NCBI RefSeq assembly: GCF_001553935.1
Contig: NZ_CP014232.1
Span: forward strand, 248,001-312,000
Reading direction: 5' to 3'
DNA: 64,000 nt
Origin: Actinomyces oris
GTDB lineage: Bacteria; Actinomycetota; Actinomycetes; Actinomycetales; Actinomycetaceae
Below the pieces are notes generated by a model. That model was given only the letters and a program-made list of their open reading frames with translations. It did not search any database and was not told the DNA's origin. Each line of letters opens with the position of its first letter. The first letter of the stretch is position 1. The translations under genes were made by a program, and so were the position numbers. Of this stretch, positions 1 to 64,000 are shown one piece after another.

Positions 1-804
1 GGGATCGGTGGGCGCCTGCGCGAAGGACAGGTCGGAGACGACGCTCATGCCGGCCACGCGCACCCCGAGGTGGTGCAGGGCGATGGCCTCCAGAACGGTG
101 GACATGCCGACGCAGTCGGCACCGGCGGACTCCAGCATTCGCGTCTCCGCCATGGTCTGATACTCCGGCCCACGCACAGCGGCATAGACGCCTGACCTCT
201 CTGTGACACCGCGCAGGACGTCAGCAAGCTCGTCGTCCCACACACTGCGCACGTCAGTGAAGACCGGGCCGTCGAAGGGTGAGGAGCCGGTGAGGTTGAG
301 GTGATCGGTGATCGTCATGACCTCGCCGATGTGCCAGCCGCGCAGGCAGCCGCCGGCGTTGACCAGGACGGCGCCATGTACGCCGGCTGCAGCCGCGACA
401 CGGGACAGGGCGACCACCGGTCCGGGCCCGCGACCCTCGTAGAGGTGGGTCCGTCCGCGAGCCACGAGGACGCGCCGCTCTCCCCCATCCTCTTGTCCGC
501 CCACCTTCCGGCCACGAGCGACGACATAGGAGTCAAGGCGGTCCTCATGTCCCGGCGCGACCGGGAGCATGACCCCGGGCAGGTCGGACAGGCGCAGGCT
601 CGCAGCCGGCTCACCCCAGGAAGCCAGGGCGTCAGCAGCGCCGGACCCCAGGACCACCAGGAGATCGTGGCGAGGCGCGCCGGTGCGTCGGGCGATCTGG
701 TGGGCGCCTTCCATGGCCGGGCCCGGGCCTTCTGCGCCAGAAGACACGCTCAGGGCCTCCAGACGCTCAGGCTCGAGAGCGAAGCCTGTGGCCTTGTCGT
801 TCAC
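1..804 (-). CDS. purine nucleoside phosphorylase, 3' end cut by the window edge
   Basis: Purine nucleoside phosphorylase of the PNP/MTAP family, which splits purine (deoxy)nucleosides with phosphate to give the free base and (deoxy)ribose-1-phosphate in the cytosol. The 268 visible codons are close to a full family length, so only the C-terminal tail is missing. Visible motifs are VLGSG near residue 50, LVNAGG near 145, a DHLNLTG segment, RGPEYQTMAE (substrate-binding region) and DCVGMSTVLEA. The GTG start at 804 overlaps the stop of the upstream permease as GTGA, so translation is probably coupled. The permease partner suggests salvage of imported nucleobases or nucleosides. Confidence 0.88.
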   Translation of the reverse strand, partial: MNDKATGFALEPERLEALSVSSGAEGPGPAMEGAHQIARRTGAPRHDLLVVLGSGAADALASWGEPAASLRLSDLPGVMLPVAPGHEDRLDSYVVARGRKVGGQEDGGERRVLVARGRTHLYEGRGPGPVVALSRVAAAAGVHGAVLVNAGGCLRGWHIGEVMTITDHLNLTGSSPFDGPVFTDVRSVWDDELADVLRGVTERSGVYAAVRGPEYQTMAETRMLESAGADCVGMSTVLEAIALHHLGVRVAGMSVVSDLSFAQAPTDP

Positions 805-2249
805 GAACGGGCCTCCTGGCGGGCCACCCGGCCTCGGCCGAGGACAAGGTGCCCGAGCACACCGATGAGCAGAGCGACCAGCACACCGAGGTTGGCTCCA
901 GCCCAGGCCCCGTCGCGCCCCCCAAGAGGCCCGAGCAGGTAGCCCTGCCAGGACAACCAGGAGGCAGCCGAGTTGACGACCAGCCCCCAGCCGACGACGG
1001 AACCGGCAGCCACCAGGGCGATGGCCTCCCAGTTGACTGAGCCGTAGACGCCGTCGGGCGTGAAGAGGGCTTCCTCGTCGTAGTCGCGCTTGCGCAGAAT
1101 GACCTCGGCGACCATGACTCCGGCCCAGGCGGCGACGACGACCCCGAGAGTGGTGAGGAACCCTTGGAAGGGACCGAGGAAGTCATCAGCGCCGAAGATG
1201 ACGGCGATGGTGCCCACGGTCATGATGGTGGCGTCGATGGAGGTGGCCACGTGTCGGCGCACGGGCAGGCCGGTCGCCAGGAGAGACAGGCCCGAGGAGT
1301 ACAGGTCCATGATGATGCCGCCAGCCAATCCCAGGATGGCGACGACCGCGAAGGGGATGAGGAACCACGTGGGCAGGATCGTGGTCAGAGCGCCGATGGG
1401 GTCGGTGTTGATGGCCTGGCCGAGCTCGGCGTCGGAGCCCACCAGGAGGATGCCGAAGAAGACGAGCACCACGCAGGGCAGTGCCGATCCCAGCGTGGTC
1501 CAGCCGATGACGCCGGCTGTCGAGGCCCTGCGGGGCAGGTAGCGGGAGTAGTCGGCGGCGGCATTGACCCAACCGAGGCCGAAGCCGGTGGCCACCATGA
1601 CCAGGGCTCCGATGAAGGCCGCAGGGCCGCCCGACGGCAGGGCCAAGATCTTGTCGACACTGATCTGGGGAGCGACGAGGACGAGGTAGATGATGGTGAG
1701 GACACCGGTGGCCCAGGTGATCCAGGTCTGAACCCTCATGATCGCCTCGAAGCCGAGAATACCGGCGCTGGCAGCCAGGCCAACAGTGAGCAGGAAGCCC
1801 AGGATCTGGGCACCGACCTGGTTGTGCCAACCCAGGGCCTGGAACACCGTGGCCGAGGCCAGGGTGGCAGAGACGCACAGGACGGTCTCCCAGCCGACCG
1901 TGAGGATCCAGGACAGGGCCGCGGACAGGCGATTGCCGTTGTAGCCGAAGGCCGCTCGGGACAGCGCCAGGGTGGGGGCGCTGCCTCGTTTGCCCAGGAC
2001 GGCCACGACACCGCACAGGAGGAAGGAGACGATGACGCCAACGCTGCCCGCAACGACCGCCTGCCAGAAGGACAGTCCGAATCCGAGGACCCAGGCACCC
2101 CAGGACAGTCCCAGGACGGAGATGTTGGCCGCGAACCAGGGCATGAAGAGATCGCTCGGCCGCCCCTTGCGATCAGACTCGGAGATGACGTCAAGACCGG
2201 CGTTCTCGACGCGAGTGGCGGCGGGAACGTCCGCAGGTGCACTGCTCAT
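801..2249 (-). CDS. NCS1-family nucleobase permease (CodB-like)
   Basis: A 482-residue polytopic membrane protein of the NCS1 purine/cytosine permease family, expected to import a nucleobase with a cation. About twelve hydrophobic segments follow a short hydrophilic N-terminus. The segment LSRAAFGYNGN is typical of NCS1 transporters of the CodB type. It is the first gene of a two-gene unit and its TGA overlaps the GTG of the phosphorylase gene. Cytosine is the usual CodB substrate, but the phosphorylase neighbour makes a purine base equally plausible. No cytosine deaminase is visible in the window. Confidence 0.85.
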   Translation of the reverse strand: MSSAPADVPAATRVENAGLDVISESDRKGRPSDLFMPWFAANISVLGLSWGAWVLGFGLSFWQAVVAGSVGVIVSFLLCGVVAVLGKRGSAPTLALSRAAFGYNGNRLSAALSWILTVGWETVLCVSATLASATVFQALGWHNQVGAQILGFLLTVGLAASAGILGFEAIMRVQTWITWATGVLTIIYLVLVAPQISVDKILALPSGGPAAFIGALVMVATGFGLGWVNAAADYSRYLPRRASTAGVIGWTTLGSALPCVVLVFFGILLVGSDAELGQAINTDPIGALTTILPTWFLIPFAVVAILGLAGGIIMDLYSSGLSLLATGLPVRRHVATSIDATIMTVGTIAVIFGADDFLGPFQGFLTTLGVVVAAWAGVMVAEVILRKRDYDEEALFTPDGVYGSVNWEAIALVAAGSVVGWGLVVNSAASWLSWQGYLLGPLGGRDGAWAGANLGVLVALLIGVLGHLVLGRGRVARQEARS

Positions 2250-2360
2250 GGGTAATCGACCTCAGTGTCAGTATCAGAACGCTCTCGAATGAGAACTGAC
2301 TGAAGTGTACGGGCACTGAGATGCAGCGAACGACGCCGGAGAGCCGAGAAGAGCCACCAC

Positions 2361-2398
2361 CCCCTCAGTAACATAAGATATGTCACACACTTGAGGGG
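2361..2398. repeat. interrupted inverted repeat between divergent permease and CsbD genes
   Basis: The outer arms CCCCTCA (2361-2367) and TGAGGGG (2392-2398) enclose inner arms GTAACATA (2368-2375) and TATGTCAC (2379-2386), which pair with one mismatch. A five-base bulge interrupts the right side. The element sits in the 263-base gap between divergent genes and is more AT-rich in its core than its surroundings. It could be a regulator site or a structured transcript element. I do not recognise the family. Confidence 0.4.
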
Positions 2399-2472
2399 AT
2401 CTTCATACAAGCTCTCACTGGATACCGAGCTGTGTCTCAGATGCGCGCATGTATAGTCGAGCCATCCTCCAC

Positions 2473-2491
2473 GTCTCCATTTCGTGGAGAC
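2473..2491 (+). promoter_or_regulatory. 5' leader hairpin before the CsbD gene
   Basis: GTCTCCA (2473-2479) and TGGAGAC (2485-2491) form a perfect 7-bp stem with a five-base loop, ending 10 bases before the AAAGGAG ribosome binding site at 2501-2507. A possible -10 hexamer TATAGT lies at 2452-2457. A hairpin this close to a ribosome binding site could stabilise the mRNA or tune translation. Confidence 0.35.
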
Positions 2492-2512
2492 TCACCACGG
2501 AAAGGAGCTCTC

Positions 2513-2701
2513 ATGAGCGACAACGGAACCTTTGACAGGATCGCCGGCAAGACCAAGGAGGCCGCGGGCAAGGTCACTGGCAACAAGGAGACCGAGACCG
2601 AGGGCAAGCTCCAGCAGGCCGAAGGCAAGATCAAGGAGGTCGCCGAGGACGCCAAGGACGCCATCAAGGGTGCGGTGAACCACCTCAAGGGCGACAAGTA
2701 A
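2513..2701 (+). CDS. CsbD-family stress protein
   Basis: A 62-residue, highly charged protein of the CsbD family. It is rich in Lys, Glu and Ala, with the repeated helix pattern AGKTKEAAGKVTGN followed by EGKLQQAEGKIKEVAEDAKD. CsbD proteins are small cytoplasmic proteins of unknown mechanism, usually induced by general stress. The ATG at 2513 was chosen over an upstream in-frame ATG because AAAGGAG lies five bases before it and homology starts there. The gene is monocistronic and ends just before a strong terminator. Confidence 0.9.
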   Translation: MSDNGTFDRIAGKTKEAAGKVTGNKETETEGKLQQAEGKIKEVAEDAKDAIKGAVNHLKGDK

Positions 2702-2719
2702 GCGTCGTCGCGACACACG

Positions 2720-2759
2720 CAACAGCGCCCAGTCTCCTTCAGGAGGCTGGGCGCTGTTG
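2720..2759. terminator. strong hairpin terminator between convergent genes
   Basis: CAACAGCGCCCAG (2720-2732) pairs perfectly with 2747-2759, and an inner CTCC/GGAG extends the stem. It lies between the CsbD stop and the stop of the convergent RCC1-repeat gene, so it probably works in both directions. Confidence 0.8.
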
Positions 2760-2776
2760 TGTTGCCAATTCCGGCG

Positions 2777-3985
2777 TCAGTTGCTCGCAGGGATCAGGGT
2801 CGGCGCCACGTTGACCACGCTCTGCGAGGGGTCGGCCTGCCCCCACGAGTTGTTGCCCCAAGTCCAGGTCCCCTTGTCGACAGTGGCCCACGTGTCGTAA
2901 CCGGAGGTACCGATCTGGGTGGCCCCGTCGATCTTGTCCACCTGCACCAGCCCCGAGGGGGTGTCGGAGACAGTTCCGTTGACCTGACCGTAGCGGTTGG
3001 AGCCGAAGCACCAGACTGTGCCCTTGGCGAGGGCGCAGGTGTGCTCGTAACCAGAGACAAGCGCGGTGGGAGCGGCCGGCAGCTTGCCGACCTCCACGGC
3101 CTGGTTGACCAGCGCCTCATCAGTCTTCTTGCCGAGCTGGCCGACCTCGTTGGCGCCCCAGGCGTAGACCTTGCCCGAGTCGTCCACGGCCACGGCGAAG
3201 CCCTTGCCCACGCTCAGCGCCGAGACCTTGACCTTCTCCAGCCCTGGCACAGCCGTCGGCGAGACACGTGCTCCCTGGGTGTTGGCCTGGGCGTCAGCAC
3301 CCCAGCAGGAGACTCCGGTACCGCCCGAGGAGCAGACGAAGGAACCACTGCCGGCGCGCAGGGTCGCAGGCTTGGTGGCGGCAGGGGCCGCCGCAGCGGG
3401 AGACGACGGATCCGCCGCGTCCTTACCGGGCCACAGCCAGTGCCCTCCCAAGGCACCCCCAACCAGTCCGAGGGCCAGCACACTGACCGCTACAACCGGA
3501 AGCACCCACCCGCGACGTCGAGCGCCCTTCGAGTACTGGGAGACATCACTCTGCGGCGCCTCCATCTCGGTCACTGTGGGCAGCGGCTGAAGCCGGTAAC
3601 CCTGCGGTTGAGGCTGCGTCGGTGTCGCCATATGCGGCTGGAGCGGCGAGATCGCAGCCGGCTGCTGAGCAGGCTGAGTTGGTTGAGCCACCCCGTAGTC
3701 AGTGTCTCCGCCAGCGCCGTCGCCCCTGAATGCGCCGTCAAAGGCCACGGGATCTGCAGGCGCCCCGTACACGGGTGCGGGTTCCTGAACGGGCACCTGC
3801 TGCTGAGCAGGCGGATACCCGGCAGGCTGCTGAGGGGAATATCCGGCAGATGCCGCGATCTGTTCGAGCTGCGCACGCTGCTCGGGCGTCCAGGCGCGTC
3901 CGGTGACAAGGGCCTCCCGAGCACGCTCGGGACTGCCGCCGATGAACCACAGCACCCTGTCCCCGTCGAGCATCCGGTCATCCAT
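2777..3985 (-). CDS. RCC1-repeat protein with a single membrane segment
   Basis: A 402-residue protein of unknown role. Residues 1 to about 50 are a charged helical module. A Pro/Gln-rich linker follows to about 180, then a hydrophobic segment (VLPVVAVSVLALGLVGGAL) likely to span the membrane once. The outer part has RCC1-like repeats, recognisable from VSCWGADAQ, VYAWGANEVGQLG, VWCFGSNRYGQVNG and WTWGNNSWGQ. These repeats normally build a beta-propeller used for protein contacts, but four repeats are fewer than the seven of a full RCC1 propeller. It probably displays the RCC1 part outside the cell. The adjacent upstream gene encodes a sortase-anchored protein on the same strand. Confidence 0.75.
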   Translation of the reverse strand: MDDRMLDGDRVLWFIGGSPERAREALVTGRAWTPEQRAQLEQIAASAGYSPQQPAGYPPAQQQVPVQEPAPVYGAPADPVAFDGAFRGDGAGGDTDYGVAQPTQPAQQPAAISPLQPHMATPTQPQPQGYRLQPLPTVTEMEAPQSDVSQYSKGARRRGWVLPVVAVSVLALGLVGGALGGHWLWPGKDAADPSSPAAAAPAATKPATLRAGSGSFVCSSGGTGVSCWGADAQANTQGARVSPTAVPGLEKVKVSALSVGKGFAVAVDDSGKVYAWGANEVGQLGKKTDEALVNQAVEVGKLPAAPTALVSGYEHTCALAKGTVWCFGSNRYGQVNGTVSDTPSGLVQVDKIDGATQIGTSGYDTWATVDKGTWTWGNNSWGQADPSQSVVNVAPTLIPASN

Positions 3986-4023
3986 GGGCCAGACCTCTCC
4001 TCAACGTCAAGGACCGATGCGTG

Positions 4024-4674
4024 TCAGTAGGTCAGCCTACGGCGCGCCATGAGCATGGCGGCGCCTGTCGCACCAGTGCCCAGCACCATCCAGGCTGCGG
4101 TCGTCCCCGCACCGGTCTGGGCGAGGGTGGAGCGACCTGCGGTGGCGGTACCCTGCTGGCCGGAAGCAGCCTGCTCGCGGGGAGCGGCGGCCTGCTCACC
4201 GGGGACATTCGCGGCGCCCTGGGGAGCGCTCTCCTCGGCGGCCGCGGGGGCGCCTCCCTCAGAGGACTGCTCGGGGGCCGCCGGGGCCTGCTGCTCGGGA
4301 GCAGCCTCGGAGCCAGCGGAATCGCCCTGCTGCTGCTCAGCCTGGTTCTGCTGGGGCTGCTCGGCCGGAGCCTCCGGCTTGTTCTCCTGCTGCGCCGCGG
4401 CGTTGTCGGCGCCCGGAGCCTGGGGAGCGGTCTTGCCCGCATCCTCCGCGGGAGCAGGCGCAGGGGCGGGGGCCGGAGCCGGCTTGTTGCCTTCAGGGTT
4501 GGGGGCAGCCGGGGAGGGGGTGTCGGGCTGAGGAGCCTCGGCCTTCGCGTCACCGGCCTGGGACGCCGACTGCTCGGCGACAGGAGCCGGGTCCGTCTCA
4601 GCAGCAGCCGCACCGACCGGGACGACGGACAGGGCAACGGCCGCAGACGCAGCCATCCATACGCTTCGCTTCAT
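4024..4674 (-). CDS. sortase-anchored (LAQTG) low-complexity surface protein
   Basis: A 216-residue secreted protein. It has an N-terminal signal peptide (MKRSVWMAASAAVALSVV, cleavage near AAA-AE), then about 150 residues composed almost only of Ala, Pro, Glu, Gln and Gly. The C-terminus has LAQTG, a hydrophobic segment and a final RRR cluster, which is the classic cell-wall sorting signal. It is likely an extended, unstructured stalk linked to peptidoglycan. The ATG at 4674 follows AAGGAG at a good distance. No adhesive or enzymatic domain is visible. Confidence 0.85.
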   Translation of the reverse strand: MKRSVWMAASAAVALSVVPVGAAAAETDPAPVAEQSASQAGDAKAEAPQPDTPSPAAPNPEGNKPAPAPAPAPAPAEDAGKTAPQAPGADNAAAQQENKPEAPAEQPQQNQAEQQQGDSAGSEAAPEQQAPAAPEQSSEGGAPAAAEESAPQGAANVPGEQAAAPREQAASGQQGTATAGRSTLAQTGAGTTAAWMVLGTGATGAAMLMARRRLTY

Positions 4675-4694
4675 GGGAACTCCTTGAGGACTTG

Positions 4695-4708
4695 AGAGCC
4701 AAGGCTCT
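4695..4708. repeat. short perfect palindrome upstream of the LAQTG gene
   Basis: AGAGCC-AA-GGCTCT (6-2-6) lies about 20 bases upstream of the surface-protein start codon, in the expected promoter or 5' leader. It may be an operator. No regulator family is recognised. Confidence 0.3.
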
Positions 4709-4841
4709 TACGTCGGGTGACGAGGATGTGGATGCGGCCACCTTACCCAACGCAGCCCTGGTCCTGTCACGCTAGCGACACGGGCACTACTCCACTGTTG
4801 GACACTTCACATCGCCGCCGCGCGGGTGGAATGGGAGATGG

Positions 4842-5510
4842 TCAGACCCTCAGGCCCAGCCCTCTCATACGCGAGACCGCCCCCTGGGACAGTACTGAGT
4901 GGAGCTGCTCCTGCGCCATCTGGCCGAGGAGCTCGGGGAACTGCCCCAGGAGCCTCTGGAAGGTCCCGATCTCCTCACCGATGACGCGCCGGCCCCACAG
5001 CCCCAGTCGGGCGGCCAGCTGAGGGTCGGCCGCGACGACCTCCTCCAGCTCGGCGACGGCGTACGTGCCGATCGGGTCCTGGCTGAGCTCATGAATGAGT
5101 CCGCTATGCAAGGGGTCGTCCAGGGACTCGCTCAGCGCCATCCCGAAGTCGATGAGCAGCCCGAAGGTGATGTAGGTCTTGAGCAGGCGCTCGGCCCAGT
5201 CCAGTGGCCGCAGTCGCTCGTCGAAGTCGCCCAGCACGTCGGTGAAGCGTTCGGCCGCCCCGAGGGCGTCGATGCCGTGGGTCGCGGCCAGCTCCACGAC
5301 CCGGTCGAAGGAGGCGACCTCCCAGGCACTCATGCGCAGCAGGTCGACCCGAGCCCTCATCCGCGGCGCCCGGTCGGCATCCTTGGCGTAGCGGGTGCAG
5401 GCCGCCGTCCGGGAGATCGCGACGACGCCGACGACGGACAGCTCGTGGGGACCAACCTGCATCGGGATGGAGGCGTTGGGCTGAGGTGACGGTGTCGGCA
5501 TCTGGGACAT
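4842..5510 (-). CDS. MiaE_2-like ferritin-fold protein
   Basis: An approximately 222-residue, mostly helical protein resembling the actinobacterial ferritin-like fold family related to MiaE, the tRNA 2-methylthio-N6-isopentenyladenosine hydroxylase. The supporting segments are RMRARVDLLRMSAWEVASFDRVVELA and FDERLRPLDWAERLLKTYITF, read here as candidate metal-site helices. In actinobacteria this family is commonly next to a DEAD-box helicase, as here (divergent helicase at 5784). The ATG at 5510 was chosen because TACGAT lies seven bases before it with no Shine-Dalgarno sequence, fitting a leaderless transcript. An in-frame ATG at 5519 is possible. The tRNA role is inferred from the family only. 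Confidence 0.65.
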   Translation of the reverse strand: MSQMPTPSPQPNASIPMQVGPHELSVVGVVAISRTAACTRYAKDADRAPRMRARVDLLRMSAWEVASFDRVVELAATHGIDALGAAERFTDVLGDFDERLRPLDWAERLLKTYITFGLLIDFGMALSESLDDPLHSGLIHELSQDPIGTYAVAELEEVVAADPQLAARLGLWGRRVIGEEIGTFQRLLGQFPELLGQMAQEQLHSVLSQGAVSRMRGLGLRV

Positions 5511-5783
5511 GGCCACCATCGTATCCAGGTCTTGCCGTGCGTGAAGCACAGCCGTGACATCGACCACGCCGACGGCGCACCTCCCCATCCAGACAGGCCA
5601 TCATCATGTTTTCCCGCTACGCTGACGGCGTCCACGGTTGCCCGGTCGTCAGATGGACTCAGATATGACTCACGATCGGCTGCCACATCCGACGGCGCCA
5701 ACGCCCACGCAGCGCACCCGACCGTGCGCGCGAGCGACAGCCGCGCCGGACCGGTTCAACCTGATCAGAAGACAAGGAACCTC

Positions 5784-7460
5784 GTGAGCAACGAGCACCA
5801 CGGGGCCGACGCCGTCGAGCCCGACCACAACTCCACAGACGACCAGACCACCCTCGAGAGCGCCAACGCCGCTGCCGGCACCACTGGCGCTACGTCCGGG
5901 ATCATCGAGACGGCCGGCGCCCACGCCCCCGTCCTGGATGAGGCCACTCCCGACATCACCGACGAGGGCGCCCAAACCGACCTGAGCCGCAAGACCTTCG
6001 CCGACTTCGGTGTCGAGCCGGAGATCTGCGAGGCCCTGGACGCCAAGGGCATCACCCACCCCTTCCCCATCCAGGCCCTCACCCTGCCGGTGGCCCTGGA
6101 GGGGCAGGACATCATCGGTCAGGCCAAGACCGGCACCGGCAAGACCCTGGGCTTCGGCATCCCCCTCCTCATGGACACCCTGGGCCCCGGGGAGGAGGGC
6201 TGGGACGAGGATCCCGCCTCCGGCAGCCCCCAGGCCCTGGTCATCCTGCCCACCCGCGAGCTGGCCAAGCAGGTCGCCGAGGAGCTGTCCACAGCTGCCG
6301 CCAAGCGCACCGTGCGCATCGTCCAGGTCTACGGCGGGCGCGCCTACGAGCCCCAGATCGAGGACCTCGAGCGAGGAGCCGAGGTCGTCGTGGGCACGCC
6401 CGGCCGCCTCATCGACCTCATGGAGCGTGGCGTGCTGGACCTGGCTCACGTCACCACTGTCGTCCTGGACGAGGCCGACGAGATGCTGGATCTGGGCTTC
6501 CTGCCGGACGTGGAGAAGATCCTGGCCCGCACCCGCGCCGACCGGCACACGATGCTCTTCAGCGCCACCATGCCCGGGGCCGTGGTCGCCCTGGCGCGCC
6601 GCTACATGACCCGCCCCACCCACATCCGCGCCCAGGACCCGGGCGACGAGGGCATGACCGTCCAGACGGTCCAGCAGGTCGTCTACCGCACCCACTCGAT
6701 GAACAAGGTGGAGGTCGTCTCCCGGATCCTCCAGGCCGAGGGACGCGGGCGCACCATCATCTTCGCACGCACCAAGCGCACGGCGGCCCGGGTGGCCGAC
6801 GACCTGCGCGCCCGAGGTTTCGCCACCGGGGCCCTGCACGGCGACCTCGGCCAGGGGGCCCGCGAGCAGGCCCTGCGCGCCTTCCGCAACAACAAGGTGG
6901 ACGTCCTGGTGGCCACCGACGTGGCCGCCCGGGGCATCGACGTCGACGACGTCACCCACGTCATCAACTACCAGTGCCCCGAGGACGAGAAGATCTACGT
7001 CCACCGCATCGGGCGCACCGGACGCGCCGGCAACTCCGGCACGGCGGTCACCTTCGTGGACTGGGACGACGTGCCGCGCTGGCGGATCATCGCCAAGGCT
7101 CTGGGCCTGCCCATCGAGGAGCCGGTGGAGACCTACCACACCAGCGAGCACCTGTTCTCCGACCTGTCGATCCCGGAGAAGGTCACCGGCCGCCTGCCCC
7201 GTCACAAGCGCACCCTGGAGGGGCTCGACGCCGAGGAGATCGAGGACCTGGGTGAAACCGGCAAGCGTGGGCGCAAGCAGTCCGGCCGGCAGGGCGGGCG
7301 CTCGGAGCGCGGCCGGGGCCGCGGCGGCAGGGGCGCCAAGGACTCCAAGCGCGGTGAGCCCTCCCGGCGCTCCGCCGACGGCGAGGCCAAGCCCCGGCGC
7401 AAGCGCACCCGTAAGCGCACGCGCGGTGGCCGCCCGGTTGACGGGACCACCGGCGAGTAG
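5784..7460 (+). CDS. DEAD-box ATP-dependent RNA helicase
   Basis: A 558-residue helicase that unwinds RNA duplexes. In order: an acidic N-terminal extension of about 70 residues, Q-motif region (FADFGVEP...PFPIQ), motif I AKTGTGKT, Ia PTRELA, Ib TPGRL, II DEAD, III SAT, IV IIFART, V ATDVAARGID and VI HRIGRTGRAG. A long Arg/Lys/Gly-rich tail follows, likely for RNA binding. The GTG at 5784 is preferred over upstream in-frame codons because AAGGAAC precedes it. The gene is followed by a strong hairpin. Likely roles are ribosome assembly or RNA decay, by family analogy. Confidence 0.95.
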   Translation: MSNEHHGADAVEPDHNSTDDQTTLESANAAAGTTGATSGIIETAGAHAPVLDEATPDITDEGAQTDLSRKTFADFGVEPEICEALDAKGITHPFPIQALTLPVALEGQDIIGQAKTGTGKTLGFGIPLLMDTLGPGEEGWDEDPASGSPQALVILPTRELAKQVAEELSTAAAKRTVRIVQVYGGRAYEPQIEDLERGAEVVVGTPGRLIDLMERGVLDLAHVTTVVLDEADEMLDLGFLPDVEKILARTRADRHTMLFSATMPGAVVALARRYMTRPTHIRAQDPGDEGMTVQTVQQVVYRTHSMNKVEVVSRILQAEGRGRTIIFARTKRTAARVADDLRARGFATGALHGDLGQGAREQALRAFRNNKVDVLVATDVAARGIDVDDVTHVINYQCPEDEKIYVHRIGRTGRAGNSGTAVTFVDWDDVPRWRIIAKALGLPIEEPVETYHTSEHLFSDLSIPEKVTGRLPRHKRTLEGLDAEEIEDLGETGKRGRKQSGRQGGRSERGRGRGGRGAKDSKRGEPSRRSADGEAKPRRKRTRKRTRGGRPVDGTTGE

Positions 7461-7471
7461 GACTGACAAGG

Positions 7472-7503
7472 AGCGGCTGAGACTCACGTGGGTCTCAGCC
7501 GCT
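7472..7503. terminator. bidirectional terminator hairpin
   Basis: AGCGGCTGAGAC (7472-7483) pairs perfectly with 7492-7503 over an eight-base loop. It lies between the helicase stop and the stop of the convergent marC-family gene. Confidence 0.8.
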
Positions 7504-7527
7504 GTCCGTCTCCGGGGTGGAGCCGGC

Positions 7528-8157
7528 TCAGAGGCGGGTCTCCAGGAAGGCGAAGACGCCGTCGGCCATGATCTGGACGGCGATGGCCGCCAGGAGCAGT
7601 CCCATGACCCGGGTGAGGATCCGGATGCCGGAGGTGCCCAGCACCCGGTTGAGCCCCAGGGAGAAGCGCAGCGAGGCCCAGATGGCGATGTGCGTGCCGA
7701 TGATCGCGGCCGTCACGGAGACCCACCCGGCCACCCCGCCTCCGGTGGTGTCCACGGCGACCATCGCCGCGACGATGGCGCCGGGCCCGGCCAGCAGGGG
7801 CGTGCCCAGGGGCACGAGGGCGGCGTTGGCAGTGACGGCCTCGGGGTCGGGGCTCTCATCGACCTTGTCGGTCAGCAGCTCGAGGGCCACCAGGAGCAGC
7901 AGCAGTCCGCCGGCCACCTGGAGGGAGGGCACCGAGATCCCCAGGAACTTCAGGATGTAGCGTCCGAAGGCCGCGAAGAGCACGATGACGGCGAAGGAGA
8001 CCACTGTGGCCTGGCGCGCTGAAGCGGCGCGCTCCGGGGGCGTCTGCCGCGAGGTCAGGGACAGGAAGATCGGGATGGCGCCCAGGGGGTCCTGAATGAC
8101 CAGGAGCGTGGTGAAGGTCGTGGCGAAGACCGTGGTGTCGAAGACGGACTGCAGCAT
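7528..8157 (-). CDS. MarC-family (UPF0056) integral membrane protein
   Basis: A 209-residue protein with about six hydrophobic segments matching the MarC/UPF0056 family. The segments LLVIQDPLGAIPIFLSLT near the N-terminus and LGISVPSLQVAGGLLLLLVAL in the middle are family hallmarks, and a second conserved PLLAGPGAI motif lies near residue 130. The transported substrate and function are unknown; the old link to antibiotic resistance was withdrawn for E. coli MarC. It lies just downstream of the PHP gene on the same strand. Confidence 0.88.
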   Translation of the reverse strand: MLQSVFDTTVFATTFTTLLVIQDPLGAIPIFLSLTSRQTPPERAASARQATVVSFAVIVLFAAFGRYILKFLGISVPSLQVAGGLLLLLVALELLTDKVDESPDPEAVTANAALVPLGTPLLAGPGAIVAAMVAVDTTGGGVAGWVSVTAAIIGTHIAIWASLRFSLGLNRVLGTSGIRILTRVMGLLLAAIAVQIMADGVFAFLETRL

Positions 8158-8213
8158 GGGGCGTTTCTATCACCGCCGCTCGGCAGGAGTCAGGTGCCGT
8201 GGCCGCTCGGGCC

Positions 8214-9059
8214 TCAGGGTCGGACGAGGTCGAGGGCGCCCTCGTCGAGGATCTGTTCCAGCAGCTCGGGCGGCATGAGGTTCTCCCCCAGGCGGTTGGG
8301 CTTCCCGGTGCCGTGGTAGTCCGAGGCCCCCGACAGCCCCAGCCCCAGGCGCTGGGCCAGAAGGCGAACCTGCTCGCGCTGCTCGGGGCCCTGGTCGCGA
8401 TGGTTCATCTCCAGGGCCGCCAGGCCGGCCTCGGCCATCTGGGCGAAGGTCTCATCGGGCACGAGGCGGCGTTGGCGGGAGGCGGCGCGCGGGTGGGCCG
8501 CCACCGGGACCCCACCGGCGGCGCGCACCAGGCGGCAGGCCTCCACCGGGTCCAGCGCCCAGTGGTGGACATAGTAGGGCGAGGAGGTGGCCAGCGGCCC
8601 GGCGAAGGCGGCGTTGCGATCGGGGAAGGATCCGGCCGTCACCAGGGCATCGGCGATATGGGGCCGGCCGATCGTGTGGGAGTCGGCCGACTGGGACAGG
8701 ACGTCCTCCCAGGTGACCGGGTAGTCCTCACTGAGGCGCTCGACCATCCGCTGCGCCCGGCTGTCGCGCGAGCGGCGGGCACGGGCGAAGGCGGCCTCCA
8801 GCCCGGCATCATCGGCCCGGTGCAGGTAGGACAGCAGGTGGAGGGTGACCCCGTCAGCGGCGCAGGAGATCTCGGTGCCGCGCAGCAGGGCGACGCCGGT
8901 ATCCGGGACGGCCCGGGCCGCCTCCTGCCAGCCGGCCATCGTGTCGTGGTCGGTCAGGCCGACGACGTCGAGGCCGGCCGCGGCCGCCTGAGCCATGAGC
9001 CCGGCGGGCGAGTCGGTGCCGTCGGAGCAGGCCGAGTGGGTGTGGGGGTCGATACGCAC
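8214..9059 (-). CDS. PHP-domain phosphoesterase
   Basis: A 281-residue metal-dependent phosphoesterase of the PHP family, related to the RNase AM/YciV group (3',5'-nucleoside bisphosphate or RNA phosphatases). Metal-binding motifs are DPHTHSACSDGT at the N-terminus, GLTDHDT, the AHP motif (PVAAHPRAA) and a C-terminal GASDYHG. The GTG at 9059 places DPHTH at residues 3-7, as in the family. TACACT lies exactly six bases upstream without a Shine-Dalgarno sequence, which fits leaderless transcription. It is divergent from the oxidoreductase at 9117. Confidence 0.87.
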   Translation of the reverse strand: MRIDPHTHSACSDGTDSPAGLMAQAAAAGLDVVGLTDHDTMAGWQEAARAVPDTGVALLRGTEISCAADGVTLHLLSYLHRADDAGLEAAFARARRSRDSRAQRMVERLSEDYPVTWEDVLSQSADSHTIGRPHIADALVTAGSFPDRNAAFAGPLATSSPYYVHHWALDPVEACRLVRAAGGVPVAAHPRAASRQRRLVPDETFAQMAEAGLAALEMNHRDQGPEQREQVRLLAQRLGLGLSGASDYHGTGKPNRLGENLMPPELLEQILDEGALDLVRP

Positions 9060-9116
9060 CGGGACAGTGTAGGTAAGTGCGGGCAGCGCGTAGGGAGGCG
9101 TGGAAGACTGGATGAC

Positions 9117-10217
9117 ATGAGCGAGCCGAGCCGTATGAGCAATATTGTGTCCACCACGCGGCGCGCCGCCGACACCCCAATCCGCTTCGGGGTGATCGGC
9201 GCCGGTTTCATCGCCCGCTGGTTCGCCGAGGCAGTCGCCCGCGAGCCGGGTGCCCAGATCGTGGCCGTCACCTCCGCCCACCGCGAGCGCGCCGAAGCCT
9301 TCGCCACCGAGCACGGAGTTCCGCATGCCTATGCCTCGCTTAAGGAGATGCTCACCGCCCACGGCCCGGGCTCGCAGGACCCGATCGACGTCATCCATGT
9401 GGGCTCCCCCAACTCCCTGCACGCGCAGCACGCGATCGCGGCCCTGGAGGCCGGTTTTCACGTGGTAGTGGAGAAGCCCTTCGCCCTGACGCGCTCGCAG
9501 GCCGAGGCGATGGTGGAGGCGGCGCAGGCGGCCGACCGCTTTCTCATGGAGGGGTGGCTGTCCGCCTTCGAGCCCGGGGTGGCTCGGCTACGTGAGCATC
9601 TGCCGCGGCTGGGGCAGCTGCACCGGGTGGTGCTGTCCAAGGAGCAGTTCTCCTCGCGGATGGAGGTCTACCGCTCCGGTGGCCTACCGCCGGCCTTCAA
9701 TCCGGCTCTGGGCGGCGGCTCCCTCATGGACCTGGGCATCTACCCGGTCAGCCTGGCCATTCACCTCTTCGGTGAGCCGGACCGGGTGACGGCTACGGGG
9801 ACGCTGCTGGAGTGCAGTGTCGACGCACGGGGCACGGTGGTCCTGTCCTACGACTGCGGTGAGCACGCCGGGCTGGAGGTCGTCTGCCTGCACTCCAAGA
9901 CCTCCCCGGGAATGGAGTCGAGCTTCGCCGGGGACCATGACGTGCTGAGCATTGACGACTGCCAGTGGCCTCGGCGCATCGAGCTGCACGGTCCGGCGGC
10001 AGCGACGGGCACGGGTGAGGACCTGTCGGTCGAGCGCGGCGCTGAGGCGCCCGGTCACCAGCTCGCCTACGAGCTGGCCGAGGTGTGCCGCCTGGTGCGT
10101 GCCGGCGCGCGCCAGTCCGATCTGCACCCGCTGAGCCGCTGTGTGGCGGCGGTCGGGGTTCTGCAGGAGGCACGCCGCCAGGTGGGGGTGCGCTTCCCGG
10201 CCGATGAGCAGGGCTGA
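9117..10217 (+). CDS. Gfo/Idh/MocA-family NAD(P)-dependent oxidoreductase
   Basis: A 366-residue dehydrogenase with an N-terminal Rossmann fold (FGVIGAGFIARWFAEA near residues 23-38) and the family motif VVEKPFALT, which carries the catalytic Lys region. The C-terminal half contains GGGSLMDLGIYPVSLAIHLFG, typical of this family. Substrates are usually sugars, inositols or related polyols, and none can be assigned here. ATG at 9117 and ATG at 9135 are both possible starts. No linked sugar operon is visible; it is followed by aminopeptidase P on the same strand. Confidence 0.85.
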   Translation: MSEPSRMSNIVSTTRRAADTPIRFGVIGAGFIARWFAEAVAREPGAQIVAVTSAHRERAEAFATEHGVPHAYASLKEMLTAHGPGSQDPIDVIHVGSPNSLHAQHAIAALEAGFHVVVEKPFALTRSQAEAMVEAAQAADRFLMEGWLSAFEPGVARLREHLPRLGQLHRVVLSKEQFSSRMEVYRSGGLPPAFNPALGGGSLMDLGIYPVSLAIHLFGEPDRVTATGTLLECSVDARGTVVLSYDCGEHAGLEVVCLHSKTSPGMESSFAGDHDVLSIDDCQWPRRIELHGPAAATGTGEDLSVERGAEAPGHQLAYELAEVCRLVRAGARQSDLHPLSRCVAAVGVLQEARRQVGVRFPADEQG

Positions 10218-10284
10218 GCCGCCCCCGCGTTCCTGAGTCCCCCACCGAGCGCCGGTTGGGGCCCAACAGTGGAATGATGCCCCT

Positions 10285-11910
10285 ATGGCATCGACTTCTC
10301 CCGCAGACAACCGTCCGTCCGACGAGACCCCCGACTCCTCGCAGGAGGCCCCCCAGTCCTTGGCGGCGCGAGGCTCCAACCGGTCCCGCCAGCCCGAGAA
10401 CCAGGCCTTCCGTGACTTCATCGGCTCGGGGTGGGGGCCGCGTCCCGAAGGCCTGCCCACCCGCAGCGAGGCGGCTCCCTGGGCGGCCGCCCGCCGTGAG
10501 GCCCTCGGCAGGCTCTTCCCCGGCGAGCGTCTGGTGCTCCCCGCCGGCGCGCTCAAGGTGCGCAACAACGACTGCGACTACCGGTTCAGGCCCCACAGCG
10601 CCTTCGCCCACCTGGCCGGAACCGGCACGGACTTCGAGCCGGATGCCGTGCTCGTCCTGGACCCCCTCACCGCGCCGAGTCAGGACGCCGGTTCCCCGGA
10701 CGGCTCCGATGACACCGACGACGTCGCCCCGACGCATGAGGCAGTCCTCTACTTCCGGCCCCGGGCCTCGCGATCCAGCCAGGAGTTCTACGGCGACCCC
10801 CGCTACGGCGAGCTGTGGGTGGGGGTGCGGCCCTCCCTGGAGGAGGTCGAGGCCTCCACCGGCATGCGCTGCGCCCACATCGACTCCCTGCCCGACGCGC
10901 TGGCCAAGGATGCCGGTCCCGACGCGGTGCAGCTGCGCGTCGTCGCCGAGGCCGATGAGTCCGTCACCGCTCTGGTGACCACCACGCGGGAGAAGGTCGG
11001 GCTGCAGACCGGCCAGGGCGCCGCGGAGGTGGACGCGGGTCTGGCCGAGGCCGCCAGCGAGCTGCGCCTGGTCAAGGACCCCTGGGAGATCGACCAGCTG
11101 CGTGCCGCCGTCGCCGCCACCAAGGCCGGCTTCGACGACCTCATCCGCTCCATCCCCCGGGCCCGCGGCCACTGGCGCGGTGAGCGGGTCCTGGAGGGGG
11201 CCTTCGGGGCCAAGGCCCGTGAGGAGGGCAACGGCCTGGGCTATGACACGATCGCCGCGGCCGGCAACCACGCCAACACCCTGCACTGGATCAACAACGA
11301 CGGCGCCGTCGAGCCCGGCCAGCTGGTCCTGGTGGACGCCGGCGTCGAGGTCGACTCCCTCTACACCGCTGACGTCACTCGCACGATCCCGGTCGATGGT
11401 CGCTTCACCGAGGCTCAGCGCCGGATCTACCAGGCGGTTCTCGACGCCGCCGACGCCGCCTTCGCCCGTGCGGGCACCCCGGGCTGCCGCTTCAAGGACG
11501 TCCACGCCGCCGCCATGGAGGTGATCGCCGCCCGCCTGGAGGAGTGGGGGATGCTGCCCGAGGGCGTCAGCGCAGCCGACTCCCTGGCCCCCGAAGGCCA
11601 GTACCACCGGCGCTGGATGGTGCACGGCACCAGCCACCATCTGGGCCTGGATGTCCACGACTGCGCCCAGGCGCGCCGCGAGATGTACATGGAGGCCGAG
11701 CTCAAGCCGGGCATGTGCTTCACCATCGAACCGGGACTGTACTTCCGCGAGGACGACCTGCTGGTGCCCGCCGAGATGCGTGGCACGGGCGTGCGCATCG
11801 AGGACGACGTCGTGGTGCGCGAGGACGGCAGCGTGGAGCGCCTCACTCAGGACGTGCCCCGCACCGTGGAGGAGGTCGAGGCCTGGGTGAGCGGACTCAT
11901 CGCCGACTGA
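10285..11910 (+). CDS. pepP: Xaa-Pro aminopeptidase (aminopeptidase P, M24B)
   Basis: A 541-residue dinuclear-metal aminopeptidase that removes N-terminal residues preceding proline. The N-terminal creatinase-like domain contains LPAGALKVRNNDCDYRFR. The pita-bread catalytic domain carries the metal ligands in LVDAGVEVDSLYTADVTRT, GTSHHLGLDVHD, FTIEPGLYF and GVRIEDDV. Length is slightly above E. coli PepP because of an N-terminal extension of about 60 residues. An AATGAT hexamer lies six bases before the ATG. Confidence 0.93.
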   Translation: MASTSPADNRPSDETPDSSQEAPQSLAARGSNRSRQPENQAFRDFIGSGWGPRPEGLPTRSEAAPWAAARREALGRLFPGERLVLPAGALKVRNNDCDYRFRPHSAFAHLAGTGTDFEPDAVLVLDPLTAPSQDAGSPDGSDDTDDVAPTHEAVLYFRPRASRSSQEFYGDPRYGELWVGVRPSLEEVEASTGMRCAHIDSLPDALAKDAGPDAVQLRVVAEADESVTALVTTTREKVGLQTGQGAAEVDAGLAEAASELRLVKDPWEIDQLRAAVAATKAGFDDLIRSIPRARGHWRGERVLEGAFGAKAREEGNGLGYDTIAAAGNHANTLHWINNDGAVEPGQLVLVDAGVEVDSLYTADVTRTIPVDGRFTEAQRRIYQAVLDAADAAFARAGTPGCRFKDVHAAAMEVIAARLEEWGMLPEGVSAADSLAPEGQYHRRWMVHGTSHHLGLDVHDCAQARREMYMEAELKPGMCFTIEPGLYFREDDLLVPAEMRGTGVRIEDDVVVREDGSVERLTQDVPRTVEEVEAWVSGLIAD

Positions 11911-11954
11911 CTGCCGACTGACTGACTGCTCGGTCACCTCCCTTGCCGCTCATC

Positions 11955-11978
11955 GCTATTCGTAGATAGCATCGCCGT
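11955..11978 (+). promoter_or_regulatory. promoter -10 with overlapping operator for the ArsR-family gene
   Basis: GCTAT (11955-11959) and ATAGC (11966-11970) form an inverted repeat with a six-base spacer. Its right arm overlaps a TAGCAT -10 hexamer (11967-11972) that lies exactly six bases before the ATG at 11979. There is no Shine-Dalgarno sequence, so the transcript is probably leaderless. ArsR-family repressors commonly bind such short AT-rich dyads over their own promoter. Confidence 0.55.
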
Positions 11979-12350
11979 ATGACGATGAAACATGGGCTGC
12001 TGCCCGAGGACCGCCCCCAGGACCACGGTGCTGTGCGCGAGGCCTCCACCGTGGCCTCCCTGCTCGATGTCCTGGGGGACGCCACCCGCCTGGCGATCCT
12101 GCGCCACCTCCACGGCGGCGAGCACCGGGTGGTGGAGCTGACCGAGCACCTGGGCCTGGCCCAGTCGACCGTCTCCCAGCACCTGGCGATCCTGCGCAGC
12201 GCCGGTCTCATCTCCAGCCACTCCCACGGACGGGCCAACGTCAGCCGGATCGAGAACCCCGAGGCCATCGAGCAGGTCCTGGCCGCTGCCGAGTCCTTGG
12301 CCGCCGTCATCTCCGCGGACGGAGTGAGCCGGGGCAAGGAGCCGCAGTGA
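11979..12350 (+). CDS. ArsR/SmtB-family metal-sensing repressor
   Basis: A 123-residue winged-helix repressor. The DNA-recognition helix is in LGLAQSTVSQHLAILRSAGLI, followed by the wing SHSHGRANVSRI. His residues at both ends (MKHGLL and DHG near the N-terminus) could take part in metal sensing. The gene overlaps the CDF transporter start by four bases, so the two form an operon. The usual logic is that metal binding releases the repressor and turns on efflux. Zinc, cobalt or cadmium are all possible. Confidence 0.9.
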   Translation: MTMKHGLLPEDRPQDHGAVREASTVASLLDVLGDATRLAILRHLHGGEHRVVELTEHLGLAQSTVSQHLAILRSAGLISSHSHGRANVSRIENPEAIEQVLAAAESLAAVISADGVSRGKEPQ

Positions 12351-13333
12351 GCACCCCAGCCGGCCACGAGCCCGACACCCATTCCCACCACCACTCCCAC
12401 CATCAGTCCCACGGTCACTCGCACAACCACGGTGCCGGGGCCTCACGAGGTCGTCTCCTGGTCGCCCTGTGCCTGTCGACCACGGTCCTGGTGGCCGAGA
12501 TCGTCAGCGCCCTTGTCACCGGATCGCTGGCGCTGCTGGCCGACGCCGGGCACATGCTCACCGACGTCGCCGGCCTGGCCATGGCCCTGACGGCCGCCCA
12601 GCTGTCCACGCGTCCGGCCACGGACCGCTCCACCTGGGGCATGCGTCGCGCCGAGGTCATCGGGGCCGCGCTCCAGGCGGGCATGCTCGCCGTCGTCGGG
12701 CTCTTCGTGGCCTTCAAGGCGGTTCACAACCTGCTGGTAGCCCCGCAGGTCGAGGCCTCGGGCATGCTCGTCATGGGTGTCATCGGCCTGGCCGCCAACG
12801 TCATCGCGCTGCTGGTCCTCTCTGGCGGCCGGGGGCATGACGGACACGGCGAGAACCTCAACATGAGGGCCGCCCTGCTGGAGGTCCTCAATGACGCCCT
12901 GGGATCAGTGGGCGTCATCATCGCCGCCGCCGTCGTGGCCCGCACCGGCTGGACGCGGGCCGACGCCGTGGCCTCCCTGCTCATCGCCGTCCTCATCCTG
13001 CCCCGGGCGGTGACGCTGCTGCGCTCGGCCCTGGCGGTGCTCATGGACTTCACTCCCCAGGAACTGGACCTGGCGCAGGTGCGCTCGCACATGCTCGGCA
13101 TCGACCACGTCGAGGAGGTCCACGACCTGCATGCGTGGACCGTCGCCTCGGGCATGCCGGTGCTGACCGCGCACGTCGTCGTGCGCGACGAGTGCCTGCG
13201 CGACGGTCACACCGAGGAGATCCTCGACCGGCTCCAGAGCTGCGTGGCCGAGCACTTCCCGGTCAGGATCCAGCACGCGACCCTCCAGCTCGAGCCCCTC
13301 TCGCACCTCGAGCACGAGGCCGCCTACTGCTAG
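12347..13333 (+). CDS. cation diffusion facilitator metal exporter
   Basis: A 328-residue CDF (CzcD/ZitB-like) proton antiporter expected to export Zn2+ or similar metals. The N-terminal 25 residues are His-rich (HSHHHSHHQSHGHSHNH), typical of a metal-collecting tail. Six membrane segments carry the metal-site motifs LLADAGHMLTD and LLEVLNDALGSVGV (HxxxD-like and NDxxxS). The cytoplasmic C-terminal domain has HVEEVHDLHAWTV. The GTG start overlaps the stop of the ArsR-family gene. Confidence 0.93.
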   Translation: MSTPAGHEPDTHSHHHSHHQSHGHSHNHGAGASRGRLLVALCLSTTVLVAEIVSALVTGSLALLADAGHMLTDVAGLAMALTAAQLSTRPATDRSTWGMRRAEVIGAALQAGMLAVVGLFVAFKAVHNLLVAPQVEASGMLVMGVIGLAANVIALLVLSGGRGHDGHGENLNMRAALLEVLNDALGSVGVIIAAAVVARTGWTRADAVASLLIAVLILPRAVTLLRSALAVLMDFTPQELDLAQVRSHMLGIDHVEEVHDLHAWTVASGMPVLTAHVVVRDECLRDGHTEEILDRLQSCVAEHFPVRIQHATLQLEPLSHLEHEAAYC

Positions 13334-13339
13334 ACCGGG

Positions 13340-14188
13340 TCAGGAACGGCGGTAGCGCTTCCGGGTCGGCTCGGGAATGTGAGCCGGCTCCCCACCCTCC
13401 AGGTGCTCACGGGCGAAGGCCAGCGCGCTGGCGAGACCCTCGACACGCTGGGCGGCCGTCATGGACCGGGTGCTCACCTCGACGACGACCTGTCCCCCAC
13501 CGGCCTCGAAACCGGTGGCCACCAGGTGCTTGAGAACCCCTGCGCAGTCCTGGTTGCCCTGCCCGGGCAGCAGGTGGTCGTCCAAGGGCCCGGGCACACC
13601 GTCAGTCAGGTGCAGGTGGCGCAGCGTGGGCCCCAGCGCACGGGCCATGGCCAGGGCGTCGGAGCCGGAGGTGGCGGCGTGGGAGATGTCCAGCGTCACC
13701 GACTTGTAGCCCTGCCCCACCGGGTCCCAGGTGGGCGAGTATGCCTGGAAGTCTCGCGTGGAGTGGGCGTGGCGGGGTCGCCAGGTGAACATGTTCTCCA
13801 CCGCCAGGTGGATGCCCGTGGTCGCCTCGCGCTGCGCGACCCCGGCGATGAAGGAGCGCGCGTAACGGGTCTGCCAGAAGAAGGGCGGGTGCAGCACCAC
13901 CGTGGGCGCCTCGAGGTAGTGGGCCAGCTCGATGGAGCGATCCACCTTGTCCCACGGATCGGCACCGAAAACCCCGCGGGTCACCAGCAGCGTGGGCGCG
14001 TGGACCGCCAGTACCGGCTGATCATGCTTCTCCACCAGAGCCGCCAGCCGGATGGCATCCTGGGATGCCTTCTCACTCCAGACCATGATCTCGACGCCGT
14101 CGTAGCCCAGCTCCTGGGCGATGGCGAAGGTCTCTGGAACACTGCCGGGAACCACGCAGGCTGTCGACAGCCCCACCGGAATGCTCAT
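13340..14188 (-). CDS. sugar phosphate isomerase/epimerase-like TIM barrel (AP2Ec family)
   Basis: A 282-residue protein of the xylose-isomerase-like TIM-barrel superfamily. Conserved barrel segments include GYDGVEIMVWSEK, PVLAVHAPTLL, VVLHPPFF, LAVENMF, VTLDISHAA and LRHLHLTDG, whose acidic and His residues usually bind a divalent metal. The exact substrate is unknown. The ATG at 14188 has GAGGGGG upstream; a longer frame exists but lacks a ribosome binding site. It lies 29 bases downstream of the YflT-like gene and probably shares its transcript. Confidence 0.75.
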   Translation of the reverse strand: MSIPVGLSTACVVPGSVPETFAIAQELGYDGVEIMVWSEKASQDAIRLAALVEKHDQPVLAVHAPTLLVTRGVFGADPWDKVDRSIELAHYLEAPTVVLHPPFFWQTRYARSFIAGVAQREATTGIHLAVENMFTWRPRHAHSTRDFQAYSPTWDPVGQGYKSVTLDISHAATSGSDALAMARALGPTLRHLHLTDGVPGPLDDHLLPGQGNQDCAGVLKHLVATGFEAGGGQVVVEVSTRSMTAAQRVEGLASALAFAREHLEGGEPAHIPEPTRKRYRRS

Positions 14189-14217
14189 TGTCGCGCCCCC
14201 TCGTCCCTCAGCACCGG

Positions 14218-15024
14218 TCAACCCCGGCTACCGGAGCCGGTCTCATCGCCGGGCTCCTGCGACGACGCCGGGGCCCCCGACTCCTTGTGATCCTCTGATC
14301 GCGAGGGACGCAGGAAGGGGTCGTAGTCCTCGGCAGCGGCCGGGGCGCCGGAGGCAGGGCCGGCCGCTGCGGTGGAGGTCCGCTCAGGAGCGTCGCTGCC
14401 GGGCTGCGGCAGACGCACTCCGAAGCGGGGCTGCTCATCGGGGCGCGATCCGAAGGCTGTGGGCCCAGGGGCCTCCTCCCTCGCCCGACGCCGCTCCTGG
14501 GAGCGCCGCAGCGCCCCTCCCCCGCGCGCAAGGTTGCCCGGGACATCGGCCAGAGCCTGGCTGGCCTCGCGAATCTCCCGGGCGGCGATGATGGAGTAGC
14601 GCGAGGCCACAACCTGGCTGATGGAGGTGAAGTCACGCCGCCCCCGGGTCAGTGCGTAGCTGAAGAGCTGGAAGACGATGCCCCACAGCACCCCCAGCAG
14701 GACGCAGGCCCAGAAGTTGAGCCTGGGGCCGCTGCTACCGGCCACCGACATGATGATGCCGAAGAACACCCCGATCCACAGGCCGTTCATGGCCCCCGAC
14801 ATCGCTGCACGTCCCCAGCTCATGCGTCCAGTGATGCGCTCGACCTGACGCAGGTCGGTGCCGATGATCGCCAGGTGCTGCACCGGGAAGCCCTGATCCG
14901 ACAGGGCGTCCACTGCTCCCTGCGCCTCGGGGTAGGTCGCGAAGGAGGCCACCTCCTCCCCCTGGGGCATGACACCACCACTGGACGAGGTCAGGGAGGA
15001 CAACGAGCTCGGATTGGCGTTCAT
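14218..15024 (-). CDS. YflT/general-stress-protein-17M-like membrane protein
   Basis: A 268-residue protein. The N-terminal domain (VASFATYPEAQGAVDALSDQGFPVQHLAIIG) matches the general stress protein 17M-like fold. Two membrane helices follow (GLWIGVFFGIIMSVAG and FWACVLLGVLWGIVFQLF), then a long polar Arg/Pro/Ala-rich cytoplasmic tail. The role is unknown. The start at 15024 fits homology, and a GACGAT hexamer lies seven bases upstream, suggesting leaderless mRNA. It is divergent from the MgtE-like gene. Confidence 0.7.
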   Translation of the reverse strand: MNANPSSLSSLTSSSGGVMPQGEEVASFATYPEAQGAVDALSDQGFPVQHLAIIGTDLRQVERITGRMSWGRAAMSGAMNGLWIGVFFGIIMSVAGSSGPRLNFWACVLLGVLWGIVFQLFSYALTRGRRDFTSISQVVASRYSIIAAREIREASQALADVPGNLARGGGALRRSQERRRAREEAPGPTAFGSRPDEQPRFGVRLPQPGSDAPERTSTAAAGPASGAPAAAEDYDPFLRPSRSEDHKESGAPASSQEPGDETGSGSRG

Positions 15025-15104
15025 GGGGGCTATCGTCGCACGCGCGGGCACGCGGTACGGACCCATCGGGAGGCAATCACGCCTCAGGCGCATAGGCTTG
15101 GCTT

Positions 15105-16397
15105 GTGGAGAACACCAGGACGCGCACGACCAGCAGGGTTTTTGTGGCCCGCCTCATCGGCACCTCCGTCTTCGATCCCTTGGGCGATGAGGTGGGCAAG
15201 GTCCATGACGTCGTCGTCCTGCTGCAGATGCGCGGAGAACCCAGGGCCGTCGGCTTCGTCATCGAGGTCTCCAGCCGGCGCCGCGTCTTCCTGCCCCTGT
15301 CGAGGATCACCGCCATCGAGCCCGGAGCCGTCATCACCACGGGCCTGATGAACATCCGCCGCTTCACCCAGCGCCACGTGGAGACCCTGGTCGTCGGCGA
15401 GCTGCTGGACCGGGTGGTCACCATGCGCGACGGCTCGGGCAACGTCACGGTGCGCGACGTGGCCATCGAGCGCGACCGCGGCATGGACTGGAAGGTGACC
15501 CGCCTGTTCGTCCAGCGGGCCTCCTCAGGCCCTCTGGGCCTGCGCCGCGGGGAGACCTTCACGGTGCGCCCCGACGAGGTCAGCGGCCTGGCCGCCAGCG
15601 CCGACCAGCAGGGCGCCACCGCACTACTGGCCACTCTGGAGGACCTCAAGCCCGCCGACCTGGCCGACGTCATGCGCGACCTGCCCCAGGACAGCCAGAT
15701 GCGCGTGGCCGCCGAGCTGACCGATGAGCGCCTGGCCGACGTCCTGGAGGAGCTCGGCAACGAGGACGCCGTCGCCCTCCTGTCCCGCCTGGAGGCCGGG
15801 CGCGCCGCCCACGTCCTGGACGCCATGCAGCCCGATGACGCCGCCGACCTGGTCGCCGATCTGCCCCAGCTCAAGGCCACCGAGCTGCTGGGCCTCATGG
15901 AGCCCGAGGAGGCCGAGGACGTGCGCCGCCTCATGGCCTACGACGACTACACCGCCGGCGGCCTGATGACCACCGAGCCGATCATCCTGCCCCCCGAGTC
16001 GACGGTGGCGACCTTCCTGGCCCAGTCCCGCAAGGCCGAGGTTCCTCCCGCCCTGGCCGCCATCGGCTTCGTGTGCCGCCCGCCCCTGGAGTCCCCCACC
16101 GGCAAGTTCGTGGGCATGATCCACTTCCAGAGGGCGCTGCGCGAGCGCCCCCAGCGCATGGTCGGCTCCATCGTGGACACCGACGTCGACTCCGTGCGCC
16201 CCGAGGACTCCATCGGTACCGTCACCCGCCTGCTGGCCACCTACAACCTGACGGCCCTGCCGGTCCTCGACGACGCCGGACGCCTGCTGGGCGCCGTCAG
16301 TGTCGACGACGTCCTGGACCACCTCATGCCCGACGACTGGCGCGTGGCCGACGAGGCCGTCACCGACGAGACGATCGAGAGGGGCGCCAATGCCTGA
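15105..16397 (+). CDS. MgtE-like protein (PRC-barrel, MgtE_N and CBS pair) without membrane domain
   Basis: A 430-residue soluble protein. Residues about 10-160 resemble PRC-barrel modules. Residues about 170-290 are the MgtE N-terminal superhelix, with repeats such as DLADVMRDLPQD, LADVLEELGNEDAVALL and AADLVADLPQ. Residues about 290-415 are two CBS domains (TAGGLMTTEPIILPP, LPVLDDAGRLLGAVSVDDVL). MgtE magnesium channels have these sensor parts followed by five membrane helices, which are absent here. It overlaps the DUF1003 membrane protein gene by eight bases, so a sensor for that partner is a reasonable inference. TAGGCT lies six bases before the GTG start. Confidence 0.85.
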   Translation: MENTRTRTTSRVFVARLIGTSVFDPLGDEVGKVHDVVVLLQMRGEPRAVGFVIEVSSRRRVFLPLSRITAIEPGAVITTGLMNIRRFTQRHVETLVVGELLDRVVTMRDGSGNVTVRDVAIERDRGMDWKVTRLFVQRASSGPLGLRRGETFTVRPDEVSGLAASADQQGATALLATLEDLKPADLADVMRDLPQDSQMRVAAELTDERLADVLEELGNEDAVALLSRLEAGRAAHVLDAMQPDDAADLVADLPQLKATELLGLMEPEEAEDVRRLMAYDDYTAGGLMTTEPIILPPESTVATFLAQSRKAEVPPALAAIGFVCRPPLESPTGKFVGMIHFQRALRERPQRMVGSIVDTDVDSVRPEDSIGTVTRLLATYNLTALPVLDDAGRLLGAVSVDDVLDHLMPDDWRVADEAVTDETIERGANA

Positions 16398-16962
16398 CCA
16401 GCTCGACCAGCCCTTGCCCGACAGTCGCCTGCGGTGGCTGCGCAGGACGCATCCGGCCCACGCCTCGCGCTCGGACGGCTTCGGCCGCTTCGCCGAGGCC
16501 ACCGCCCGCTTCATGGGCTCGCCCAAGTTCGTGCTCTACATGACGATCTTCGTCGCTGTGTGGATCGTGGCGAACCTCATCCTGGCCAAGATGCAGCAGG
16601 CCTGGGACCCCTACCCCTTCATCCTGCTCAACCTGGCCTTCTCCACCCAGGCCTCCTACTCGGCCCCCCTCATCATGCTGGCCCAGAACCGGCAGGACGA
16701 CCGTGACCGGGTCACCGCCGAGCAGGACCGCCAGCGCGCCCAGCGCAACCTGGAGGACACCGAGTTCCTCACCCGGGAGATCGCCGCCCTGCGCCTGGCC
16801 ATGAACGACGTCGCCACCCGCGACTTCGTGCGCAGCGAACTTCGCGACATGCTCAGCGAGATCCTCGCCGAGGAGCGCCTCACCCGTGAAGAGATCGCCG
16901 AGTTCCAGGACAGCGGCGACGACGAGCCCGGCACCACTCCTGGACAGCGCACCGCCCAGTGA
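16390..16962 (+). CDS. DUF1003 membrane protein
   Basis: A 190-residue protein of the DUF1003 family. A soluble N-terminus precedes two membrane helices (FVLYMTIFVAVWIVANLIL and YPFILLNLAFSTQASYSAPLIM), which contain the family motif NLAFSTQA. A charged coiled-coil tail follows (QDRQRAQRNLEDTEFLTREIAALR). Function is unknown. It overlaps the preceding MgtE-like gene, and this pair followed by an Mrp ATPase is a common actinobacterial arrangement, so a physical or regulatory link in ion homeostasis is possible. Confidence 0.88.
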   Translation: MPDQLDQPLPDSRLRWLRRTHPAHASRSDGFGRFAEATARFMGSPKFVLYMTIFVAVWIVANLILAKMQQAWDPYPFILLNLAFSTQASYSAPLIMLAQNRQDDRDRVTAEQDRQRAQRNLEDTEFLTREIAALRLAMNDVATRDFVRSELRDMLSEILAEERLTREEIAEFQDSGDDEPGTTPGQRTAQ

Positions 16963-17020
16963 GGGAGCACCCGGCCCTCACGTGGGACTCGCCACCTGTC
17001 GTGGCGTTCGACGGCACCCC

Positions 17021-17032
17021 TAGGATGGGCCC
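17021..17032 (+). promoter_or_regulatory. -10 element giving a likely leaderless transcript for the Mrp gene
   Basis: TAGGAT (17021-17026) is followed by exactly six bases and then the ATG at 17033. No Shine-Dalgarno sequence is present. This is the TANNNT-N6-start arrangement of leaderless actinobacterial genes. Confidence 0.6.
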
Positions 17033-18175
17033 ATGACGCAACCGACTCATGACGCCGTCATGGAGGCGCTGGCCAGGGTCATCGACCCCGAGCTGCACCG
17101 CCCCATCACCGACCTGGGAATGGTCTCCACCGTTGACATCGCCGAGGACGGCGTGGTCAGCGTCGAGGTGCTCCTGACCGTGGCCGGGTGCCCCTTGAAG
17201 GACACGATCACCGCCGACACCCGGCGCGAGGTCAACACCGTCGAGGGTGTCACCGAGGTGCAGGTGAGCCTGGGCGTCATGAACGACGAGCAGAAGGCCG
17301 AGCTGCGGCGCCGCCTGCGCGGAGGGGCCGCCGAACCGGTGGTTCCCTTCACTCAGCCGGGCAACCTCACCCGGGTCTACGCCGTCACCTCCGGCAAGGG
17401 AGGGGTCGGCAAGTCCTCGGTGACTGCGAACCTGGCCGCCGCCATGGCCGCCCAGGGCCTGAGCGTGGGCGTGGTAGACGCCGACATCTACGGCTTCTCC
17501 ATCCCCCGCATGCTGGGGGTGGACCGGGTGCCCACCCAGCTCGACGGCATGATCGTGCCGCCGGTGGCCCACGGGGTGAAGGTCATCTCCATCGGCATGT
17601 TCGTGGAGGACAAGCAGCCGGTTGTGTGGCGCGGCCCCATGCTGCACCGCGCCGTCCAGCAGTTCCTCTCCGACGTGTTCTGGGGCGACCTGGACGTCCT
17701 GCTGCTGGACCTGCCGCCTGGCACCGGCGACGTGACGATCTCCGTGGCCCAGCTGCTCCCGAACGCCGAGATTCTCGTGGTCACCACCCCGCAGACGGCC
17801 GCCGCCGAGGTCGCAGAGCGCACCGGCCTCATCGCCACCCAGACGCACCAGAAGGTGGTGGGCGTCATCGAGAACATGTCCTACATGCCCCAGCCCGACG
17901 GCTCACGCCTGGAGATCTTCGGCTCCGGCGGGGGCGAGATCGTCAGCGCCTCCTTGAGCGAGACCCTCGGCTACGAGGTGCCGCTGCTGGCCCAGCTGCC
18001 GCTGGACATCCGTCTGCGCGAGGGCTCCGACACCGGTCTGCCGGCCACCGTGGCCCAGGACGGCAAGCCGGCCGCCGACGCCCCCGCAGCCCTGGAGCTG
18101 TCCGCTGTGGCCCAGCGCCTGACTCACCGCTCCCGCGGCCTGGCCGGCAAGAGCCTGGGGGTCACCCCGGCCTGA
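17033..18175 (+). CDS. Mrp/NBP35-family ATPase, iron-sulfur cluster carrier (ApbC-like)
   Basis: A 380-residue P-loop ATPase. The N-terminal MIP18/DUF59 domain (EALARVIDPELHRPITDLGM) is followed by the deviant Walker A SGKGGVGKSS near residue 120. Further motifs are VDADIYGFSIPRMLG, LLLDLPPGTGDVTI and GVIENMSYM. The Cys pair that holds the Fe-S cluster in many Mrp proteins (CxxC after ENMS) is absent: the sequence reads SYMPQPDG. The family carries or helps insert Fe-S clusters; the missing cysteines make direct cluster carriage uncertain. Confidence 0.9.
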   Translation: MTQPTHDAVMEALARVIDPELHRPITDLGMVSTVDIAEDGVVSVEVLLTVAGCPLKDTITADTRREVNTVEGVTEVQVSLGVMNDEQKAELRRRLRGGAAEPVVPFTQPGNLTRVYAVTSGKGGVGKSSVTANLAAAMAAQGLSVGVVDADIYGFSIPRMLGVDRVPTQLDGMIVPPVAHGVKVISIGMFVEDKQPVVWRGPMLHRAVQQFLSDVFWGDLDVLLLDLPPGTGDVTISVAQLLPNAEILVVTTPQTAAAEVAERTGLIATQTHQKVVGVIENMSYMPQPDGSRLEIFGSGGGEIVSASLSETLGYEVPLLAQLPLDIRLREGSDTGLPATVAQDGKPAADAPAALELSAVAQRLTHRSRGLAGKSLGVTPA

Positions 18176-18234
18176 TACCGGTCCCGCCGGCTCTCTTACC
18201 GAGTCCGGCATTGGTCACATCGCCCGCCGGCTCT

Positions 18235-18257
18235 TTCGCCCGGCTCGATGGGGCGAA
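18235..18257. terminator. weak hairpin between convergent Mrp and TatB genes
   Basis: TTCGCCC (18235-18241) pairs with GGGCGAA (18251-18257) over a nine-base loop. There is no T-tract, so function is uncertain. Confidence 0.3.
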
Positions 18258-18268
18258 GCTCGTACGGG

Positions 18269-19189
18269 TCAGAAGTCGACGGCGATACGCGCGGCCTCGG
18301 CGCGGGTGCGGGCGGCGGCGTTGGCGGCTCGCACGATGTCACGCGGCGATAGAGGGTGCACGCGATTACGGGAGTCATCACCCGCCGCGGTGGCGTCCCC
18401 TGCATCCGCACCGGCGGCGGCGGCCTGCGGCTCGACCAGGCTTGTCGGGACCTCCACCGGCTCGGCCGGACGGTCGGACTGCTCCGGCTGCTCAGTGCCC
18501 TCCGCGTCCTCGGCGACCTCGGCCTCCCCAGACTGCTCGGGCTCTGTCTTCTCCGGCTCAGTCTCGTCAGCCCCGTCGGCCGACTCGACCAACTCGACCG
18601 ACTCGACTGACCCAGCCTCAGTCTCGGCCTCGGCGTCATCCTCGACGTCGTCCGCCTGCTGAAGCACTCCCCGCGGCGCAGTGGCGGGGGGCTGCTCAGC
18701 ACTCTGCGGGCCCTCAGCGTTCTCGGCGCCCTCAGTGCTCTCGGTGTTCTCAGCCTTCTCGGCATCCTTCTCGGCCAGCCGCTCGTCGCGCTTGGCCTCG
18801 ATCTGCTTGCTCAGCGACGAGGCCCGATCCTTCTTGACCACGTCGTTGACAGCCTGTGCGGCGTCGTCGGACATCTCCTTGGCGGCTGAGCCGACGGAGC
18901 GGAAGGGGTGGGCGAGGTCCTCGCGGATGGCGTCGATATCCTCCCCCAGGGCATCGCGCACGATCTTGCGCGGGTCGTACTGGCGCGGATCGAGCCTGGA
19001 CAGGTCCAGGTCGGCCATCTCGGGGCCGACTTCCTCGGCGATCTGGCTGCGCGCGTTGTCCAGGAACACCCTGAGCTGGCGCACCATCTGCGTGAGCTTG
19101 CGGGTGTACTCGGGCAAGCGCTGCGGCCCCACCACGATCACCGCCACCAGGATGATGACGAGGAACTCATTTCCGTTGATGCCGAACAC
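18269..19189 (-). CDS. tatB: TatB-like Sec-independent protein translocase component
   Basis: An approximately 306-residue protein with the TatB signature: a start at FGINGNEFLVIILVAVIVVGP (one membrane helix, then a GP hinge) followed by the amphipathic helix RLPEYTRKLTQMVRQLRVFL. TatB receives twin-arginine signal peptides together with TatC. The rest is an unusually long acidic tail rich in Glu, Ala, Asp and Ser, roughly twice the normal TatB length. The GTG at 19189 was chosen because it gives the canonical N-terminus; GTG at 19213 is possible. No tatC is adjacent. Confidence 0.85.
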   Translation of the reverse strand: MFGINGNEFLVIILVAVIVVGPQRLPEYTRKLTQMVRQLRVFLDNARSQIAEEVGPEMADLDLSRLDPRQYDPRKIVRDALGEDIDAIREDLAHPFRSVGSAAKEMSDDAAQAVNDVVKKDRASSLSKQIEAKRDERLAEKDAEKAENTESTEGAENAEGPQSAEQPPATAPRGVLQQADDVEDDAEAETEAGSVESVELVESADGADETEPEKTEPEQSGEAEVAEDAEGTEQPEQSDRPAEPVEVPTSLVEPQAAAAGADAGDATAAGDDSRNRVHPLSPRDIVRAANAAARTRAEAARIAVDF

Positions 19190-19348
19190 GCCGCTCAGTA
19201 TAGGGAGTCCCACCGCTCCGAATCCGCCTCGGTTCGCCTACCGGCGGACTCACCCGGGCGAGCGCCCTTCCGCCTATCGGGCCGAACACCTGGAACAATG
19301 TGGCTCGAGGGGTGCGCCTGGCACCCCGCAGCAGAAGAAAGGCTCACA

Positions 19349-19984
19349 GTGAGTGCGGACAAGACGCTGAGCTGGTCCTACACGGAGGACTTCACCGCGG
19401 AGGACGAGGCCACCGCCCAGGCCCGCATACGCGGGCTCGAGCTCGGCATCACCCCGGTGTCCTCGGGGACCGGAGCGGCGCTGCGGATGCTGGCCGCCTC
19501 AGTGGGAGCCAAGTCCGTGGCCGAAGTCGGCACCGGCACCGGTGTCTCGGGCCTGTGGCTGCTGGGCGGCATGGGCACTGACGGGGTCCTCACCACGATC
19601 GACGTCGAGCCCGAGCTCCAGCGCGAGGCACGTCGCGCCTTCGACGGGGCCGGCTACCCCTCCTCGCGCACCCGCATCATCCAGGGGCGGGCCTCGGACG
19701 TCATGCCCCGGATGGCGGCCCGCTCCTACGACATGGTGGTGCTCGACGTCGCCCCGGAGGAGGCGATCCTCCTGGCCTCCAACGCCCTGCGGATGCTGCG
19801 CCCCGGCGGGGTCCTGGCCGTCACTCGGGCCCTGTGGAACGACCACGTGGCCGACCCGGCCCGCCGCGACGTCACCACCGTGGCAGCCCGCGAGCTCGGC
19901 AAGGCGCTGCGGGCCTCCCGCGCGCTGCTGACCACGCTGCTGCCCGTCGGAGACGGCCTGCTCGTCTCCGTGCGCCAGACCTGA
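19349..19984 (+). CDS. SAM-dependent O-methyltransferase (family 3)
   Basis: A 211-residue class I methyltransferase of the COG4122 group. The SAM-binding motif is VAEVGTGTGVSGLWLL, followed by the acidic residue in TTIDVEPELQ and motif DMVVLDVAPE. These enzymes methylate catechol-type or related hydroxyls in other bacteria; here the substrate is unknown. The GTG at 19349 is preceded by AGAAAGG. It is divergent from tatB and ends before a strong terminator. Confidence 0.85.
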   Translation: MSADKTLSWSYTEDFTAEDEATAQARIRGLELGITPVSSGTGAALRMLAASVGAKSVAEVGTGTGVSGLWLLGGMGTDGVLTTIDVEPELQREARRAFDGAGYPSSRTRIIQGRASDVMPRMAARSYDMVVLDVAPEEAILLASNALRMLRPGGVLAVTRALWNDHVADPARRDVTTVAARELGKALRASRALLTTLLPVGDGLLVSVRQT

Positions 19985-20015
19985 CTGTTCACCGCCCAAC
20001 CGGCCGGAACGACGA

Positions 20016-20048
20016 AGAGGGCCGGACCCGCATTGGGTCCGGCCCTCT
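20016..20048. terminator. terminator hairpin after the O-methyltransferase gene
   Basis: AGAGGGCCGGACCC (20016-20029) pairs perfectly with 20035-20048 over a five-base loop. Because the next gene is on the opposite strand, it may act bidirectionally. Confidence 0.8.
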
Positions 20049-20132
20049 CTCGCGAGGCTGGATGACTCGGCCACCGGCTCCTCGACGCCGAGGTCCCAGT
20101 GGTACCCGGCTGCCCCCGGGCGCCAGGATCGG

Positions 20133-20300
20133 TCAGATCTTGGCGTTGGCCAGGGCCTCTCCGAGTGCCTTGACCTCATCGGCCGTGATCTCGAGGACGA
20201 GTCGACCACCACCCTCAAGCGGAACCCGCATGATGATGGCGCGGCCTTCCTTGACGACTTCGAGGGGGCCGTCTCCGGTCCGGGGCTTCATGGCAGCCAT
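20133..20300 (-). CDS. DUF3117 small protein
   Basis: A 55-residue protein reading MAAMKPRTGDGPLEVVKEG at its N-terminus and ending in EALANAKI. It matches the DUF3117 family, a very short conserved actinobacterial protein of unknown function. AAAGGTGAG precedes the ATG at 20300. It lies 105 bases downstream of the LOG-like gene on the same strand. Confidence 0.88.
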   Translation of the reverse strand: MAAMKPRTGDGPLEVVKEGRAIIMRVPLEGGGRLVLEITADEVKALGEALANAKI

Positions 20301-20405
20301 GTGCTCACCTTTCGTCAGTGCTGCGCGGGCACATCGCCGCGCGACCTGTCATATTCTACGACATTCAAGGTGCAACGTTCGAGGATGGGCCCGCCATGAC
20401 GCGAC

Positions 20406-21161
20406 TCACGCCCCCGCCCGGCCGTCGCGCAGCCGACGGGCCGCGCTGACCACGTAGTCCACAGCCTCCTCGGCATCGTCGACGACGTGCAGCAGGTCGG
20501 GGTCGCTGGCAGAGATCATGCCGCGCTCGATCATCGTGGTGCGCAGCCACTCCAGCAGCCCACCCCAGTAACCGCTGTCCACCAGGACGATGGGGAAGGA
20601 GGAGATCTTCTGAGTCTGAACCAGAGTGAGGGCCTCGAAGAGCTCGTCGAGGGTCCCCATCCCGCCGGGCATGACGACGAAGCCGTCGGAGTACTTGACG
20701 AACATGGTCTTGCGGGCGAAGAAGTAGCGGAAGTTGACCCCGAGATCGACGTACTCGTTCATGCCCTGCTCGTGGGGCAGCTCGATGCCCAGGCCCACTG
20801 AGGTCCCGCCGGCCTCATGGCACCCACGGTTGGCGGCCTCCATCATGCCCGGGCCGCCTCCGGTGATGACGGCGTAGCCGGCGCGCGCCAGCCCGGCGCC
20901 GACCTCCATGGCCATGCGATAGGTAGGGTCCTCGGGTTTGGTGCGTGCCGAGCCGAAGACGCTGATGGCCGGCCCCAGCTCCGCCAAGGCTCCGAAGCCC
21001 TCGACGAACTCCGCCTGGATGCGCATGACCCGCCACGGGTCGGCGTGGAGCCAGTCGGCGTCGGCGTCACTGCTCAGCAGTCGCGCGTCGGTAGTCTGGG
21101 TGGGGATCTGGGTGCCGCGCAGCACCACTGGCCCCTTGCGGTAGGACTCGCGTGTACTCAT
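20406..21161 (-). CDS. TIGR00730 Rossmann-fold (LOG-like) nucleoside 5'-monophosphate phosphoribohydrolase
   Basis: A 251-residue protein with the two LOG hallmarks, GGGPGMMEAANRGCHEAGG and PGGMGTLDELFEALTLVQ (PGGxGTxxE). Characterised family members release the base from cytokinin or purine nucleoside monophosphates; older databases call them lysine decarboxylases. The ATG at 21161 was chosen since the homologous region starts soon after, and GATCAT lies six bases before it. Upstream is an AT-rich divergent region shared with the phosphohexomutase gene. Confidence 0.87.
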   Translation of the reverse strand: MSTRESYRKGPVVLRGTQIPTQTTDARLLSSDADADWLHADPWRVMRIQAEFVEGFGALAELGPAISVFGSARTKPEDPTYRMAMEVGAGLARAGYAVITGGGPGMMEAANRGCHEAGGTSVGLGIELPHEQGMNEYVDLGVNFRYFFARKTMFVKYSDGFVVMPGGMGTLDELFEALTLVQTQKISSFPIVLVDSGYWGGLLEWLRTTMIERGMISASDPDLLHVVDDAEEAVDYVVSAARRLRDGRAGA

Positions 21162-21462
21162 GCGGCCATGATCCCCTATTCCTGTCGAGGCGGCGATGTG
21201 TTCGAAGGCAGGAGAAGAGGACACACGAAGGACAAAAGTCCCAGAAATTCATCCCCGCCACACCCACACCTTTCTCACCAGCATCTCATCTCTCAGAACT
21301 CTCAAAACAAACCCGAATTATACCGCCAATTTAATTCAAGACATCTTATCTTCAGGGGCTCTCCGTCACCCTGGTGACTGAATTCTCCTTGTGTTTGGAA
21401 ACACCAGTGAGGAGCGTCATTGTGAGCGTTTCCAGAAGTTATCGCGCGGTACCGTCGCAGAT
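21162..21462. other. AT-rich divergent intergenic region with two palindromes
   Basis: About 300 bases between divergent genes, clearly lower in GC than the rest, especially 21230-21350. It contains GTCACC-CT-GGTGAC (21365-21378) and GTGTTT-GG-AAACAC (21391-21404), both perfect 6-2-6 palindromes spaced 26 bases apart, and then a short leader ORF. No other gene is visible. Confidence 0.5.
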
Positions 21463-21466
21463 ATGA
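21422..21466 (+). CDS. 14-codon leader ORF overlapping the phosphohexomutase start
   Basis: GTG at 21422 has AGGAG (21410-21414) seven bases upstream, the only good ribosome binding site in this region. It encodes VSVSRSYRAVPSQI and stops at a TGA (21464-21466) that overlaps the mutase ATG (21463-21465) as ATGA. The mutase itself lacks a Shine-Dalgarno sequence, so ribosomes finishing this ORF could restart on it. No tell-tale attenuation codon run is present. Confidence 0.45.
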   Translation: MSVSRSYRAVPSQI

Positions 21467-23202
21467 CCCGAGGCCCTGAAGATGTGTACGACGACGTTGC
21501 CGTGGACGCGTGGATCCAGGACGATCCGGATCCCGTCACCCGCGCCGAGCTCACTGAGCTGCTGAGCGCCGCCCGCTCTCATGGCGAGCAGGCCCAGGCG
21601 GCTCGCAGGGCACTCAGCGACGCCTTCAGCGGCACCCTCGCCTTCGGCACGGCCGGCCTACGAGGCCGTCTGGGCGGCGGCCCCAACCGGATGAACCGGG
21701 TCGTCGTCATCCGCGCCGCGGCGGGGCTGTCCGCTTACCTCAAGGACCGTCTCGGTGAGGGCTTCAGCGTCGTCATCGGCTACGACGCCCGCCACAACTC
21801 CGAGCAGTTCGCCCTCGATACGGCCGCGGTCGTCACCGGTGCGGGCGGTCGGGCCATTCTCTTCGAGTCGCACTGCCCGACCCCCGTGCTCGCCTTCGCG
21901 CTGCGGCGCCTGGAGGCCGACGCCGGCGTCATGGTGACGGCCTCGCACAACCCTCCGCAGGACAACGGCTACAAGGTCTACCTGGGCGGGAGGGCCGTGA
22001 CCGACTCAGGTCAGGGGGCCCAGATCGTTCCCCCCTATGACAGCCAGATCGCTGCGGCGATCGACGCCGTCGGCCCGGTCAGTTCCGTGCCCCGCCCGCA
22101 GTCGGGCTGGGAGACGGTCGACCCGGAGATCCGGGAGGAGTACATCGAGCGGGCCGCTCAGGCGGCTCGGATGACGGCCCCCGCCCCGGTGAAGATCGTG
22201 TTGACGGCGATGCACGGCGTGGGTGGGGCCACGTGCCGTGAGGTGCTCGCGCGAGCCGGGTTCACCGACGTCGTCGAGGTGGCTGAACAGTTCGAGCCGG
22301 ATCCGGACTTCCCGACGGTGGCCTTCCCCAACCCGGAGGAGCCCGGGGCGCTGGACCTGGCGCTGGACAAGGCCCGGCAGGTCGAGGCGGACCTGGTGAT
22401 CGCCAACGATCCCGATGCGGATCGTTGCTCCGCCGCCATCCCGGACGAGGACGCTCCCGGCGGCTGGCGTCAGCTGACGGGCGATGAGGTCGGCGCGCTC
22501 CTGGGTGAGCAGGCCGCCGAGCTGGCCGCTTTCGCCGGCAACGGGGTCCTGGCCTGTTCCGTGGTCTCCTCCCGCCTGCTGCGCCGGATCGCCCAGTCCC
22601 ACGGCTTGGGCTTCCGCCGCACCCTGACGGGCTTCAAGTGGATCAGCCGTGAGCCAGGCCTGGTCTTCGGCTACGAGGAGGCCCTGGGCTACTGCGTCGA
22701 TCCTGCCGCGGTGCGGGACAAGGACGGCATCTCCGCCTCCGTGCGGTTGGCGGTGCTGACCTCCGTGCTCAAGCAGCAGGGCCGGACCTTGCAGGATCTG
22801 CTCGACCGGCTCGCGCGGGAGCACGGGCTGCACGCCACGAGCCCGTTGAGCATGCGGGTCGAGGACCTTGACATCATCACCAGCACCATGGAGCGTCTGC
22901 GTTCGGGCGGGGCACCGGCCAAGCTCGCCGGTTCCCCGATCACCAAGACGGTGGATCTGCTCGACGGCATCTCGGACGGCAACGGCGGCACCCTTCCCCC
23001 CACGAACGGCCTGGTGTGGGTGACGGCCTCGGATGACCGGGTGGTCGTGCGACCCTCAGGGACCGAGCCCAAGCTCAAGTGCTACTGCGAGGTGATTCTG
23101 CCGACGAATGACACTCCAGTGGCCCAGGTGCGGGAGGCGGCCGCTGAGCGCCTGGAGGCCATCAAGGCCGACCTGCGCGGCATTCTGGGGATCGCTGCCT
23201 GA
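21463..23202 (+). CDS. phosphoglucomutase/phosphomannomutase family protein
   Basis: A 579-residue alpha-D-phosphohexomutase that interconverts hexose-1- and hexose-6-phosphates. Motifs are FGTAGLRGRLGGGPNRMN (substrate entry), the active-site phosphoserine loop VMVTASHNPP, the metal loop DPDADRC, GFKWI and EEALGYC (sugar ring), and the phosphate-binding RPSGTEPK. Domain order and length match the PgcA/Pgm2-type enzymes. It lacks its own ribosome binding site and overlaps a short upstream ORF. It supports sugar nucleotide and glycogen metabolism. Confidence 0.93.
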   Translation: MTRGPEDVYDDVAVDAWIQDDPDPVTRAELTELLSAARSHGEQAQAARRALSDAFSGTLAFGTAGLRGRLGGGPNRMNRVVVIRAAAGLSAYLKDRLGEGFSVVIGYDARHNSEQFALDTAAVVTGAGGRAILFESHCPTPVLAFALRRLEADAGVMVTASHNPPQDNGYKVYLGGRAVTDSGQGAQIVPPYDSQIAAAIDAVGPVSSVPRPQSGWETVDPEIREEYIERAAQAARMTAPAPVKIVLTAMHGVGGATCREVLARAGFTDVVEVAEQFEPDPDFPTVAFPNPEEPGALDLALDKARQVEADLVIANDPDADRCSAAIPDEDAPGGWRQLTGDEVGALLGEQAAELAAFAGNGVLACSVVSSRLLRRIAQSHGLGFRRTLTGFKWISREPGLVFGYEEALGYCVDPAAVRDKDGISASVRLAVLTSVLKQQGRTLQDLLDRLAREHGLHATSPLSMRVEDLDIITSTMERLRSGGAPAKLAGSPITKTVDLLDGISDGNGGTLPPTNGLVWVTASDDRVVVRPSGTEPKLKCYCEVILPTNDTPVAQVREAAAERLEAIKADLRGILGIAA

Positions 23203-23266
23203 ACAACCCCCATTGCATGCCTGGCTCCGGCGTCGCCGGGAGCGCCCGCGCAGGATCGGCGCAGGC

Positions 23267-24157
23267 TCAGCCCCGGCGTAGCAGCGGCACTCGCACCCAG
23301 GCACCGCGCGTCGCGGCCCAGTGGAGCAGGGCTGAGACCAGGTAGACCACTCCACAGGCCACGGCGATGACTCCGCCTGCGGACAGGTTCAGCTGCACTG
23401 CGATCAACAGCCCGGCCAGGGACGTCGCCGCACCGAGAATCGGGGCGCCGATCAGCAGCCGGCTCATGGTGCGCGTCCACGGCGCCAGCGCGGCCGCGGG
23501 CGCGGCGATGAGCGCGATGGGCAGAATCGTGCCGACGGCGGGAACGAGCATCACGATGGTCAGGGTAATCATGACCATGACGGTCCCCTCGGCCCAGGCG
23601 GGCTTCAGACCGCTGGCGCGGTATCCCAGCGGGTCGAAGCTGTAGAAGGTGAGGAACCGCCCGGCCACCGCGAGCACGAGGACCGTCAGCGCCAGGACGG
23701 CGCCGACGGCAATGACATCGACGCGATTGACGTTGAGCACGGATCCGGCCAGGAAGGAGTCCACCTTGATCGGCAGCGGGGCGAACCACTTATTGAGGAA
23801 GTAGCCCAGAGCGAATCCGAAGGTGAGGACGACGCCGGCGGCCGACTGGGAGGAGATTCCGGGGACCTGGGAGAGGCGCCGCATGAGCCAGATCATCGGC
23901 AGGCACATGAAGGCGGCTCCCACCAGCACCAGCGCCGACAGGAGGGTGAAGTCGGCGCGCTGACCGAGGACCACCCGCGAAAACCAGGCGGCGGTGACCA
24001 CGCCGACGATCGCTCCGGGGAAGGTCGCGTGAGTGAGTGACTCGGTGAAGAAGATCCGGCGATGAACCAGTGCAAGCGCCCCCACGAGCCCGGCCAACAG
24101 CCCCATGAGAAGGACCTCAATGATGGGCAGCAGGAGGATGTCGAACCCGATTCTCAT
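23267..24157 (-). CDS. metal ABC transporter permease (ZnuB/TroC-like), second permease
   Basis: A 296-residue permease of the ABC-3 family for Zn2+, Mn2+ or Fe2+. It has about eight membrane helices, with family segments HRRIFFTESLTHATFPGAIVG and MVMITLTIVMLVPAVGTILP. The ATG at 24157 overlaps the stop of the upstream permease as ATGA, indicating coupled translation and a heteromeric channel. It is the last gene of the four-gene importer operon. Confidence 0.9.
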   Translation of the reverse strand: MRIGFDILLLPIIEVLLMGLLAGLVGALALVHRRIFFTESLTHATFPGAIVGVVTAAWFSRVVLGQRADFTLLSALVLVGAAFMCLPMIWLMRRLSQVPGISSQSAAGVVLTFGFALGYFLNKWFAPLPIKVDSFLAGSVLNVNRVDVIAVGAVLALTVLVLAVAGRFLTFYSFDPLGYRASGLKPAWAEGTVMVMITLTIVMLVPAVGTILPIALIAAPAAALAPWTRTMSRLLIGAPILGAATSLAGLLIAVQLNLSAGGVIAVACGVVYLVSALLHWAATRGAWVRVPLLRRG

Positions 24158-25212
24158 ACCCGACTCCTCTTGGCCGTCGGGGTCACGCCTCTCCCCGAGC
24201 CCTCCGGCCCCCCGATGGGATTGGCACTGGCCTTCGCACCTACCGTCGTCGAGGTCGCCCCAGCTGTTGCGGACTGCGCCGAGCCGGCCCGCCGAGCCGG
24301 CCCGCGCAGCCTTTCGCGCGCGGTTGAGACGCTGACGGCAATTAGGAGGATCCCGGTCATCACCAGGGCCACGGTGGCCTGCGGGGAGATGGGCTTGTCG
24401 GAGGTCTCGGGTAGGGCCATGAGCAGCATGCCCAGGTATCCCCCGCCCACACCCACGGCGATGGCGACCAGGACCATGGTGCGTACCCGGGAGGCGAGGA
24501 CGCGCGCCGTCGCACCGGGGATGACGAGGTAGCCGATGACCAGGAGGATCCCCACCGCCGTCGAGGCGGAGACCACCGCGGCAGCGATGGCGGTGTTGAG
24601 GACCAGGTCCAGTGCGAGGAGTCTCAGCCCGGAGGCGCGGGCGCCGGTGCGGTCGAAGGCGTAGGCCACCTGCTCCTTCCAGGTCGCCGCAATGAGCAGC
24701 AGTGCGACGGCGCACACGATGAGCGCCTGGGCGAGGCGCGCATCAGTGACCTCCAGGAGGCGGCCGAACATGAGGGCCTCGAGCTGGCCGGACATGTCGC
24801 CCTTGGCCAGGGACAGGATGAGCCCGACGGAGAAGAAGCTGGTGAGGACGACGGCGGTGCCGGCCTCGGAGGCCTCCCCCCGATGCGAACGGTGCGAGAC
24901 GATGGTCAGCACCACGGCCGCGGCGACGGCGACGACGGAGGCCGCCGGGATGATTGCGTCGATCCCCCAGTAGACGGCGCCGGCGACGATCCCGGGGAAG
25001 ACTGCGTGGACCATGGCCTCGGCGCTGAACTCGGCGCTGCGCAGGTTGACGATGACACCGATGACGCCGGCGACGACGCCCAGAAGCACCACCATCACCA
25101 GGGGGCGGAAGAGGAAGGGGTACGTCGCCAGCACTGTGAGCCCGGGGATGTTGAGGGCCGCCAGGCGCAGCTGCTCGAGGGCCTGGCTGAAGAGCGTCAT
25201 CGCCTCACTCAT
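24154..25212 (-). CDS. metal ABC transporter permease (ZnuB/TroC-like), first permease
   Basis: A 352-residue ABC-3 family permease. The motif NLRSAEFSAEAMVHAVFPGIVAG and the segment VGILLVIGYLVIPGATARVLASRVR are typical. A hydrophilic C-terminal tail of about 50 residues is longer than usual. It overlaps the ATP-binding gene at its start (ATGA) and the second permease gene at its end. Two different permeases imply a heterodimeric channel as in TroC/TroD systems. Confidence 0.9.
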   Translation of the reverse strand: MSEAMTLFSQALEQLRLAALNIPGLTVLATYPFLFRPLVMVVLLGVVAGVIGVIVNLRSAEFSAEAMVHAVFPGIVAGAVYWGIDAIIPAASVVAVAAAVVLTIVSHRSHRGEASEAGTAVVLTSFFSVGLILSLAKGDMSGQLEALMFGRLLEVTDARLAQALIVCAVALLLIAATWKEQVAYAFDRTGARASGLRLLALDLVLNTAIAAAVVSASTAVGILLVIGYLVIPGATARVLASRVRTMVLVAIAVGVGGGYLGMLLMALPETSDKPISPQATVALVMTGILLIAVSVSTARERLRGPARRAGSAQSATAGATSTTVGAKASANPIGGPEGSGRGVTPTAKRSRV

Positions 25213-26036
25213 GACGGCTCCTGCGTGCCCGCGCCGGAACGGAGTCCCAGCAGCCGGGTGGTGCCGTGGCCGCCGTAGGCCTCGTCGATGTAGCGGGCCA
25301 CGAGCACGTCGTCGCGCGGGCCGAAGGCGATCTGCCGTCCGGCCAGGAGGGCCGCCTGCTCGCAGGTCTCCTGGGCCAGAACGAGATCGTGGGTGGAGAT
25401 GACCAGGGAGATGCCCTGGTCCTTGAGGTCAGTGATGATGGACAGCAGGGCGTCCCGGTTGGGCTGGTCCAGGCCGTTGAAGGGCTCATCGAGGAGGATG
25501 AGGCGGGGCCGGGCGGCCACGCAGCGGGCCACGAGGACGCGCTGCTGCTGGCCGCCGGACAGGGTGCCGAAGCGCCTGTCGGCGCGGTCGGCCAGACCCA
25601 CGCTCTCAAGGGCCTCCAGCGCCCGACGACGGGCCTCGGCACCGGGGCGCCGCAGGATGCCGAGCTGGGAGTACATGCCCATCTGGACCACCTCCCGCAC
25701 GGTGACGGGGAAGGTGGGGTCGAGGTCGCTGAGCTGAGGAACGTATCCGACGGACCCCCGTGGCGCTCTGCCCGGTGCCGCCCCGTTGACACGCACCCGG
25801 CCTCGGCTGACGGTCACCATGCCGAGCAGGGCCCGCATGAGTGTCGTCTTGCCCGAGCCGTTGGGACCCACGAGGGCGAGGGCCTGCCCGGCCGGGACCC
25901 GACCAGTGACACCGGTGAGCACGGTGGAGGAGCCGTAGGAGAAGGAGGCGTCCTCCAGGGTGACGACTGGTTCGGCAGCAGCGGTCAGGGTGGTCGGGGA
26001 GGTCATCGCGGGAGTGCGATCACGGGGGTCTGTCAT
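25209..26036 (-). CDS. metal ABC transporter ATP-binding protein
   Basis: A 275-residue ABC ATPase. Walker A is GPNGSGKTT near residue 60, the signature is LSGGQQQRV, Walker B is LILLDEPFNGLD and the switch His is in VISTHDL. Sequence layout matches ZnuC/TroB ATPases. The ATG at 26036 has GAGGAA upstream, and the region before it overlaps nothing else. It sits between the substrate-binding lipoprotein gene and the first permease gene. Confidence 0.92.
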   Translation of the reverse strand: MTDPRDRTPAMTSPTTLTAAAEPVVTLEDASFSYGSSTVLTGVTGRVPAGQALALVGPNGSGKTTLMRALLGMVTVSRGRVRVNGAAPGRAPRGSVGYVPQLSDLDPTFPVTVREVVQMGMYSQLGILRRPGAEARRRALEALESVGLADRADRRFGTLSGGQQQRVLVARCVAARPRLILLDEPFNGLDQPNRDALLSIITDLKDQGISLVISTHDLVLAQETCEQAALLAGRQIAFGPRDDVLVARYIDEAYGGHGTTRLLGLRSGAGTQEPS

Positions 26037-26044
26037 ACGGTTCC

Positions 26045-27247
26045 TCACTTGACGTCGGAGGCCTTGGGGCTCCACTGGGCGAGGTCGGCAGGAATCTCGG
26101 TGACCGTGCCGCCCCAGGCCTTGGTGAGGTTGGAGACGTTGTGGAGGATGGAGCCGATGTAGGTCTCGCCGTCGGATCCGGGGGTCCCCAGGGAGTCACC
26201 GTAGAGGGCCTCATCACCGATGACCGCCTTGACTCCGGCGACCTCGGCGACCTTCTGGATGGACTTGGGGTTGTTGGAGTTCTCAGCGAAGATGGCCACG
26301 GCTCCGGAGGACTTGACCTTGTCCGCGGTCTGCTGGATCTTGTCTGCGGTGGCGTCCTGCTGGGCGTTGAAGTCGGACAGGGCGGCCCCCTCGAACTTCA
26401 CGCCGAACTCCTTGCTGAAGTAGCCGAAGGCGTCGTGGCTGGTGAACAGGACCCGCTTGTCCTGGGGCACCGAGTTGAGGGAGCCGGCAGCCCACTCGTC
26501 GAGCTTTTTGAGCTTGGCGACGTAGGCGTCCACGTGGCTGCGGAAGACACCGGCCTGGTCGGGGGCGGCCTTCTCCAGGGCGGCGCCGATGTTGGTGACC
26601 TGGACGATGGCGTTCTTCGGTGAGGTCCACACGTGCGGGTCGAAGCGGAACTCGGGTTCGCTCTCACCCTCCTCCGGCGGGAAGGGCCACTTGGCGACCT
26701 CGACCTTGGCACTGCCCCGGTCGACCTTGTAGGGCTTGGCCTCCTCCTTCTTCTTCTGGGCGGCCAGGTCGTCGACGTCGGCGGCCCCGGCGACCCCGGA
26801 GGTCACCACCATGGTGCCCTTGAAGCCGGTGGAGTCGACGGCGGAGTCCAGGAAGTGCTCGAGGTCGACGCCGGAGATGAAGAAGAGATCCGCCTCGGAC
26901 AAGGCCTTGGACTGGGCCGTGGTCATGTCGTGCTCATGCGCTGAGGCGTTGGGGGCCAGCAGGCAGGTGAGCGTGAGGTGGGACGTGGCCTTGGCTGCGT
27001 CGGCTCCGAAGTGCTGGGTCTTGCCGTCCGCGCCGGTGCGGTCGAAGGAGAGATCACTGGAGGCGTCGCCGCTGGCGAGCTGGGTGATGTAGTCGCAGAT
27101 CTGCGTCGTGGAGGCGACTGCCTTGACCGTCCCCGCGGCGCCGGCCGAGGTCGAGCTGTGACCACAGGCAGCCAGGGCGGGAGCGGACAGGGCGAGGCAG
27201 GCAAGCGCCGCGGCGCTGCGGCGACTCATACTGGGGATGGTTCTCAT
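26045..27247 (-). CDS. metal ABC transporter substrate-binding lipoprotein (ZnuA/TroA family)
   Basis: A 400-residue lipoprotein of the ZnuA/TroA cluster A-I family. The signal peptide ends in a lipobox LAAC. Likely metal ligands are the His in NASAHEHDMT, the His in RFDPHVWTSP, the His in FTSHDAFGYF and the acidic residue in IGDEALYGDSLG. The sequence is about 80 residues longer than TroA, mainly in a Lys/Glu-rich insertion around residues 190-225 (KKKEEAKPYKVDRG). Zn2+ or Mn2+ is the probable cargo. ATG at 27247 lies seven bases from a TATACT box, so the transcript may be leaderless. Confidence 0.9.
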   Translation of the reverse strand: MRTIPSMSRRSAAALACLALSAPALAACGHSSTSAGAAGTVKAVASTTQICDYITQLASGDASSDLSFDRTGADGKTQHFGADAAKATSHLTLTCLLAPNASAHEHDMTTAQSKALSEADLFFISGVDLEHFLDSAVDSTGFKGTMVVTSGVAGAADVDDLAAQKKKEEAKPYKVDRGSAKVEVAKWPFPPEEGESEPEFRFDPHVWTSPKNAIVQVTNIGAALEKAAPDQAGVFRSHVDAYVAKLKKLDEWAAGSLNSVPQDKRVLFTSHDAFGYFSKEFGVKFEGAALSDFNAQQDATADKIQQTADKVKSSGAVAIFAENSNNPKSIQKVAEVAGVKAVIGDEALYGDSLGTPGSDGETYIGSILHNVSNLTKAWGGTVTEIPADLAQWSPKASDVK

Positions 27248-27254
27248 AGAGCCG

Positions 27255-27285
27255 AGTATAGTTTCGGAGACCCGAAACTTGGCAA
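27255..27285 (-). promoter_or_regulatory. importer operon promoter with palindromic operator in its spacer
   Basis: On the minus strand a TTGCCA -35 (27285-27280) and TATACT -10 (27260-27255) flank the perfect 8-4-8 palindrome AGTTTCGG-N4-CCGAAACT (27260-27279). A repressor bound here would block RNA polymerase. The dyad resembles sites of DtxR/MntR-type metal regulators more than the AT-rich Zur box seen near 56.7 kb, so manganese or iron control is plausible. Confidence 0.6.
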
Positions 27286-27325
27286 GTTGAGGCGATCCTT
27301 CCTGCTGCATACCGAAGGGGACGAC

Positions 27326-27355
27326 GACGGGCCCGGCTGCTATGCCGGGCCCGTC
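27326..27355 (-). terminator. terminator after deoC
   Basis: GACGGGCCCGGC (27326-27337) pairs perfectly with 27344-27355 over six bases. It lies just past the deoC stop and insulates the metal importer promoter from readthrough. Confidence 0.75.
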
Positions 27356-27383
27356 CGTGAGGTGCGGTGACGCACGGTTACTT

Positions 27384-28037
27384 TCAGTCCGCCAGCCCCT
27401 CCAGGACGGCGGCGCTGGCGGACAGGCCCAGGCGGTTGGCTCCGGCCTCGACCATGGCCAGGGCGTCGGCGGCGGTGCGGATGCCGCCGGAGGCCTTGAC
27501 GCCGAGGCGGTCTCCCACGGTGGCGCGCATGAGGGCGACGGCGTGGGTGGAGGCTCCGCCGGCGGGGTGGAAACCGGTGGAGGTCTTGACGAAGTCGGCC
27601 CCGGCGGCCTCGGCAACGCGGCAGGTGGAGACGATCTCCTCATCGGTGAGGGCGGCGGACTCGATGATGACCTTGAGGACGGCGCCCCGGCAGGCCTCGC
27701 GCACGCCGCGGATGTCGGCCTCGACGGCGTCGGCGTCGCCTTCCTTGACGAGGCGGAGGTTGACGACCATGTCGATCTCCTCGGCGCCCTTGGCCAGGGC
27801 GTCGGCGGCCTCAGCGGCCTTGACGGAGGTGGCGTGGGCGCCGGAGGGGAAGCCGCAAACGGTGGCCACGTGCAGGTCGTCAGGTACGTCCACCGGCAGG
27901 AGGCTCGGGGAGACGCACACGCTGTAGGTGTTCAGGTCCGCAGCCTCGGCGATGAGCGCATTGACCTGGGCGGTGGTGGCCTCGGGCTTGAGGAGAGTGT
28001 GGTCGATGAGGCGGGCGATCCGGGCGCGCGTGGTCAT
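27384..28037 (-). CDS. deoC: deoxyribose-phosphate aldolase
   Basis: A 217-residue class I aldolase that splits 2-deoxyribose-5-phosphate into glyceraldehyde-3-phosphate and acetaldehyde. Signatures are [10 protein letters not shown] at the N-terminus, [29 protein letters not shown] (with the Schiff-base-region Lys) and [13 protein letters not shown] with the catalytic Lys. The ATG at 28037 has AAAGGATCC upstream; a further eight codons upstream lack one. It completes the deoxynucleoside breakdown route begun by cdd and deoA. Confidence 0.93.
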
Positions 28038-28123
28038 GGGGATCCTTTCACGAGAGTTCATCCATCATGGACCGACCCGCCTCATGCGGCAAAGCACCAC
28101 GCGATGCACCTTCAGTGCTGGAA

Positions 28124-28474
28124 TCACAGATGAGACAGGACGTTCACGATGTTTCCGTCCGCATCCCGGAAGAAGAAACGACGCACTCCCCACTCCTCCA
28201 CAGCGAGGTCATGCACGATCTCCCAGCCGTTCTCCCGAGCGATCCGGTAGGCATCATCCAGATCATCCACCTCGATGGAGACCGCCGGGTTGACCGGAGC
28301 AGTGGGATCAGAGGCGATCAAACTGATTTGGATGGAACGATCCCCTGGCGGGGACAGGGTGGCGATCCAGCCATGATTCATGACCACCTCCATCCCGGTG
28401 AGGCGACGATACGCTTCAATGGCAGCATCAAGATCGCGCACAGTGATGAGTGGCATGGCTCGCCGTGTCGACAT
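28124..28474 (-). CDS. VOC-family glyoxalase/dioxygenase-like protein
   Basis: A 116-residue protein of the vicinal oxygen chelate fold. The segments ITVRDLDAAIEAYRRLTGMEV and FFFRDADGNIVNVLSHL are the two beta-alpha-beta modules, the latter with the usual FRDPDGN-like metal-ligand motif. Length fits a single VOC domain that dimerises. Function cannot be assigned; many such proteins are lyases or antibiotic-binding proteins. GGGAG lies about nine bases before the ATG at 28474. Its base composition looks somewhat lower in GC than neighbouring genes. Confidence 0.75.
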   Translation of the reverse strand: MSTRRAMPLITVRDLDAAIEAYRRLTGMEVVMNHGWIATLSPPGDRSIQISLIASDPTAPVNPAVSIEVDDLDDAYRIARENGWEIVHDLAVEEWGVRRFFFRDADGNIVNVLSHL

Positions 28475-28503
28475 GGATATCACTCCCACACAACTGGTAC
28501 TCG

Positions 28504-29313
28504 TCATGGATTGTTTTCGGGCGCGATGACGGCGAGGACGCGGGGCCAGTTGCCGAGCTCGCGAGGGCCGGGGCGGTGCGGATCGCGCGAGGCGGTCAGG
28601 TCGAGGGGGCGCACGGCGCCGCTGGAGGGCTCGTAGATGTGTGCGCTCCCCTCACCGGGGTCGTCCTGCCCGATGGTCTGCCAGGGCAGGGCCAGGACGT
28701 AGTGGCGGGGCAAGGCCGGGGTGCGTGCCAGGGACGTGCGCAGCCTCGTCCTCGCCGTGGGCTCACCCTCGGCGTCGGCGTCGAGGACGAGCGGGCCGCC
28801 GGTGACCAGAATGACCGGGAGTCCGCCTGCCAGCACCTCACGGATCGAGGCGACCTCACCGCCCCAGGCGGGGCCGTGGTCGCTCACCCACCTCACCGTG
28901 TAACGACGGCGCCCGCCACCCGGCGTGCAGGTGCGCACGATCTCGGTCATCTGCCGGGCCACGGACCAGGGCGTGGAGCCCAGCGCCTTCGGCCAGGGCA
29001 GGACCCCCAGGCCGTGGACATTCATGGCCCGCTGGAGACGCACCTGCTGGCGGGACAGGACGGACATCAGCTGCTTGCCCTCCCGGCCGGGTGGCGAGGC
29101 CGTCACCTCCTGGGCGAGGTCGTCCGTCACAGCTGCGCGCTCGCCAGGCGCCAGGAGCAGGCGGGCGGCCAGGAGGCAGGTGGGCCCGCAGGTGGTGGCG
29201 TCGGTCTGGGTCAGGGTGATGGCCTGGCCCGCCTGGGTGAGGCGGCCCACTCGCAGCCGGGAGTTGACGGCTCGGGCGACGATGGCGGGCTCCATCTGCC
29301 GGGGCGTGGTCAT
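28504..29313 (-). CDS. putative C39-like (papain-fold) cysteine peptidase or relative
   Basis: A 269-residue protein I do not recognise as a named family member. It carries a papain-like pattern: Gln36, then DATTCGPTC with a likely nucleophile Cys42, His204 in LPRHYVLALPW, and YEPSSG at 227-232, where peptidase C39 proteins usually have a DP..G turn. No signal peptide or membrane segment is seen, so it appears cytoplasmic. Its ATG overlaps the deoA stop as ATGA, so it is translationally coupled to thymidine phosphorylase. A peptidase has no obvious part in nucleoside catabolism. Function is inferred from residue pattern only. Confidence 0.5.
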   Translation of the reverse strand: MTTPRQMEPAIVARAVNSRLRVGRLTQAGQAITLTQTDATTCGPTCLLAARLLLAPGERAAVTDDLAQEVTASPPGREGKQLMSVLSRQQVRLQRAMNVHGLGVLPWPKALGSTPWSVARQMTEIVRTCTPGGGRRRYTVRWVSDHGPAWGGEVASIREVLAGGLPVILVTGGPLVLDADAEGEPTARTRLRTSLARTPALPRHYVLALPWQTIGQDDPGEGSAHIYEPSSGAVRPLDLTASRDPHRPGPRELGNWPRVLAVIAPENNP

Positions 29314-30656
29314 CCGATGCGCTCCAGGATGACGCCGCGCTGACGGCGGGCCACGGCGTCGGCCGCTTCCGGCGATCCGGCCTCGGAGATGACGATGCCA
29401 CCGGCGAGCGCCTCCCGGGCGCGGGTGAAGCGCTCGGGGGTGGCGGTGTGCAGGGTGAGCAGCGGTTGGCCGGCGCGTACCTCGTCGCCCGGTTTGGCGT
29501 GCATGGTGACGCCGGCGACGGCCTGGACCGGGTCCTCCTTGCGGGCCCGCCCGGCCCCGAGGCGCCAGGCGGCCACCCCGACCGCGAGGGCGTCCAAGGT
29601 GGTGAGGACCCCGTCGGCCGGGGCAGTGACGGTCTCGGTCTCCGGGGCGAGGGGCAGGGGTGCGTCCGGGTCGCCTCCCTGGCGGGAGATCATGTCGCGC
29701 CAGATGTCCATGGCGCGCCCGTCGGCCAGGGCGGCTCGGGCCTGGTCCTCCTCGACGGGTCTGCCGGCGGCGGCGCACATCTCCAGGGCCAGGGCCACGG
29801 TGAGGTCGACGACGTCGGCCGGTCCCCCGCCGGCGAGCACCTCGAGGGACTCGGCGACCTCGAGGGCGTTGCCTGCGGTGAGCCCGAGCGGGGTGGACAT
29901 GTCGGTGAGCAGGGCGCGGGTGGTCACGCCGGCGTCGGTGCCCAGGGCCACCATGGTGGAGGCGAGTTCGCGGGCCTGGCCGATCTCTTTCATGAAGGCG
30001 CCGGAGCCGACCTTGACGTCCAGGACGAGGGCGCCGGTGCCCTCGGCGATCTTCTTGGACATGATCGAGGAGGCGATGAGGGGGACGCAGGAGACGGTGG
30101 CGGTGGTGTCGCGCAGGGCGTAGAGGCGCTTGTCGGCGGGGGCCAGTCCCGCCCCGGCGGCGCAGATGACGGCGCCGGGGCCGTCGGCATCGAGCATCGT
30201 CGCGATCTCCTCGCCCGTGAGGTCAGCCCGCCAGCCGGGGATGGACTCCAGCTTGTCCAGGGTGCCGCCGGTGTGCCCGAGGCCGCGTCCGGACAGCTGG
30301 GGGACGCTCACGCCGAAGACGGCCACGAGCGGCGCCAGCGGCAGGGTGATCTTGTCCCCCACTCCCCCAGTGGAGTGCTTGTCTGCCGTGGGGCGGGTCA
30401 GGCCGGAGAAGTCCATGCGCTCCCCGGAGGCGATCATGGCGTCGGTCCAGCGCGCGATCTCGGCCCGGCTCATGCCGCGCAGGTAGATGGCCATGGCCAG
30501 GGCGCTCATCTGCTCCTCGGCGACGGCGCCGCGGGTGTAGGCCTCCACGACCCAGTCGATCTGGGCGTCGGTCAGGGCGGCGCCGTCGCGCTTGGCGGCG
30601 ATGACGTCGACGGCGTCGAAGGGCTCGACGGCCGGCGGTGCGGCGGGGACGGTCAC
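29310..30656 (-). CDS. deoA: thymidine phosphorylase
   Basis: A 448-residue pyrimidine nucleoside phosphorylase that converts thymidine or deoxyuridine and phosphate to base and deoxyribose-1-phosphate. Motifs are KRDGAALTDAQIDWVV at the N-terminus, DKHSTGGVGDK (phosphate binding, near residues 90-100), SGRGLGHTGGTLDKLESIPG and DVKVGSGAFM. The C-terminal GDEVRAGQPLLTLH segment is the family alpha/beta domain. GTG start with GGAGGAG upstream. The gene is between cdd and the C39-like gene in a single block. Confidence 0.95.
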   Translation of the reverse strand: MTVPAAPPAVEPFDAVDVIAAKRDGAALTDAQIDWVVEAYTRGAVAEEQMSALAMAIYLRGMSRAEIARWTDAMIASGERMDFSGLTRPTADKHSTGGVGDKITLPLAPLVAVFGVSVPQLSGRGLGHTGGTLDKLESIPGWRADLTGEEIATMLDADGPGAVICAAGAGLAPADKRLYALRDTTATVSCVPLIASSIMSKKIAEGTGALVLDVKVGSGAFMKEIGQARELASTMVALGTDAGVTTRALLTDMSTPLGLTAGNALEVAESLEVLAGGGPADVVDLTVALALEMCAAAGRPVEEDQARAALADGRAMDIWRDMISRQGGDPDAPLPLAPETETVTAPADGVLTTLDALAVGVAAWRLGAGRARKEDPVQAVAGVTMHAKPGDEVRAGQPLLTLHTATPERFTRAREALAGGIVISEAGSPEAADAVARRQRGVILERIG

Positions 30657-30696
30657 GGGGTTTCTCCTCCATCTGTGGCTGCTGGTCAGCCGGCCC

Positions 30697-31131
30697 TCAG
30701 CTCTGCGGGCCGACGACGCGTTCGACGTCGTCGGCGGTGAAGCGGTCGGGCAGGACCTCGTCGATGCTCATCATCCCCGAGGGCATAGCCAGCACCATAC
30801 CGTCGGCGGCGTGCTCGCTCAGGAGCTGGCGACAGCGCCCGCACGGCGCCAGGGCCCGGCCGTGGGCGTCCACGCAGGCGAAGGCGACCAGGCGCCCTCC
30901 TCCGGTGCGGGTAAGCTCGGAGACGAGGCCGCACTCGGCGCACAGGGTGACGCCGTAGCCGGCGTTCTCCACGTTGCATCCCGAGACGAGTCGGCCGTCG
31001 TCGACCAGGGCGGCGGCCCCGACCTTGAAGCGGGAGTAGGGGGCGTAGGCGTGGGTCATGGCCTCCACGGCGAGCTCGTGCAGGGCCTGCCAGTGGGCGT
31101 CGGTCAGTTCGGTGGGCGCGATGCTGCTCAC
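30697..31131 (-). CDS. cdd: cytidine deaminase
   Basis: A 144-residue zinc enzyme that deaminates cytidine and deoxycytidine to uridine forms. Motifs are YSRFKVGAA, the CNVENAGYG substrate loop and the zinc/catalytic pair CAECG plus PCGRCRQ. The size matches tetrameric Cdd enzymes. GTG start overlaps the stop of the ABC permease gene (GTGA), tying uptake to salvage. Confidence 0.95.
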   Translation of the reverse strand: MSSIAPTELTDAHWQALHELAVEAMTHAYAPYSRFKVGAAALVDDGRLVSGCNVENAGYGVTLCAECGLVSELTRTGGGRLVAFACVDAHGRALAPCGRCRQLLSEHAADGMVLAMPSGMMSIDEVLPDRFTADDVERVVGPQS

Positions 31132-32420
31132 GGGTAGGGCACCCCCTCGGCGGCCGGGGCACGCACCTTGCCCACGAATCCGGCCACCGCCAGGATCGTG
31201 ACGATGTAGGGGATCATGGAGATGATGTCCGGTGAGACCGAGCTGCCGATGACCGGCAGGGTCTGGGCCACGGAGGTGGCGAAGCCGAAGAGCAGGGCCG
31301 CCCCCAGGGAGCCCAGGGGCCGCCAGGCGCCCAGGATCATGGCGGCCAGGGCGATGTAGCCGTTGCCGGCGGTCATGTCGTTCTCGAAGGACAGGCCCGA
31401 GCCGACGGTGAAGAAGGCCCCTCCCAGTCCCGCGAGCGCCCCGGCCAGGGCCAGGTTGGCCACGCGGGTGCGCATGACGTTGATGCCGACGGTGTCGGCG
31501 GCCTTGGGGTGCTCACCGCAGGCCCGCAGCCTCAGCCCCCACCGGGAACGGAACAGCATGACGGACAGGACCGCCACGGCCGCGTACATGAGGTAGACGA
31601 GGATCGTCTGGCGGAAGAGGACCGGCCCGATGATCGGGATCCGGGACAGCAACGGCACCGCCAGGGTGGGCAGGCGCAGGGCCCGGTTGAGGCTGGGGCT
31701 GGAGGATAGGAAGGTGGAGAACAGGAAGCCGGTGAGCCCGGAGACCAGGACGTTGAGGACGACACCGACGACGATCTGGTTGACCCGGTAGCGCAGGCCG
31801 AACAGGGCCAGCAGGAGGGCCACGAGGACTCCGGCCACGGGGGCGGCCAGGATCCCCACCCAGGGGTTGGAGCAGGCCGAGGCGACGACGGCCCCCAGGA
31901 AGGCCCCGCCCAGGAGCTGGCCCTCGATGGCGATGTTGATGGTGCCCGAGCGCTCCCCGATGATCCCGGCCAGTGAGCCGTAGACGAGGGGGACGCTCAG
32001 TCCCAGCGCGGAGGACAGGATGGTCACCAGGGGGATGACGCCGCGGCTTCCGGCCCCGGCCCAGGCCAGGAAGGCCAGGACGAATCCGACGCCGATGAGG
32101 ACGGCGGCCCAGGTGGGGATCCTGCGGCGGCGCCGGGAGCGGTCGAAGGCGACGGCGGTGGCCGCCGCGACGATCACGGCGGCGGTGAGGATGATCAGGC
32201 GCGCGTTGAGCTCGGGGGCCCCGAGCCGGAAGAGGTCGGAGGAGGCGGTCAGGTCGAAGGTGGTCGAGCCGCGGGCCCCCAGAGCCATGAGCCCCTGCAG
32301 GAGGAGCACGACGGCGCCGGTGATCGGGATCTTCAGATCCATGGGCGCCGCCGTCGCGGGCGCGGAGGCATCCGGTGCGGTTACGGCGTGAGAGTCGGCA
32401 GAAGCGGTTGATGCGCTCAT
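31128..32420 (-). CDS. nucleoside ABC transporter permease, second permease (YufQ-like)
   Basis: A 430-residue polytopic permease of the branched-chain/ribose type used with BMP-family binding proteins. The key segment GERSGTINIAIEGQLLGGAFLGAV is typical of YufQ-like nucleoside permeases, as is GINVMRTRVANLALAGALAGLGG. An extra N-terminal portion of about 60 residues precedes the core. It starts three bases after the stop of the first permease and overlaps cdd at its end. Confidence 0.88.
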   Translation of the reverse strand: MSASTASADSHAVTAPDASAPATAAPMDLKIPITGAVVLLLQGLMALGARGSTTFDLTASSDLFRLGAPELNARLIILTAAVIVAAATAVAFDRSRRRRRIPTWAAVLIGVGFVLAFLAWAGAGSRGVIPLVTILSSALGLSVPLVYGSLAGIIGERSGTINIAIEGQLLGGAFLGAVVASACSNPWVGILAAPVAGVLVALLLALFGLRYRVNQIVVGVVLNVLVSGLTGFLFSTFLSSSPSLNRALRLPTLAVPLLSRIPIIGPVLFRQTILVYLMYAAVAVLSVMLFRSRWGLRLRACGEHPKAADTVGINVMRTRVANLALAGALAGLGGAFFTVGSGLSFENDMTAGNGYIALAAMILGAWRPLGSLGAALLFGFATSVAQTLPVIGSSVSPDIISMIPYIVTILAVAGFVGKVRAPAAEGVPYP

Positions 32421-32423
32421 GGC

Positions 32424-33739
32424 TCAGGCCTCCTTCGCGGCGGGAGCGGCCGGGGCTGCGGCCGGCACTGAGGCGGGGGACGGATCGGTGCCACCGAGTG
32501 GCTCTCGGCGCTCCGGGAGCCGGAAGATGGCCCGGATCAGGGGCGGCGCGGCGATGAACAGCACGATCGTGGACTGCAGGACCATGACGATCTTGATGTG
32601 GGTTCCCGGGGCCGCCTGCATGGCAGTCCCACCGGCGCGCAGCGCCCCGAAAAGCAGGCCGGCCAGCACGGTCCCCAGGGGGCGGGAGCGTCCCAGGAGT
32701 GCCACCGTGATGGCGTCGAAGCCGATAGTGCCCACGACGGACTCGTCCATGCTCTTCTGGGTGCCCAGGACCGGCGCGGTGGCGGCCAGCCCGCACAGGG
32801 CGCCGGAGATCATCATGACCAGGCTCGTCACCCAGGGAACGCTCATGCCGGCGGTGCGGGCGGCGTCGGCGTTGAGGCCGGTGGCCCGCAGCTGGAAGCC
32901 GAGGCGGGAGCGCTCCATGAGCCACCACACGGCCACGGCGACCAGCAGGGCCAGGAGGAAACCGGCGTGGAGGCGGAAGGAGTCACCGGCCAGCCAGGGG
33001 TACTGGGCGGTATCCGCCACGGTCAGGGACTTGCGGTTGCCGGTCTCCCCCTCGCCGTTGAAGGCCTTGAGGCTGAGCACCTGGGAGAGCAGGTGGGCGG
33101 CGATGGAGTTGAGCATGATCGTCACGATCACCTCGTTGGCGCCGGTGCGTGCCTTGAGGACGCCGGCGATGCCGCCCCACACCAGCCCTCCCAGACCCGC
33201 CCCGACGACGGCGACGAGCAGGTGGGCCATCGTGGGCAGGTTCCAGGCGATGCCCACGTAGCAGGCGGTGATCGCCCCGAGGATCATCTGCCCCTGGCCG
33301 CCGATGTTGAACAGGCCGGCTCGGAAGGCCACCGCCATGCCGAGCCCGGCGATGATGAGCGGGGTGGCGTTGGTCAGGGTGTCGGTGATGGGGCGGATCA
33401 TGCGCACGCCCGTGGTGGCGCGCCAGTCGAAGACGGCGCCGCGCAGCAGGGAGCTGTAGGCCTCGCTCAGGGTGGAGGCGGTGGCGTGGAGGAAGTCGCC
33501 GGGGCGGTTGAGCAGGTAGGTGGCGGTGTAGCGCACCTCGGAGTCGGCCGCGAGGATGAGGATCGAGCTGAGGATCAGGGCGGTCAGAACCGCGAGCAGC
33601 CCGACGACGGCCGGTGAGGAGACGACCTGCCGCAGCAGGGCGGCCTGGCCGCTCGGGCCGTGCTTGGTCTGCTCCTCGGGGTGGTCCTCGGACGGGGGCG
33701 TCGGGCTCGCTTCGGTGCTGGAGCCGGTGGTGGGAGTGC

Positions 33740-33743
<4 letters not shown>
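32424..33743 (-). CDS. nucleoside ABC transporter permease, first permease (YufP-like)
   Basis: A 439-residue membrane permease. The motif FRAGLFNIGGQGQMILGAI and NEVIVTIMLNSIAAHLL are hallmarks of the YufP-like branch. About eight to ten hydrophobic helices follow a polar N-terminus of about 40 residues. The ATG at 33743 overlaps the ATPase stop (ATGA), so stoichiometric expression of the transporter is likely. Confidence 0.88.
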
Positions 33744-35269
<1,526 letters not shown>

Positions 35270-35326
35270 AACAGGCTCGCTTCCGGGTGGCGGTGGAGGC
35301 TCGGGGCGCCGGCCCCGGCCGGGCGG

Positions 35327-36427
35327 TCAGGAGGGGTCGTAGGGGGTGGAGACGTCGAGGGACCCGTCGATGATCTGGCCTCGCAGCTCCTCGAGCCTGG
35401 CCTTGACCGGCGCCGGCACCCGAGAGTCGAAGTCGTGGAAGGGTGCGGCGGCCACCCCGTTGTTCTTGAGGGTTCCGATGTAGGGCTCGGAGGAGAATCT
35501 CCCCTCGGAGGCGTTCTTGACGGTGTCGAAGACCGAGTTGCCGATCTCCTTGACCACGGAGGTCATGATGATGCTGCCGTCACCGGAGGAGGTGTAGCCG
35601 TCGGAGTCGACCCAGATGACGGCGTTGGTGCCCCCGGCGTCGTTCTTCTGGCGCACGGAGGACAGCGTGCCCTGGCCGACGGGGCCGGCCACCGGCATGA
35701 TGATGTCCGCGCCCTGGGAAATGAACTGCTCGGTGATGGCCTGGCCCTTGGCGGCGTCGGTGAAGTTGCCGACGAAGGATCCGCCCTTGCCGGTGGTGGT
35801 GTCCCAGCCCTTGACCTGGACCTGGGCGCCGGTGTCCTGGTTGTAGCGGGCCACGCCCTTGGCGAAGCCGTCCATGAAAATCTGGACGGTGGGCAGGGGC
35901 TTGCCGCCGTAGGTGCCCACGACCCCGGTGCGGGAGGTACCGGCGGCGGCGTATCCGGCCAGGTAGGCGGCCTCGGCCGTCTTGAACAGCAGCGGCTTGG
36001 TGTTGGGCAGGGTGGCGGGCTTGCCGTCGGCGCCGATGAAGGAGGCGTCGATGAGGGCGAACTGGATGTCGGGGTTGGCCTTGGCCGACTCGGTCAGGTC
36101 GGCGGCGATGTTGAAGCCGACGCCGATGACGAGCTTGCAGTTCTGCTGAATGAGCGCGTAGATGTTGGTGGCGTAGTCGGCCGAGTTCTCCGACTGCACG
36201 GCAATGGTCTTGACTCCCAGCTCCTTGCCGGCCCGGTCCAGGCCCTTCTTGCCGGACTCGTTGAAGGAGTGGTCGTCGAATCCGCCCTCGTCGGAGAGCA
36301 TGCAGGCGGTGAAGTTCTTGGCTCCCTCCAGGTTGCGGGCGGGCCGCTGGGCCGGTGGCGTCCCGCAGGCGGCCAGGGCCAGGGCCACGGCCGCGCCGAG
36401 CGTCATCGCGGAGCAGGCCTTCTTCAT
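35327..36427 (-). CDS. BMP-family nucleoside-binding lipoprotein
   Basis: A 366-residue lipoprotein of the BMP/Med/PnrA family. The signal peptide ends in a lipobox LAAC. Conserved segments are LSDEGGFDDHSFNESGKKGLDRA, IGVGFNIAADLTESAKANPD, GYAAAGTSRTGVVGTYGGKPLP and MPVAGPVGQGTLSSVR. In PnrA-like proteins these line a purine or pyrimidine nucleoside pocket. ATG at 36427 has GGAGG upstream. It heads the nucleoside uptake block. Confidence 0.92.
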   Translation of the reverse strand: MKKACSAMTLGAAVALALAACGTPPAQRPARNLEGAKNFTACMLSDEGGFDDHSFNESGKKGLDRAGKELGVKTIAVQSENSADYATNIYALIQQNCKLVIGVGFNIAADLTESAKANPDIQFALIDASFIGADGKPATLPNTKPLLFKTAEAAYLAGYAAAGTSRTGVVGTYGGKPLPTVQIFMDGFAKGVARYNQDTGAQVQVKGWDTTTGKGGSFVGNFTDAAKGQAITEQFISQGADIIMPVAGPVGQGTLSSVRQKNDAGGTNAVIWVDSDGYTSSGDGSIIMTSVVKEIGNSVFDTVKNASEGRFSSEPYIGTLKNNGVAAAPFHDFDSRVPAPVKARLEELRGQIIDGSLDVSTPYDPS

Positions 36428-36446
36428 GGAAACCTCCGTGGTTCTC

Positions 36447-36534
36447 ACGTGCGACGGGGGACACATTCGAGTGTCAAGGATAGGCGAGAACCTCCCATTC
36501 TCACACCACGTGTTCCACCGGGATGAGCACGTGA
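36447..36534 (-). promoter_or_regulatory. promoter region of the nucleoside operon with three CACGTG sites
   Basis: CACGTG occurs at 36447-36452, 36508-36513 and 36529-36534; the last two are 21 bases apart, two helical turns. A dyad GACAC-N6-GTGTC lies at 36461-36476. On the minus strand TATCCT (36483-36478) may be a -10. The repeated hexamer suggests a dimeric regulator site; no regulator gene for it is seen nearby. Confidence 0.4.
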
Positions 36535-36553
36535 TCGTCGTGGATTCAATGAG

Positions 36554-36595
36554 GGGCCCGGCACCCGAGGGCTGTCTTCTTCCGGCGCCGGGCCC
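36554..36595. terminator. GC-rich hairpin in the non-coding stretch
   Basis: GGGCCCGGC (36554-36562) pairs with GCCGGGCCC (36587-36595) across a 24-base loop. It could end transcripts arriving from manC on the minus strand. No T-tract is present. Confidence 0.35.
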
Positions 36596-36599
36596 TCAA

Positions 36600-37219
36600 A
36601 GGGCCGGCTGACCGACCCCGATTGCCGCTGCGTGCCCTACCGACAGGGGCGGCGAGGCTGCTCGCGGCAGATCGGGTGGCGTCCGGCGTCGTCTGGTCGC
36701 AATGCACGAGGCCCGGGTGCTACTGGAGGAAGGATGGGGGTACTCCAGGTAGGGAGGGCCTTCGTGCAGTACGCACAAGCCTTGGCCAGTGGCTCCCGCC
36801 CCTCGTGGAGTAGGGGCGGCTCTCACAAGCCCCGGGCCGGAGCCGACGTCGGACCACAACCTCCAGGCCCCGATCAGGAGTTGAGCGGGGCCAGTGGGGT
36901 CGAACCTGGGGTGAGGGCGTCGGGCTGCGCCGCGAGAACCCCGCTGAGCCGACGCCGAAGGCAGCCCAGTGTCCACAGCGCTGACATTAGCGAACCCGCT
37001 GCGGAAGTGCCCGGTGAGGATCGTTGGAATTCCGCGGTTTGTCCTCGGCGTGCGGCGCCAGAGCGGAGCTAATGTCAGCGCCATGGACATTGGCGAGACG
37101 CCGGACCTCTTCCATCGACCCACCATTGCCTTCGGGGCGGCCAGCCATACCCGGAATCACGCCCGCGTGGGCGTTTCAGAAGTCGAGGGGACAAGACGGT
37201 CCCCGGTGCAGTGGTTCGG
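36600..37219. other. 620-base stretch without a convincing gene
   Basis: Open frames cross this stretch on both strands, but none resembles a known protein or has a good start site, and its low-complexity translations (Arg, Pro, Ser rich) look like shadow reading. It contains the inverted repeat at 36966-37093 and, just past manC, a small hairpin GGGGAC-N6-GTCCCC (37187-37204). It may hold an unrecognised RNA or a decayed gene. Confidence 0.4.
36966..37093. repeat. 128-base inverted repeat centred on GGAATTCC
   Basis: Arms 36966-36991 and 37068-37093 match at 23 of 26 positions in inverted orientation, with a perfect core of 14 bases (GCTAATGTCAGCGC). The midpoint coincides exactly with the palindrome GGAATTCC (37026-37033), and the parts between are loosely similar when inverted. 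It looks like two diverged copies of one element placed head to head. Confidence 0.6.
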
Positions 37220-38443
37220 CTAGAGCAGGTCCTCTCGACCGGCCGCCTTGAGGGCGTCGACGACGCTCTTGACGTCCTGGGCGTGCTCGGGGGTGGTGAC
37301 CAGGAGGGCGTCGGGCGTGTCGACGACGACGGTGCCCGGCACTCCCAGGAGCACCACCGTGCGTCCGGAGGAGGAGGCGATGAGGGCGCCCTCGGAGTCG
37401 AGGGCCCGGATCTCTGCGCGCGGGGCGGCGTCGCTGGCAGTGCCGGTGCCGTCGGTGTCGTCAGTGTCGTCGGTGTCGTCGGTGTCGTCGAGCACTCTGG
37501 CACCGGTGGCCGGACCCTGGGTGCGGGGCGGGACGAGGTCGGTCAGGGCGTCGAAGCCGCCGACGTCGTTCCAGCCCATGGAGACCGGCACGGTTGCCAC
37601 TCCCCCGGCGGCGGCCACCGGCTCGGCGATGGCGTGGTCGATGGCGATCTTCTCCAGGGCGGGCCAGCGCTCGGCCAGGACCTCCTCGCGCTCGGGGGCG
37701 TCCCAGACGGCGGCGATGGCCTCGATGCCCTGGGCCAGCTGGGGCCTGAGCTCGGCGAGGTGGTCCAGGAGGACGCCGGCGCGGACCACGAACATGCCGG
37801 CGTTCCAGCGGTAGTCGCCGGTGGCCAGGTAGGCGGCGGCGGTGTTGGCGTCGGGCTTCTCGGTGAAGCCCAGGACCCGGCGTCCGTCGGGGGCCCCGGG
37901 CACGTCGGTGGGGTCGCCGGCGTGGATGTAGCCGAAGGCGGTCGAGGGGCCGGTGGCCGCGATCCCGATGGTGACCACCCAGCCCTGCTCGGCCAGGCGG
38001 GCGGCCTGGCGGACGGCGTCGGCGAAGGCTGCCCGGTCGGCCACGGTGTGGTCGGCGGCGAAGGAGCCGACGACGGCGTCTCGTCCGTGGCGGTGGGCGA
38101 TGACGGCGGCGGCCAGGCCGATGGCCGCCATGGAGTCGCGCGGGGAGGGCTCGGCCAGGAGGTTGTCGCGCGGGATGCTCGGGAGCTGGTCGGCCACGGC
38201 GGCGATGTGGGCGACGCCGGTGACGACCGTGGTGGTGGCGGTCAGTGGGGCCAGGCGCTCAACGGTGTCCTGCAGGAGGCTGCGGCCGGCCCCGGTGAGG
38301 TCGAGGAGGAACTTGGGGCGCCGGCGTCGGCTGAGCGGCCACAGCCGGGTGCCCGCACCTCCGGCGGGAATGATGGCGTGAATGGCCGGCGCCGAGCTGT
38401 CGGGCTGTACGGCGCGATCGGGCTTGCCAGAAATCTCAGTCAC
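37220..38443 (-). CDS. manC: mannose-1-phosphate guanylyltransferase
   Basis: An approximately 407-residue nucleotidyltransferase making GDP-mannose from mannose-1-phosphate and GTP. Motifs are PAGGAGTRLWPLSRRRRPKF (nucleotide-binding), EPSPRDSMAAIGLAA, FAADHTV, GFTEKPD and MGWNDVGGFDAL. The C-terminal region contains an odd Asp/Thr repeat (DDTDDTDDTDDTDGT). GTG at 38443 was preferred over GTG at 38449 because TAGCCT lies exactly six bases before it, a leaderless arrangement. GDP-mannose feeds cell-envelope glycans. Confidence 0.9.
   Translation of the reverse strand: MTEISGKPDRAVQPDSSAPAIHAIIPAGGAGTRLWPLSRRRRPKFLLDLTGAGRSLLQDTVERLAPLTATTTVVTGVAHIAAVADQLPSIPRDNLLAEPSPRDSMAAIGLAAAVIAHRHGRDAVVGSFAADHTVADRAAFADAVRQAARLAEQGWVVTIGIAATGPSTAFGYIHAGDPTDVPGAPDGRRVLGFTEKPDANTAAAYLATGDYRWNAGMFVVRAGVLLDHLAELRPQLAQGIEAIAAVWDAPEREEVLAERWPALEKIAIDHAIAEPVAAAGGVATVPVSMGWNDVGGFDALTDLVPPRTQGPATGARVLDDTDDTDDTDDTDGTGTASDAAPRAEIRALDSEGALIASSSGRTVVLLGVPGTVVVDTPDALLVTTPEHAQDVKSVVDALKAAGREDLL
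37451..37486. repeat. 9-base tandem repeat inside manC
   Basis: Four nearly identical copies of GTCGGTGTC encode the (DDT)n stretch of ManC. One copy carries a single change. In-frame units mean that copy-number change would lengthen or shorten a linker without breaking the frame. Confidence 0.7.
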
Positions 38444-38515
38444 CGCCACAGGCTATCGTCCCGGCCCGCCGCCTGTTCACCAGGTCTGGCTCAGGGCAGC
38501 ACCGGGACCCGGCCT

Positions 38516-39538
38516 TCACGGGATCGGCACCGGGGGGACGTAGTCGGGGTGCGCCGTCGGGTCCGCCTCGAGGCTGCCGGTGATGGACTGGCGGGGCCAG
38601 GTCAGGGTCGCGGGCACGGAGAGGGTCACGTAGTTGGGGCGCTCGTGGGCGTGGACCTCGTTGGGGTGGTCGACGTCGCGGGGCAGCGGCGGGTTGGCCA
38701 TCCAGGCCGCCACGAGCAGCACGACGCGGCTGGTCAGGTGCAGCCACAGGATGAGGACGGCGATGGCCGCGAAGGAGGCCAGCAGCGGGTTGCGCGTCAC
38801 CGAGCCGACCGCCCCGGTCCCCACCTGGCGCAGCACGCCCAGGGCGAAGGCGCCCAGCATGCAGCCCTGCAGCAGGTCGCGTCGGGGCGGGCGGATGCCG
38901 CACATGGTGATGAGGAGCGCCAGGACACCGGTGTCGATGAGGAAGGAGAGCAGGAGCGTCATCACCCACGCCCCGGTTCCGGTCAGCGACTGCGGCAGGC
39001 CCAGGGAGCGGCCGACACTGCCCGACAGTGTCGTCGTCACCACCGAGGCCACGGCCGTCACCAGCACTCCGGCCACGATGACGAGGAAGCCCGCGAGATT
39101 CGCCAGCTGCCCGACCACCGGCCTCATGACGGGATTGACCAGTCCGAACATGGCCCGCAAGGCGATCTTGAGAGTGCCCATGAGGCTGATGACGGAGTAG
39201 ATGAAGGCCCCGGCAGCCAGCACCGATCCGAGGTTGAGTGCCGAGGGGAGGGTCAGCTGCTCGACCGAGACGAGTCCCCTGCCGTTGCCAGTGTCGATGA
39301 CACCGGGCAGCAGAGAGTTGATGGAGTCCACGACGGCGGCCCGGATGGTGGGGTGCTGACCGAGCATCGCCATGAGCATGCTCACGCCGATGACGAGGAC
39401 GGCGAAGACCGAGAACATGCCCGTGTAGGCGATTCCTCCGGCCATGAGCGCGCCGCGCGCCGTGCCGTAGCGGATCAGTGCCCGACCGACCCGCGAGCGC
39501 CGCCCGGCCTCCAGCAGTTTCTTGACGCGATCGATCAT
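38516..39538 (-). CDS. YihY/BrkB-family membrane protein
   Basis: A 340-residue inner-membrane protein with about six helices of the YihY/UPF0761 family. The N-terminal segment GTARGALMAGGIAYTGMFSVFAVLVIG and GTLKIALRAMFG are typical. Earlier annotation as ribonuclease BN is an error carried in databases; the real function is unknown. The ATG overlaps the stop of the RNA-ligase-like gene (ATGA), so the two are an operon. Confidence 0.87.
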   Translation of the reverse strand: MIDRVKKLLEAGRRSRVGRALIRYGTARGALMAGGIAYTGMFSVFAVLVIGVSMLMAMLGQHPTIRAAVVDSINSLLPGVIDTGNGRGLVSVEQLTLPSALNLGSVLAAGAFIYSVISLMGTLKIALRAMFGLVNPVMRPVVGQLANLAGFLVIVAGVLVTAVASVVTTTLSGSVGRSLGLPQSLTGTGAWVMTLLLSFLIDTGVLALLITMCGIRPPRRDLLQGCMLGAFALGVLRQVGTGAVGSVTRNPLLASFAAIAVLILWLHLTSRVVLLVAAWMANPPLPRDVDHPNEVHAHERPNYVTLSVPATLTWPRQSITGSLEADPTAHPDYVPPVPIP

Positions 39539-40197
39539 GCCGACACCGCCGGAGTCGTCGGAAGCACCGACACTGCGGGCGCCGCAGTGTCAGCGGAGGC
39601 GTCAGGGGCCAGGGAGCCCCCGAAGGCGAAGGCGGACACGACGTCCCAGCTCCCTTCCGAAGCCGGGCACCGGCCACCGCCGTGGCTGGCGGGCCGGCTG
39701 CGGTGGCGGTAGAGGTGAAGCTCGGTGACGGTGAAGTCCATGGTGAGGTCAGCTCCCTTTCTGGCTGCTGTGTCGAGGCCGTCCTCGGCGATCTCGTGGG
39801 CCAGGGTCACGTGCGGGTGGAAGGGGAAGCTGAGCGAACGAGCCAGGGGTCCCCGGCGGTCGCGCACCCGCACCTGAAGACGGTCGCACTCCTCGGCGCC
39901 GCTGCGCAGACCGAGGTAGACCACGGGGCTGACGGGCCGGAAGGTGCCGACCTCGTCCAGCCGCACCTCGAAGGGGCTCGTCCCGGCAGCCACGTTGCGC
40001 AGGTGCCGCTTGACCTCGTCGAGGGAGTCGACGTCGATGGCCGTGGGCGGCAGCAGCGTGATGTGGGGCGGCACGACCTCGGCCAGAGGATCCCCCGCGG
40101 CCTCCCGCACCGCCCTCACCTGGGCGGCGTAGTGGGAGGGCAGGGCGATGGCCACACCGATGACGCACTGGTGCGCGTCTGGTGCGGGGATCTGCAT
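39535..40197 (-). CDS. 2'-5' RNA ligase / 2H phosphoesterase family protein
   Basis: A 220-residue protein of the 2H phosphoesterase superfamily. The two catalytic motifs are PPHITLLPP (His45-x-Thr47) and HPHVTLAHE (His129-x-Thr131). Members act as cyclic phosphodiesterases or weak RNA ligases; the physiological substrate is not known. About 40 C-terminal residues of Ala/Ser/Pro composition extend beyond the fold. ATG at 40197 has an AGGAG ten bases upstream. Translationally coupled to the YihY-family gene. Confidence 0.85.
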   Translation of the reverse strand: MQIPAPDAHQCVIGVAIALPSHYAAQVRAVREAAGDPLAEVVPPHITLLPPTAIDVDSLDEVKRHLRNVAAGTSPFEVRLDEVGTFRPVSPVVYLGLRSGAEECDRLQVRVRDRRGPLARSLSFPFHPHVTLAHEIAEDGLDTAARKGADLTMDFTVTELHLYRHRSRPASHGGGRCPASEGSWDVVSAFAFGGSLAPDASADTAAPAVSVLPTTPAVSA

Positions 40198-40459
40198 GAC
40201 TCCTGGACTCCTACGGGATGACTGGTTGATCGGGCTGATGTGAGTTCCTGCGTCCGGAGAACGCATGACCACGAGGGTGACCCGAACACATTACCGTGTC
40301 ACGCCCCTGTTATCCCAGCCGGGAGCGCGGCACGAGCGGGATAAGTGTGCCATGACCGACCGAACGGGTGGAACGGTCGCCCCGCCGCCGCCTGTGCGAC
40401 TCTGTGCGGGAACGTGCGGACATGGCGTTTTCGACGTCGAGGTCTGGCAAACTGGGCCC
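40198..40459. promoter_or_regulatory. divergent promoter region upstream of the DeoR-family gene
   Basis: 262 bases between divergent genes. It holds an inverted repeat TTATCCC (40310-40316) / GGGATAA (40338-40344) and the palindrome TCGACGTCGA (40431-40440), both candidate sites for the adjacent regulator. CAAACT lies six bases before the DeoR-family ATG. No further gene is seen. Confidence 0.35.
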
Positions 40460-41308
40460 ATGCAACCCGGCCCCTCAGCCTCCGCCGTCGGATCGCCCCG
40501 CCCGGCCCCGATGCTCGCCCGTCAGCGCCAGGAGCACATCCTGGAACGGGTCGCGGCCACCGGCGGGGTTCGGGTGGCCGACGTCGTCGAGGAGCTGGGC
40601 ATCTCGGAGATGACCGTGCGCCGTGACATCACCGAGCTGGTCACCCAGGGGCTGGTCGAGCGCGTCCACGGCGGGGCGGTGGCGGCCGGCCCCACCACCC
40701 TCGAGCCGCGATTCACCGCCAAGTCGACCCTCAACCTGGAGGCCAAGCGCCGCATCGGTCAGGCCGCGGCCGCCATGGTCCGCCCCGGGGACTCCCTGGC
40801 GCTGTCAGCCGGGACCACCACGCTGGCGCTCGCCCAGGCCCTGACCGAGCTGGAGCACTTCCCCACCCTGACCGTCATCACGAACTCGCTGCCCGCCGCG
40901 CAGGTGCTCTTCGACGCCGCCGACGCCGCCCGCGCCGAGAACCGCGACGCCCCCACGGCGGTCATCACCGGGGGTGAGCGCACGCCGTCGAACGCCCTGG
41001 TGGGGCTGGTGGCCATTGACGCACTGAGCACGATGCGTGTGGAGTGGGTCTTCCTGGGTGCCCACGGATTCACTCCCGAGGCCGGGCTCATGACCCCCAA
41101 CCTGCAGGAGGCCTCCGCCAACCAGGCGCTGGTCGCTGCGGGGCGCACGGTGGTGGCCACGCTGGACTCCTCCAAGTGGGGGGTCCTGGGTCTGCGCTCC
41201 TTCTGCGCCACCCGAGACATCGGGGTCCTGGTGACCGAGGCCGAGCCCGACGCCGACGGCGTCGATGCGCTCAAGCAGGCCGGCACCCGACTGACCATCG
41301 CCACCTGA
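40460..41308 (+). CDS. DeoR-family transcriptional regulator
   Basis: A 282-residue regulator. The N-terminal winged helix-turn-helix contains RQRQEHILERVAATGGVRV and ELGISEMTVRRDITELVTQGLVERVHGGAV, a canonical DeoR recognition segment. The C-terminal DeoR sensor domain has DSLALSAGTTTLALA and FLGAHGF, which bind a sugar phosphate in relatives. It lies directly upstream of galK on the same strand (74-base gap), so it likely controls galactose use. Confidence 0.9.
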   Translation: MQPGPSASAVGSPRPAPMLARQRQEHILERVAATGGVRVADVVEELGISEMTVRRDITELVTQGLVERVHGGAVAAGPTTLEPRFTAKSTLNLEAKRRIGQAAAAMVRPGDSLALSAGTTTLALAQALTELEHFPTLTVITNSLPAAQVLFDAADAARAENRDAPTAVITGGERTPSNALVGLVAIDALSTMRVEWVFLGAHGFTPEAGLMTPNLQEASANQALVAAGRTVVATLDSSKWGVLGLRSFCATRDIGVLVTEAEPDADGVDALKQAGTRLTIAT

Positions 41309-41381
41309 CCCCGTCCCGCGGGCCTTTCCCTTCCACAGCCTGTCCGCTCACTCACAGAACAACCCACCACAGGAGAACACG

Positions 41382-42668
41382 ATGACCAACGATGCTCCCG
41401 TCTTCGCACCTGCGCTGAGCCCCCAGGAGGGCGCCGAGGCCGCCACCGCCCTGTTCCGGGAGGTCTTCGAGGCCGAGCCCGACGGCGTCTGGTACGCCCC
41501 CGGGCGCGTCAACATCATTGGCGAGCACACTGACTACAACGGCGGCCTGGCTCTGCCCATCGCCCTGCCACACCGGGCGCACCTGGCGCTGCGGCGCCGC
41601 GAGGACCGCGTCGTGCGCCTGGTCTCCCCCCAGACCCGGGAGAAGGTCGACGTCATGGACCTCGACACGATCGGTCCGAAGGGAACCCCCGGGGAGGTGG
41701 CGCACTGGGCCTCCTACATCGCCGGCGTCGCCTGGTCCCTGGAGCGCGACGGCTTCGAGAACCTGCCCGGCTTCGACGCCGCACTCGTCTCCTGCGTGCC
41801 CCTGGGAGGCGGACTGTCCTCCTCGGCGGCCCTGGAGTGCTCGGCCGCCGTCGCCATTGACGAGGTCGCGCACCTGGGCCTGGCCGGGACTGCGCAGGAG
41901 CCCGACGACGCCGGGCGCGCCCGCCTGGTGACCAACTGCGTGCGCACGGAGAACGAGATGGCCGGGGCCCCCACCGGCGGCATGGACCAGTCGGCCTCCA
42001 TGCGCTGCCGCGAGGGTCACGCCCTGGAGCTGGACTGCCGCGACGGCTCGGTGACCCACGTGCCCTTCGACCTGGCCGCCGAGGGCCTGGCCCTCCTGGT
42101 CATCGACACCAAGGCCAAGCACTCTCTGGACGATGGCCAGTACGGGGCCAGGCGAGCGGCCTGCGAGCGGGCCGCTGAGATCCTCGGGGTGGAGCTCCTG
42201 GCGGACATCGCGATCGACGACCTGCCCGGCGCCCTGGAGCGCCTCGCGGCCACCGACGGCGACGATGCCGACGATGCCGACGAGCTGGTCAAGCGCACCC
42301 GCCACGTTGTCACCGAGATCGACCGCACCCGCCGGCTCGTGGCGCTCCTGCAGGACGGGCAGCCCCTGCGCGGAGAGAAGCTCGCCGAGGCCGGCAGGCT
42401 CATGGACGCCTCGCACGAGTCACTGCGTGTGGACTACGAGTGCACCTGCCCCGAGCTGGACGTGGCCGTGGAGGCGGCCCGCGCCGCCGGCGCCCACGGG
42501 GCGCGCATGACCGGCGGCGGATTCGGCGGCTCGGCGATCGCCCTGGTGGACGCCGACACCGTCCACGACGTGGCCCGCGCCGTGGCCGAGGCCTACCAGC
42601 ACGAGGGCTTCAACCCGCCGGCCTTCCTCGACGCGGTTCCCGCCGCCCCGGCCGGCAGGCTCGCCTGA
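41382..42668 (+). CDS. galK: galactokinase
   Basis: A 428-residue GHMP kinase that phosphorylates galactose at C1, the first step of the Leloir pathway. Motifs are PGRVNIIGEHTDYNGG (galactokinase signature), the ATP-binding PLGGGLSSSAALE, and GARMTGGGFGGSAIAL (motif 3). The catalytic Asp lies in GGMDQSAS. AGGAGAACACG precedes the ATG. galT and galE are not in the window. It ends before a clear terminator. Confidence 0.95.
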   Translation: MTNDAPVFAPALSPQEGAEAATALFREVFEAEPDGVWYAPGRVNIIGEHTDYNGGLALPIALPHRAHLALRRREDRVVRLVSPQTREKVDVMDLDTIGPKGTPGEVAHWASYIAGVAWSLERDGFENLPGFDAALVSCVPLGGGLSSSAALECSAAVAIDEVAHLGLAGTAQEPDDAGRARLVTNCVRTENEMAGAPTGGMDQSASMRCREGHALELDCRDGSVTHVPFDLAAEGLALLVIDTKAKHSLDDGQYGARRAACERAAEILGVELLADIAIDDLPGALERLAATDGDDADDADELVKRTRHVVTEIDRTRRLVALLQDGQPLRGEKLAEAGRLMDASHESLRVDYECTCPELDVAVEAARAAGAHGARMTGGGFGGSAIALVDADTVHDVARAVAEAYQHEGFNPPAFLDAVPAAPAGRLA

Positions 42669-42710
42669 GCGGCCCCGACGCACCGCTGAGCCTCCACGCC
42701 TGACGGCCAT

Positions 42711-42742
42711 CAGTCCTCTCCAACCTCGGTTGGAGAGGACTG
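42711..42742 (+). terminator. terminator after galK
   Basis: CAGTCCTCTCCAAC (42711-42724) pairs perfectly with 42729-42742 around CTCG. It separates the galactose genes from the export operon. Confidence 0.75.
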
Positions 42743-42863
42743 TCAGCATTCCTCCTTCAGGATGAGGTCAGACAACCGCCTGTGCCGTAGTCTCTGCGCG
42801 TATTAATCAGGAGCCCGGGGTCCCTTCCCGGTTCTGATCCCGCCGCCTTCCATGGAGGACGCC

Positions 42864-43919
42864 GTGAAGCGCTTCGTCTGGCCCGCCCTCAAGACCCTCA
42901 TTGCGGTGATCGTCGCCGTCGCCCTGGTGAAGATCGCTTTCTTCCCCTCGCAGAGCGACGGTACGACCGCTGACATCTCCCCGGGTTACGCCGCCGACGT
43001 CAAGACCGTCCCCGTGACCAAAGGCAACATCTCCAACACGGTCTCGGTCAAGGGTCACATCGTTCAGGACGCCACGGTCGAGGTCCAGGCCGACCTGGCC
43101 GGCGTGGTGGACTCGGTCGCCGTGGAGAAGGACACCCAGGTCAGTGCCGGTGACCCGCTGCTCTACATCAAGCACTCCGAGTCCCAGCCCCCGGTGACCA
43201 AGACCGATGAGAACGGCAACGTCACCCAGACCCCAACCGAGGACAAGGTCACCTGGTCCACGATCTACGCCCCCGTCAGTGGCACCGTGACCCCCAAGGT
43301 CCTCAAGCAGCAGGAGACCGGCGTCGGCGTCGTCGTGGCCACCATCACCCCCGCGACCTACTCGGCCACCGGGACCGTCAGCGCGGCGCAGCAGTACCGG
43401 CTCACCAACGCTCCCACTGCCGCGACCCTGACCCTGGAGGGGGGCCCGGCGCCCTTCCAGTGCAACAACCTCAAGGTCGGTACCAAGGCCTCCACCTCCA
43501 CGACCACCGGTGGGGACGGCTCGACGACGACTACCTCCGGTGACGGCACCAGCGTGGAGATGCGCTGTGCGGTTCCCGGCGACCAGAAGGTCTTCGCCGG
43601 TATGCCGGTGACCATCAGCGTTGACGCCGGCAGCGCCTCAGAGGCCCTGATGGTTCCAGTCACCGCTGTGGAGGGCAAGGTCGGCTCGGGCTTCGTGTGG
43701 CTGGTGCCCGAGTCCGGGGACGCCTCCAAGGCGGTCAAGACCGCTGTGAAGCTGGGGATCACGGACGGTACGAACATCCAGATCACCGCCGGCCTCAAGG
43801 CCGACCAGCAGGTCCTGCAGTTCGTCCCCAACAAGGACACGCGCCGCACCGGGACACCGGACACCTGCGAGCCGGACAACTCCGCCTGCTACGACTCCGA
43901 AGGCAAGGAGATCCTGTGA
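42864..43919 (+). CDS. HlyD/MacA-like membrane fusion protein
   Basis: A 351-residue adaptor with an N-terminal membrane anchor (FVWPALKTLIAVIVAVALVKIAFF). A lipoyl/barrel-sandwich region follows (VTKGNISNTVSVKGHI, VQADLAGVVDSVAVEKDTQVSAGDPLL), then a Thr/Ser-rich loop and a C-terminal beta-barrel part. The helical hairpin of Gram-negative MacA is almost absent, as expected without an outer membrane. GTG at 42864 was chosen because GGAGG sits five bases before it; the ATG at 42852 would place that site inside the gene. First gene of a three-gene exporter. Confidence 0.82.
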   Translation: MKRFVWPALKTLIAVIVAVALVKIAFFPSQSDGTTADISPGYAADVKTVPVTKGNISNTVSVKGHIVQDATVEVQADLAGVVDSVAVEKDTQVSAGDPLLYIKHSESQPPVTKTDENGNVTQTPTEDKVTWSTIYAPVSGTVTPKVLKQQETGVGVVVATITPATYSATGTVSAAQQYRLTNAPTAATLTLEGGPAPFQCNNLKVGTKASTSTTTGGDGSTTTTSGDGTSVEMRCAVPGDQKVFAGMPVTISVDAGSASEALMVPVTAVEGKVGSGFVWLVPESGDASKAVKTAVKLGITDGTNIQITAGLKADQQVLQFVPNKDTRRTGTPDTCEPDNSACYDSEGKEIL

Positions 43920-44707
43920 GCGGGCTGCTGGAGCTGCGGGAGATCACCCGTACCTTCACCGTCCCCGACTCCGAGCCCCTGCACATCCTCACGGGAGTCA
44001 ACCTGAGCGTCTCCCCCGGTGAGCACGTGGCCATCGTGGGACGCTCGGGAACGGGAAAGTCCACCCTGCTCAACATCCTGGGTCTCATCGACAAGCCGAC
44101 ATCGGGCCACTACACGCTCTCGGGCACCGACACCTCCCGGCTCGGGGAGAGCCGCCGCGCCCACCTGCGGGGACAGACCTTCGGCTTCGTCTTCCAGTCC
44201 TTCAACCTCATCCCAGGACTGACCACCACCGAGAACGTGGCGGCACCCCTCCTGTACGACACCGGCAGGGCCTTCTGGACCCGCAGCGCACGGGCCGCCG
44301 AGCTGTTGGAGGCCGTAGGCCTGGGTGACAAGGTGGGCTCGCCCATCTCGCGCCTGTCGGGAGGCGAGCAGCAGCGGGTGGCCATCGCCAGGGCGCTGTC
44401 GCGCCGCCCCAGCGTCATCCTGGCTGACGAGCCCACCGGCGCCCTCGACGTCGACACCGGCAACTCGGTCATGACGCTCCTGGAGCGCCAGTGCGCCGAG
44501 AACGGTGCCGCCCTCATCATCATCACGCACGACCTGGCCGTGGCCGGCCGCGCTCACACCCAGTACCGGCTCGATCACGGCACCCTCACCCCGATCTCCG
44601 TCATGCGTCGCAAGGTCGGCAGCCTGGAGGAGTTCGGTGAGGTCGTCACCACCCCTCCGGCATCCCCCTACCCGTCCGCGCCCACCAGCCAAGAAGGAGC
44701 CTCATGA
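43916..44707 (+). CDS. MacB/LolD-type ABC transporter ATP-binding protein
   Basis: A 263-residue ATPase with Walker A GRSGTGKST, signature LSGGEQQRVAIARAL, Walker B VILADEPTGALD and the switch His in IITHDLAV. FVFQSFNLIPGLTTTENV is typical of the MacB/LolD class that drives mechanical transport. The GTG overlaps the stop of the fusion protein gene, and AAGGAG precedes it. It is followed by the permease gene with a four-base overlap. Confidence 0.92.
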   Translation: MSGLLELREITRTFTVPDSEPLHILTGVNLSVSPGEHVAIVGRSGTGKSTLLNILGLIDKPTSGHYTLSGTDTSRLGESRRAHLRGQTFGFVFQSFNLIPGLTTTENVAAPLLYDTGRAFWTRSARAAELLEAVGLGDKVGSPISRLSGGEQQRVAIARALSRRPSVILADEPTGALDVDTGNSVMTLLERQCAENGAALIIITHDLAVAGRAHTQYRLDHGTLTPISVMRRKVGSLEEFGEVVTTPPASPYPSAPTSQEGAS

Positions 44708-46128
44708 ACGGCATTCTCACCGGATTCTTCGGCGCCATCGTCGAGGCCTGGGCCCAGCTGCGCATCGGCAAGCTGAGGGTCCTGCTATCGCTGGTGGGCG
44801 TGGCGGCGGCGGTGGCGGCCATGACCTTCGTCATCGCCCTGGGTCAGGTCTCCGTCGACGCCATCAACAAGGTCAGCGAGAAGTACACCGGCCGCCCGGG
44901 CACGGTGACGATCAACGTCAGCCCCACCGGCAAGGGCCTGGACCAGGCCCTCCAGGCCGACGACGCCCCCGAGTCGAGCACCGGCGCAGACTCAGGTGCC
45001 AGCGGCGGCAGTAGCGACGGTGCGGGCGGTACCGGCGGCGCAGGCAGTGCGGGCGCCGCAGGGGGCGCTGGTAGCGGGGGCGGAGGCTCCACGACCAGCG
45101 CTGCGACCGCGGCGAAGATCTCCTCGGCGATGAACAGCTTCGTCGAGCGCTACGAGGTCAAGTCCTGGGCGACGACCTACACCTCCAACGTGCGCTTCTC
45201 CTTCCCCGACGGCGCTCGGAGCGTGCCCACCCAGACCGTGAGCCTGAGCTACGGGCTCCTGCACCACAAGACCGTCTCCCAGGGGCGCTGGTTCACCGCG
45301 CAGGACGAGGACGACCTCTCCCCGAGCATGGTCGTCACCCAGGGATTCCTCGACGCACTGGGGATCCAGCAGCTCACCGAGCCGGTCACCATCACCTCCT
45401 TCTCCCCGGTGCAGACCTCCTTCACGATCGTCGGCGTCCTGGAGGCGGAGGACCTCTCCCTCATGGGCTGCAGCGGCGACCCCGAGCGGGACGCGGGCCT
45501 GCCGTGCACCCAGCCCGTGACCGCCTTCGCCCTCAACACGCCCTATGAGCACTGGCTGCCCAAGGACGCCGCCCGCCCCGCCCCCACGCTGGAGATCTGG
45601 GCCGGTCAGGACGGCGCGAAGGAGGTCGCCAGCCTGGCCAAGAAGGACCTGGACGCGCGCTTCGGTCAGGGCTCGACCCAGGCCGAGGACAACCTCCAGA
45701 GCGGTGGCCTCACCTCCAGCGCGAACACCTTCACCCAGGTGGTCACGGCCGCCGGCGTGTTCGTCATGCTGCTGGGGGCCCTGAGCCTGGTCAACATCTC
45801 ACTGGTGACCGTGCGTCAACGCATCCACGAGATCGGGGTGCGACGCTCCTTCGGGGCGACGAGCCGACGCATCTTCTTCTCCATCATGCTGGAGTCGGTG
45901 GTGGCCACCGTGGTCGCCGGCGTCGTCGGCATCGGGATCGCCATCGTAGGGATGCGCTTCATGCCGCTGAGCACCTTCCTGGGCATCCCGGTGACCACGA
46001 CCCCGCCCTTCCCCATGGTGGCGGCTGTCATCGGCCTGGTCGCGGCCACCGCCGTGGGCGCGCTGGCGGGCATCATCCCGGCGATCGTGGCCACCCGCAT
46101 CCGGCCGATCGACGCGATCCGCTACTGA
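44704..46128 (+). CDS. MacB-like ABC transporter permease
   Basis: A 474-residue FtsX-type permease. Helix 1 lies near the N-terminus (RVLLSLVGVAAAVAAMTFVIAL). A large extracytoplasmic domain contains a Gly/Ala/Ser-rich low-complexity loop at about residues 95-140. Three C-terminal helices include VSLVTVRQRIHEIGVRRSFGATSRRI (read from LVTVRQRIHEIGVRRSFGA), the coupling motif of this family. With the fusion protein and ATPase it probably exports a peptide, lipid or antibiotic; cargo unknown. Confidence 0.88.
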   Translation: MNGILTGFFGAIVEAWAQLRIGKLRVLLSLVGVAAAVAAMTFVIALGQVSVDAINKVSEKYTGRPGTVTINVSPTGKGLDQALQADDAPESSTGADSGASGGSSDGAGGTGGAGSAGAAGGAGSGGGGSTTSAATAAKISSAMNSFVERYEVKSWATTYTSNVRFSFPDGARSVPTQTVSLSYGLLHHKTVSQGRWFTAQDEDDLSPSMVVTQGFLDALGIQQLTEPVTITSFSPVQTSFTIVGVLEAEDLSLMGCSGDPERDAGLPCTQPVTAFALNTPYEHWLPKDAARPAPTLEIWAGQDGAKEVASLAKKDLDARFGQGSTQAEDNLQSGGLTSSANTFTQVVTAAGVFVMLLGALSLVNISLVTVRQRIHEIGVRRSFGATSRRIFFSIMLESVVATVVAGVVGIGIAIVGMRFMPLSTFLGIPVTTTPPFPMVAAVIGLVAATAVGALAGIIPAIVATRIRPIDAIRY

Positions 46129-46133
46129 AAGGC

Positions 46134-46170
46134 CGTCGGGGTCGGGCCGAACAGGCACCCGACCCCGACG
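46134..46170. terminator. terminator between convergent exporter operon and exonuclease gene
   Basis: CGTCGGGGTCGGG (46134-46146) pairs perfectly with 46158-46170 around an 11-base loop. Confidence 0.75.
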
Positions 46171-46197
46171 TGCTCTCCGAAAAGGTCAGCCGCGTCT

Positions 46198-47031
46198 TCA
46201 GCGGTACTCGACGACGAGCGGGGCATGGTCGGACCAGCGCGAGGCGTAGTCGGGCGCCCGGTCCACGGTGACGCTGTGGGCCCGCTCGGCCAGGGCGGGG
46301 GTGAGGACCTGGTAGTCGATCCGCCAGCCGGTGTTGTTGTCGAAGGCCTTGCCGCGCTGGGACCACCACGTGTAGGGCCCCTGCTCCTCATCCCCCACGA
46401 GGTGGCGCGAGGCGTCCACCCAGCCGGAGGCGAACCAGCCCTCCAAGTGGGCGATCTCCTCATCCATGACGCCGGCGATCTTGTTGTGGTTGGGCTTCCA
46501 GTTCTTGATGTCACGCTCGGAGCGCACCACGTTGAGGTCCCCGGCCATGACAACCTGGGACCCACCATCACGGGCGGCGGCCAGGAGCTCGGCCATGCGG
46601 GCATCGACGAGCTCGAGGTGGGCGTACTTCTGGTCCATCTTCTCGGTGCCCAGCTGGCCGGAATGCAGGTAGGCGGAGATGACGGTGAGCTGCTCGACGC
46701 CGTCGAGGCCGGCGAGGCTCAGGTCGGCCTCGAGCCAGCGGCCGGAGTCGACGTCGGGCTCCTCGGTGCCGGCAGCGGCAACGCCGTAGCGCAGCTCGCC
46801 GAGAGTGGCCGGGCCGCCCTCGCGCACGGCGACGCCCACGCCCGCACGCCCCTTGATACGGCAGGGCCAGATGGCGGCCTCGTAGCCGGGCAGGAGGTCG
46901 ACGGCGATCTGCTCGTCGGCTCGGACCTCCTGGAGCAGGAGGATGTCGGGGGCGGAGGCGGCGAGCCACTCCCCCATGCCCTTGCGGGCGGCGGCCCGGA
47001 TGCCGTTGACGTTGACGGTGGCGATACGCAT
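46198..47031 (-). CDS. exodeoxyribonuclease III / AP endonuclease
   Basis: A 277-residue Mg2+-dependent endonuclease/exonuclease of the ExoIII family for base-excision repair. Motifs are IATVNVNGIRAA, LLLQEVRADE (metal Glu), VMAGDLNVVRSERD (catalytic Asp/Asn), NNTGWRIDYQVL and SDHAPLVVEY with the catalytic His. The ATG at 47031 gives the normal N-terminus, and TAGGCT lies seven bases upstream, so the message is probably leaderless. Divergent from acylphosphatase. Confidence 0.92.
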   Translation of the reverse strand: MRIATVNVNGIRAAARKGMGEWLAASAPDILLLQEVRADEQIAVDLLPGYEAAIWPCRIKGRAGVGVAVREGGPATLGELRYGVAAAGTEEPDVDSGRWLEADLSLAGLDGVEQLTVISAYLHSGQLGTEKMDQKYAHLELVDARMAELLAAARDGGSQVVMAGDLNVVRSERDIKNWKPNHNKIAGVMDEEIAHLEGWFASGWVDASRHLVGDEEQGPYTWWSQRGKAFDNNTGWRIDYQVLTPALAERAHSVTVDRAPDYASRWSDHAPLVVEYR

Positions 47032-47077
47032 GGCGGCAAGCCTACGCGCTCGGCCCTGAGCCTGAGACGATAGGTCC

Positions 47078-47383
47078 ATGAGCGACGCCGGTAGGAGTGC
47101 CAGCACCGTGAGAACCGTTCACGTCCTGGTCCAGGGCACGGTCCAGGGGGTGGGCTTCCGCTACCACTGCGCCTACACCGCCCAGGAGCTGGGGGTGGTG
47201 GGACAGGTCCGCAACCTGCCCGACGGCGACGTCGAGGTCACAGCCCAGGGCGAGCCGGAGGCCGTGGGCCGGCTGATCACGTGGCTGAGGCGCGGCCCGC
47301 GGTGGGCCTCGGTGCGCCGGCTCACCGTCACCGACCTGCACGCCGGCTGCCTGGATGAGCGCAGGTTCGAGATCACCGGGTGA
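47078..47383 (+). CDS. acyP: acylphosphatase
   Basis: A 101-residue enzyme that hydrolyses carboxyl-phosphate bonds such as acetyl phosphate. The catalytic pattern is GTVQGVGFRYHCAYTAQELG, with the phosphate-binding Arg, and the second motif VGQVRNLPDGDVEVTAQG includes the catalytic Asn. The N-terminus is about ten residues longer than usual. GACGAT lies six bases before the ATG. It is followed after 12 bases by a small membrane protein gene. Confidence 0.93.
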   Translation: MSDAGRSASTVRTVHVLVQGTVQGVGFRYHCAYTAQELGVVGQVRNLPDGDVEVTAQGEPEAVGRLITWLRRGPRWASVRRLTVTDLHAGCLDERRFEITG

Positions 47384-47395
47384 GAGGATCGGGCC

Positions 47396-47620
47396 ATGGA
47401 ACCCGACGACGCCCGGGCGCCGCGCAGCGCCCGACGAGTCGGCGTGTGGATGGCGGTTATCGTCATCGCCGCCGCCTTGCCCGTGCTGGCTCAGACCTCG
47501 CTGCTGTCCCGCGTCAGCACCCTGTTGTGGCTGGCCTCCATGCCGCTGTGCATCCTGGGCTGTGCGATGCTGGCCAAGGAGCTGGCGGCGCGTCGCGCCT
47601 CCCGGCCGGAGGAGGACTGA
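47396..47620 (+). CDS. small two-helix membrane protein, unknown
   Basis: A 74-residue protein I do not recognise. It has a charged N-terminus, two hydrophobic segments (VGVWMAVIVIAAALPVLA and LWLASMPLCILGCAMLA), and a short Arg/Glu tail. It starts 12 bases after the acylphosphatase stop and ends before a very strong terminator, so both are probably cotranscribed. Confidence 0.65.
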   Translation: MEPDDARAPRSARRVGVWMAVIVIAAALPVLAQTSLLSRVSTLLWLASMPLCILGCAMLAKELAARRASRPEED

Positions 47621-47651
47621 GCGCCCAACAGCGGTGAGCCGCAGACACAGA

Positions 47652-47691
47652 CTGACGGGGCGGATGAGGAGAGCCTCATCCGCCCCGTCAG
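47652..47691. terminator. very strong bidirectional terminator
   Basis: An 18-bp perfect stem (47652-47669 with 47674-47691) around the loop AGAG. It separates the convergent small membrane protein and choice-of-anchor L genes. Confidence 0.85.
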
Positions 47692-47716
47692 CCGTCTGCT
47701 GGTCGCAGTCTCGCTG

Positions 47717-48925
47717 TCAGCCGGTCTCAGAGCCGGTTAGGCGACGACGGCGCAGCATGAGCGCGACACCACCGCCGGCCAGGAGCAGCAGGGCGATGCC
47801 TCCCAGGAAGAGCGCCTGGGTTCCGGTCAGGGGCAGACCGGCCACCGTCTTCTTGGGGCTCGCGGTGGGCGAGGCGACGCTGTAGTCGGTCACGCCCGGC
47901 TTGCCCTGACCGGGCGGAGTGGCGGAGTCCTTGCCGTTGTTCGACCCGTTGGATCCGTTCCCGTTGGAACCCTTGCCGTTGCTGGGGATGTCACAGGTGC
48001 CGGCCTTGGCGTTGCAGGGGTCGGTGATCGGCTTGTCGGTGAAGCCCAGTCCCTGGGTGCGCAGGAGAACCGTGGAGTCGAGCTGACCGTCCTGGGCGTC
48101 GGCGATGGCCACGCGCACGTGCACCTTCTGCCCCGGGGTGACGGAGGCCTGGCAGGGCAGGGCGGAGGTGTAGCCGTTGAACTCCACGGGGATCTGTCCC
48201 GGGGTGTGTCCCGAGACATTGGCCGTGTAGTAGGCGGCGTTGGAGGACTCGTTGATCGAGGCGGCGCTCACGGCCGTCTGCGTGCCGGGGACGTGGGCGC
48301 ACTCGGTGCCGTTGACCTGGATGCTCAGCGGATCCTTGTATCCGCGCGACTGCCAGGAGGCCGGGGTGCCCTCGGTGGCACCGGCGTACTCCTCGGAGCC
48401 GAGGCTGTAGTAGAGGACGATGTTGGAGCTGGTGGCGGTGACGTCGAACTCCAGGACGGCCTCGTCGTAGACGTCGGTGCCGGCTACCTTGGCCAGTCCC
48501 GCCGGGTCCTCGACGACGCCGAAGTCACCAGTGGTGTCCAGGGCGTCGTTGGGTCCCAGGACGGCGGAGCGGGTGATGTCGGTGTCGGAGTCGGCGGTGG
48601 GATCGGGGTCGATAAGGGAGCCGGTGGATAGGGCGACCCCCTCGGTGATGGCGTTGCCGTCACCAGGCAGTCCCTTGACCGTGCCGATCTGGACGTCCTT
48701 GCCGGAGACGGATGCGTTGGAGACTGTCGCCTTCGGACCGGCGACCATCTGGGCGAGGCTCTGAGCGCTCACCGTGGAGGTGTTGCGCAGGGAGGTGGTG
48801 GACTGCCCGGCTGTGTTCGATGCCGGGGCGGCCACAGCCGGACCGGCTGCAGCCAGGGCGAGCGCAGTCAGGAGAGCGGATGTTGGTGCGGATAACCGTC
48901 GCAGACGGATGGGAATGATACTCAC
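47717..48925 (-). CDS. sortase-anchored choice-of-anchor L domain protein
   Basis: A 402-residue surface protein. A signal peptide ends near AGPAVAAPA. The body carries the choice-of-anchor L pattern (NAITEGVALSTGSL, EAVLEFDVTATSSNIVLYYS and LGSEEYAGA), followed by YTSALPCQASVTPGQKVHVR. After an Asn/Gly/Ser linker the C-terminus has LPLTG, a hydrophobic helix and RRRR, a sorting signal. GTG at 48925 has GGAGATCCT directly upstream. The domain is common in bacterial cell-surface proteins of unknown function; adhesion is possible. Confidence 0.85.
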   Translation of the reverse strand: MSIIPIRLRRLSAPTSALLTALALAAAGPAVAAPASNTAGQSTTSLRNTSTVSAQSLAQMVAGPKATVSNASVSGKDVQIGTVKGLPGDGNAITEGVALSTGSLIDPDPTADSDTDITRSAVLGPNDALDTTGDFGVVEDPAGLAKVAGTDVYDEAVLEFDVTATSSNIVLYYSLGSEEYAGATEGTPASWQSRGYKDPLSIQVNGTECAHVPGTQTAVSAASINESSNAAYYTANVSGHTPGQIPVEFNGYTSALPCQASVTPGQKVHVRVAIADAQDGQLDSTVLLRTQGLGFTDKPITDPCNAKAGTCDIPSNGKGSNGNGSNGSNNGKDSATPPGQGKPGVTDYSVASPTASPKKTVAGLPLTGTQALFLGGIALLLLAGGGVALMLRRRRLTGSETG

Positions 48926-49260
48926 AGGATCTCCGTTAGACACGGGGCCGCCCAGCGTTGAGCGACCACCTGAACCGACAGGCATGGGAGACCGAACAGC
49001 TCACGGAGAACGCGTTCAAGAATAACCGGACGATAAGACCTTTGCTTGTGGTCTATGTCACCAAAGTGCCGAAAACCTCAAGAAACCCTGAGAATGCAGG
49101 GGCTACGTCTTTGGTGGCAGTGTCCCGATATTGACAGAGCGGTCCAAAGACCTGTTCCTCCGCCCCCAGGTTCTCCTAAGGTTGGGCCTGGGAGATCACA
49201 TAACAAAGGCTCACGGCGCACTGACACCCTCATCCCTCATGAGTAAGGACAGTACGGACA
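48926..49260. promoter_or_regulatory. divergent regulatory region between surface protein and levansucrase genes
   Basis: 335 bases with no gene. It holds the palindrome GAACGCGTTC (49008-49017), which has the central CG of LacI/GalR-type operators, AGACC-N9-GGTCT (49036-49054), CACCAAAG (49059-49066) with its inverse CTTTGGTG (49109-49116), and CCCAGG/CCTGGG (49165-49170, 49187-49192). A TTGACA at 49131-49136 has no good -10 at normal distance. The region is lower in GC than its flanks and probably carries control of levansucrase. Confidence 0.45.
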
Positions 49261-51171
49261 ATGACCGTGACACACACTTCGTTCCGCGCCCGTCGCAGAC
49301 GACTGGCCGTGGCGCTGACGCTCGGACTCCTGGTGGCCGGGTCCGGCACCACTGCGCTCGCCGATGAGGCACCTTCCCCCAGCACCTCCCCCACCGCCAC
49401 CGCTACTGCCGAGGCCTCGCCCGAGGCGGGAGCGGACCAGAAGAACGACCAGTCCCCTGCCAACCAGGCGCAGGCGAGCCAGAGCCCCACCGAGCAGGCA
49501 CAGGCGGGCCAGAGCGACCAGCAGGCCGCCGGCGGAGCCGCGGCCCAGAACGCGAAGGGATTCAAGGCCGATAACCCCGGCTGGGCTAACGCCACCAAGC
49601 ACACCGGTGCGGCACACGGGGTCGAGGAGAACTACACCGCCAAGTGGACCCGCGCCGACGCCATGCAGATCCAGCGCGTCTCCAACCCCAATGCGCCGTC
49701 GGGCACCAACTCGATGCCCGAGCAGGTCACGATGCCGGAGATCTCCAACGGCTTCCCGGCCACGAGCGAGGACGTGTGGGTGTGGGACACCTGGACGCTG
49801 ACCGATGAAGCCGCCCACCAGATCTCCTACAACGGCTGGGAGATCGCCTTCTCCCTGGTGGCCGACCGGCACGCCGGCTACACCTTCGACGACCGCCACA
49901 CCCACGCGCGACTGGGCTTCTTCTACCGCAAGGCCGGCACGCAGACCTCCTCGGCCGACGGCGCAGGCAGCTCCAACGGCGGCTGGATCTACGGCGGACA
50001 CGTCTTCCCCGACGGCGCCTCCGGCTCGATCTTCGAGGATCAGAGCTTCACGGCCCAGACCGAGTGGTCCGGCTCGGCCCGCCTCATGGAGGGCAACAAG
50101 ATCCGCATGTTCTACACCTCGGTGGCCTTCTACAACACCGCCACCGGTGGCAGTGGCGACAAGGGCTACGGTCAGGACGGCAACGGCGGGTCCTCCAAGC
50201 CCTACGATCCGCGGATCGTGCAGTCCGAGGGGCGCATCTACGCTGACGAGAGCGGCGTGTGGCTCACCGGGTTCCGCACCCAGCACCAGCTTCTCGTCCC
50301 GGACGGCAAGTACTACCAGACCCGCGAGCAGAACCCGGGCGTGAACTTCCGCGACCCCTTCACCTTCCGCGACCAGAACAACCCCTCGGACCCCACCGAG
50401 TACATGGTCTTCGAGGGCAACTCGGCCTTCGTCCGTGAGCAGCAGTACGTCGACGCCGCGGCCAAGGCCGGGCAGAACACCACTCTGGCCACCTGCACCG
50501 CGGAGGACCTCGGCTACGAGCAGGGCGATCCCAAGGCCGAGACGGTCGAGGCGGTCAACCAGCGCGGCGGCCGCTACCAGCTGGCCAACGTGGGTCTGGC
50601 CCGGGCGAAGAACAAGGCGATGACCCAGTGGGAGTACCTGCCTCCGCTGCTGAGCGGCAACTGCGTCAACGATCAGACTGAGCGGCCGCAGATCTACTTC
50701 CAGGACGGCAAGTACTACCTGTTCACGATCTCGCACCGGGAGACCTACGCCGACGGGCTCCAGGGACCTGAGGGCGTCTACGGCTTCGTGGGCGACGGGC
50801 TGCGAAGCGACTACAAGCCGCTCAACCAGAACACGGGTATCGCGCTGGGCAACCCCATCAACCTCAACTTCAACCCGGGCAAGCCCTACTCGCCGGACTT
50901 CAACCAGAGCCCGTACACCTTCCAGTCCTACTCGCACTACGTCATGCCCGGCGGCCTGGTGGAGTCCTTCATCGACTCCATCGGCGGCAACAAGGACGGC
51001 AACCCGGTGCGTGGAGGCTCGCTGGCCCCGACGGTGAAGCTCACCATCTCCGGGGACACCACCTCGGTGGACCGCACCTACGGCACCAACGGCTTGGGGG
51101 GCTTCGCGGACATCCCCTCCGACAGGGCCCGCTCCAACGGCGGTGACACCCGCCCGCAGCGCCTGAAGTAG
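49261..51171 (+). CDS. secreted levansucrase (GH68 fructosyltransferase)
   Basis: A 636-residue enzyme that transfers fructose from sucrose to growing levan. A signal peptide (RLAVALTLGLLVAGSGTTALA) is followed by an Ala/Gln/Ser-rich stretch to about residue 100 and the GH68 five-blade propeller. Catalytic residues visible are nucleophile Asp176 (VWDTW), transition-state stabiliser Asp365 (FRDPF) and acid/base Glu474 (TERPQIY). There is no sorting signal at the C-terminus, so it should be released. Actinomyces of dental plaque are known to make levan. The convergent GH32 enzyme can degrade the product. Confidence 0.95.
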   Translation: MTVTHTSFRARRRRLAVALTLGLLVAGSGTTALADEAPSPSTSPTATATAEASPEAGADQKNDQSPANQAQASQSPTEQAQAGQSDQQAAGGAAAQNAKGFKADNPGWANATKHTGAAHGVEENYTAKWTRADAMQIQRVSNPNAPSGTNSMPEQVTMPEISNGFPATSEDVWVWDTWTLTDEAAHQISYNGWEIAFSLVADRHAGYTFDDRHTHARLGFFYRKAGTQTSSADGAGSSNGGWIYGGHVFPDGASGSIFEDQSFTAQTEWSGSARLMEGNKIRMFYTSVAFYNTATGGSGDKGYGQDGNGGSSKPYDPRIVQSEGRIYADESGVWLTGFRTQHQLLVPDGKYYQTREQNPGVNFRDPFTFRDQNNPSDPTEYMVFEGNSAFVREQQYVDAAAKAGQNTTLATCTAEDLGYEQGDPKAETVEAVNQRGGRYQLANVGLARAKNKAMTQWEYLPPLLSGNCVNDQTERPQIYFQDGKYYLFTISHRETYADGLQGPEGVYGFVGDGLRSDYKPLNQNTGIALGNPINLNFNPGKPYSPDFNQSPYTFQSYSHYVMPGGLVESFIDSIGGNKDGNPVRGGSLAPTVKLTISGDTTSVDRTYGTNGLGGFADIPSDRARSNGGDTRPQRLK

Positions 51172-51199
51172 GCGTCGCCCCGAGCGTCACTGCTTGAGC

Positions 51200-51241
51200 A
51201 GGAGGTGGGGTCGTCGGAATCTTCCGGCGGCCCCACCTCCT
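51200..51241. terminator. terminator between convergent levansucrase and fructanase genes
   Basis: AGGAGGTGGGG (51200-51210) pairs with 51231-51241, and inner bases also pair in part. Confidence 0.65.
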
Positions 51242-51265
51242 CGTCGTCGTAGTCCTGCGGCGCCC

Positions 51266-53008
51266 TTACAGGGCTGCGGCCAGAGGGGTGAGGCTTCCGG
51301 AGGTGATGGTGGCCGTGCCCTTGGCTCCCAGGACGATCTCCTGGCAGGAGGGGGCGGTGAAGACCAGGAGGCTACCGACTGTGGCGCCGTCGTCGACGAA
51401 GACCTCGAGGCTGGAGCGGTCCAGGTAGAGGTGCAGACGCACTGTGGAGCCGGCGGGGCGGTACTGCGTCTGGCGGCGCAGGGCGAAGTCGGTGGTGGTC
51501 CCCTCGTCCTTGCCGTCGACCTGCGTGAGCCCGCCGTCGGTGCGGTCCAGGTAGAGGGTGCCGGCCGAGACGTTGACGCCGACGCGCACCTCCTGGGTCT
51601 TGCCGTCGACCTCCCCGCGGGCCAGGCCCAGCCAGGCCTCGGAGGCCTGGGAGATATCCAGCGTCAGGTCGATCTCGACCGTGCGGCCCGAGCCTAGAGC
51701 CGTCACCGTGTCGGTGGCCTTGAGGCCGGCGAGGTCGGTGGCCCGCCCGCGCAGGGCGTCGAGCTCGGGGACGGGTTTCTGCACGAGGGTGCGCTTACCG
51801 CCAACGGTGGTCAGGGACAGCTCGCGCGGGATGCTCATCTCACCGCGCCAGTCCCCAGTGGGCAGCGAGTAGGGGTAGTTCCAGTTGCCCAGCCAGGCCA
51901 TCCACACGCGGCGGCCCTCGACGTGCTCGAAGCTCTGGGCGGCGTAGAAGTCCTGGCCGACGTCGGTGAAGCGGGTGTCGCGGTCCTCGGGGAAGAAGAC
52001 GGAGCCGTCGAAGTCGCCGATGAAGTACTGGGCGGTGGAGCCGCCCGTCTCCTCGTTGGCTCCCACCGAGAGGGTCATGACCCAGCGGGTGCGCCCGTCG
52101 CTGGAGTCGGTCAGGGGGAAGAGGTCGGGGCACTCCCACACGGCGGCGTGCGAGCCGATGCCCTGGCCGAAGTCGCTGGCGTGACTCCAGGCCTTGAGGT
52201 CGGTGGAGCGGAAGAGGGAGACGTGGTCCCCGGCGGAGACAATCATGATCCAGGCCTTGGAGTCCTCGTGCCAGAAGACCTTGGGGTCGCGGAAGTCCTT
52301 GCGCCCGTCGTTGGGGATGACGGGGTTGCCGGAGAAGCGCCGCCAGCTCCTCCCCCGGTCGGTGGAGTAGGCCAGGGACTGGGCCTCACCGCCCTCGGTG
52401 GAGGTGTAGACGGCCACCATGCCGCCGCCCTTGACCAGGCCGGAGGTGTCGGCGCCGTCGACGACGCAGCTGCCGGACATGGCCAGGCCCTGCGCGTCGT
52501 GCTTCAGGGCCGTCCCCTGGCGCTTCCAGTGCACCATGTCAGGGCTGATCGCGTGGGCCCAGGTGCCGTCCTGCTGGTGGAAGAGGTGGTACTCGCCCTC
52601 GTAGAGGACCAGGCCGTTGGGGTCGGCGAGATTCCCCGTGGCGGGGCTGTAGTGGTAGGCGGGGCGGTAGGCGGCCGAGGCCGCCGAGTCGGTGGCCGTG
52701 GGCGTCGGCGAGCTCCGGCGCCCCGTGGTGCAGCGCACCAGGATGGCTCCGCCCACGATGAGAGCGCCGGCACCAACCGCGCCGAGGATCAGGGTCCGAC
52801 GCCGCAGGCCGGTCCCGTGCGGCTGCGGGGCCTGGGAGCCGGTCGCCTCCGGCGAGGGCGACACAGGCGCCGTGTCCGCGGGGGTCGGCGGACACACCTC
52901 CGGCTGAGTCGGCGCAGGTTCCGAGGAGCTCGGGGAGCCTGCCGACTCAGCCGGATGGGTGGGGTGGTCAGGATGGGAGGGATGGGCGCCGTGGGACTCG
53001 TCCGTCAT
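51266..53008 (-). CDS. membrane-anchored GH32 fructanase/sucrase
   Basis: A 580-residue glycoside hydrolase family 32 protein cleaving beta-fructosides such as levan, inulin or sucrose. Residues 1-70 are a polar His/Pro/Ser-rich segment, and 73-92 form a membrane helix, so the enzyme is tethered outside with its N-terminus in the cell. Catalytic residues are nucleophile Asp129 (LADPNG), Asp241 (FRDPK) and acid/base Glu292 (ECPDL). The usual Asn before the nucleophile (NDPNG) is Ala128 here. A C-terminal beta-sandwich region follows. Convergent with levansucrase. Confidence 0.92.
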   Translation of the reverse strand: MTDESHGAHPSHPDHPTHPAESAGSPSSSEPAPTQPEVCPPTPADTAPVSPSPEATGSQAPQPHGTGLRRRTLILGAVGAGALIVGGAILVRCTTGRRSSPTPTATDSAASAAYRPAYHYSPATGNLADPNGLVLYEGEYHLFHQQDGTWAHAISPDMVHWKRQGTALKHDAQGLAMSGSCVVDGADTSGLVKGGGMVAVYTSTEGGEAQSLAYSTDRGRSWRRFSGNPVIPNDGRKDFRDPKVFWHEDSKAWIMIVSAGDHVSLFRSTDLKAWSHASDFGQGIGSHAAVWECPDLFPLTDSSDGRTRWVMTLSVGANEETGGSTAQYFIGDFDGSVFFPEDRDTRFTDVGQDFYAAQSFEHVEGRRVWMAWLGNWNYPYSLPTGDWRGEMSIPRELSLTTVGGKRTLVQKPVPELDALRGRATDLAGLKATDTVTALGSGRTVEIDLTLDISQASEAWLGLARGEVDGKTQEVRVGVNVSAGTLYLDRTDGGLTQVDGKDEGTTTDFALRRQTQYRPAGSTVRLHLYLDRSSLEVFVDDGATVGSLLVFTAPSCQEIVLGAKGTATITSGSLTPLAAAL

Positions 53009-53050
53009 GGCCTCAAGGTTATCGGCCGGTCGGGCGAGCGGCGACGTCCC

Positions 53051-53947
53051 TCAGAGCGAGCGCTCCGCGGTCTCGACCACGTTGGCCAGCAGCAGGGCGC
53101 GGGTCATGGGGCCCACGCCGCCGGGGTTGGGCGAGAGCCAGGAGGCCACCTCGTCGACGCCGTCGGCGACGTCACCGGCGATGCGACCCTTGCCAGTGGC
53201 CGGATCGACGACGCGCGAGACGCCCACGTCCAGGACGACGGCGCCGGGGGCGACCATCTCCGGGGTGATGATGCCGGGGCTGCCGGCCGCGGAGATGACG
53301 ACGTCGGCCCGGCGCACGTGCTCGGCCAGGTCCGTGGTTCCGGTGTGGCAGATGTCCACGGTGGCGTTGACGTCCTTGCGGCCCAGGAGCAGGCCGATGG
53401 AGCGGCCCACCGTGACCCCGCGGCCGACGACGCACACGTTGCGGCCGGCCAGGTCGATGCCGTGACGCTCCATGAGCTCGATGCAGCCGCGCGGCGTGCA
53501 GGGCAGGGGCGAGTCGATGGGCCCCGAGGCCCGCAGCACCAGGCGCCCCAGGTTGGTGGGGTGCAGGCCGTCGGCGTCCTTGTCCGGGTCGACGCGCTCC
53601 AGGATCGCGTTGGTGTCCACGCCCGCCGGCAGCGGGAGCTGGACGATGTAGCCGGTGCAGGCGTCATCCGCATTGAGGCGGTCGACGGCGGCCTCAACCT
53701 CGGCCTGGGTGGCGGTGGCCGGCAGGTCCTCGCGGATGGAGAGGATGCCGACCTCGGCGCAGTCGGCGTGCTTGCCGGCGACGTACTTGACGCTGCCGGG
53801 GTCCTCCCCCACCAGGACCGTGCCCAGGCCGGGGGTGACGCCGCGCTCGCGCAGTGCCGTCACGCGTTCCTTGAGCTCGGCCTTGAGGGCGGCGGCCGTG
53901 GCCTTGCCGTCCAGGACCCGGGCCGCCCCGTTCCAGGGAGCCCTCAC
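53051..53947 (-). CDS. folD: bifunctional methylenetetrahydrofolate dehydrogenase/cyclohydrolase
   Basis: A 298-residue enzyme linking 5,10-methylene- and 10-formyl-tetrahydrofolate. Motifs are the catalytic Lys region [49 protein letters not shown] and [16 protein letters not shown] (NADP binding). The C-terminal [15 protein letters not shown] is the family signature. GTG at 53947 overlaps the glyA stop (GTGA), so both respond to the riboswitch upstream of glyA. Confidence 0.95.
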
Positions 53948-55254
53948 TGGGCCAGCCCCGGGTAGAGGGGGAAGGCGTCGGTCAGGGCGCGCACGCGACC
54001 GCGCAGGGCGGCCAGGGTCTCGTCGTCGGCGGTGCCGGCGGCGCCGTGGACGAGGGTGGCGGCGATGATGTCGGCGACCTCGGTGAACTCGGCGTCGCCG
54101 AAGCCGCGGGTGGCCAGGGCGGGGGTGCCGATGCGCAGGCCGGAGGTGACGCGCGGGGGACGCGGGTCGAAGGGGACGGCGTTGCGGTTGACCGTGATGC
54201 CGGCGGTGTGCAGGAGGTCCTCGGCCTGCTGGCCGTCCAGGGAGGAGTCGCGCAGGTCCACCAGCACCAGGTGCACATCGGTGCCGCCGGTGACCAGGCT
54301 GACGCCGGCGGCACGCACGTCGTCGGCTCCCAGGCGCTCGGCGATGATGGCGGCGCCGCGCACGGTGCGCTCCTGGCGCTCGCGGAACTCCTCGGTGCCG
54401 GCGATCTTCATGGCCACGGCCTTGGCGGCGATGACGTGCATGAGGGGGCCGCCCTGCTGGCCGGGGAAGACGGCGGAGTTGAGCTTCTTGCCCCACTGCT
54501 CGGCGCGGCTGGACAGGAGCATGCCGGAGCGGGGGCCGCCCAGGGTCTTGTGGACGGTGGTGGACACGACGTCGGCGTGCGGGACGGGGTTGGGGTGCAG
54601 GCCGGCGGCAACGAGCCCAGCGAAGTGGGCCATGTCGACCCACAGGGCGGCGCCGACCTCGTCGGCGATGGAGCGGAAGGCGGCGAAGTCGAGGTGACGG
54701 GGGTAGGCCGACCAGCCGGCGATGATGACCGCGGGGCGCTCGCGCAGGGCGGCCTCGCGCACCTGGTCCATCTCGATGCGCATGGTGGTCTCGTCCACGC
54801 CGTAGGCGGTGGCGTTGTAGTTCTTGCCGGAGAAGTTGATCTTCATGCCGTGGGTGAGGTGGCCGCCGTGGGCCAGGGACAGGCCCAGGAGGGTGTCGCC
54901 GGGGGTGGCCAGGGCGTGGAGGACGGCGGCGTTGGCCTGGGCACCGGAGTGGGGCTGGACGTTGGCCCACTCGGCGTCGAAGACGGCCTTGGCACGCTCG
55001 ATGGCCAGGGACTCGGCGACGTCGACGACCTCGCAGCCGCCGTAGTAGCGGCGCCCCGGGTAGCCCTCCGCGTATTTGTTGGTCAGGACCGAGCCCTGGC
55101 ACTCCAGGACCGCACGGGGAACGAAGTTCTCCGAGGCGATCATCTCCAGGGTCTCGCGCTGGCGGGTGAGCTCGCCGGTGAGGACCTCGGCGATGTCGGG
55201 GTCGAGCTCGGCCAGGGGCTGGTTCAGGGACGGGGTGACGGCTTGCGCGGTCAT
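53944..55254 (-). CDS. glyA: serine hydroxymethyltransferase
   Basis: A 436-residue PLP enzyme converting serine and tetrahydrofolate into glycine and methylene-tetrahydrofolate. Motifs are [50 protein letters not shown], and the PLP-binding Lys segment in [18 protein letters not shown]. Length matches the family. It follows a ZTP riboswitch, and GAGGAGAG precedes the ATG. glyA-folD as a ZTP-controlled pair is well established in other bacteria. Confidence 0.96.
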
Positions 55255-55321
55255 GTCTCTCCTCAGGTGTCAGGCGCAGGCCGCGGTGACGCGGCGGCCG
55301 TGCGCGCACTGGTGGGCGATC

Positions 55322-55402
55322 CGTGGCCCAGGCGGGCGACCCCGGAGTCGTGTTCGTGCCGCTCCCCGGTGGTGATCCACCCGGCGCCAGTCGCGACAGG
55401 AA
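55322..55402 (-). promoter_or_regulatory. ZTP (pfl motif) riboswitch upstream of glyA-folD
   Basis: Read on the minus strand the element has CGCGACTGGCG, stem GGGTGG-ATCA-CCACC, the conserved CCACCGGGGAGCG, and after a variable linker the pseudoknot-rich 3' domain CCCGCCTGGGC. P1 forms between TGTCGC and GCGGCA. These are the invariant parts of the pfl RNA, which binds ZMP/ZTP when 10-formyl-tetrahydrofolate is short and raises expression. A hairpin GGCCGC-N9-GCGGCC lies between it and the glyA ribosome binding site, a candidate expression platform. Confidence 0.92.
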
Positions 55403-55508
55403 CACCCTACCGTGCCGGAGCGGAGCCGTGCCCGTCCCGGGCCGCACCGCGTTGTCCTGCGCCGCGCTGTGGCGCCTCGGGGAGGGGCTCGCACCACGGG
55501 GCGAGCGC

Positions 55509-56714
55509 TCAGCCCTCCGGGTCCTCCTGCCCGAACCAGTCGCCCAGACCGTCGTCGGCGCCGATCCAGGCCAGGGCCTGGGCCATCTCTTCAGGGCGCA
55601 GGAGGATCCTGGAGAAGGCGCGGCGCACCTGCTCGCGCATCTCCTCGTCACCCACGCCGGTGACCACGAGGTGACAGCGGGGCTCGGCGGACGCGTCGTC
55701 GCCGGCGCCGGCGGGGGCGGCCGGGACCTCCGCCCAGGTGCCGGCGTCGCCGACGCTCACGGCACCCCCGGCGACCTCCCAGGTGCAGACCCGGCCGGGG
55801 CGGCTGGGCAGCCAGAAGCAGCCGCGAGCGCACAGCCCCTGGCCGGCGAGCTCGACGACCAGGGAGCGCAGGCGCTCGGGGTGGAAGGGCAGGGAGGCGC
55901 TGAGGTCGAGGGTCCACACGCCGTGCTCGTCGGGGCCACCCCAGGCGCTGGTGGTGGCGGGGTGGATGCGGCTCAGGGAGGCGGCGGCGTCGTGGGTGAG
56001 GGAGGTGAGGGCCTCCAGGAGGGGTGCGTCGAGCCCCGGGAGCAGGAGGGTGTCGTGGGGGCGCAGGTGCTCGATGAGGTCGGCCCCGGCCGGGTTCTCG
56101 TCGCGCCCCAGGGCCAGGACGAGGTCGGCGTAGCCGAGGTTGGTCAGGTGGACGGCGCCCGTGCAGCGACAGTCGCCGGGGAAGGCGCTCAGCTGGCGGT
56201 GCTCGAGGAGCTCGTCCAGGGCGGTGGTGGCGTCCAGGACGTGGGCGGCTCCGGCCAGTCTCACCCCGGTGCCGGCGAGCTCCTCGGCCAGGCCGGGCAG
56301 GAGGTGGGCGAGCTCGATGGCCGCCGGCAGGAGGATGACGGTGGTGCCGCCCGGCTCCTGGGCGGCGCGGTCCTGAGCGACGGCGACCAGGACCTCCCGC
56401 AGGGAGCAGGTGGGGCAGGTGTAGGGCATGGGGACGTCGAGGCGCACCGGCTCGTCGTCGAAGCCGTCGGCCGAGCTGTGGCTGACGAGCCGGACCAGGT
56501 CGTCATCGGTGTCGCTGCTGCCGGCATCGTCGTCGGCGCCGAAGTGGAGTCCGGCGCGGATGACGACGGCGTCCTGGCCGGCCAGGGCGAGGTCGACCAG
56601 GTCCAGCAGGGCGGGGTCGACGGCGCCGATGACGGCCAAGGTGTGCCGGCCGTCGGCCGGGGAGCCGGGGATGTCAGCGCGGTTGCCGGCAAAGTCATCC
56701 GAGGGATCGGTCAC
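55509..56714 (-). CDS. CobW-like protein of the zinc-starvation locus, GTPase motifs degenerate
   Basis: A 401-residue protein that fits the G3E/CobW zinc metallochaperone group by position, by its C-terminal CobW-type domain ([34 protein letters not shown], cited in part as [12 protein letters not shown] and [10 protein letters not shown]) and by CPTC at residues 100-103 in place of the family CxCC metal site. The expected P-loop is missing (residues 26-37 read [12 protein letters not shown]), and NKxD is replaced by LALGRDEN. It is unlikely to bind GTP normally. GTG start with GGAGG upstream, divergent from the L28 gene over a shared Zur-like box. Confidence 0.72.
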
Positions 56715-56731
56715 GAGGTCCTCCAGCAGAG

Positions 56732-56760
56732 TTGACGAAACTGAGAATCATTCTTATATC
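56732..56760. promoter_or_regulatory. Zur-type box inside the promoter of the ribosomal paralogue operon
   Basis: TTGACG (56732-56737) and TATATC (56755-56760) are 17 bases apart. TGAGAATCATTCTTA (56742-56756), a near-perfect dyad around C56749, matches the actinobacterial Zur pattern and overlaps the spacer and -10. Repression by zinc-loaded Zur of the rightward operon follows, and the same box could control the divergent CobW-like gene. Predicted transcription starts only a few bases before the ATG at 56770. Confidence 0.75.
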
Positions 56761-56769
56761 ATGCTCGTC

Positions 56770-57009
56770 ATGACCACCTACTGCCAAGTCACGGGAGCCC
56801 GGCCTGTCTTCGGCCGGTCCGTCTCCCACTCCCACAAGCGCACGCCCCGACGCTGGGACCCCAACCTGCAGCGCAAGCGCTACTGGGTGCCGTCCCTGGG
56901 GCGCACCGTGCGCCTGACGGTGTCCGCCAAGGGCATCCGCACGATCGACAAGCTGGGCATCGACGTCGTCGTGGCTCAGATGCTCGCCCGAGGGGAGAAG
57001 CTGTCATGA
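56770..57009 (+). CDS. rpmB: 50S ribosomal protein L28, zinc-starvation paralogue
   Basis: A 79-residue L28. [21 protein letters not shown] and [27 protein letters not shown] (cited as [13 protein letters not shown]) are family segments. Only one Cys is present, so it lacks the CxxC zinc pairs of zinc-binding L28. ATG at 56770 was chosen over 56761 because it agrees with the promoter and homology. It heads the operon of zinc-free replacement ribosomal proteins, which free zinc from ribosomes under limitation. Confidence 0.92.
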
Positions 57010-57179
57010 GCGGGGCCAAGGGGAAGGACCTGCGGCCGATCATCAAGATGGTCTCCACTGCGGGGACGGGCCACACCTACGTGACCCGTAAGAACCGCCG
57101 CAACACCCCTGACCGGCTGGTGCTGCGCAAGTTCGATCCGGTGGTGCGCCGGCACGTGGAGTACAAGGAGTCGCGCTGA
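57006..57179 (+). CDS. rpmG: 50S ribosomal protein L33, zinc-free paralogue
   Basis: A 57-residue L33 with [20 protein letters not shown] and [17 protein letters not shown]. It contains no Cys at all, whereas zinc-binding L33 has two CxxC pairs. The ATG overlaps the L28 stop (ATGA), and the stop overlaps the S14 start by one base. Confidence 0.93.
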
Positions 57180-57484
57180 TGGCCAAGAAGTCCAAGATCG
57201 CCGCCGAGCTGCGGCGTCAGCAGGTGGTGGAGCGTTACGCCGAGCGTCGCGCCGAGCTCAAGCGGGCCTCGGTCAACCCTCACCTGAGCCAGGCCGAGCG
57301 CGATGAGGCCATGGCGGCACTGCACGCGCTGCCCCGCGACGCCTCCCCCACTCGTCTGCGTCGGCGCGACGCGGTGGACGGTCGCCCGCGCGGGCACCTG
57401 CGCGTCACCGGGACCTCCCGGGTGCGTTTCCGCGAGATGGCGCTGCGCGGCGAGCTGCCGGGCATCGTCAAGTCCTCCTGGTAG
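57179..57484 (+). CDS. rpsN: 30S ribosomal protein S14, zinc-free paralogue
   Basis: A 101-residue long-form S14. [21 protein letters not shown] at the N-terminus and the C-terminal [21 protein letters not shown] (cited as [17 protein letters not shown]) match the family. The CxxC..CxxC zinc motif of the short form is absent. It overlaps the L33 gene by one base. Expressed with the other C-minus paralogues under zinc limitation. Confidence 0.93.
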
Positions 57485-57524
57485 GCGGGTGCGGGCGGGG
57501 CGGGTCTGTGGGCCCGCACCCGCC
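57484..57524 (+). terminator. hairpin after rpsN, before rpmE
   Basis: GGCGGGTGCGGGC (57484-57496) pairs perfectly with 57512-57524. It may end the first operon or attenuate readthrough into rpmE-rpmJ. The 145-base gap shows no second clear Zur-like box. Confidence 0.55.
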
Positions 57525-57629
57525 GGGGCCTGCGGCGCAGCGCAGCCTCAGCCGCTCCCCTCTCAGCACCGCCGCCGGCATTCGTTCACCACGTCAGTTC
57601 TCATATTCACCCCCATCCAAGGAGCTCGT

Positions 57630-57920
57630 ATGCGCCCTGGGATCCACCCCAGCTACCAGCCCATCGTCTTTCGCGACAAGTCCGCCGGATTCGCCTTCCT
57701 GACCCGTTCGACCCTGACATCGTCGGAGACCATCGAGTGGGAGGACGGCAACACCTACCCGGTCTACGACGTCGAGGTCTCCAGCGCCTCGCACCCGTTC
57801 TGGACCGGCCAGGGCCGCATCCTCGACACGGCGGGCCGCGTGGAGAAGTTCGAGCGCCGCTACGGCAAGCGCGCCCACCCCGGCGCCAAGCCCGCCACCG
57901 CCGCCAAGAAGGGAGCCTGA
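57630..57920 (+). CDS. rpmE2: 50S ribosomal protein L31 type B, zinc-free
   Basis: A 96-residue type B L31. [20 protein letters not shown] and [20 protein letters not shown] are diagnostic, followed by [21 protein letters not shown]. No CxxC zinc pair is present. AAGGAG precedes the ATG. Type B L31 displaces zinc-bearing L31 during starvation. Confidence 0.94.
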
Positions 57921-57922
57921 GC

Positions 57923-58045
57923 ATGAAGGTTCGTGCCTCAATCCGGTCCCTGGCCAAGCAGCCGGGGTCCAAGGTGGTCCGACGCCGCGGCCACACCTAC
58001 GTCATCAACAAGAAGAATCCCCGCCTCAAGGCCCGCCAGGGCTGA
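57923..58045 (+). CDS. rpmJ: 50S ribosomal protein L36 type B, copy 1
   Basis: A 40-residue L36: [19 protein letters not shown] at the N-terminus and [11 protein letters not shown] at the end. It has no Cys, so it does not bind zinc. It starts two bases after the L31 stop with GGGAG before it. A second gene at 62012 encodes an identical protein. Confidence 0.95.
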
Positions 58046-58049
58046 GCGG

Positions 58050-58079
58050 CCCCATGGCCCCCGTATGGGGGCCATGGGG
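58050..58079 (+). terminator. terminator after the first rpmJ
   Basis: CCCCATGGCCCCC (58050-58062) pairs perfectly with 58067-58079 around GTAT. Confidence 0.75.
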
Positions 58080-58183
58080 AGCGCTGCCGTGCCAGCGCCG
58101 TTGTCGAGCGCGGCGCCCGCCCCTAGGCTAGGGCCGTATGGCGTCGGGCTCCCTGTTCCCGCGCGGCGCAGGAAGGACGAGGG

Positions 58184-58609
58184 ATGCACACGAGGATCCA
58201 AGGCCAACGGGTCGTGGTCTCCGCCGTCACCGCCGCCGCAGCGGCGCTGTGGATCGGGGGGATCGCCGGCTGCGCCTCCGACAACGGCAACACCGACGCC
58301 GACTACGTCAAGGTCTGCAAGGATCCCGCCACGGGGGAGCGCGTCGAGGACAAGAAGTGCGACGACGACACGGGCCCGGCCTCCCACTCCCACTCCCACC
58401 CCCACTGGGTCTACATGCCGATCTCGCGCGGCTCCTCGGTGAGCGCGCCCGGGGTCGGGCAGAAGGTGCCCTCGGGGTACAGCGACTCCAAGCCGTCGTC
58501 GAGCAGCAAGGTCACCACCTCGGACCGCTCAGGGGGCTCCTACTCGCGGGGCTCGGGCACCCGCCACGGGGGCTTCGGCTCGGGCTCCAAGGGCGGATCG
58601 GGGTCCTGA
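58184..58609 (+). CDS. YgiB-like (DUF1190) lipoprotein
   Basis: A 141-residue lipoprotein. A signal peptide ends in lipobox IAGC. The mature part has Cys pairs (KVCKDP, KKCDDD), a His cluster SHSHSHPHW and a YMP segment. The tail SGGSYSRGSGTRHGGFGSGS resembles the Gly/Ser-rich C-terminus of E. coli YgiB. It directly precedes a YgiC-like gene, the same pairing as E. coli ygiBC. Function is unknown. The His cluster could bind metal, which fits its position next to the zinc-starvation genes, but that is inference. Confidence 0.6.
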   Translation: MHTRIQGQRVVVSAVTAAAAALWIGGIAGCASDNGNTDADYVKVCKDPATGERVEDKKCDDDTGPASHSHSHPHWVYMPISRGSSVSAPGVGQKVPSGYSDSKPSSSSKVTTSDRSGGSYSRGSGTRHGGFGSGSKGGSGS

Positions 58610-59860
58610 GTGCAGCGCGTCCCATCCTCACCGCGCCCCGGGTGGCGCGACACCATCGCCCACCAGGGCCTCGTCTTCTCCGAGACCACCGACCCCGCCA
58701 CGGGGATCAGCACGAGCTACTGGAACGAGTTCGCCTGCTACGAGCTGACCATGGACGAGGTCGACCTCCTGGAGCGCACCAGCGAGAACCTCCACATGAT
58801 GGCCAAGGACGCCGCCGGCTTCCTCGCCGAGGAGTCGCTCAAGCCGGGCTCGCCCTTCAACCTGGGCATCCCGCGAGAGGCCATCGAGTACGCCACGGTC
58901 TCCCTCGACCGCGACGACCCCTCGCTCTACTCGCGCTTCGATCTCATCTACTCGGGCAACGACGGGCGGCCGCCCCGGATGCTGGAGTACAACGCGGACA
59001 CCCCCACGGGGCTGGTGGAGGCCGCCCTCATCCAGTGGTACTGGCACGAGGACGTCCATCTGAAGGCGGGCGTGACCGGCATCGACCAGTGGAACGGCAT
59101 CCACGAGGAGCTCATCGCCCAGTGGGGCCGCATCGACGACCACCTCGGGCGCCTCCACGGCCTGCGCCCCCACATGTACCACTTCGCCTACACCGACGCC
59201 GATGACTCCGGCGAGGACCTCATGACCACGGGCTATCTCATGGACACCGCCATCCAAGCGGGCCTGACCAGCACTCTCGTGGAGATGAAGCAGCTCGGGC
59301 TGGACAGGGAGACCGCCCGCTTCACCGATGGGAAGAACAGGCACCTGGAGGCCATCTTCAAGCTCTACCCGTGGGAGGAGATGATGTTCGAGGAGTTCGG
59401 CCCCGCGATCTGCGCGCTCAAGCCGGACTACTGGTTCCAGCCCGCCTGGACGATGTTCCTGTCCACCAAGGCGCTCAGCGCGGCGCTGTGGCACCTCTAC
59501 CCGAACCACCCCAACCTCATCCCCACTTACATGTACCCCGATGAGGCCCGCGCCCGACACGACACGATGGGCATGTCCGAGTACGTCATCAAGCCCCTGC
59601 ACGCCCGCGAGGGCGCGAACATCGAGCTGCACGGGGAGGGCCGGCACATCGTCCAGCCCGGCGGCTGGGGCATCGAGGGCTATGTCATCCAGGAGTTCTG
59701 CAAGCTCCCCGACTTCACCGGCTCCGATCGCCTGCACAACCGCCCGGTCCTGGGCACATGGATGGTGGGCGACGAGTGCTACGGCCTGGGCATCCGCGAG
59801 TCCGACGGCCCCATCACGGACTACTACTGCCGGTTCGTGCCCAACCGGATCCGCCTCTAG
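58610..59860 (+). CDS. YgiC-like ATP-grasp ligase (glutathionylspermidine synthase family)
   Basis: A 416-residue ATP-grasp enzyme of the glutathionylspermidine synthase C-terminal domain family. Motifs are LEYNADTPT (near residue 122), ATP-binding YVIKPLHAREGANIEL and the end GTWMVGDECYGLGIRES...YYCRFVP. Gsp amidase is missing. YgiC/YjfC-like enzymes have no confirmed substrate. The GTG begins directly after the lipoprotein stop, so they are one unit. The neighbouring amino acid permease suggests an amino-acid or amine substrate. Confidence 0.85.
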   Translation: MQRVPSSPRPGWRDTIAHQGLVFSETTDPATGISTSYWNEFACYELTMDEVDLLERTSENLHMMAKDAAGFLAEESLKPGSPFNLGIPREAIEYATVSLDRDDPSLYSRFDLIYSGNDGRPPRMLEYNADTPTGLVEAALIQWYWHEDVHLKAGVTGIDQWNGIHEELIAQWGRIDDHLGRLHGLRPHMYHFAYTDADDSGEDLMTTGYLMDTAIQAGLTSTLVEMKQLGLDRETARFTDGKNRHLEAIFKLYPWEEMMFEEFGPAICALKPDYWFQPAWTMFLSTKALSAALWHLYPNHPNLIPTYMYPDEARARHDTMGMSEYVIKPLHAREGANIELHGEGRHIVQPGGWGIEGYVIQEFCKLPDFTGSDRLHNRPVLGTWMVGDECYGLGIRESDGPITDYYCRFVPNRIRL

Positions 59861-59872
59861 GCGCCGGGAGCA

Positions 59873-61246
59873 GTGCTGGCACCCGGGTCGACGACGCCGC
59901 CGCGCCCTCCGCGCGAGGGCGGGGGCGCGCGTGGGACCGCGGCCGGCAGCGCGCACTCAGGCCCGGGCGATCCGGGTGGCGGTGCGGCTGGCGGCCCGCG
60001 CCTGAGCGTCCTCCAGGGATCCGCGCTCGCCCTGTCGGCCACGGCGCCGTGGTACTCGATCATGGTGACCGCGCCGCTCATCGCCGCGCTGGTCGGCTCG
60101 GGCACCGCCGTCGTCTACCTCCTGGCGGCGATCCCCGCCGCCCTCGTGGCCGCGGGCATGAGCGCCAACGACCGGCGCGACCCGCACAAGGGCAGCGTCT
60201 ACACATGGGTGCGGCGCGCCCTGCCGCGCACCGGGTGGTTCGCGGGCTTCTGCCTGGCCGCCACCGGAGTCATCGCCACCTCCGGCATGGCCTACGTGGC
60301 CGCCGACCTGCTCGCCCCCGCGGCGCCGGCGGCGCTCAAGGCGGCCCTGGCGGCGGTGCTCACCGCGCTCGCCGCCCTCATCGACCTCTACGAGTTGCGG
60401 CTCATGGCGGCCCTGCAGTACCTCGCCGTCATCGCGGGGCTCGGGGCGACGATCGTCTGCGCCGGGCTCGTGGCCGGGGGCGGGGTGCGCCTGGCGCCCA
60501 TGACTGGCTCGCCCCTCGACTGGTTCCACGCGGTGCTGCTGGCGGTCTTCGCCTACTGGGGCTTCGACGCGATCTTCGCGCTCACCGATGTCACGGGCGC
60601 AGGCGCGCCGCAGCGGGTCACCGCGCTGACGATGCTGGGGCTCATGGGGTTCTTCGCCGTGGGCGGGACGGCGTACAGTGCCGTCGACCCCGCTCCCGTG
60701 ACGGGGCATCTGGTGGTGCGCGTCGCGGTGGTCTCCTCGGCGATCATGAGCCTGGGCTCCACCCTCGTGCCGACGGCGCGCGGGATCGAGGCGATGGCCG
60801 ACGCCCGCCAGGTCCCCTCCTGGGCGGGCCGCCTGCGCTCCACCTCCTGGACGACGGCGGTGGTCACGGCCGCCTCGGTCGCCTGGACGGGCCTGCTCTT
60901 CGTCTCCGAGGGGCTCTTCACGGACACGGTGGAGGCCCTCAGCGTGCTCGTGGGCCTGTACTTCGCGGCGAGCTCGCTCATCGCCGCGATCCACGCCCGC
61001 TCCCGGCGCGAGCACCGGATCCAGTCGGTGGCGGTGGCCCTCATGGTCGTCATCACGGCGGCGGTGGCGATCCAGATGCTCGATCCGGGCTACGGGACGA
61101 CGGCGGTCTGTGGCGTCGGCGGGGTGGGGCTCATCGTCGTCGGGCTCAGCGCCCTCGGTGCGGCGGGAGCGCTGCGCTATGGGAGGCCCGACGGCGGGGC
61201 GGGCGGAGGCCGCCCCGACTCGGAGGGGCGCCGCGCGGCTGGGTAG
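59873..61246 (+). CDS. APC-family amino acid permease
   Basis: A 457-residue transporter with about twelve membrane segments. An N-terminal Gly/Pro/Ala-rich tail of about 45 residues is followed by the APC start GSALALSATAPWYSIM and then KGSVYTWVRRALPRTGWFAGF, typical of amino acid-polyamine-organocation carriers. The GTG start is 12 bases after the ATP-grasp stop. Substrate is unknown. Its codon choice appears richer in GCG than in genes outside the cassette. Confidence 0.82.
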   Translation: MLAPGSTTPPRPPREGGGARGTAAGSAHSGPGDPGGGAAGGPRLSVLQGSALALSATAPWYSIMVTAPLIAALVGSGTAVVYLLAAIPAALVAAGMSANDRRDPHKGSVYTWVRRALPRTGWFAGFCLAATGVIATSGMAYVAADLLAPAAPAALKAALAAVLTALAALIDLYELRLMAALQYLAVIAGLGATIVCAGLVAGGGVRLAPMTGSPLDWFHAVLLAVFAYWGFDAIFALTDVTGAGAPQRVTALTMLGLMGFFAVGGTAYSAVDPAPVTGHLVVRVAVVSSAIMSLGSTLVPTARGIEAMADARQVPSWAGRLRSTSWTTAVVTAASVAWTGLLFVSEGLFTDTVEALSVLVGLYFAASSLIAAIHARSRREHRIQSVAVALMVVITAAVAIQMLDPGYGTTAVCGVGGVGLIVVGLSALGAAGALRYGRPDGGAGGGRPDSEGRRAAG

Positions 61247-61268
61247 GCTGCGCGGTACGACTGCACCC

Positions 61269-62015
61269 GTGACCGCGACGGCTCCCGCCACGCCGTCGGC
61301 GCCCTCCCCCGCCCATCTCGTGCTCACCCTGTCCTGCCCGGACCGCCCCGGCATCGTTCACGCGGTCACGGGGGCGCTGGCGCGCCGCGGCGGGAACATC
61401 ACCGAGTCCTCGCAGTTCGGGGACGCCTCCACGGGCCTGTTCTTCATGCGGGTCCAGGTGCTCACCACCGTGCCGCGCGTGGAGTTGGAGAAGGACCTGG
61501 CCGAGCTGGCCGGCGAGTACGAGATGGAGTGGAGCCTCGATGAGGTGGGGCGCGCCATGCACACCCTCATCATGGTCTCCAAGGAGGGGCACTGCCTGAC
61601 CGACCTGCTCTTCAGGGCCCGCAGCCAGGGACTGCCGGTCGACGTCGTCGGCGTGGTGGGCAACCACGAGACGCTGCGGGACGTCGCCGAGTTCTACGGC
61701 GTCCCCTTCCACTGCATCCCGGTCACCAAGGACACCAAGGCGGAGGCGGAGGCCGAGCTGCTGGGGCTCGTGGACGAGCTCGGCGTGGAGCTCGTCGTGC
61801 TCGCGCGCTACATGCAGATCCTCTCGGAGTCCCTGTGCGAGAAGCTGCGCGGCAACGTCATCAACATCCACCACTCCTTCCTGCCGTCCTTCAAGGGCGC
61901 CAAGCCGTACCACCAGGCGCACGCGCGCGGGGTCAAGCTCATCGGCGCCACCGCCCCTCATCCCTGCTCTCGCGCCGCCATCACTGGACACGAAGAAGGA
62001 AAGGAGCCGACATGA
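61269..62015 (+). pseudogene. purU: truncated formyltetrahydrofolate deformylase
   Basis: The 248 residues match PurU, which hydrolyses 10-formyl-tetrahydrofolate to formate. The N-terminal ACT domain (LTLSCPDRPGIVHAVTGALA) and formyl transferase core ([38 protein letters not shown]) are intact up to GVKLIGATA. Homology then stops where HYVTEDLDAGPII-type sequence is expected, and an unrelated tail [19 protein letters not shown] runs into the second rpmJ. The missing part includes the catalytic Asp, so it is probably inactive. Its TGA overlaps the rpmJ ATG. Confidence 0.8.
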
Positions 62016-62134
62016 AGGTTCGTGCCTCAATCCGGTCCCTGGCCAAGCAGCCGGGGTCCAAGGTAGTCCGACGCCGCGGTCACACCTACGTCATCAACAA
62101 GAAGAACCCCCGTCTCAAGGCCCGTCAGGGCTAA
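62012..62134 (+). CDS. rpmJ: 50S ribosomal protein L36 type B, copy 2
   Basis: Encodes the same 40 residues as the gene at 57923. The two DNA copies differ at only six of 123 positions, all silent, including TGA versus TAA. AAAGGAG precedes it. It sits at the right edge of the cassette and has its own terminator. Confidence 0.95.
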
Positions 62135-62151
62135 GAGCCACCACCACCCAC

Positions 62152-62195
62152 GCAGGGCCGGGATGCGTCTCAGACCGCATCCCGGCCCTGCTTTT
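62152..62195 (+). terminator. canonical terminator after the second rpmJ
   Basis: GCAGGGCCGGGATGCG (62152-62167) pairs perfectly with 62176-62191 and is followed by TTTT. Confidence 0.88.
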
Positions 62196-62421
62196 CCTCA
62201 GTATCGACATCAGTCGCCGAGGATCGACGGCACGTCAACCATATTCAGTTCTCTCTCACCATGACGCGGAAAACCAAGGGGGTCAGCTGCACCCTGAACC
62301 TTGCTGCTCAACAGTCGGAAATATTTCTGCAACATGTCAGGCATTGCCTATAAGCGTCCGTCGTGCGCGGACAAGCTCGCGCCTATGCGCCCGCTCCGGA
62401 TCCATCTCTGGGAGAGCCCCC
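62196..62421 (+). promoter_or_regulatory. urease operon upstream region
   Basis: About 225 bases with lower GC than the coding DNA. It contains the perfect palindrome GAAATATTTC (62318-62327) and a TATAAG hexamer (62349-62354) suitable as -10, with only weak -35 matches. GGGAGAG precedes the ureA start. No gene is visible. Confidence 0.45.
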
Positions 62422-62736
62422 ATGCACCTCACCCCTCGTGAGCAGGAGAAGCTACTCATCGTCGTCGCCGCAGACCTGGCGCGAAGACGCAAGGACAGGG
62501 GTATCCGGCTCAATCATCCTGAGGCAGTCGCCTACATCACCGCGGAGATCCTCGAGGGGGCCCGCGAAGGGCGCACGGTCACGGATCTCATGGCCTACGG
62601 GGCCACCCTGCTGACCTACGACGACGTCATGGAGGGAGTCCCCGAGATGATCCGCGCGGTCCAGGTGGAGGCGACCTTCCCCGACGGGACCAAGCTCGTC
62701 TCCGTTCACGACCCGATTCGCAGGAGTCTGCCATGA
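62422..62736 (+). CDS. ureA: urease gamma subunit
   Basis: A 104-residue subunit of the nickel urease that hydrolyses urea to ammonia and carbamate. [40 protein letters not shown] and [20 protein letters not shown] (cited as [18 protein letters not shown]) are highly conserved. ATG at 62422 follows GGGAGAG; an upstream in-frame extension is not part of the family. Its TGA overlaps ureB. Confidence 0.97.
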
Positions 62737-63044
62737 TCCCCGGGGAGTACCGACTCGTGAACGACACCATCACCATCAACGAGGGCCGCCCCACTCTCCG
62801 TCTCGACGTCCTCAACACCGGGGACCGTCCCATTCAGGTCGGTTCGCACTTCCACTTCGCCGAGGTCAACCCCGCGCTGTCCTTCGACCGGCGGGCCGCT
62901 CGTGGCTTCCGCCTCGACATTCCGGCCGGAACCGCGGTTCGCTTCGAGCCGGGCGACTCCCGACCAGTCCACCTGGTAGCGCTGGCGGGAGCACGGCGGG
63001 TCTTCGGTCTGGCAGGCGAGACGAACGGCCCGGTCGAGGGCTGA
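62733..63044 (+). CDS. ureB: urease beta subunit
   Basis: A 103-residue structural subunit. [38 protein letters not shown] and [17 protein letters not shown] match the family. The ATG overlaps the ureA stop (ATGA). It follows the separate gamma/beta/alpha layout of Gram-positive ureases rather than the fused Helicobacter form. Confidence 0.97.
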
Positions 63045-63061
63045 GAGCACAGGAGCACATC

Positions 63062-64000
<939 letters not shown>

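Follow-up and report, generated by a model that had tools for sequence, protein, structure and literature searches.

Why should a genome of Actinomyces oris carry the same ribosomal protein gene twice, with a cassette of other genes enclosed between the copies? In the window, by which we mean the whole stretch of 64,000 nucleotides analyzed here, two rpmJ genes lie on the forward strand at 57923–58045 and 62012–62134, where a sequence-only reading had placed them at the same length, and the proteins that they encode are identical. The copies differ at six bases, of which five are silent and the sixth changes the stop codon (TGA versus TAA), and the direct repeat that they form reaches 147 bases at 91.8% identity (57908–58054 versus 61999–62143), far above chance. 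The first copy, identified by family model and alignment, encodes a type B (zinc-independent) L36 protein (NF002021, 71.7 bits with a cut-off of 70) that has no cysteine among its 40 residues; the second encodes the same protein. Of the 38 genomes that have this rpmJ, among 49 genomes of the genus searched, only the window genome contains two copies. Alignment to relatives identifies the second copy as the resident one; a terminator-like hairpin comes next, and then the resident urease operon (ureA, ureB and the start of ureC, forward strand, 62423–64000), which extends past the window to the resident purU.

The genes between the two copies are those that the sequence-only reading had named, all on the forward strand: a ygiB-like small lipoprotein gene (58184–58609), a ygiC-like ATP-grasp gene (58610–59860; GSP_synth, PF03738), an APC family permease gene (59873–61246) and a cut-off purU, here purU' (61269–62015), which is supported by alignment and a family model. 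Given that scans with Pfam and NCBIfam profiles gave no match for the ygiB-like protein, its name rests on gene position and a lipobox-like start. A Pfam scan of the permease likewise gave nothing above the cut-off, and its name is taken from relatives that are called APC family permease or bear PF13520. Third-position GC content, suggested by the sequence-only reading as a check on foreign origin, proved uninformative (94.0–96.2% in the cassette genes, 96.6% in glyA, 89.2% in rpsN and 81.7% in ureB).

The interval between rpmJ and purU is variable in Actinomyces. In the genomes carrying this rpmJ (38/49), which the interval comparison covered, its contents differ among species and amount to almost nothing, ygiBC with the permease, urease genes or other genes. 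All 11 oral relatives have one rpmJ and lack the cassette, as had been predicted; in six of them rpmJ is followed by urease genes and then purU, and in five directly by purU. We found ygiC in seven of the 49 genomes; all 11 oral relatives lack it, and one of the genomes with ygiC (G031) is among the 11 of 49 without this rpmJ. Five genomes (G042, G006, G016, G017, and G013) have the order rpmJ-ygiB-ygiC-permease-purU, and thus the same genes, order and interval as the window; they differ in that rpmJ is single, urease genes are absent from the interval and the purU match covers the query to its end.

The closest match of the cassette is G042, probably A. timonensis, in which the gene order from rpmJ to purU is identical. 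The ygiC and permease genes are 97.2% identical to those of G042, compared with 85.9% for the flank genes, and positions 58057–61956 are collinear with G042 at 94.5%, compared with 82.0% for the flank at 56732–57482. The trees conflict in the same way: the flank genes place the window genome (G000) with G020 among the oral species (support 0.869), whereas ygiC and the permease place it with G042 (support 1.000). Together with the cassette-free sites of the relatives, these differences support the proposal that the segment was acquired by recombination, and the donor was likely a congener. Identity to G042 is only 84–89% at 58200–58399, and 221 bases that lie behind rpmJ in G042, between rpmJ and ygiB and with GCCCCCG on each side, are missing from the window at GCCCCCG (58057–58063); the donor was therefore not G042 itself, or changes came later.

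Site patterns place the left border of the donor sequence in rpmE (type B L31; forward strand, 57630–57920), which is chimeric, with a resident 5' part and, from about 57816–57824, a donor-type 3' part that includes a C-terminal tail of ~15 residues missing from the aligned oral relatives. The switch from resident to donor sequence lies at 57791–57824: position 57791 is the last resident-type site that differs from all three donor genomes, and donor-type sites, taking G042 as the donor, start at 57816–57824. In a table of separating sites for rpmE and the first rpmJ, made with 10 of the 11 oral relatives (G001 was omitted because its rpmE was not found), resident type predominates up to 57791 (89 of 93 sites) and donor type between 57816 and 57893 (15 of 17). 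Six of seven sites at 57906–57916 were scored as resident type; we discount these scores as an alignment shift because this stretch (AAGAAGGGAGCCTGAGC) is identical to G042 in a separate alignment. Within the first rpmJ, positions 57931, 57979, and 57982 are of resident type with donor-type sequence around them, and the return to donor type is not sharp, given that the sites from 57991 to 58073 are mixed (four donor, two resident and one other).

The right border is a joint at which purU is fused to the resident rpmE-rpmJ spacer, ~56 bases upstream of the second rpmJ. The sequence-only reading had purU cut exactly before that gene; the PurU sequence in fact ends at 61955 (229 residues), and the frame continues for 19 residues from the spacer to a TGA stop at 62015 that overlaps the ATG of the second rpmJ as ATGA. 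The spacer, recognized by alignment to relatives, occupies 61957–62011, the bases upstream of the second rpmJ match the resident spacers of relatives, and the sequence to the right of the joint is of resident type. Because the sequence changes over within rpmE on the left and is joined ahead of the second rpmJ on the right, a crossover at rpmJ itself, as the sequence-only reading had suggested, is unsupported. Donor purU and the rpmE-rpmJ spacer are unrelated outside a short shared word, the 13 bases GGCGCCACCGCCC at 61944–61956, which are common to donor purU and the spacer of one relative (G022). This is the longest word that the G022 spacer has in common with 4.4 kb of donor DNA, and 12 of 500 resampled spacers reach at least 13 bases anywhere. 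Only one of the 10 relatives' spacers compared (from the 11 oral relatives) contains the word, however, so that microhomology in the true recipient is inferred rather than observed.

The truncated purU is also a mosaic. Its sequence at 61700–61949 is 98–100% identical to G042 in each 50-base window, and 52 of 55 separating sites in 61426–61700 are of resident type; this tract is of oral type and has five differences from the genome's own intact purU. Sequence comparison identifies the truncated copy as the one that came in, carrying an internal tract of resident type. Loss of the purU 3' end, as inferred earlier, does not apply to the resident gene, which is uninterrupted and of resident type at about 68546–69415; by windows it is 55–88% identical to G042 versus 90–100% to six oral relatives, except in its last (gene-end) window, where identity to these relatives is 58–62%.

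We hypothesize, with a probability of roughly 60%, that ~4 kb was taken from a related species by homologous recombination on one side and microhomology joining on the other. A fragment rpmE'-rpmJ'-ygiB-ygiC-permease-purU' from a G042-like relative (probably A. timonensis) would have come into an oral Actinomyces whose genes stood in the order rpmE-rpmJ-urease-purU. At its left end, the incoming DNA would have paired and recombined homologously into resident rpmE; at its right end, it would not have been exchanged at the distant resident purU and would instead have been linked to the resident spacer immediately after rpmE through ~13 GC-rich bases that the two sequences share. The net effect would have been a gain of about 4.1 kb against a loss of roughly 0.1 kb, with rpmJ and part of purU doubled. 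The resident-type patches in the first rpmJ and purU' may reflect a mosaic exchange of strands, or else the resident copies may have converted these genes afterwards. Uptake may have been by transformation, which is unproven because the searches that find ComEC- and DprA-family genes in the window genome also match E. coli.

Such an event seems to be an example from nature of a type of DNA exchange that is already known, homology-facilitated illegitimate recombination (HFIR), whose criteria include RecA dependence and the uptake of linear DNA. HFIR has been reported for Streptococcus pneumoniae, Acinetobacter baylyi, and Pseudomonas stutzeri and, at a low rate, in E. coli conjugation, and its published pattern is ~1 kb gained, a deletion of similar size and 3–10 shared bases (PMC3240628). 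As in that description, foreign DNA was gained with one end in a homologous gene (the crossover in rpmE at 57791–57824) and the other illegitimate, probably with a short shared sequence (purU' fused to the rpmE-rpmJ spacer). Unlike in the same account, the resident sequence replaced (the end of rpmE and the spacer, together an estimated 0.1 kb or so by comparison with relatives) is far below the gain, the shared word of 13 bases (in the G022 spacer) is slightly above the usual range, the joint lies ~0.1 kb from the homologous end, and the event is historical rather than laboratory-selected. We posit that the anchor region was duplicated because the joint is so close to the homologous end. Short donor and recipient patches alternating near one integration site also resemble transformation mosaics of Bacillus subtilis (PMC13344027); unlike those, one patched gene here, purU', is an ectopic, truncated copy, and for this reason its patches could also stem from gene conversion at a later time.

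To our knowledge, most of what is known of homology-assisted illegitimate joining stems from selection in the laboratory. The present case is natural and legible almost base by base, with a near donor, a recipient clade, cassette-free sites, both borders and patches. A ribosomal protein gene beside a variable interval can thus be duplicated as a by-product, and annotation could misread such rpmJ doubling as a functional duplication or an integration site.

The main rival is a history of two steps, which fits nearly as well and which we regard as a real, if tentative, possibility. An ordinary double crossover with donor DNA would first have replaced the whole rpmJ-purU interval of an oral strain, leaving rpmE, the first rpmJ and purU mosaic; a piece comprising spacer, rpmJ, urease and purU, from a urease-positive oral strain, would later have been added by homology at purU or beyond and illegitimately at its left end. 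The rpmE switch would then belong to the earlier event. The patches in the first rpmJ and purU' would be ordinary allelic mosaicism with no need for ectopic conversion, which suits a purU' patch that is of oral type yet no clean copy of the genome's own intact purU, and the variation of interval contents between species is in keeping with such replacement. This history requires two events, however, and the intact resident purU carries no donor patch, although one could have been lost. Much less probable is a merodiploid model that is described for S. pneumoniae (PMC3784515): unequal pairing in the course of transformation would have duplicated part of a G042-type arrangement in tandem, which would account for the doubling of both rpmJ and purU. 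Direct repeats able to recombine again remain here as in those merodiploids; however, the flanks are of oral type on both sides, the second rpmJ has the resident spacer and resident downstream sequence, and the insertion is small and ends in an illegitimate joint, whereas the merodiploids are large tandem duplications formed between repeats that existed beforehand. At most 13 bases are shared at the joint, where the model, as outlined in that source, needs repeats in donor and host. We consider it very improbable that both cassettes and both rpmJ genes were present in a common ancestor and that relatives lost one or the other: ygiBC-permease and urease each occupy the same interval in several species, but two rpmJ copies occur in 0/37 other genomes with this rpmJ, the cassette is much nearer to G042 than the flanks are, and so is the 3' part of purU'. 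We reject a site-specific integrative element with the rpmJ copies as attachment sites, despite the conserved-gene direct repeats flanking the segment, on its borders (on the left, donor sequence already starts in rpmE, before rpmJ is reached; on the right, the joint falls in the spacer that precedes the second rpmJ), on the absence of an integrase or transposase family match among the segment proteins scanned, and on five other genomes that hold the cassette in this position next to only one rpmJ copy.

The two repeat pairs could allow loss of either cassette through one deletion. We speculate, as a rather improbable extension, that the interval from rpmJ to purU serves the genus as a slot in which alternative metabolic cassettes are exchanged, and that the two stacked here form a metastable, two-way state. 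If so, deletion between the rpmJ copies would yield a urease-only form and deletion between purU' and purU a ygiBC-only form, populations could sort two otherwise exclusive cassettes following a single illegitimate join, and varied purU' alleles behind one fixed joint in public protein clusters (P0001–P0006, below) would represent ongoing recombination.

Evidence for the joint beyond this assembly comes from proteins. A search of the 49 genomes for the joint pattern, with a query one base off the true joint, gave matches in 34; the window's own joint matched with one mismatch and the others listed with two to three, as did a reversed control, so that this search supports the joint weakly. An identical joint tail terminates six protein-cluster representatives (P0001–P0006); the joint is thus probably not an artefact of a single assembly, although these are candidate sequences among which chimeras are possible. 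Separately, one sequence on a 520-base contig (P0130) joins RpmE residues 1–72 to the PurU' tail and could stem from a deletion or from misassembly.

The window comprises bases 248001–312000 of a 3,042,917-base genome in one contig, and a tree of the flank genes glyA, rpmG and rpsN places this genome beside G020, within the oral Actinomyces (support 0.869). At the left end of the cassette lies the ribosomal-protein group rpmG-rpsN-rpmE-rpmJ, whose products include the type B forms of L31 and L36, which are zinc-independent stand-ins; the divergent gene adjoining this group is MRF GTPase-like, with a score under the cut-off of that model. The sequence-only reading placed two rpmJ genes around the cassette, and this is confirmed: rpmJ1 (57923–58045) and rpmJ2 (62012–62134) are 4,089 bases apart and differ at the six positions already noted, the stop codon accounting for one, within a repeat that, including flanks, covers 147 bases at 91.8%. 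We found this rpmJ in 38 of 49 genus genomes searched (E up to 1e-6), single in 37 and in two copies only in the window's genome. As read from the sequence, a perfect GC-rich hairpin without a T run directly follows rpmJ1 (58050–58079), and the hairpin 3' of rpmJ2 (62154–62195) has a T run after it.

Relatives with one rpmJ and no cassette, which the same reading had proposed seeking, do exist. In 11 oral relatives a single rpmJ is followed either by urease genes and then purU (G030, G021, G018, G001, G014 and G045) or by a purU match starting 83–121 bases behind it (G040, G022, G039, G020 and G035); ygiC was detected in none of the 11 and in seven of the 49 genomes (E up to 1e-20). The order rpmJ-ygiB-ygiC-permease-purU occurs in G042, G006, G016, G017 and G013, the last with one more open frame ahead of ygiB. 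G042 aligns with window positions 58057–61956 at 94.5%, versus 82.0% for the flank at 56732–57482, and identity over ygiC and the permease is 97.2% to G042, 91.8% to G006 and 90.8% to G016. The flank genes show 85.9% identity to G042 versus 95.2–97.3% to six oral relatives, and a cassette tree of six genomes pairs the window's genome with G042 (support 1.000). Likeness to G042 per 100 bases is mostly 92–100%, falling to 84–89% in 58200–58399, to 86% in 59900–59999 and lower in a tract of purU', the cut-off incoming purU; moreover, 221 bases that follow rpmJ in G042 are missing behind rpmJ1. Because of this uneven likeness and the missing bases, we regard G042 as a near relative of the donor and not the donor itself. 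The motif GCCCCCG flanks the 221 bases on both sides in G042 and occurs once in the window (58057–58063). Within them, a stretch of about 120 bases (10218–10337 of locus L038 of G042) is enclosed by a perfect inverted repeat of 22 bases; it has a 75% similar counterpart in G006 and looks like a small mobile-repeat-like element.

The left border was located with sites that separate G042 from 10 oral relatives. Among 93 such sites in 57000–57791, 89 are of resident type, three of donor type and one other, and 15 of 17 in 57816–57893 are of donor type. The donor base at 57816–57818 also occurs in three of the 10 relatives, that at 57824 in none, and at 57875, 57879 and 57880 the window agrees with all three donor genomes and with none of the relatives. 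The switch thus falls inside rpmE, which ends at about residue 81 in the oral relatives aligned, and the predicted RpmE is chimeric with a donor-like tail. Within rpmJ1, sites 57931, 57979 and 57982 are again of resident type (10 of 10 relatives versus three of three donors), and the return to donor type is not sharp, with mixed sites over 57991–58073. Base 57940 is an A, as is its counterpart in rpmJ2 (62029); this base occurs in none of the 11 oral and three donor genomes and in two of 37 other genomes (G019 and G033), suggesting that the rpmJ1 patch came from the resident copy.

At the right border, purU' tracks G042 up to 61956, after which the sequence agrees with the oral relatives' rpmE-rpmJ spacer and leads into rpmJ2; from 62001 (or 62011) to about 69420, identity to six urease-bearing oral relatives is 90.4–96.0%. 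The word at the joint, GGCGCCACCGCCC (61944–61956), is common to G042 and the spacer of the oral relative G022 and is the longest word that this spacer shares with 4.4 kb of donor sequence; in resampled spacers, 13 or more shared bases anywhere arose in 12 of 500. Its presence in the true recipient is a guess, since the nine other spacers compared lack it. Recombination at rpmJ, as initially proposed, does not fit these borders, the left switch lying inside rpmE (57791–57824) and the right joint before rpmJ2, and the rpmJ duplication is best read as a by-product and not as an attachment site.

The horizontal acquisition is real, well resolved and of a kind already known. We posit that a homologous border on one side and, on the other, an illegitimate border with a short word in common would have brought foreign genes in with little resident sequence out. 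The same marks (a homologous and an illegitimate border, a short shared word, gain and some loss) characterize homology-facilitated illegitimate recombination, which is described in three transformable species, with microhomologies of 3–10 bases and deletions roughly as large as the insert, and also, at a low rate, in E. coli conjugation (PMC3240628); the deletion here is unusually small. The main rival explanation is a history of two steps that involves a joint of this kind. Mosaic patches inside single transformation events are described for B. subtilis (PMC13344027), and for the A. oris/A. naeslundii group PMC3127948 and PMC9964710 report recombination or horizontal transfer. Among the titles listed by our literature search none concerned the present locus, which does not prove absence. 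The genome carries ComEC- and DprA-family genes, but both searches also match in E. coli, so these genes do not point to a particular entry route.

Separating sites in purU' show a further mosaic, with 15 donor and three resident sites in 61300–61425, 52 resident, two donor and one other in 61426–61700, and 41 donor and one resident in 61701–61956. Five positions set the resident tract apart from the genome's own intact purU; other oral relatives share two of these differences, and the fifth (61700) is at the donor-type edge. The tract is thus of oral type but no clean copy of today's own purU, which itself has no donor patch. The purU' product lacks the last part of its formyltransferase domain (profile positions 2–136 of 181 matched) and is probably inactive; the uninterrupted purU lies about 7.3 kb away (89.4% over 651 bases). 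In a protein search with purU', six cluster representatives among the best 120 of 7409 matches (P0001–P0006) have identical last 20 residues, which span the joint, and differ upstream, P0001–P0003 reading as pieces of own purU' and own purU and P0004–P0006 differing more; this pattern would result from ongoing recombination behind a single fixed joint or from assembly chimeras between paralogues. In P0130, on a 520-base contig, residues 1–72 of the genome's own RpmE run straight into the PurU' tail; this is either a misassembly or a derivative of the cassette produced by deletion.

Since rpmJ2 now lies behind the permease and purU', where its ATG shares bases with the stop codon of purU', its expression may be separate from that of the group with rpmE and rpmJ1. 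Recombination within either the rpmJ pair or the purU pair could remove one cassette. In the 37 other genomes with this rpmJ, the purU match starts 49–444 bases from rpmJ in 14, 0.7–0.8 kb from it in four and 1.6–2.7 kb from it in four; in three, the distance is not measurable in the stretch covered or the region is rearranged. Five of the 37 carry ygiBC-permease and seven carry urease genes, and the translations suggest, as other contents, an ABC exporter in G025, a transposase in G004 and a CbiM-like transporter plus urease in G008. The contents of the interval thus vary, and among the 38 genomes with this rpmJ only the window's genome was seen to have urease and ygiBC together.

A ZMP/ZTP riboswitch (RF01750; 55319–55404, minus strand) lies just upstream of minus-strand glyA, and purU, at the far end of the interval, is likewise a one-carbon folate gene. 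The Rfam 5_ureB_sRNA match antisense to ureC (63214–63506, minus strand; 85 bits) may be conserved coding sequence instead of an RNA gene. In G001, rpmE was not found by tblastn between rpsN and rpmJ (locus L046), where rpmG, rpsN and rpmJ are all there, an apparent loss of type B L31. G030 carries a broken purU remnant, about 250 bases split over two fragments (locus L154, 7517–7819 of the reverse complement), about 5.4 kb downstream of the intact purU and ahead of conserved downstream genes, which we read as another insertion between purU and such a remnant.
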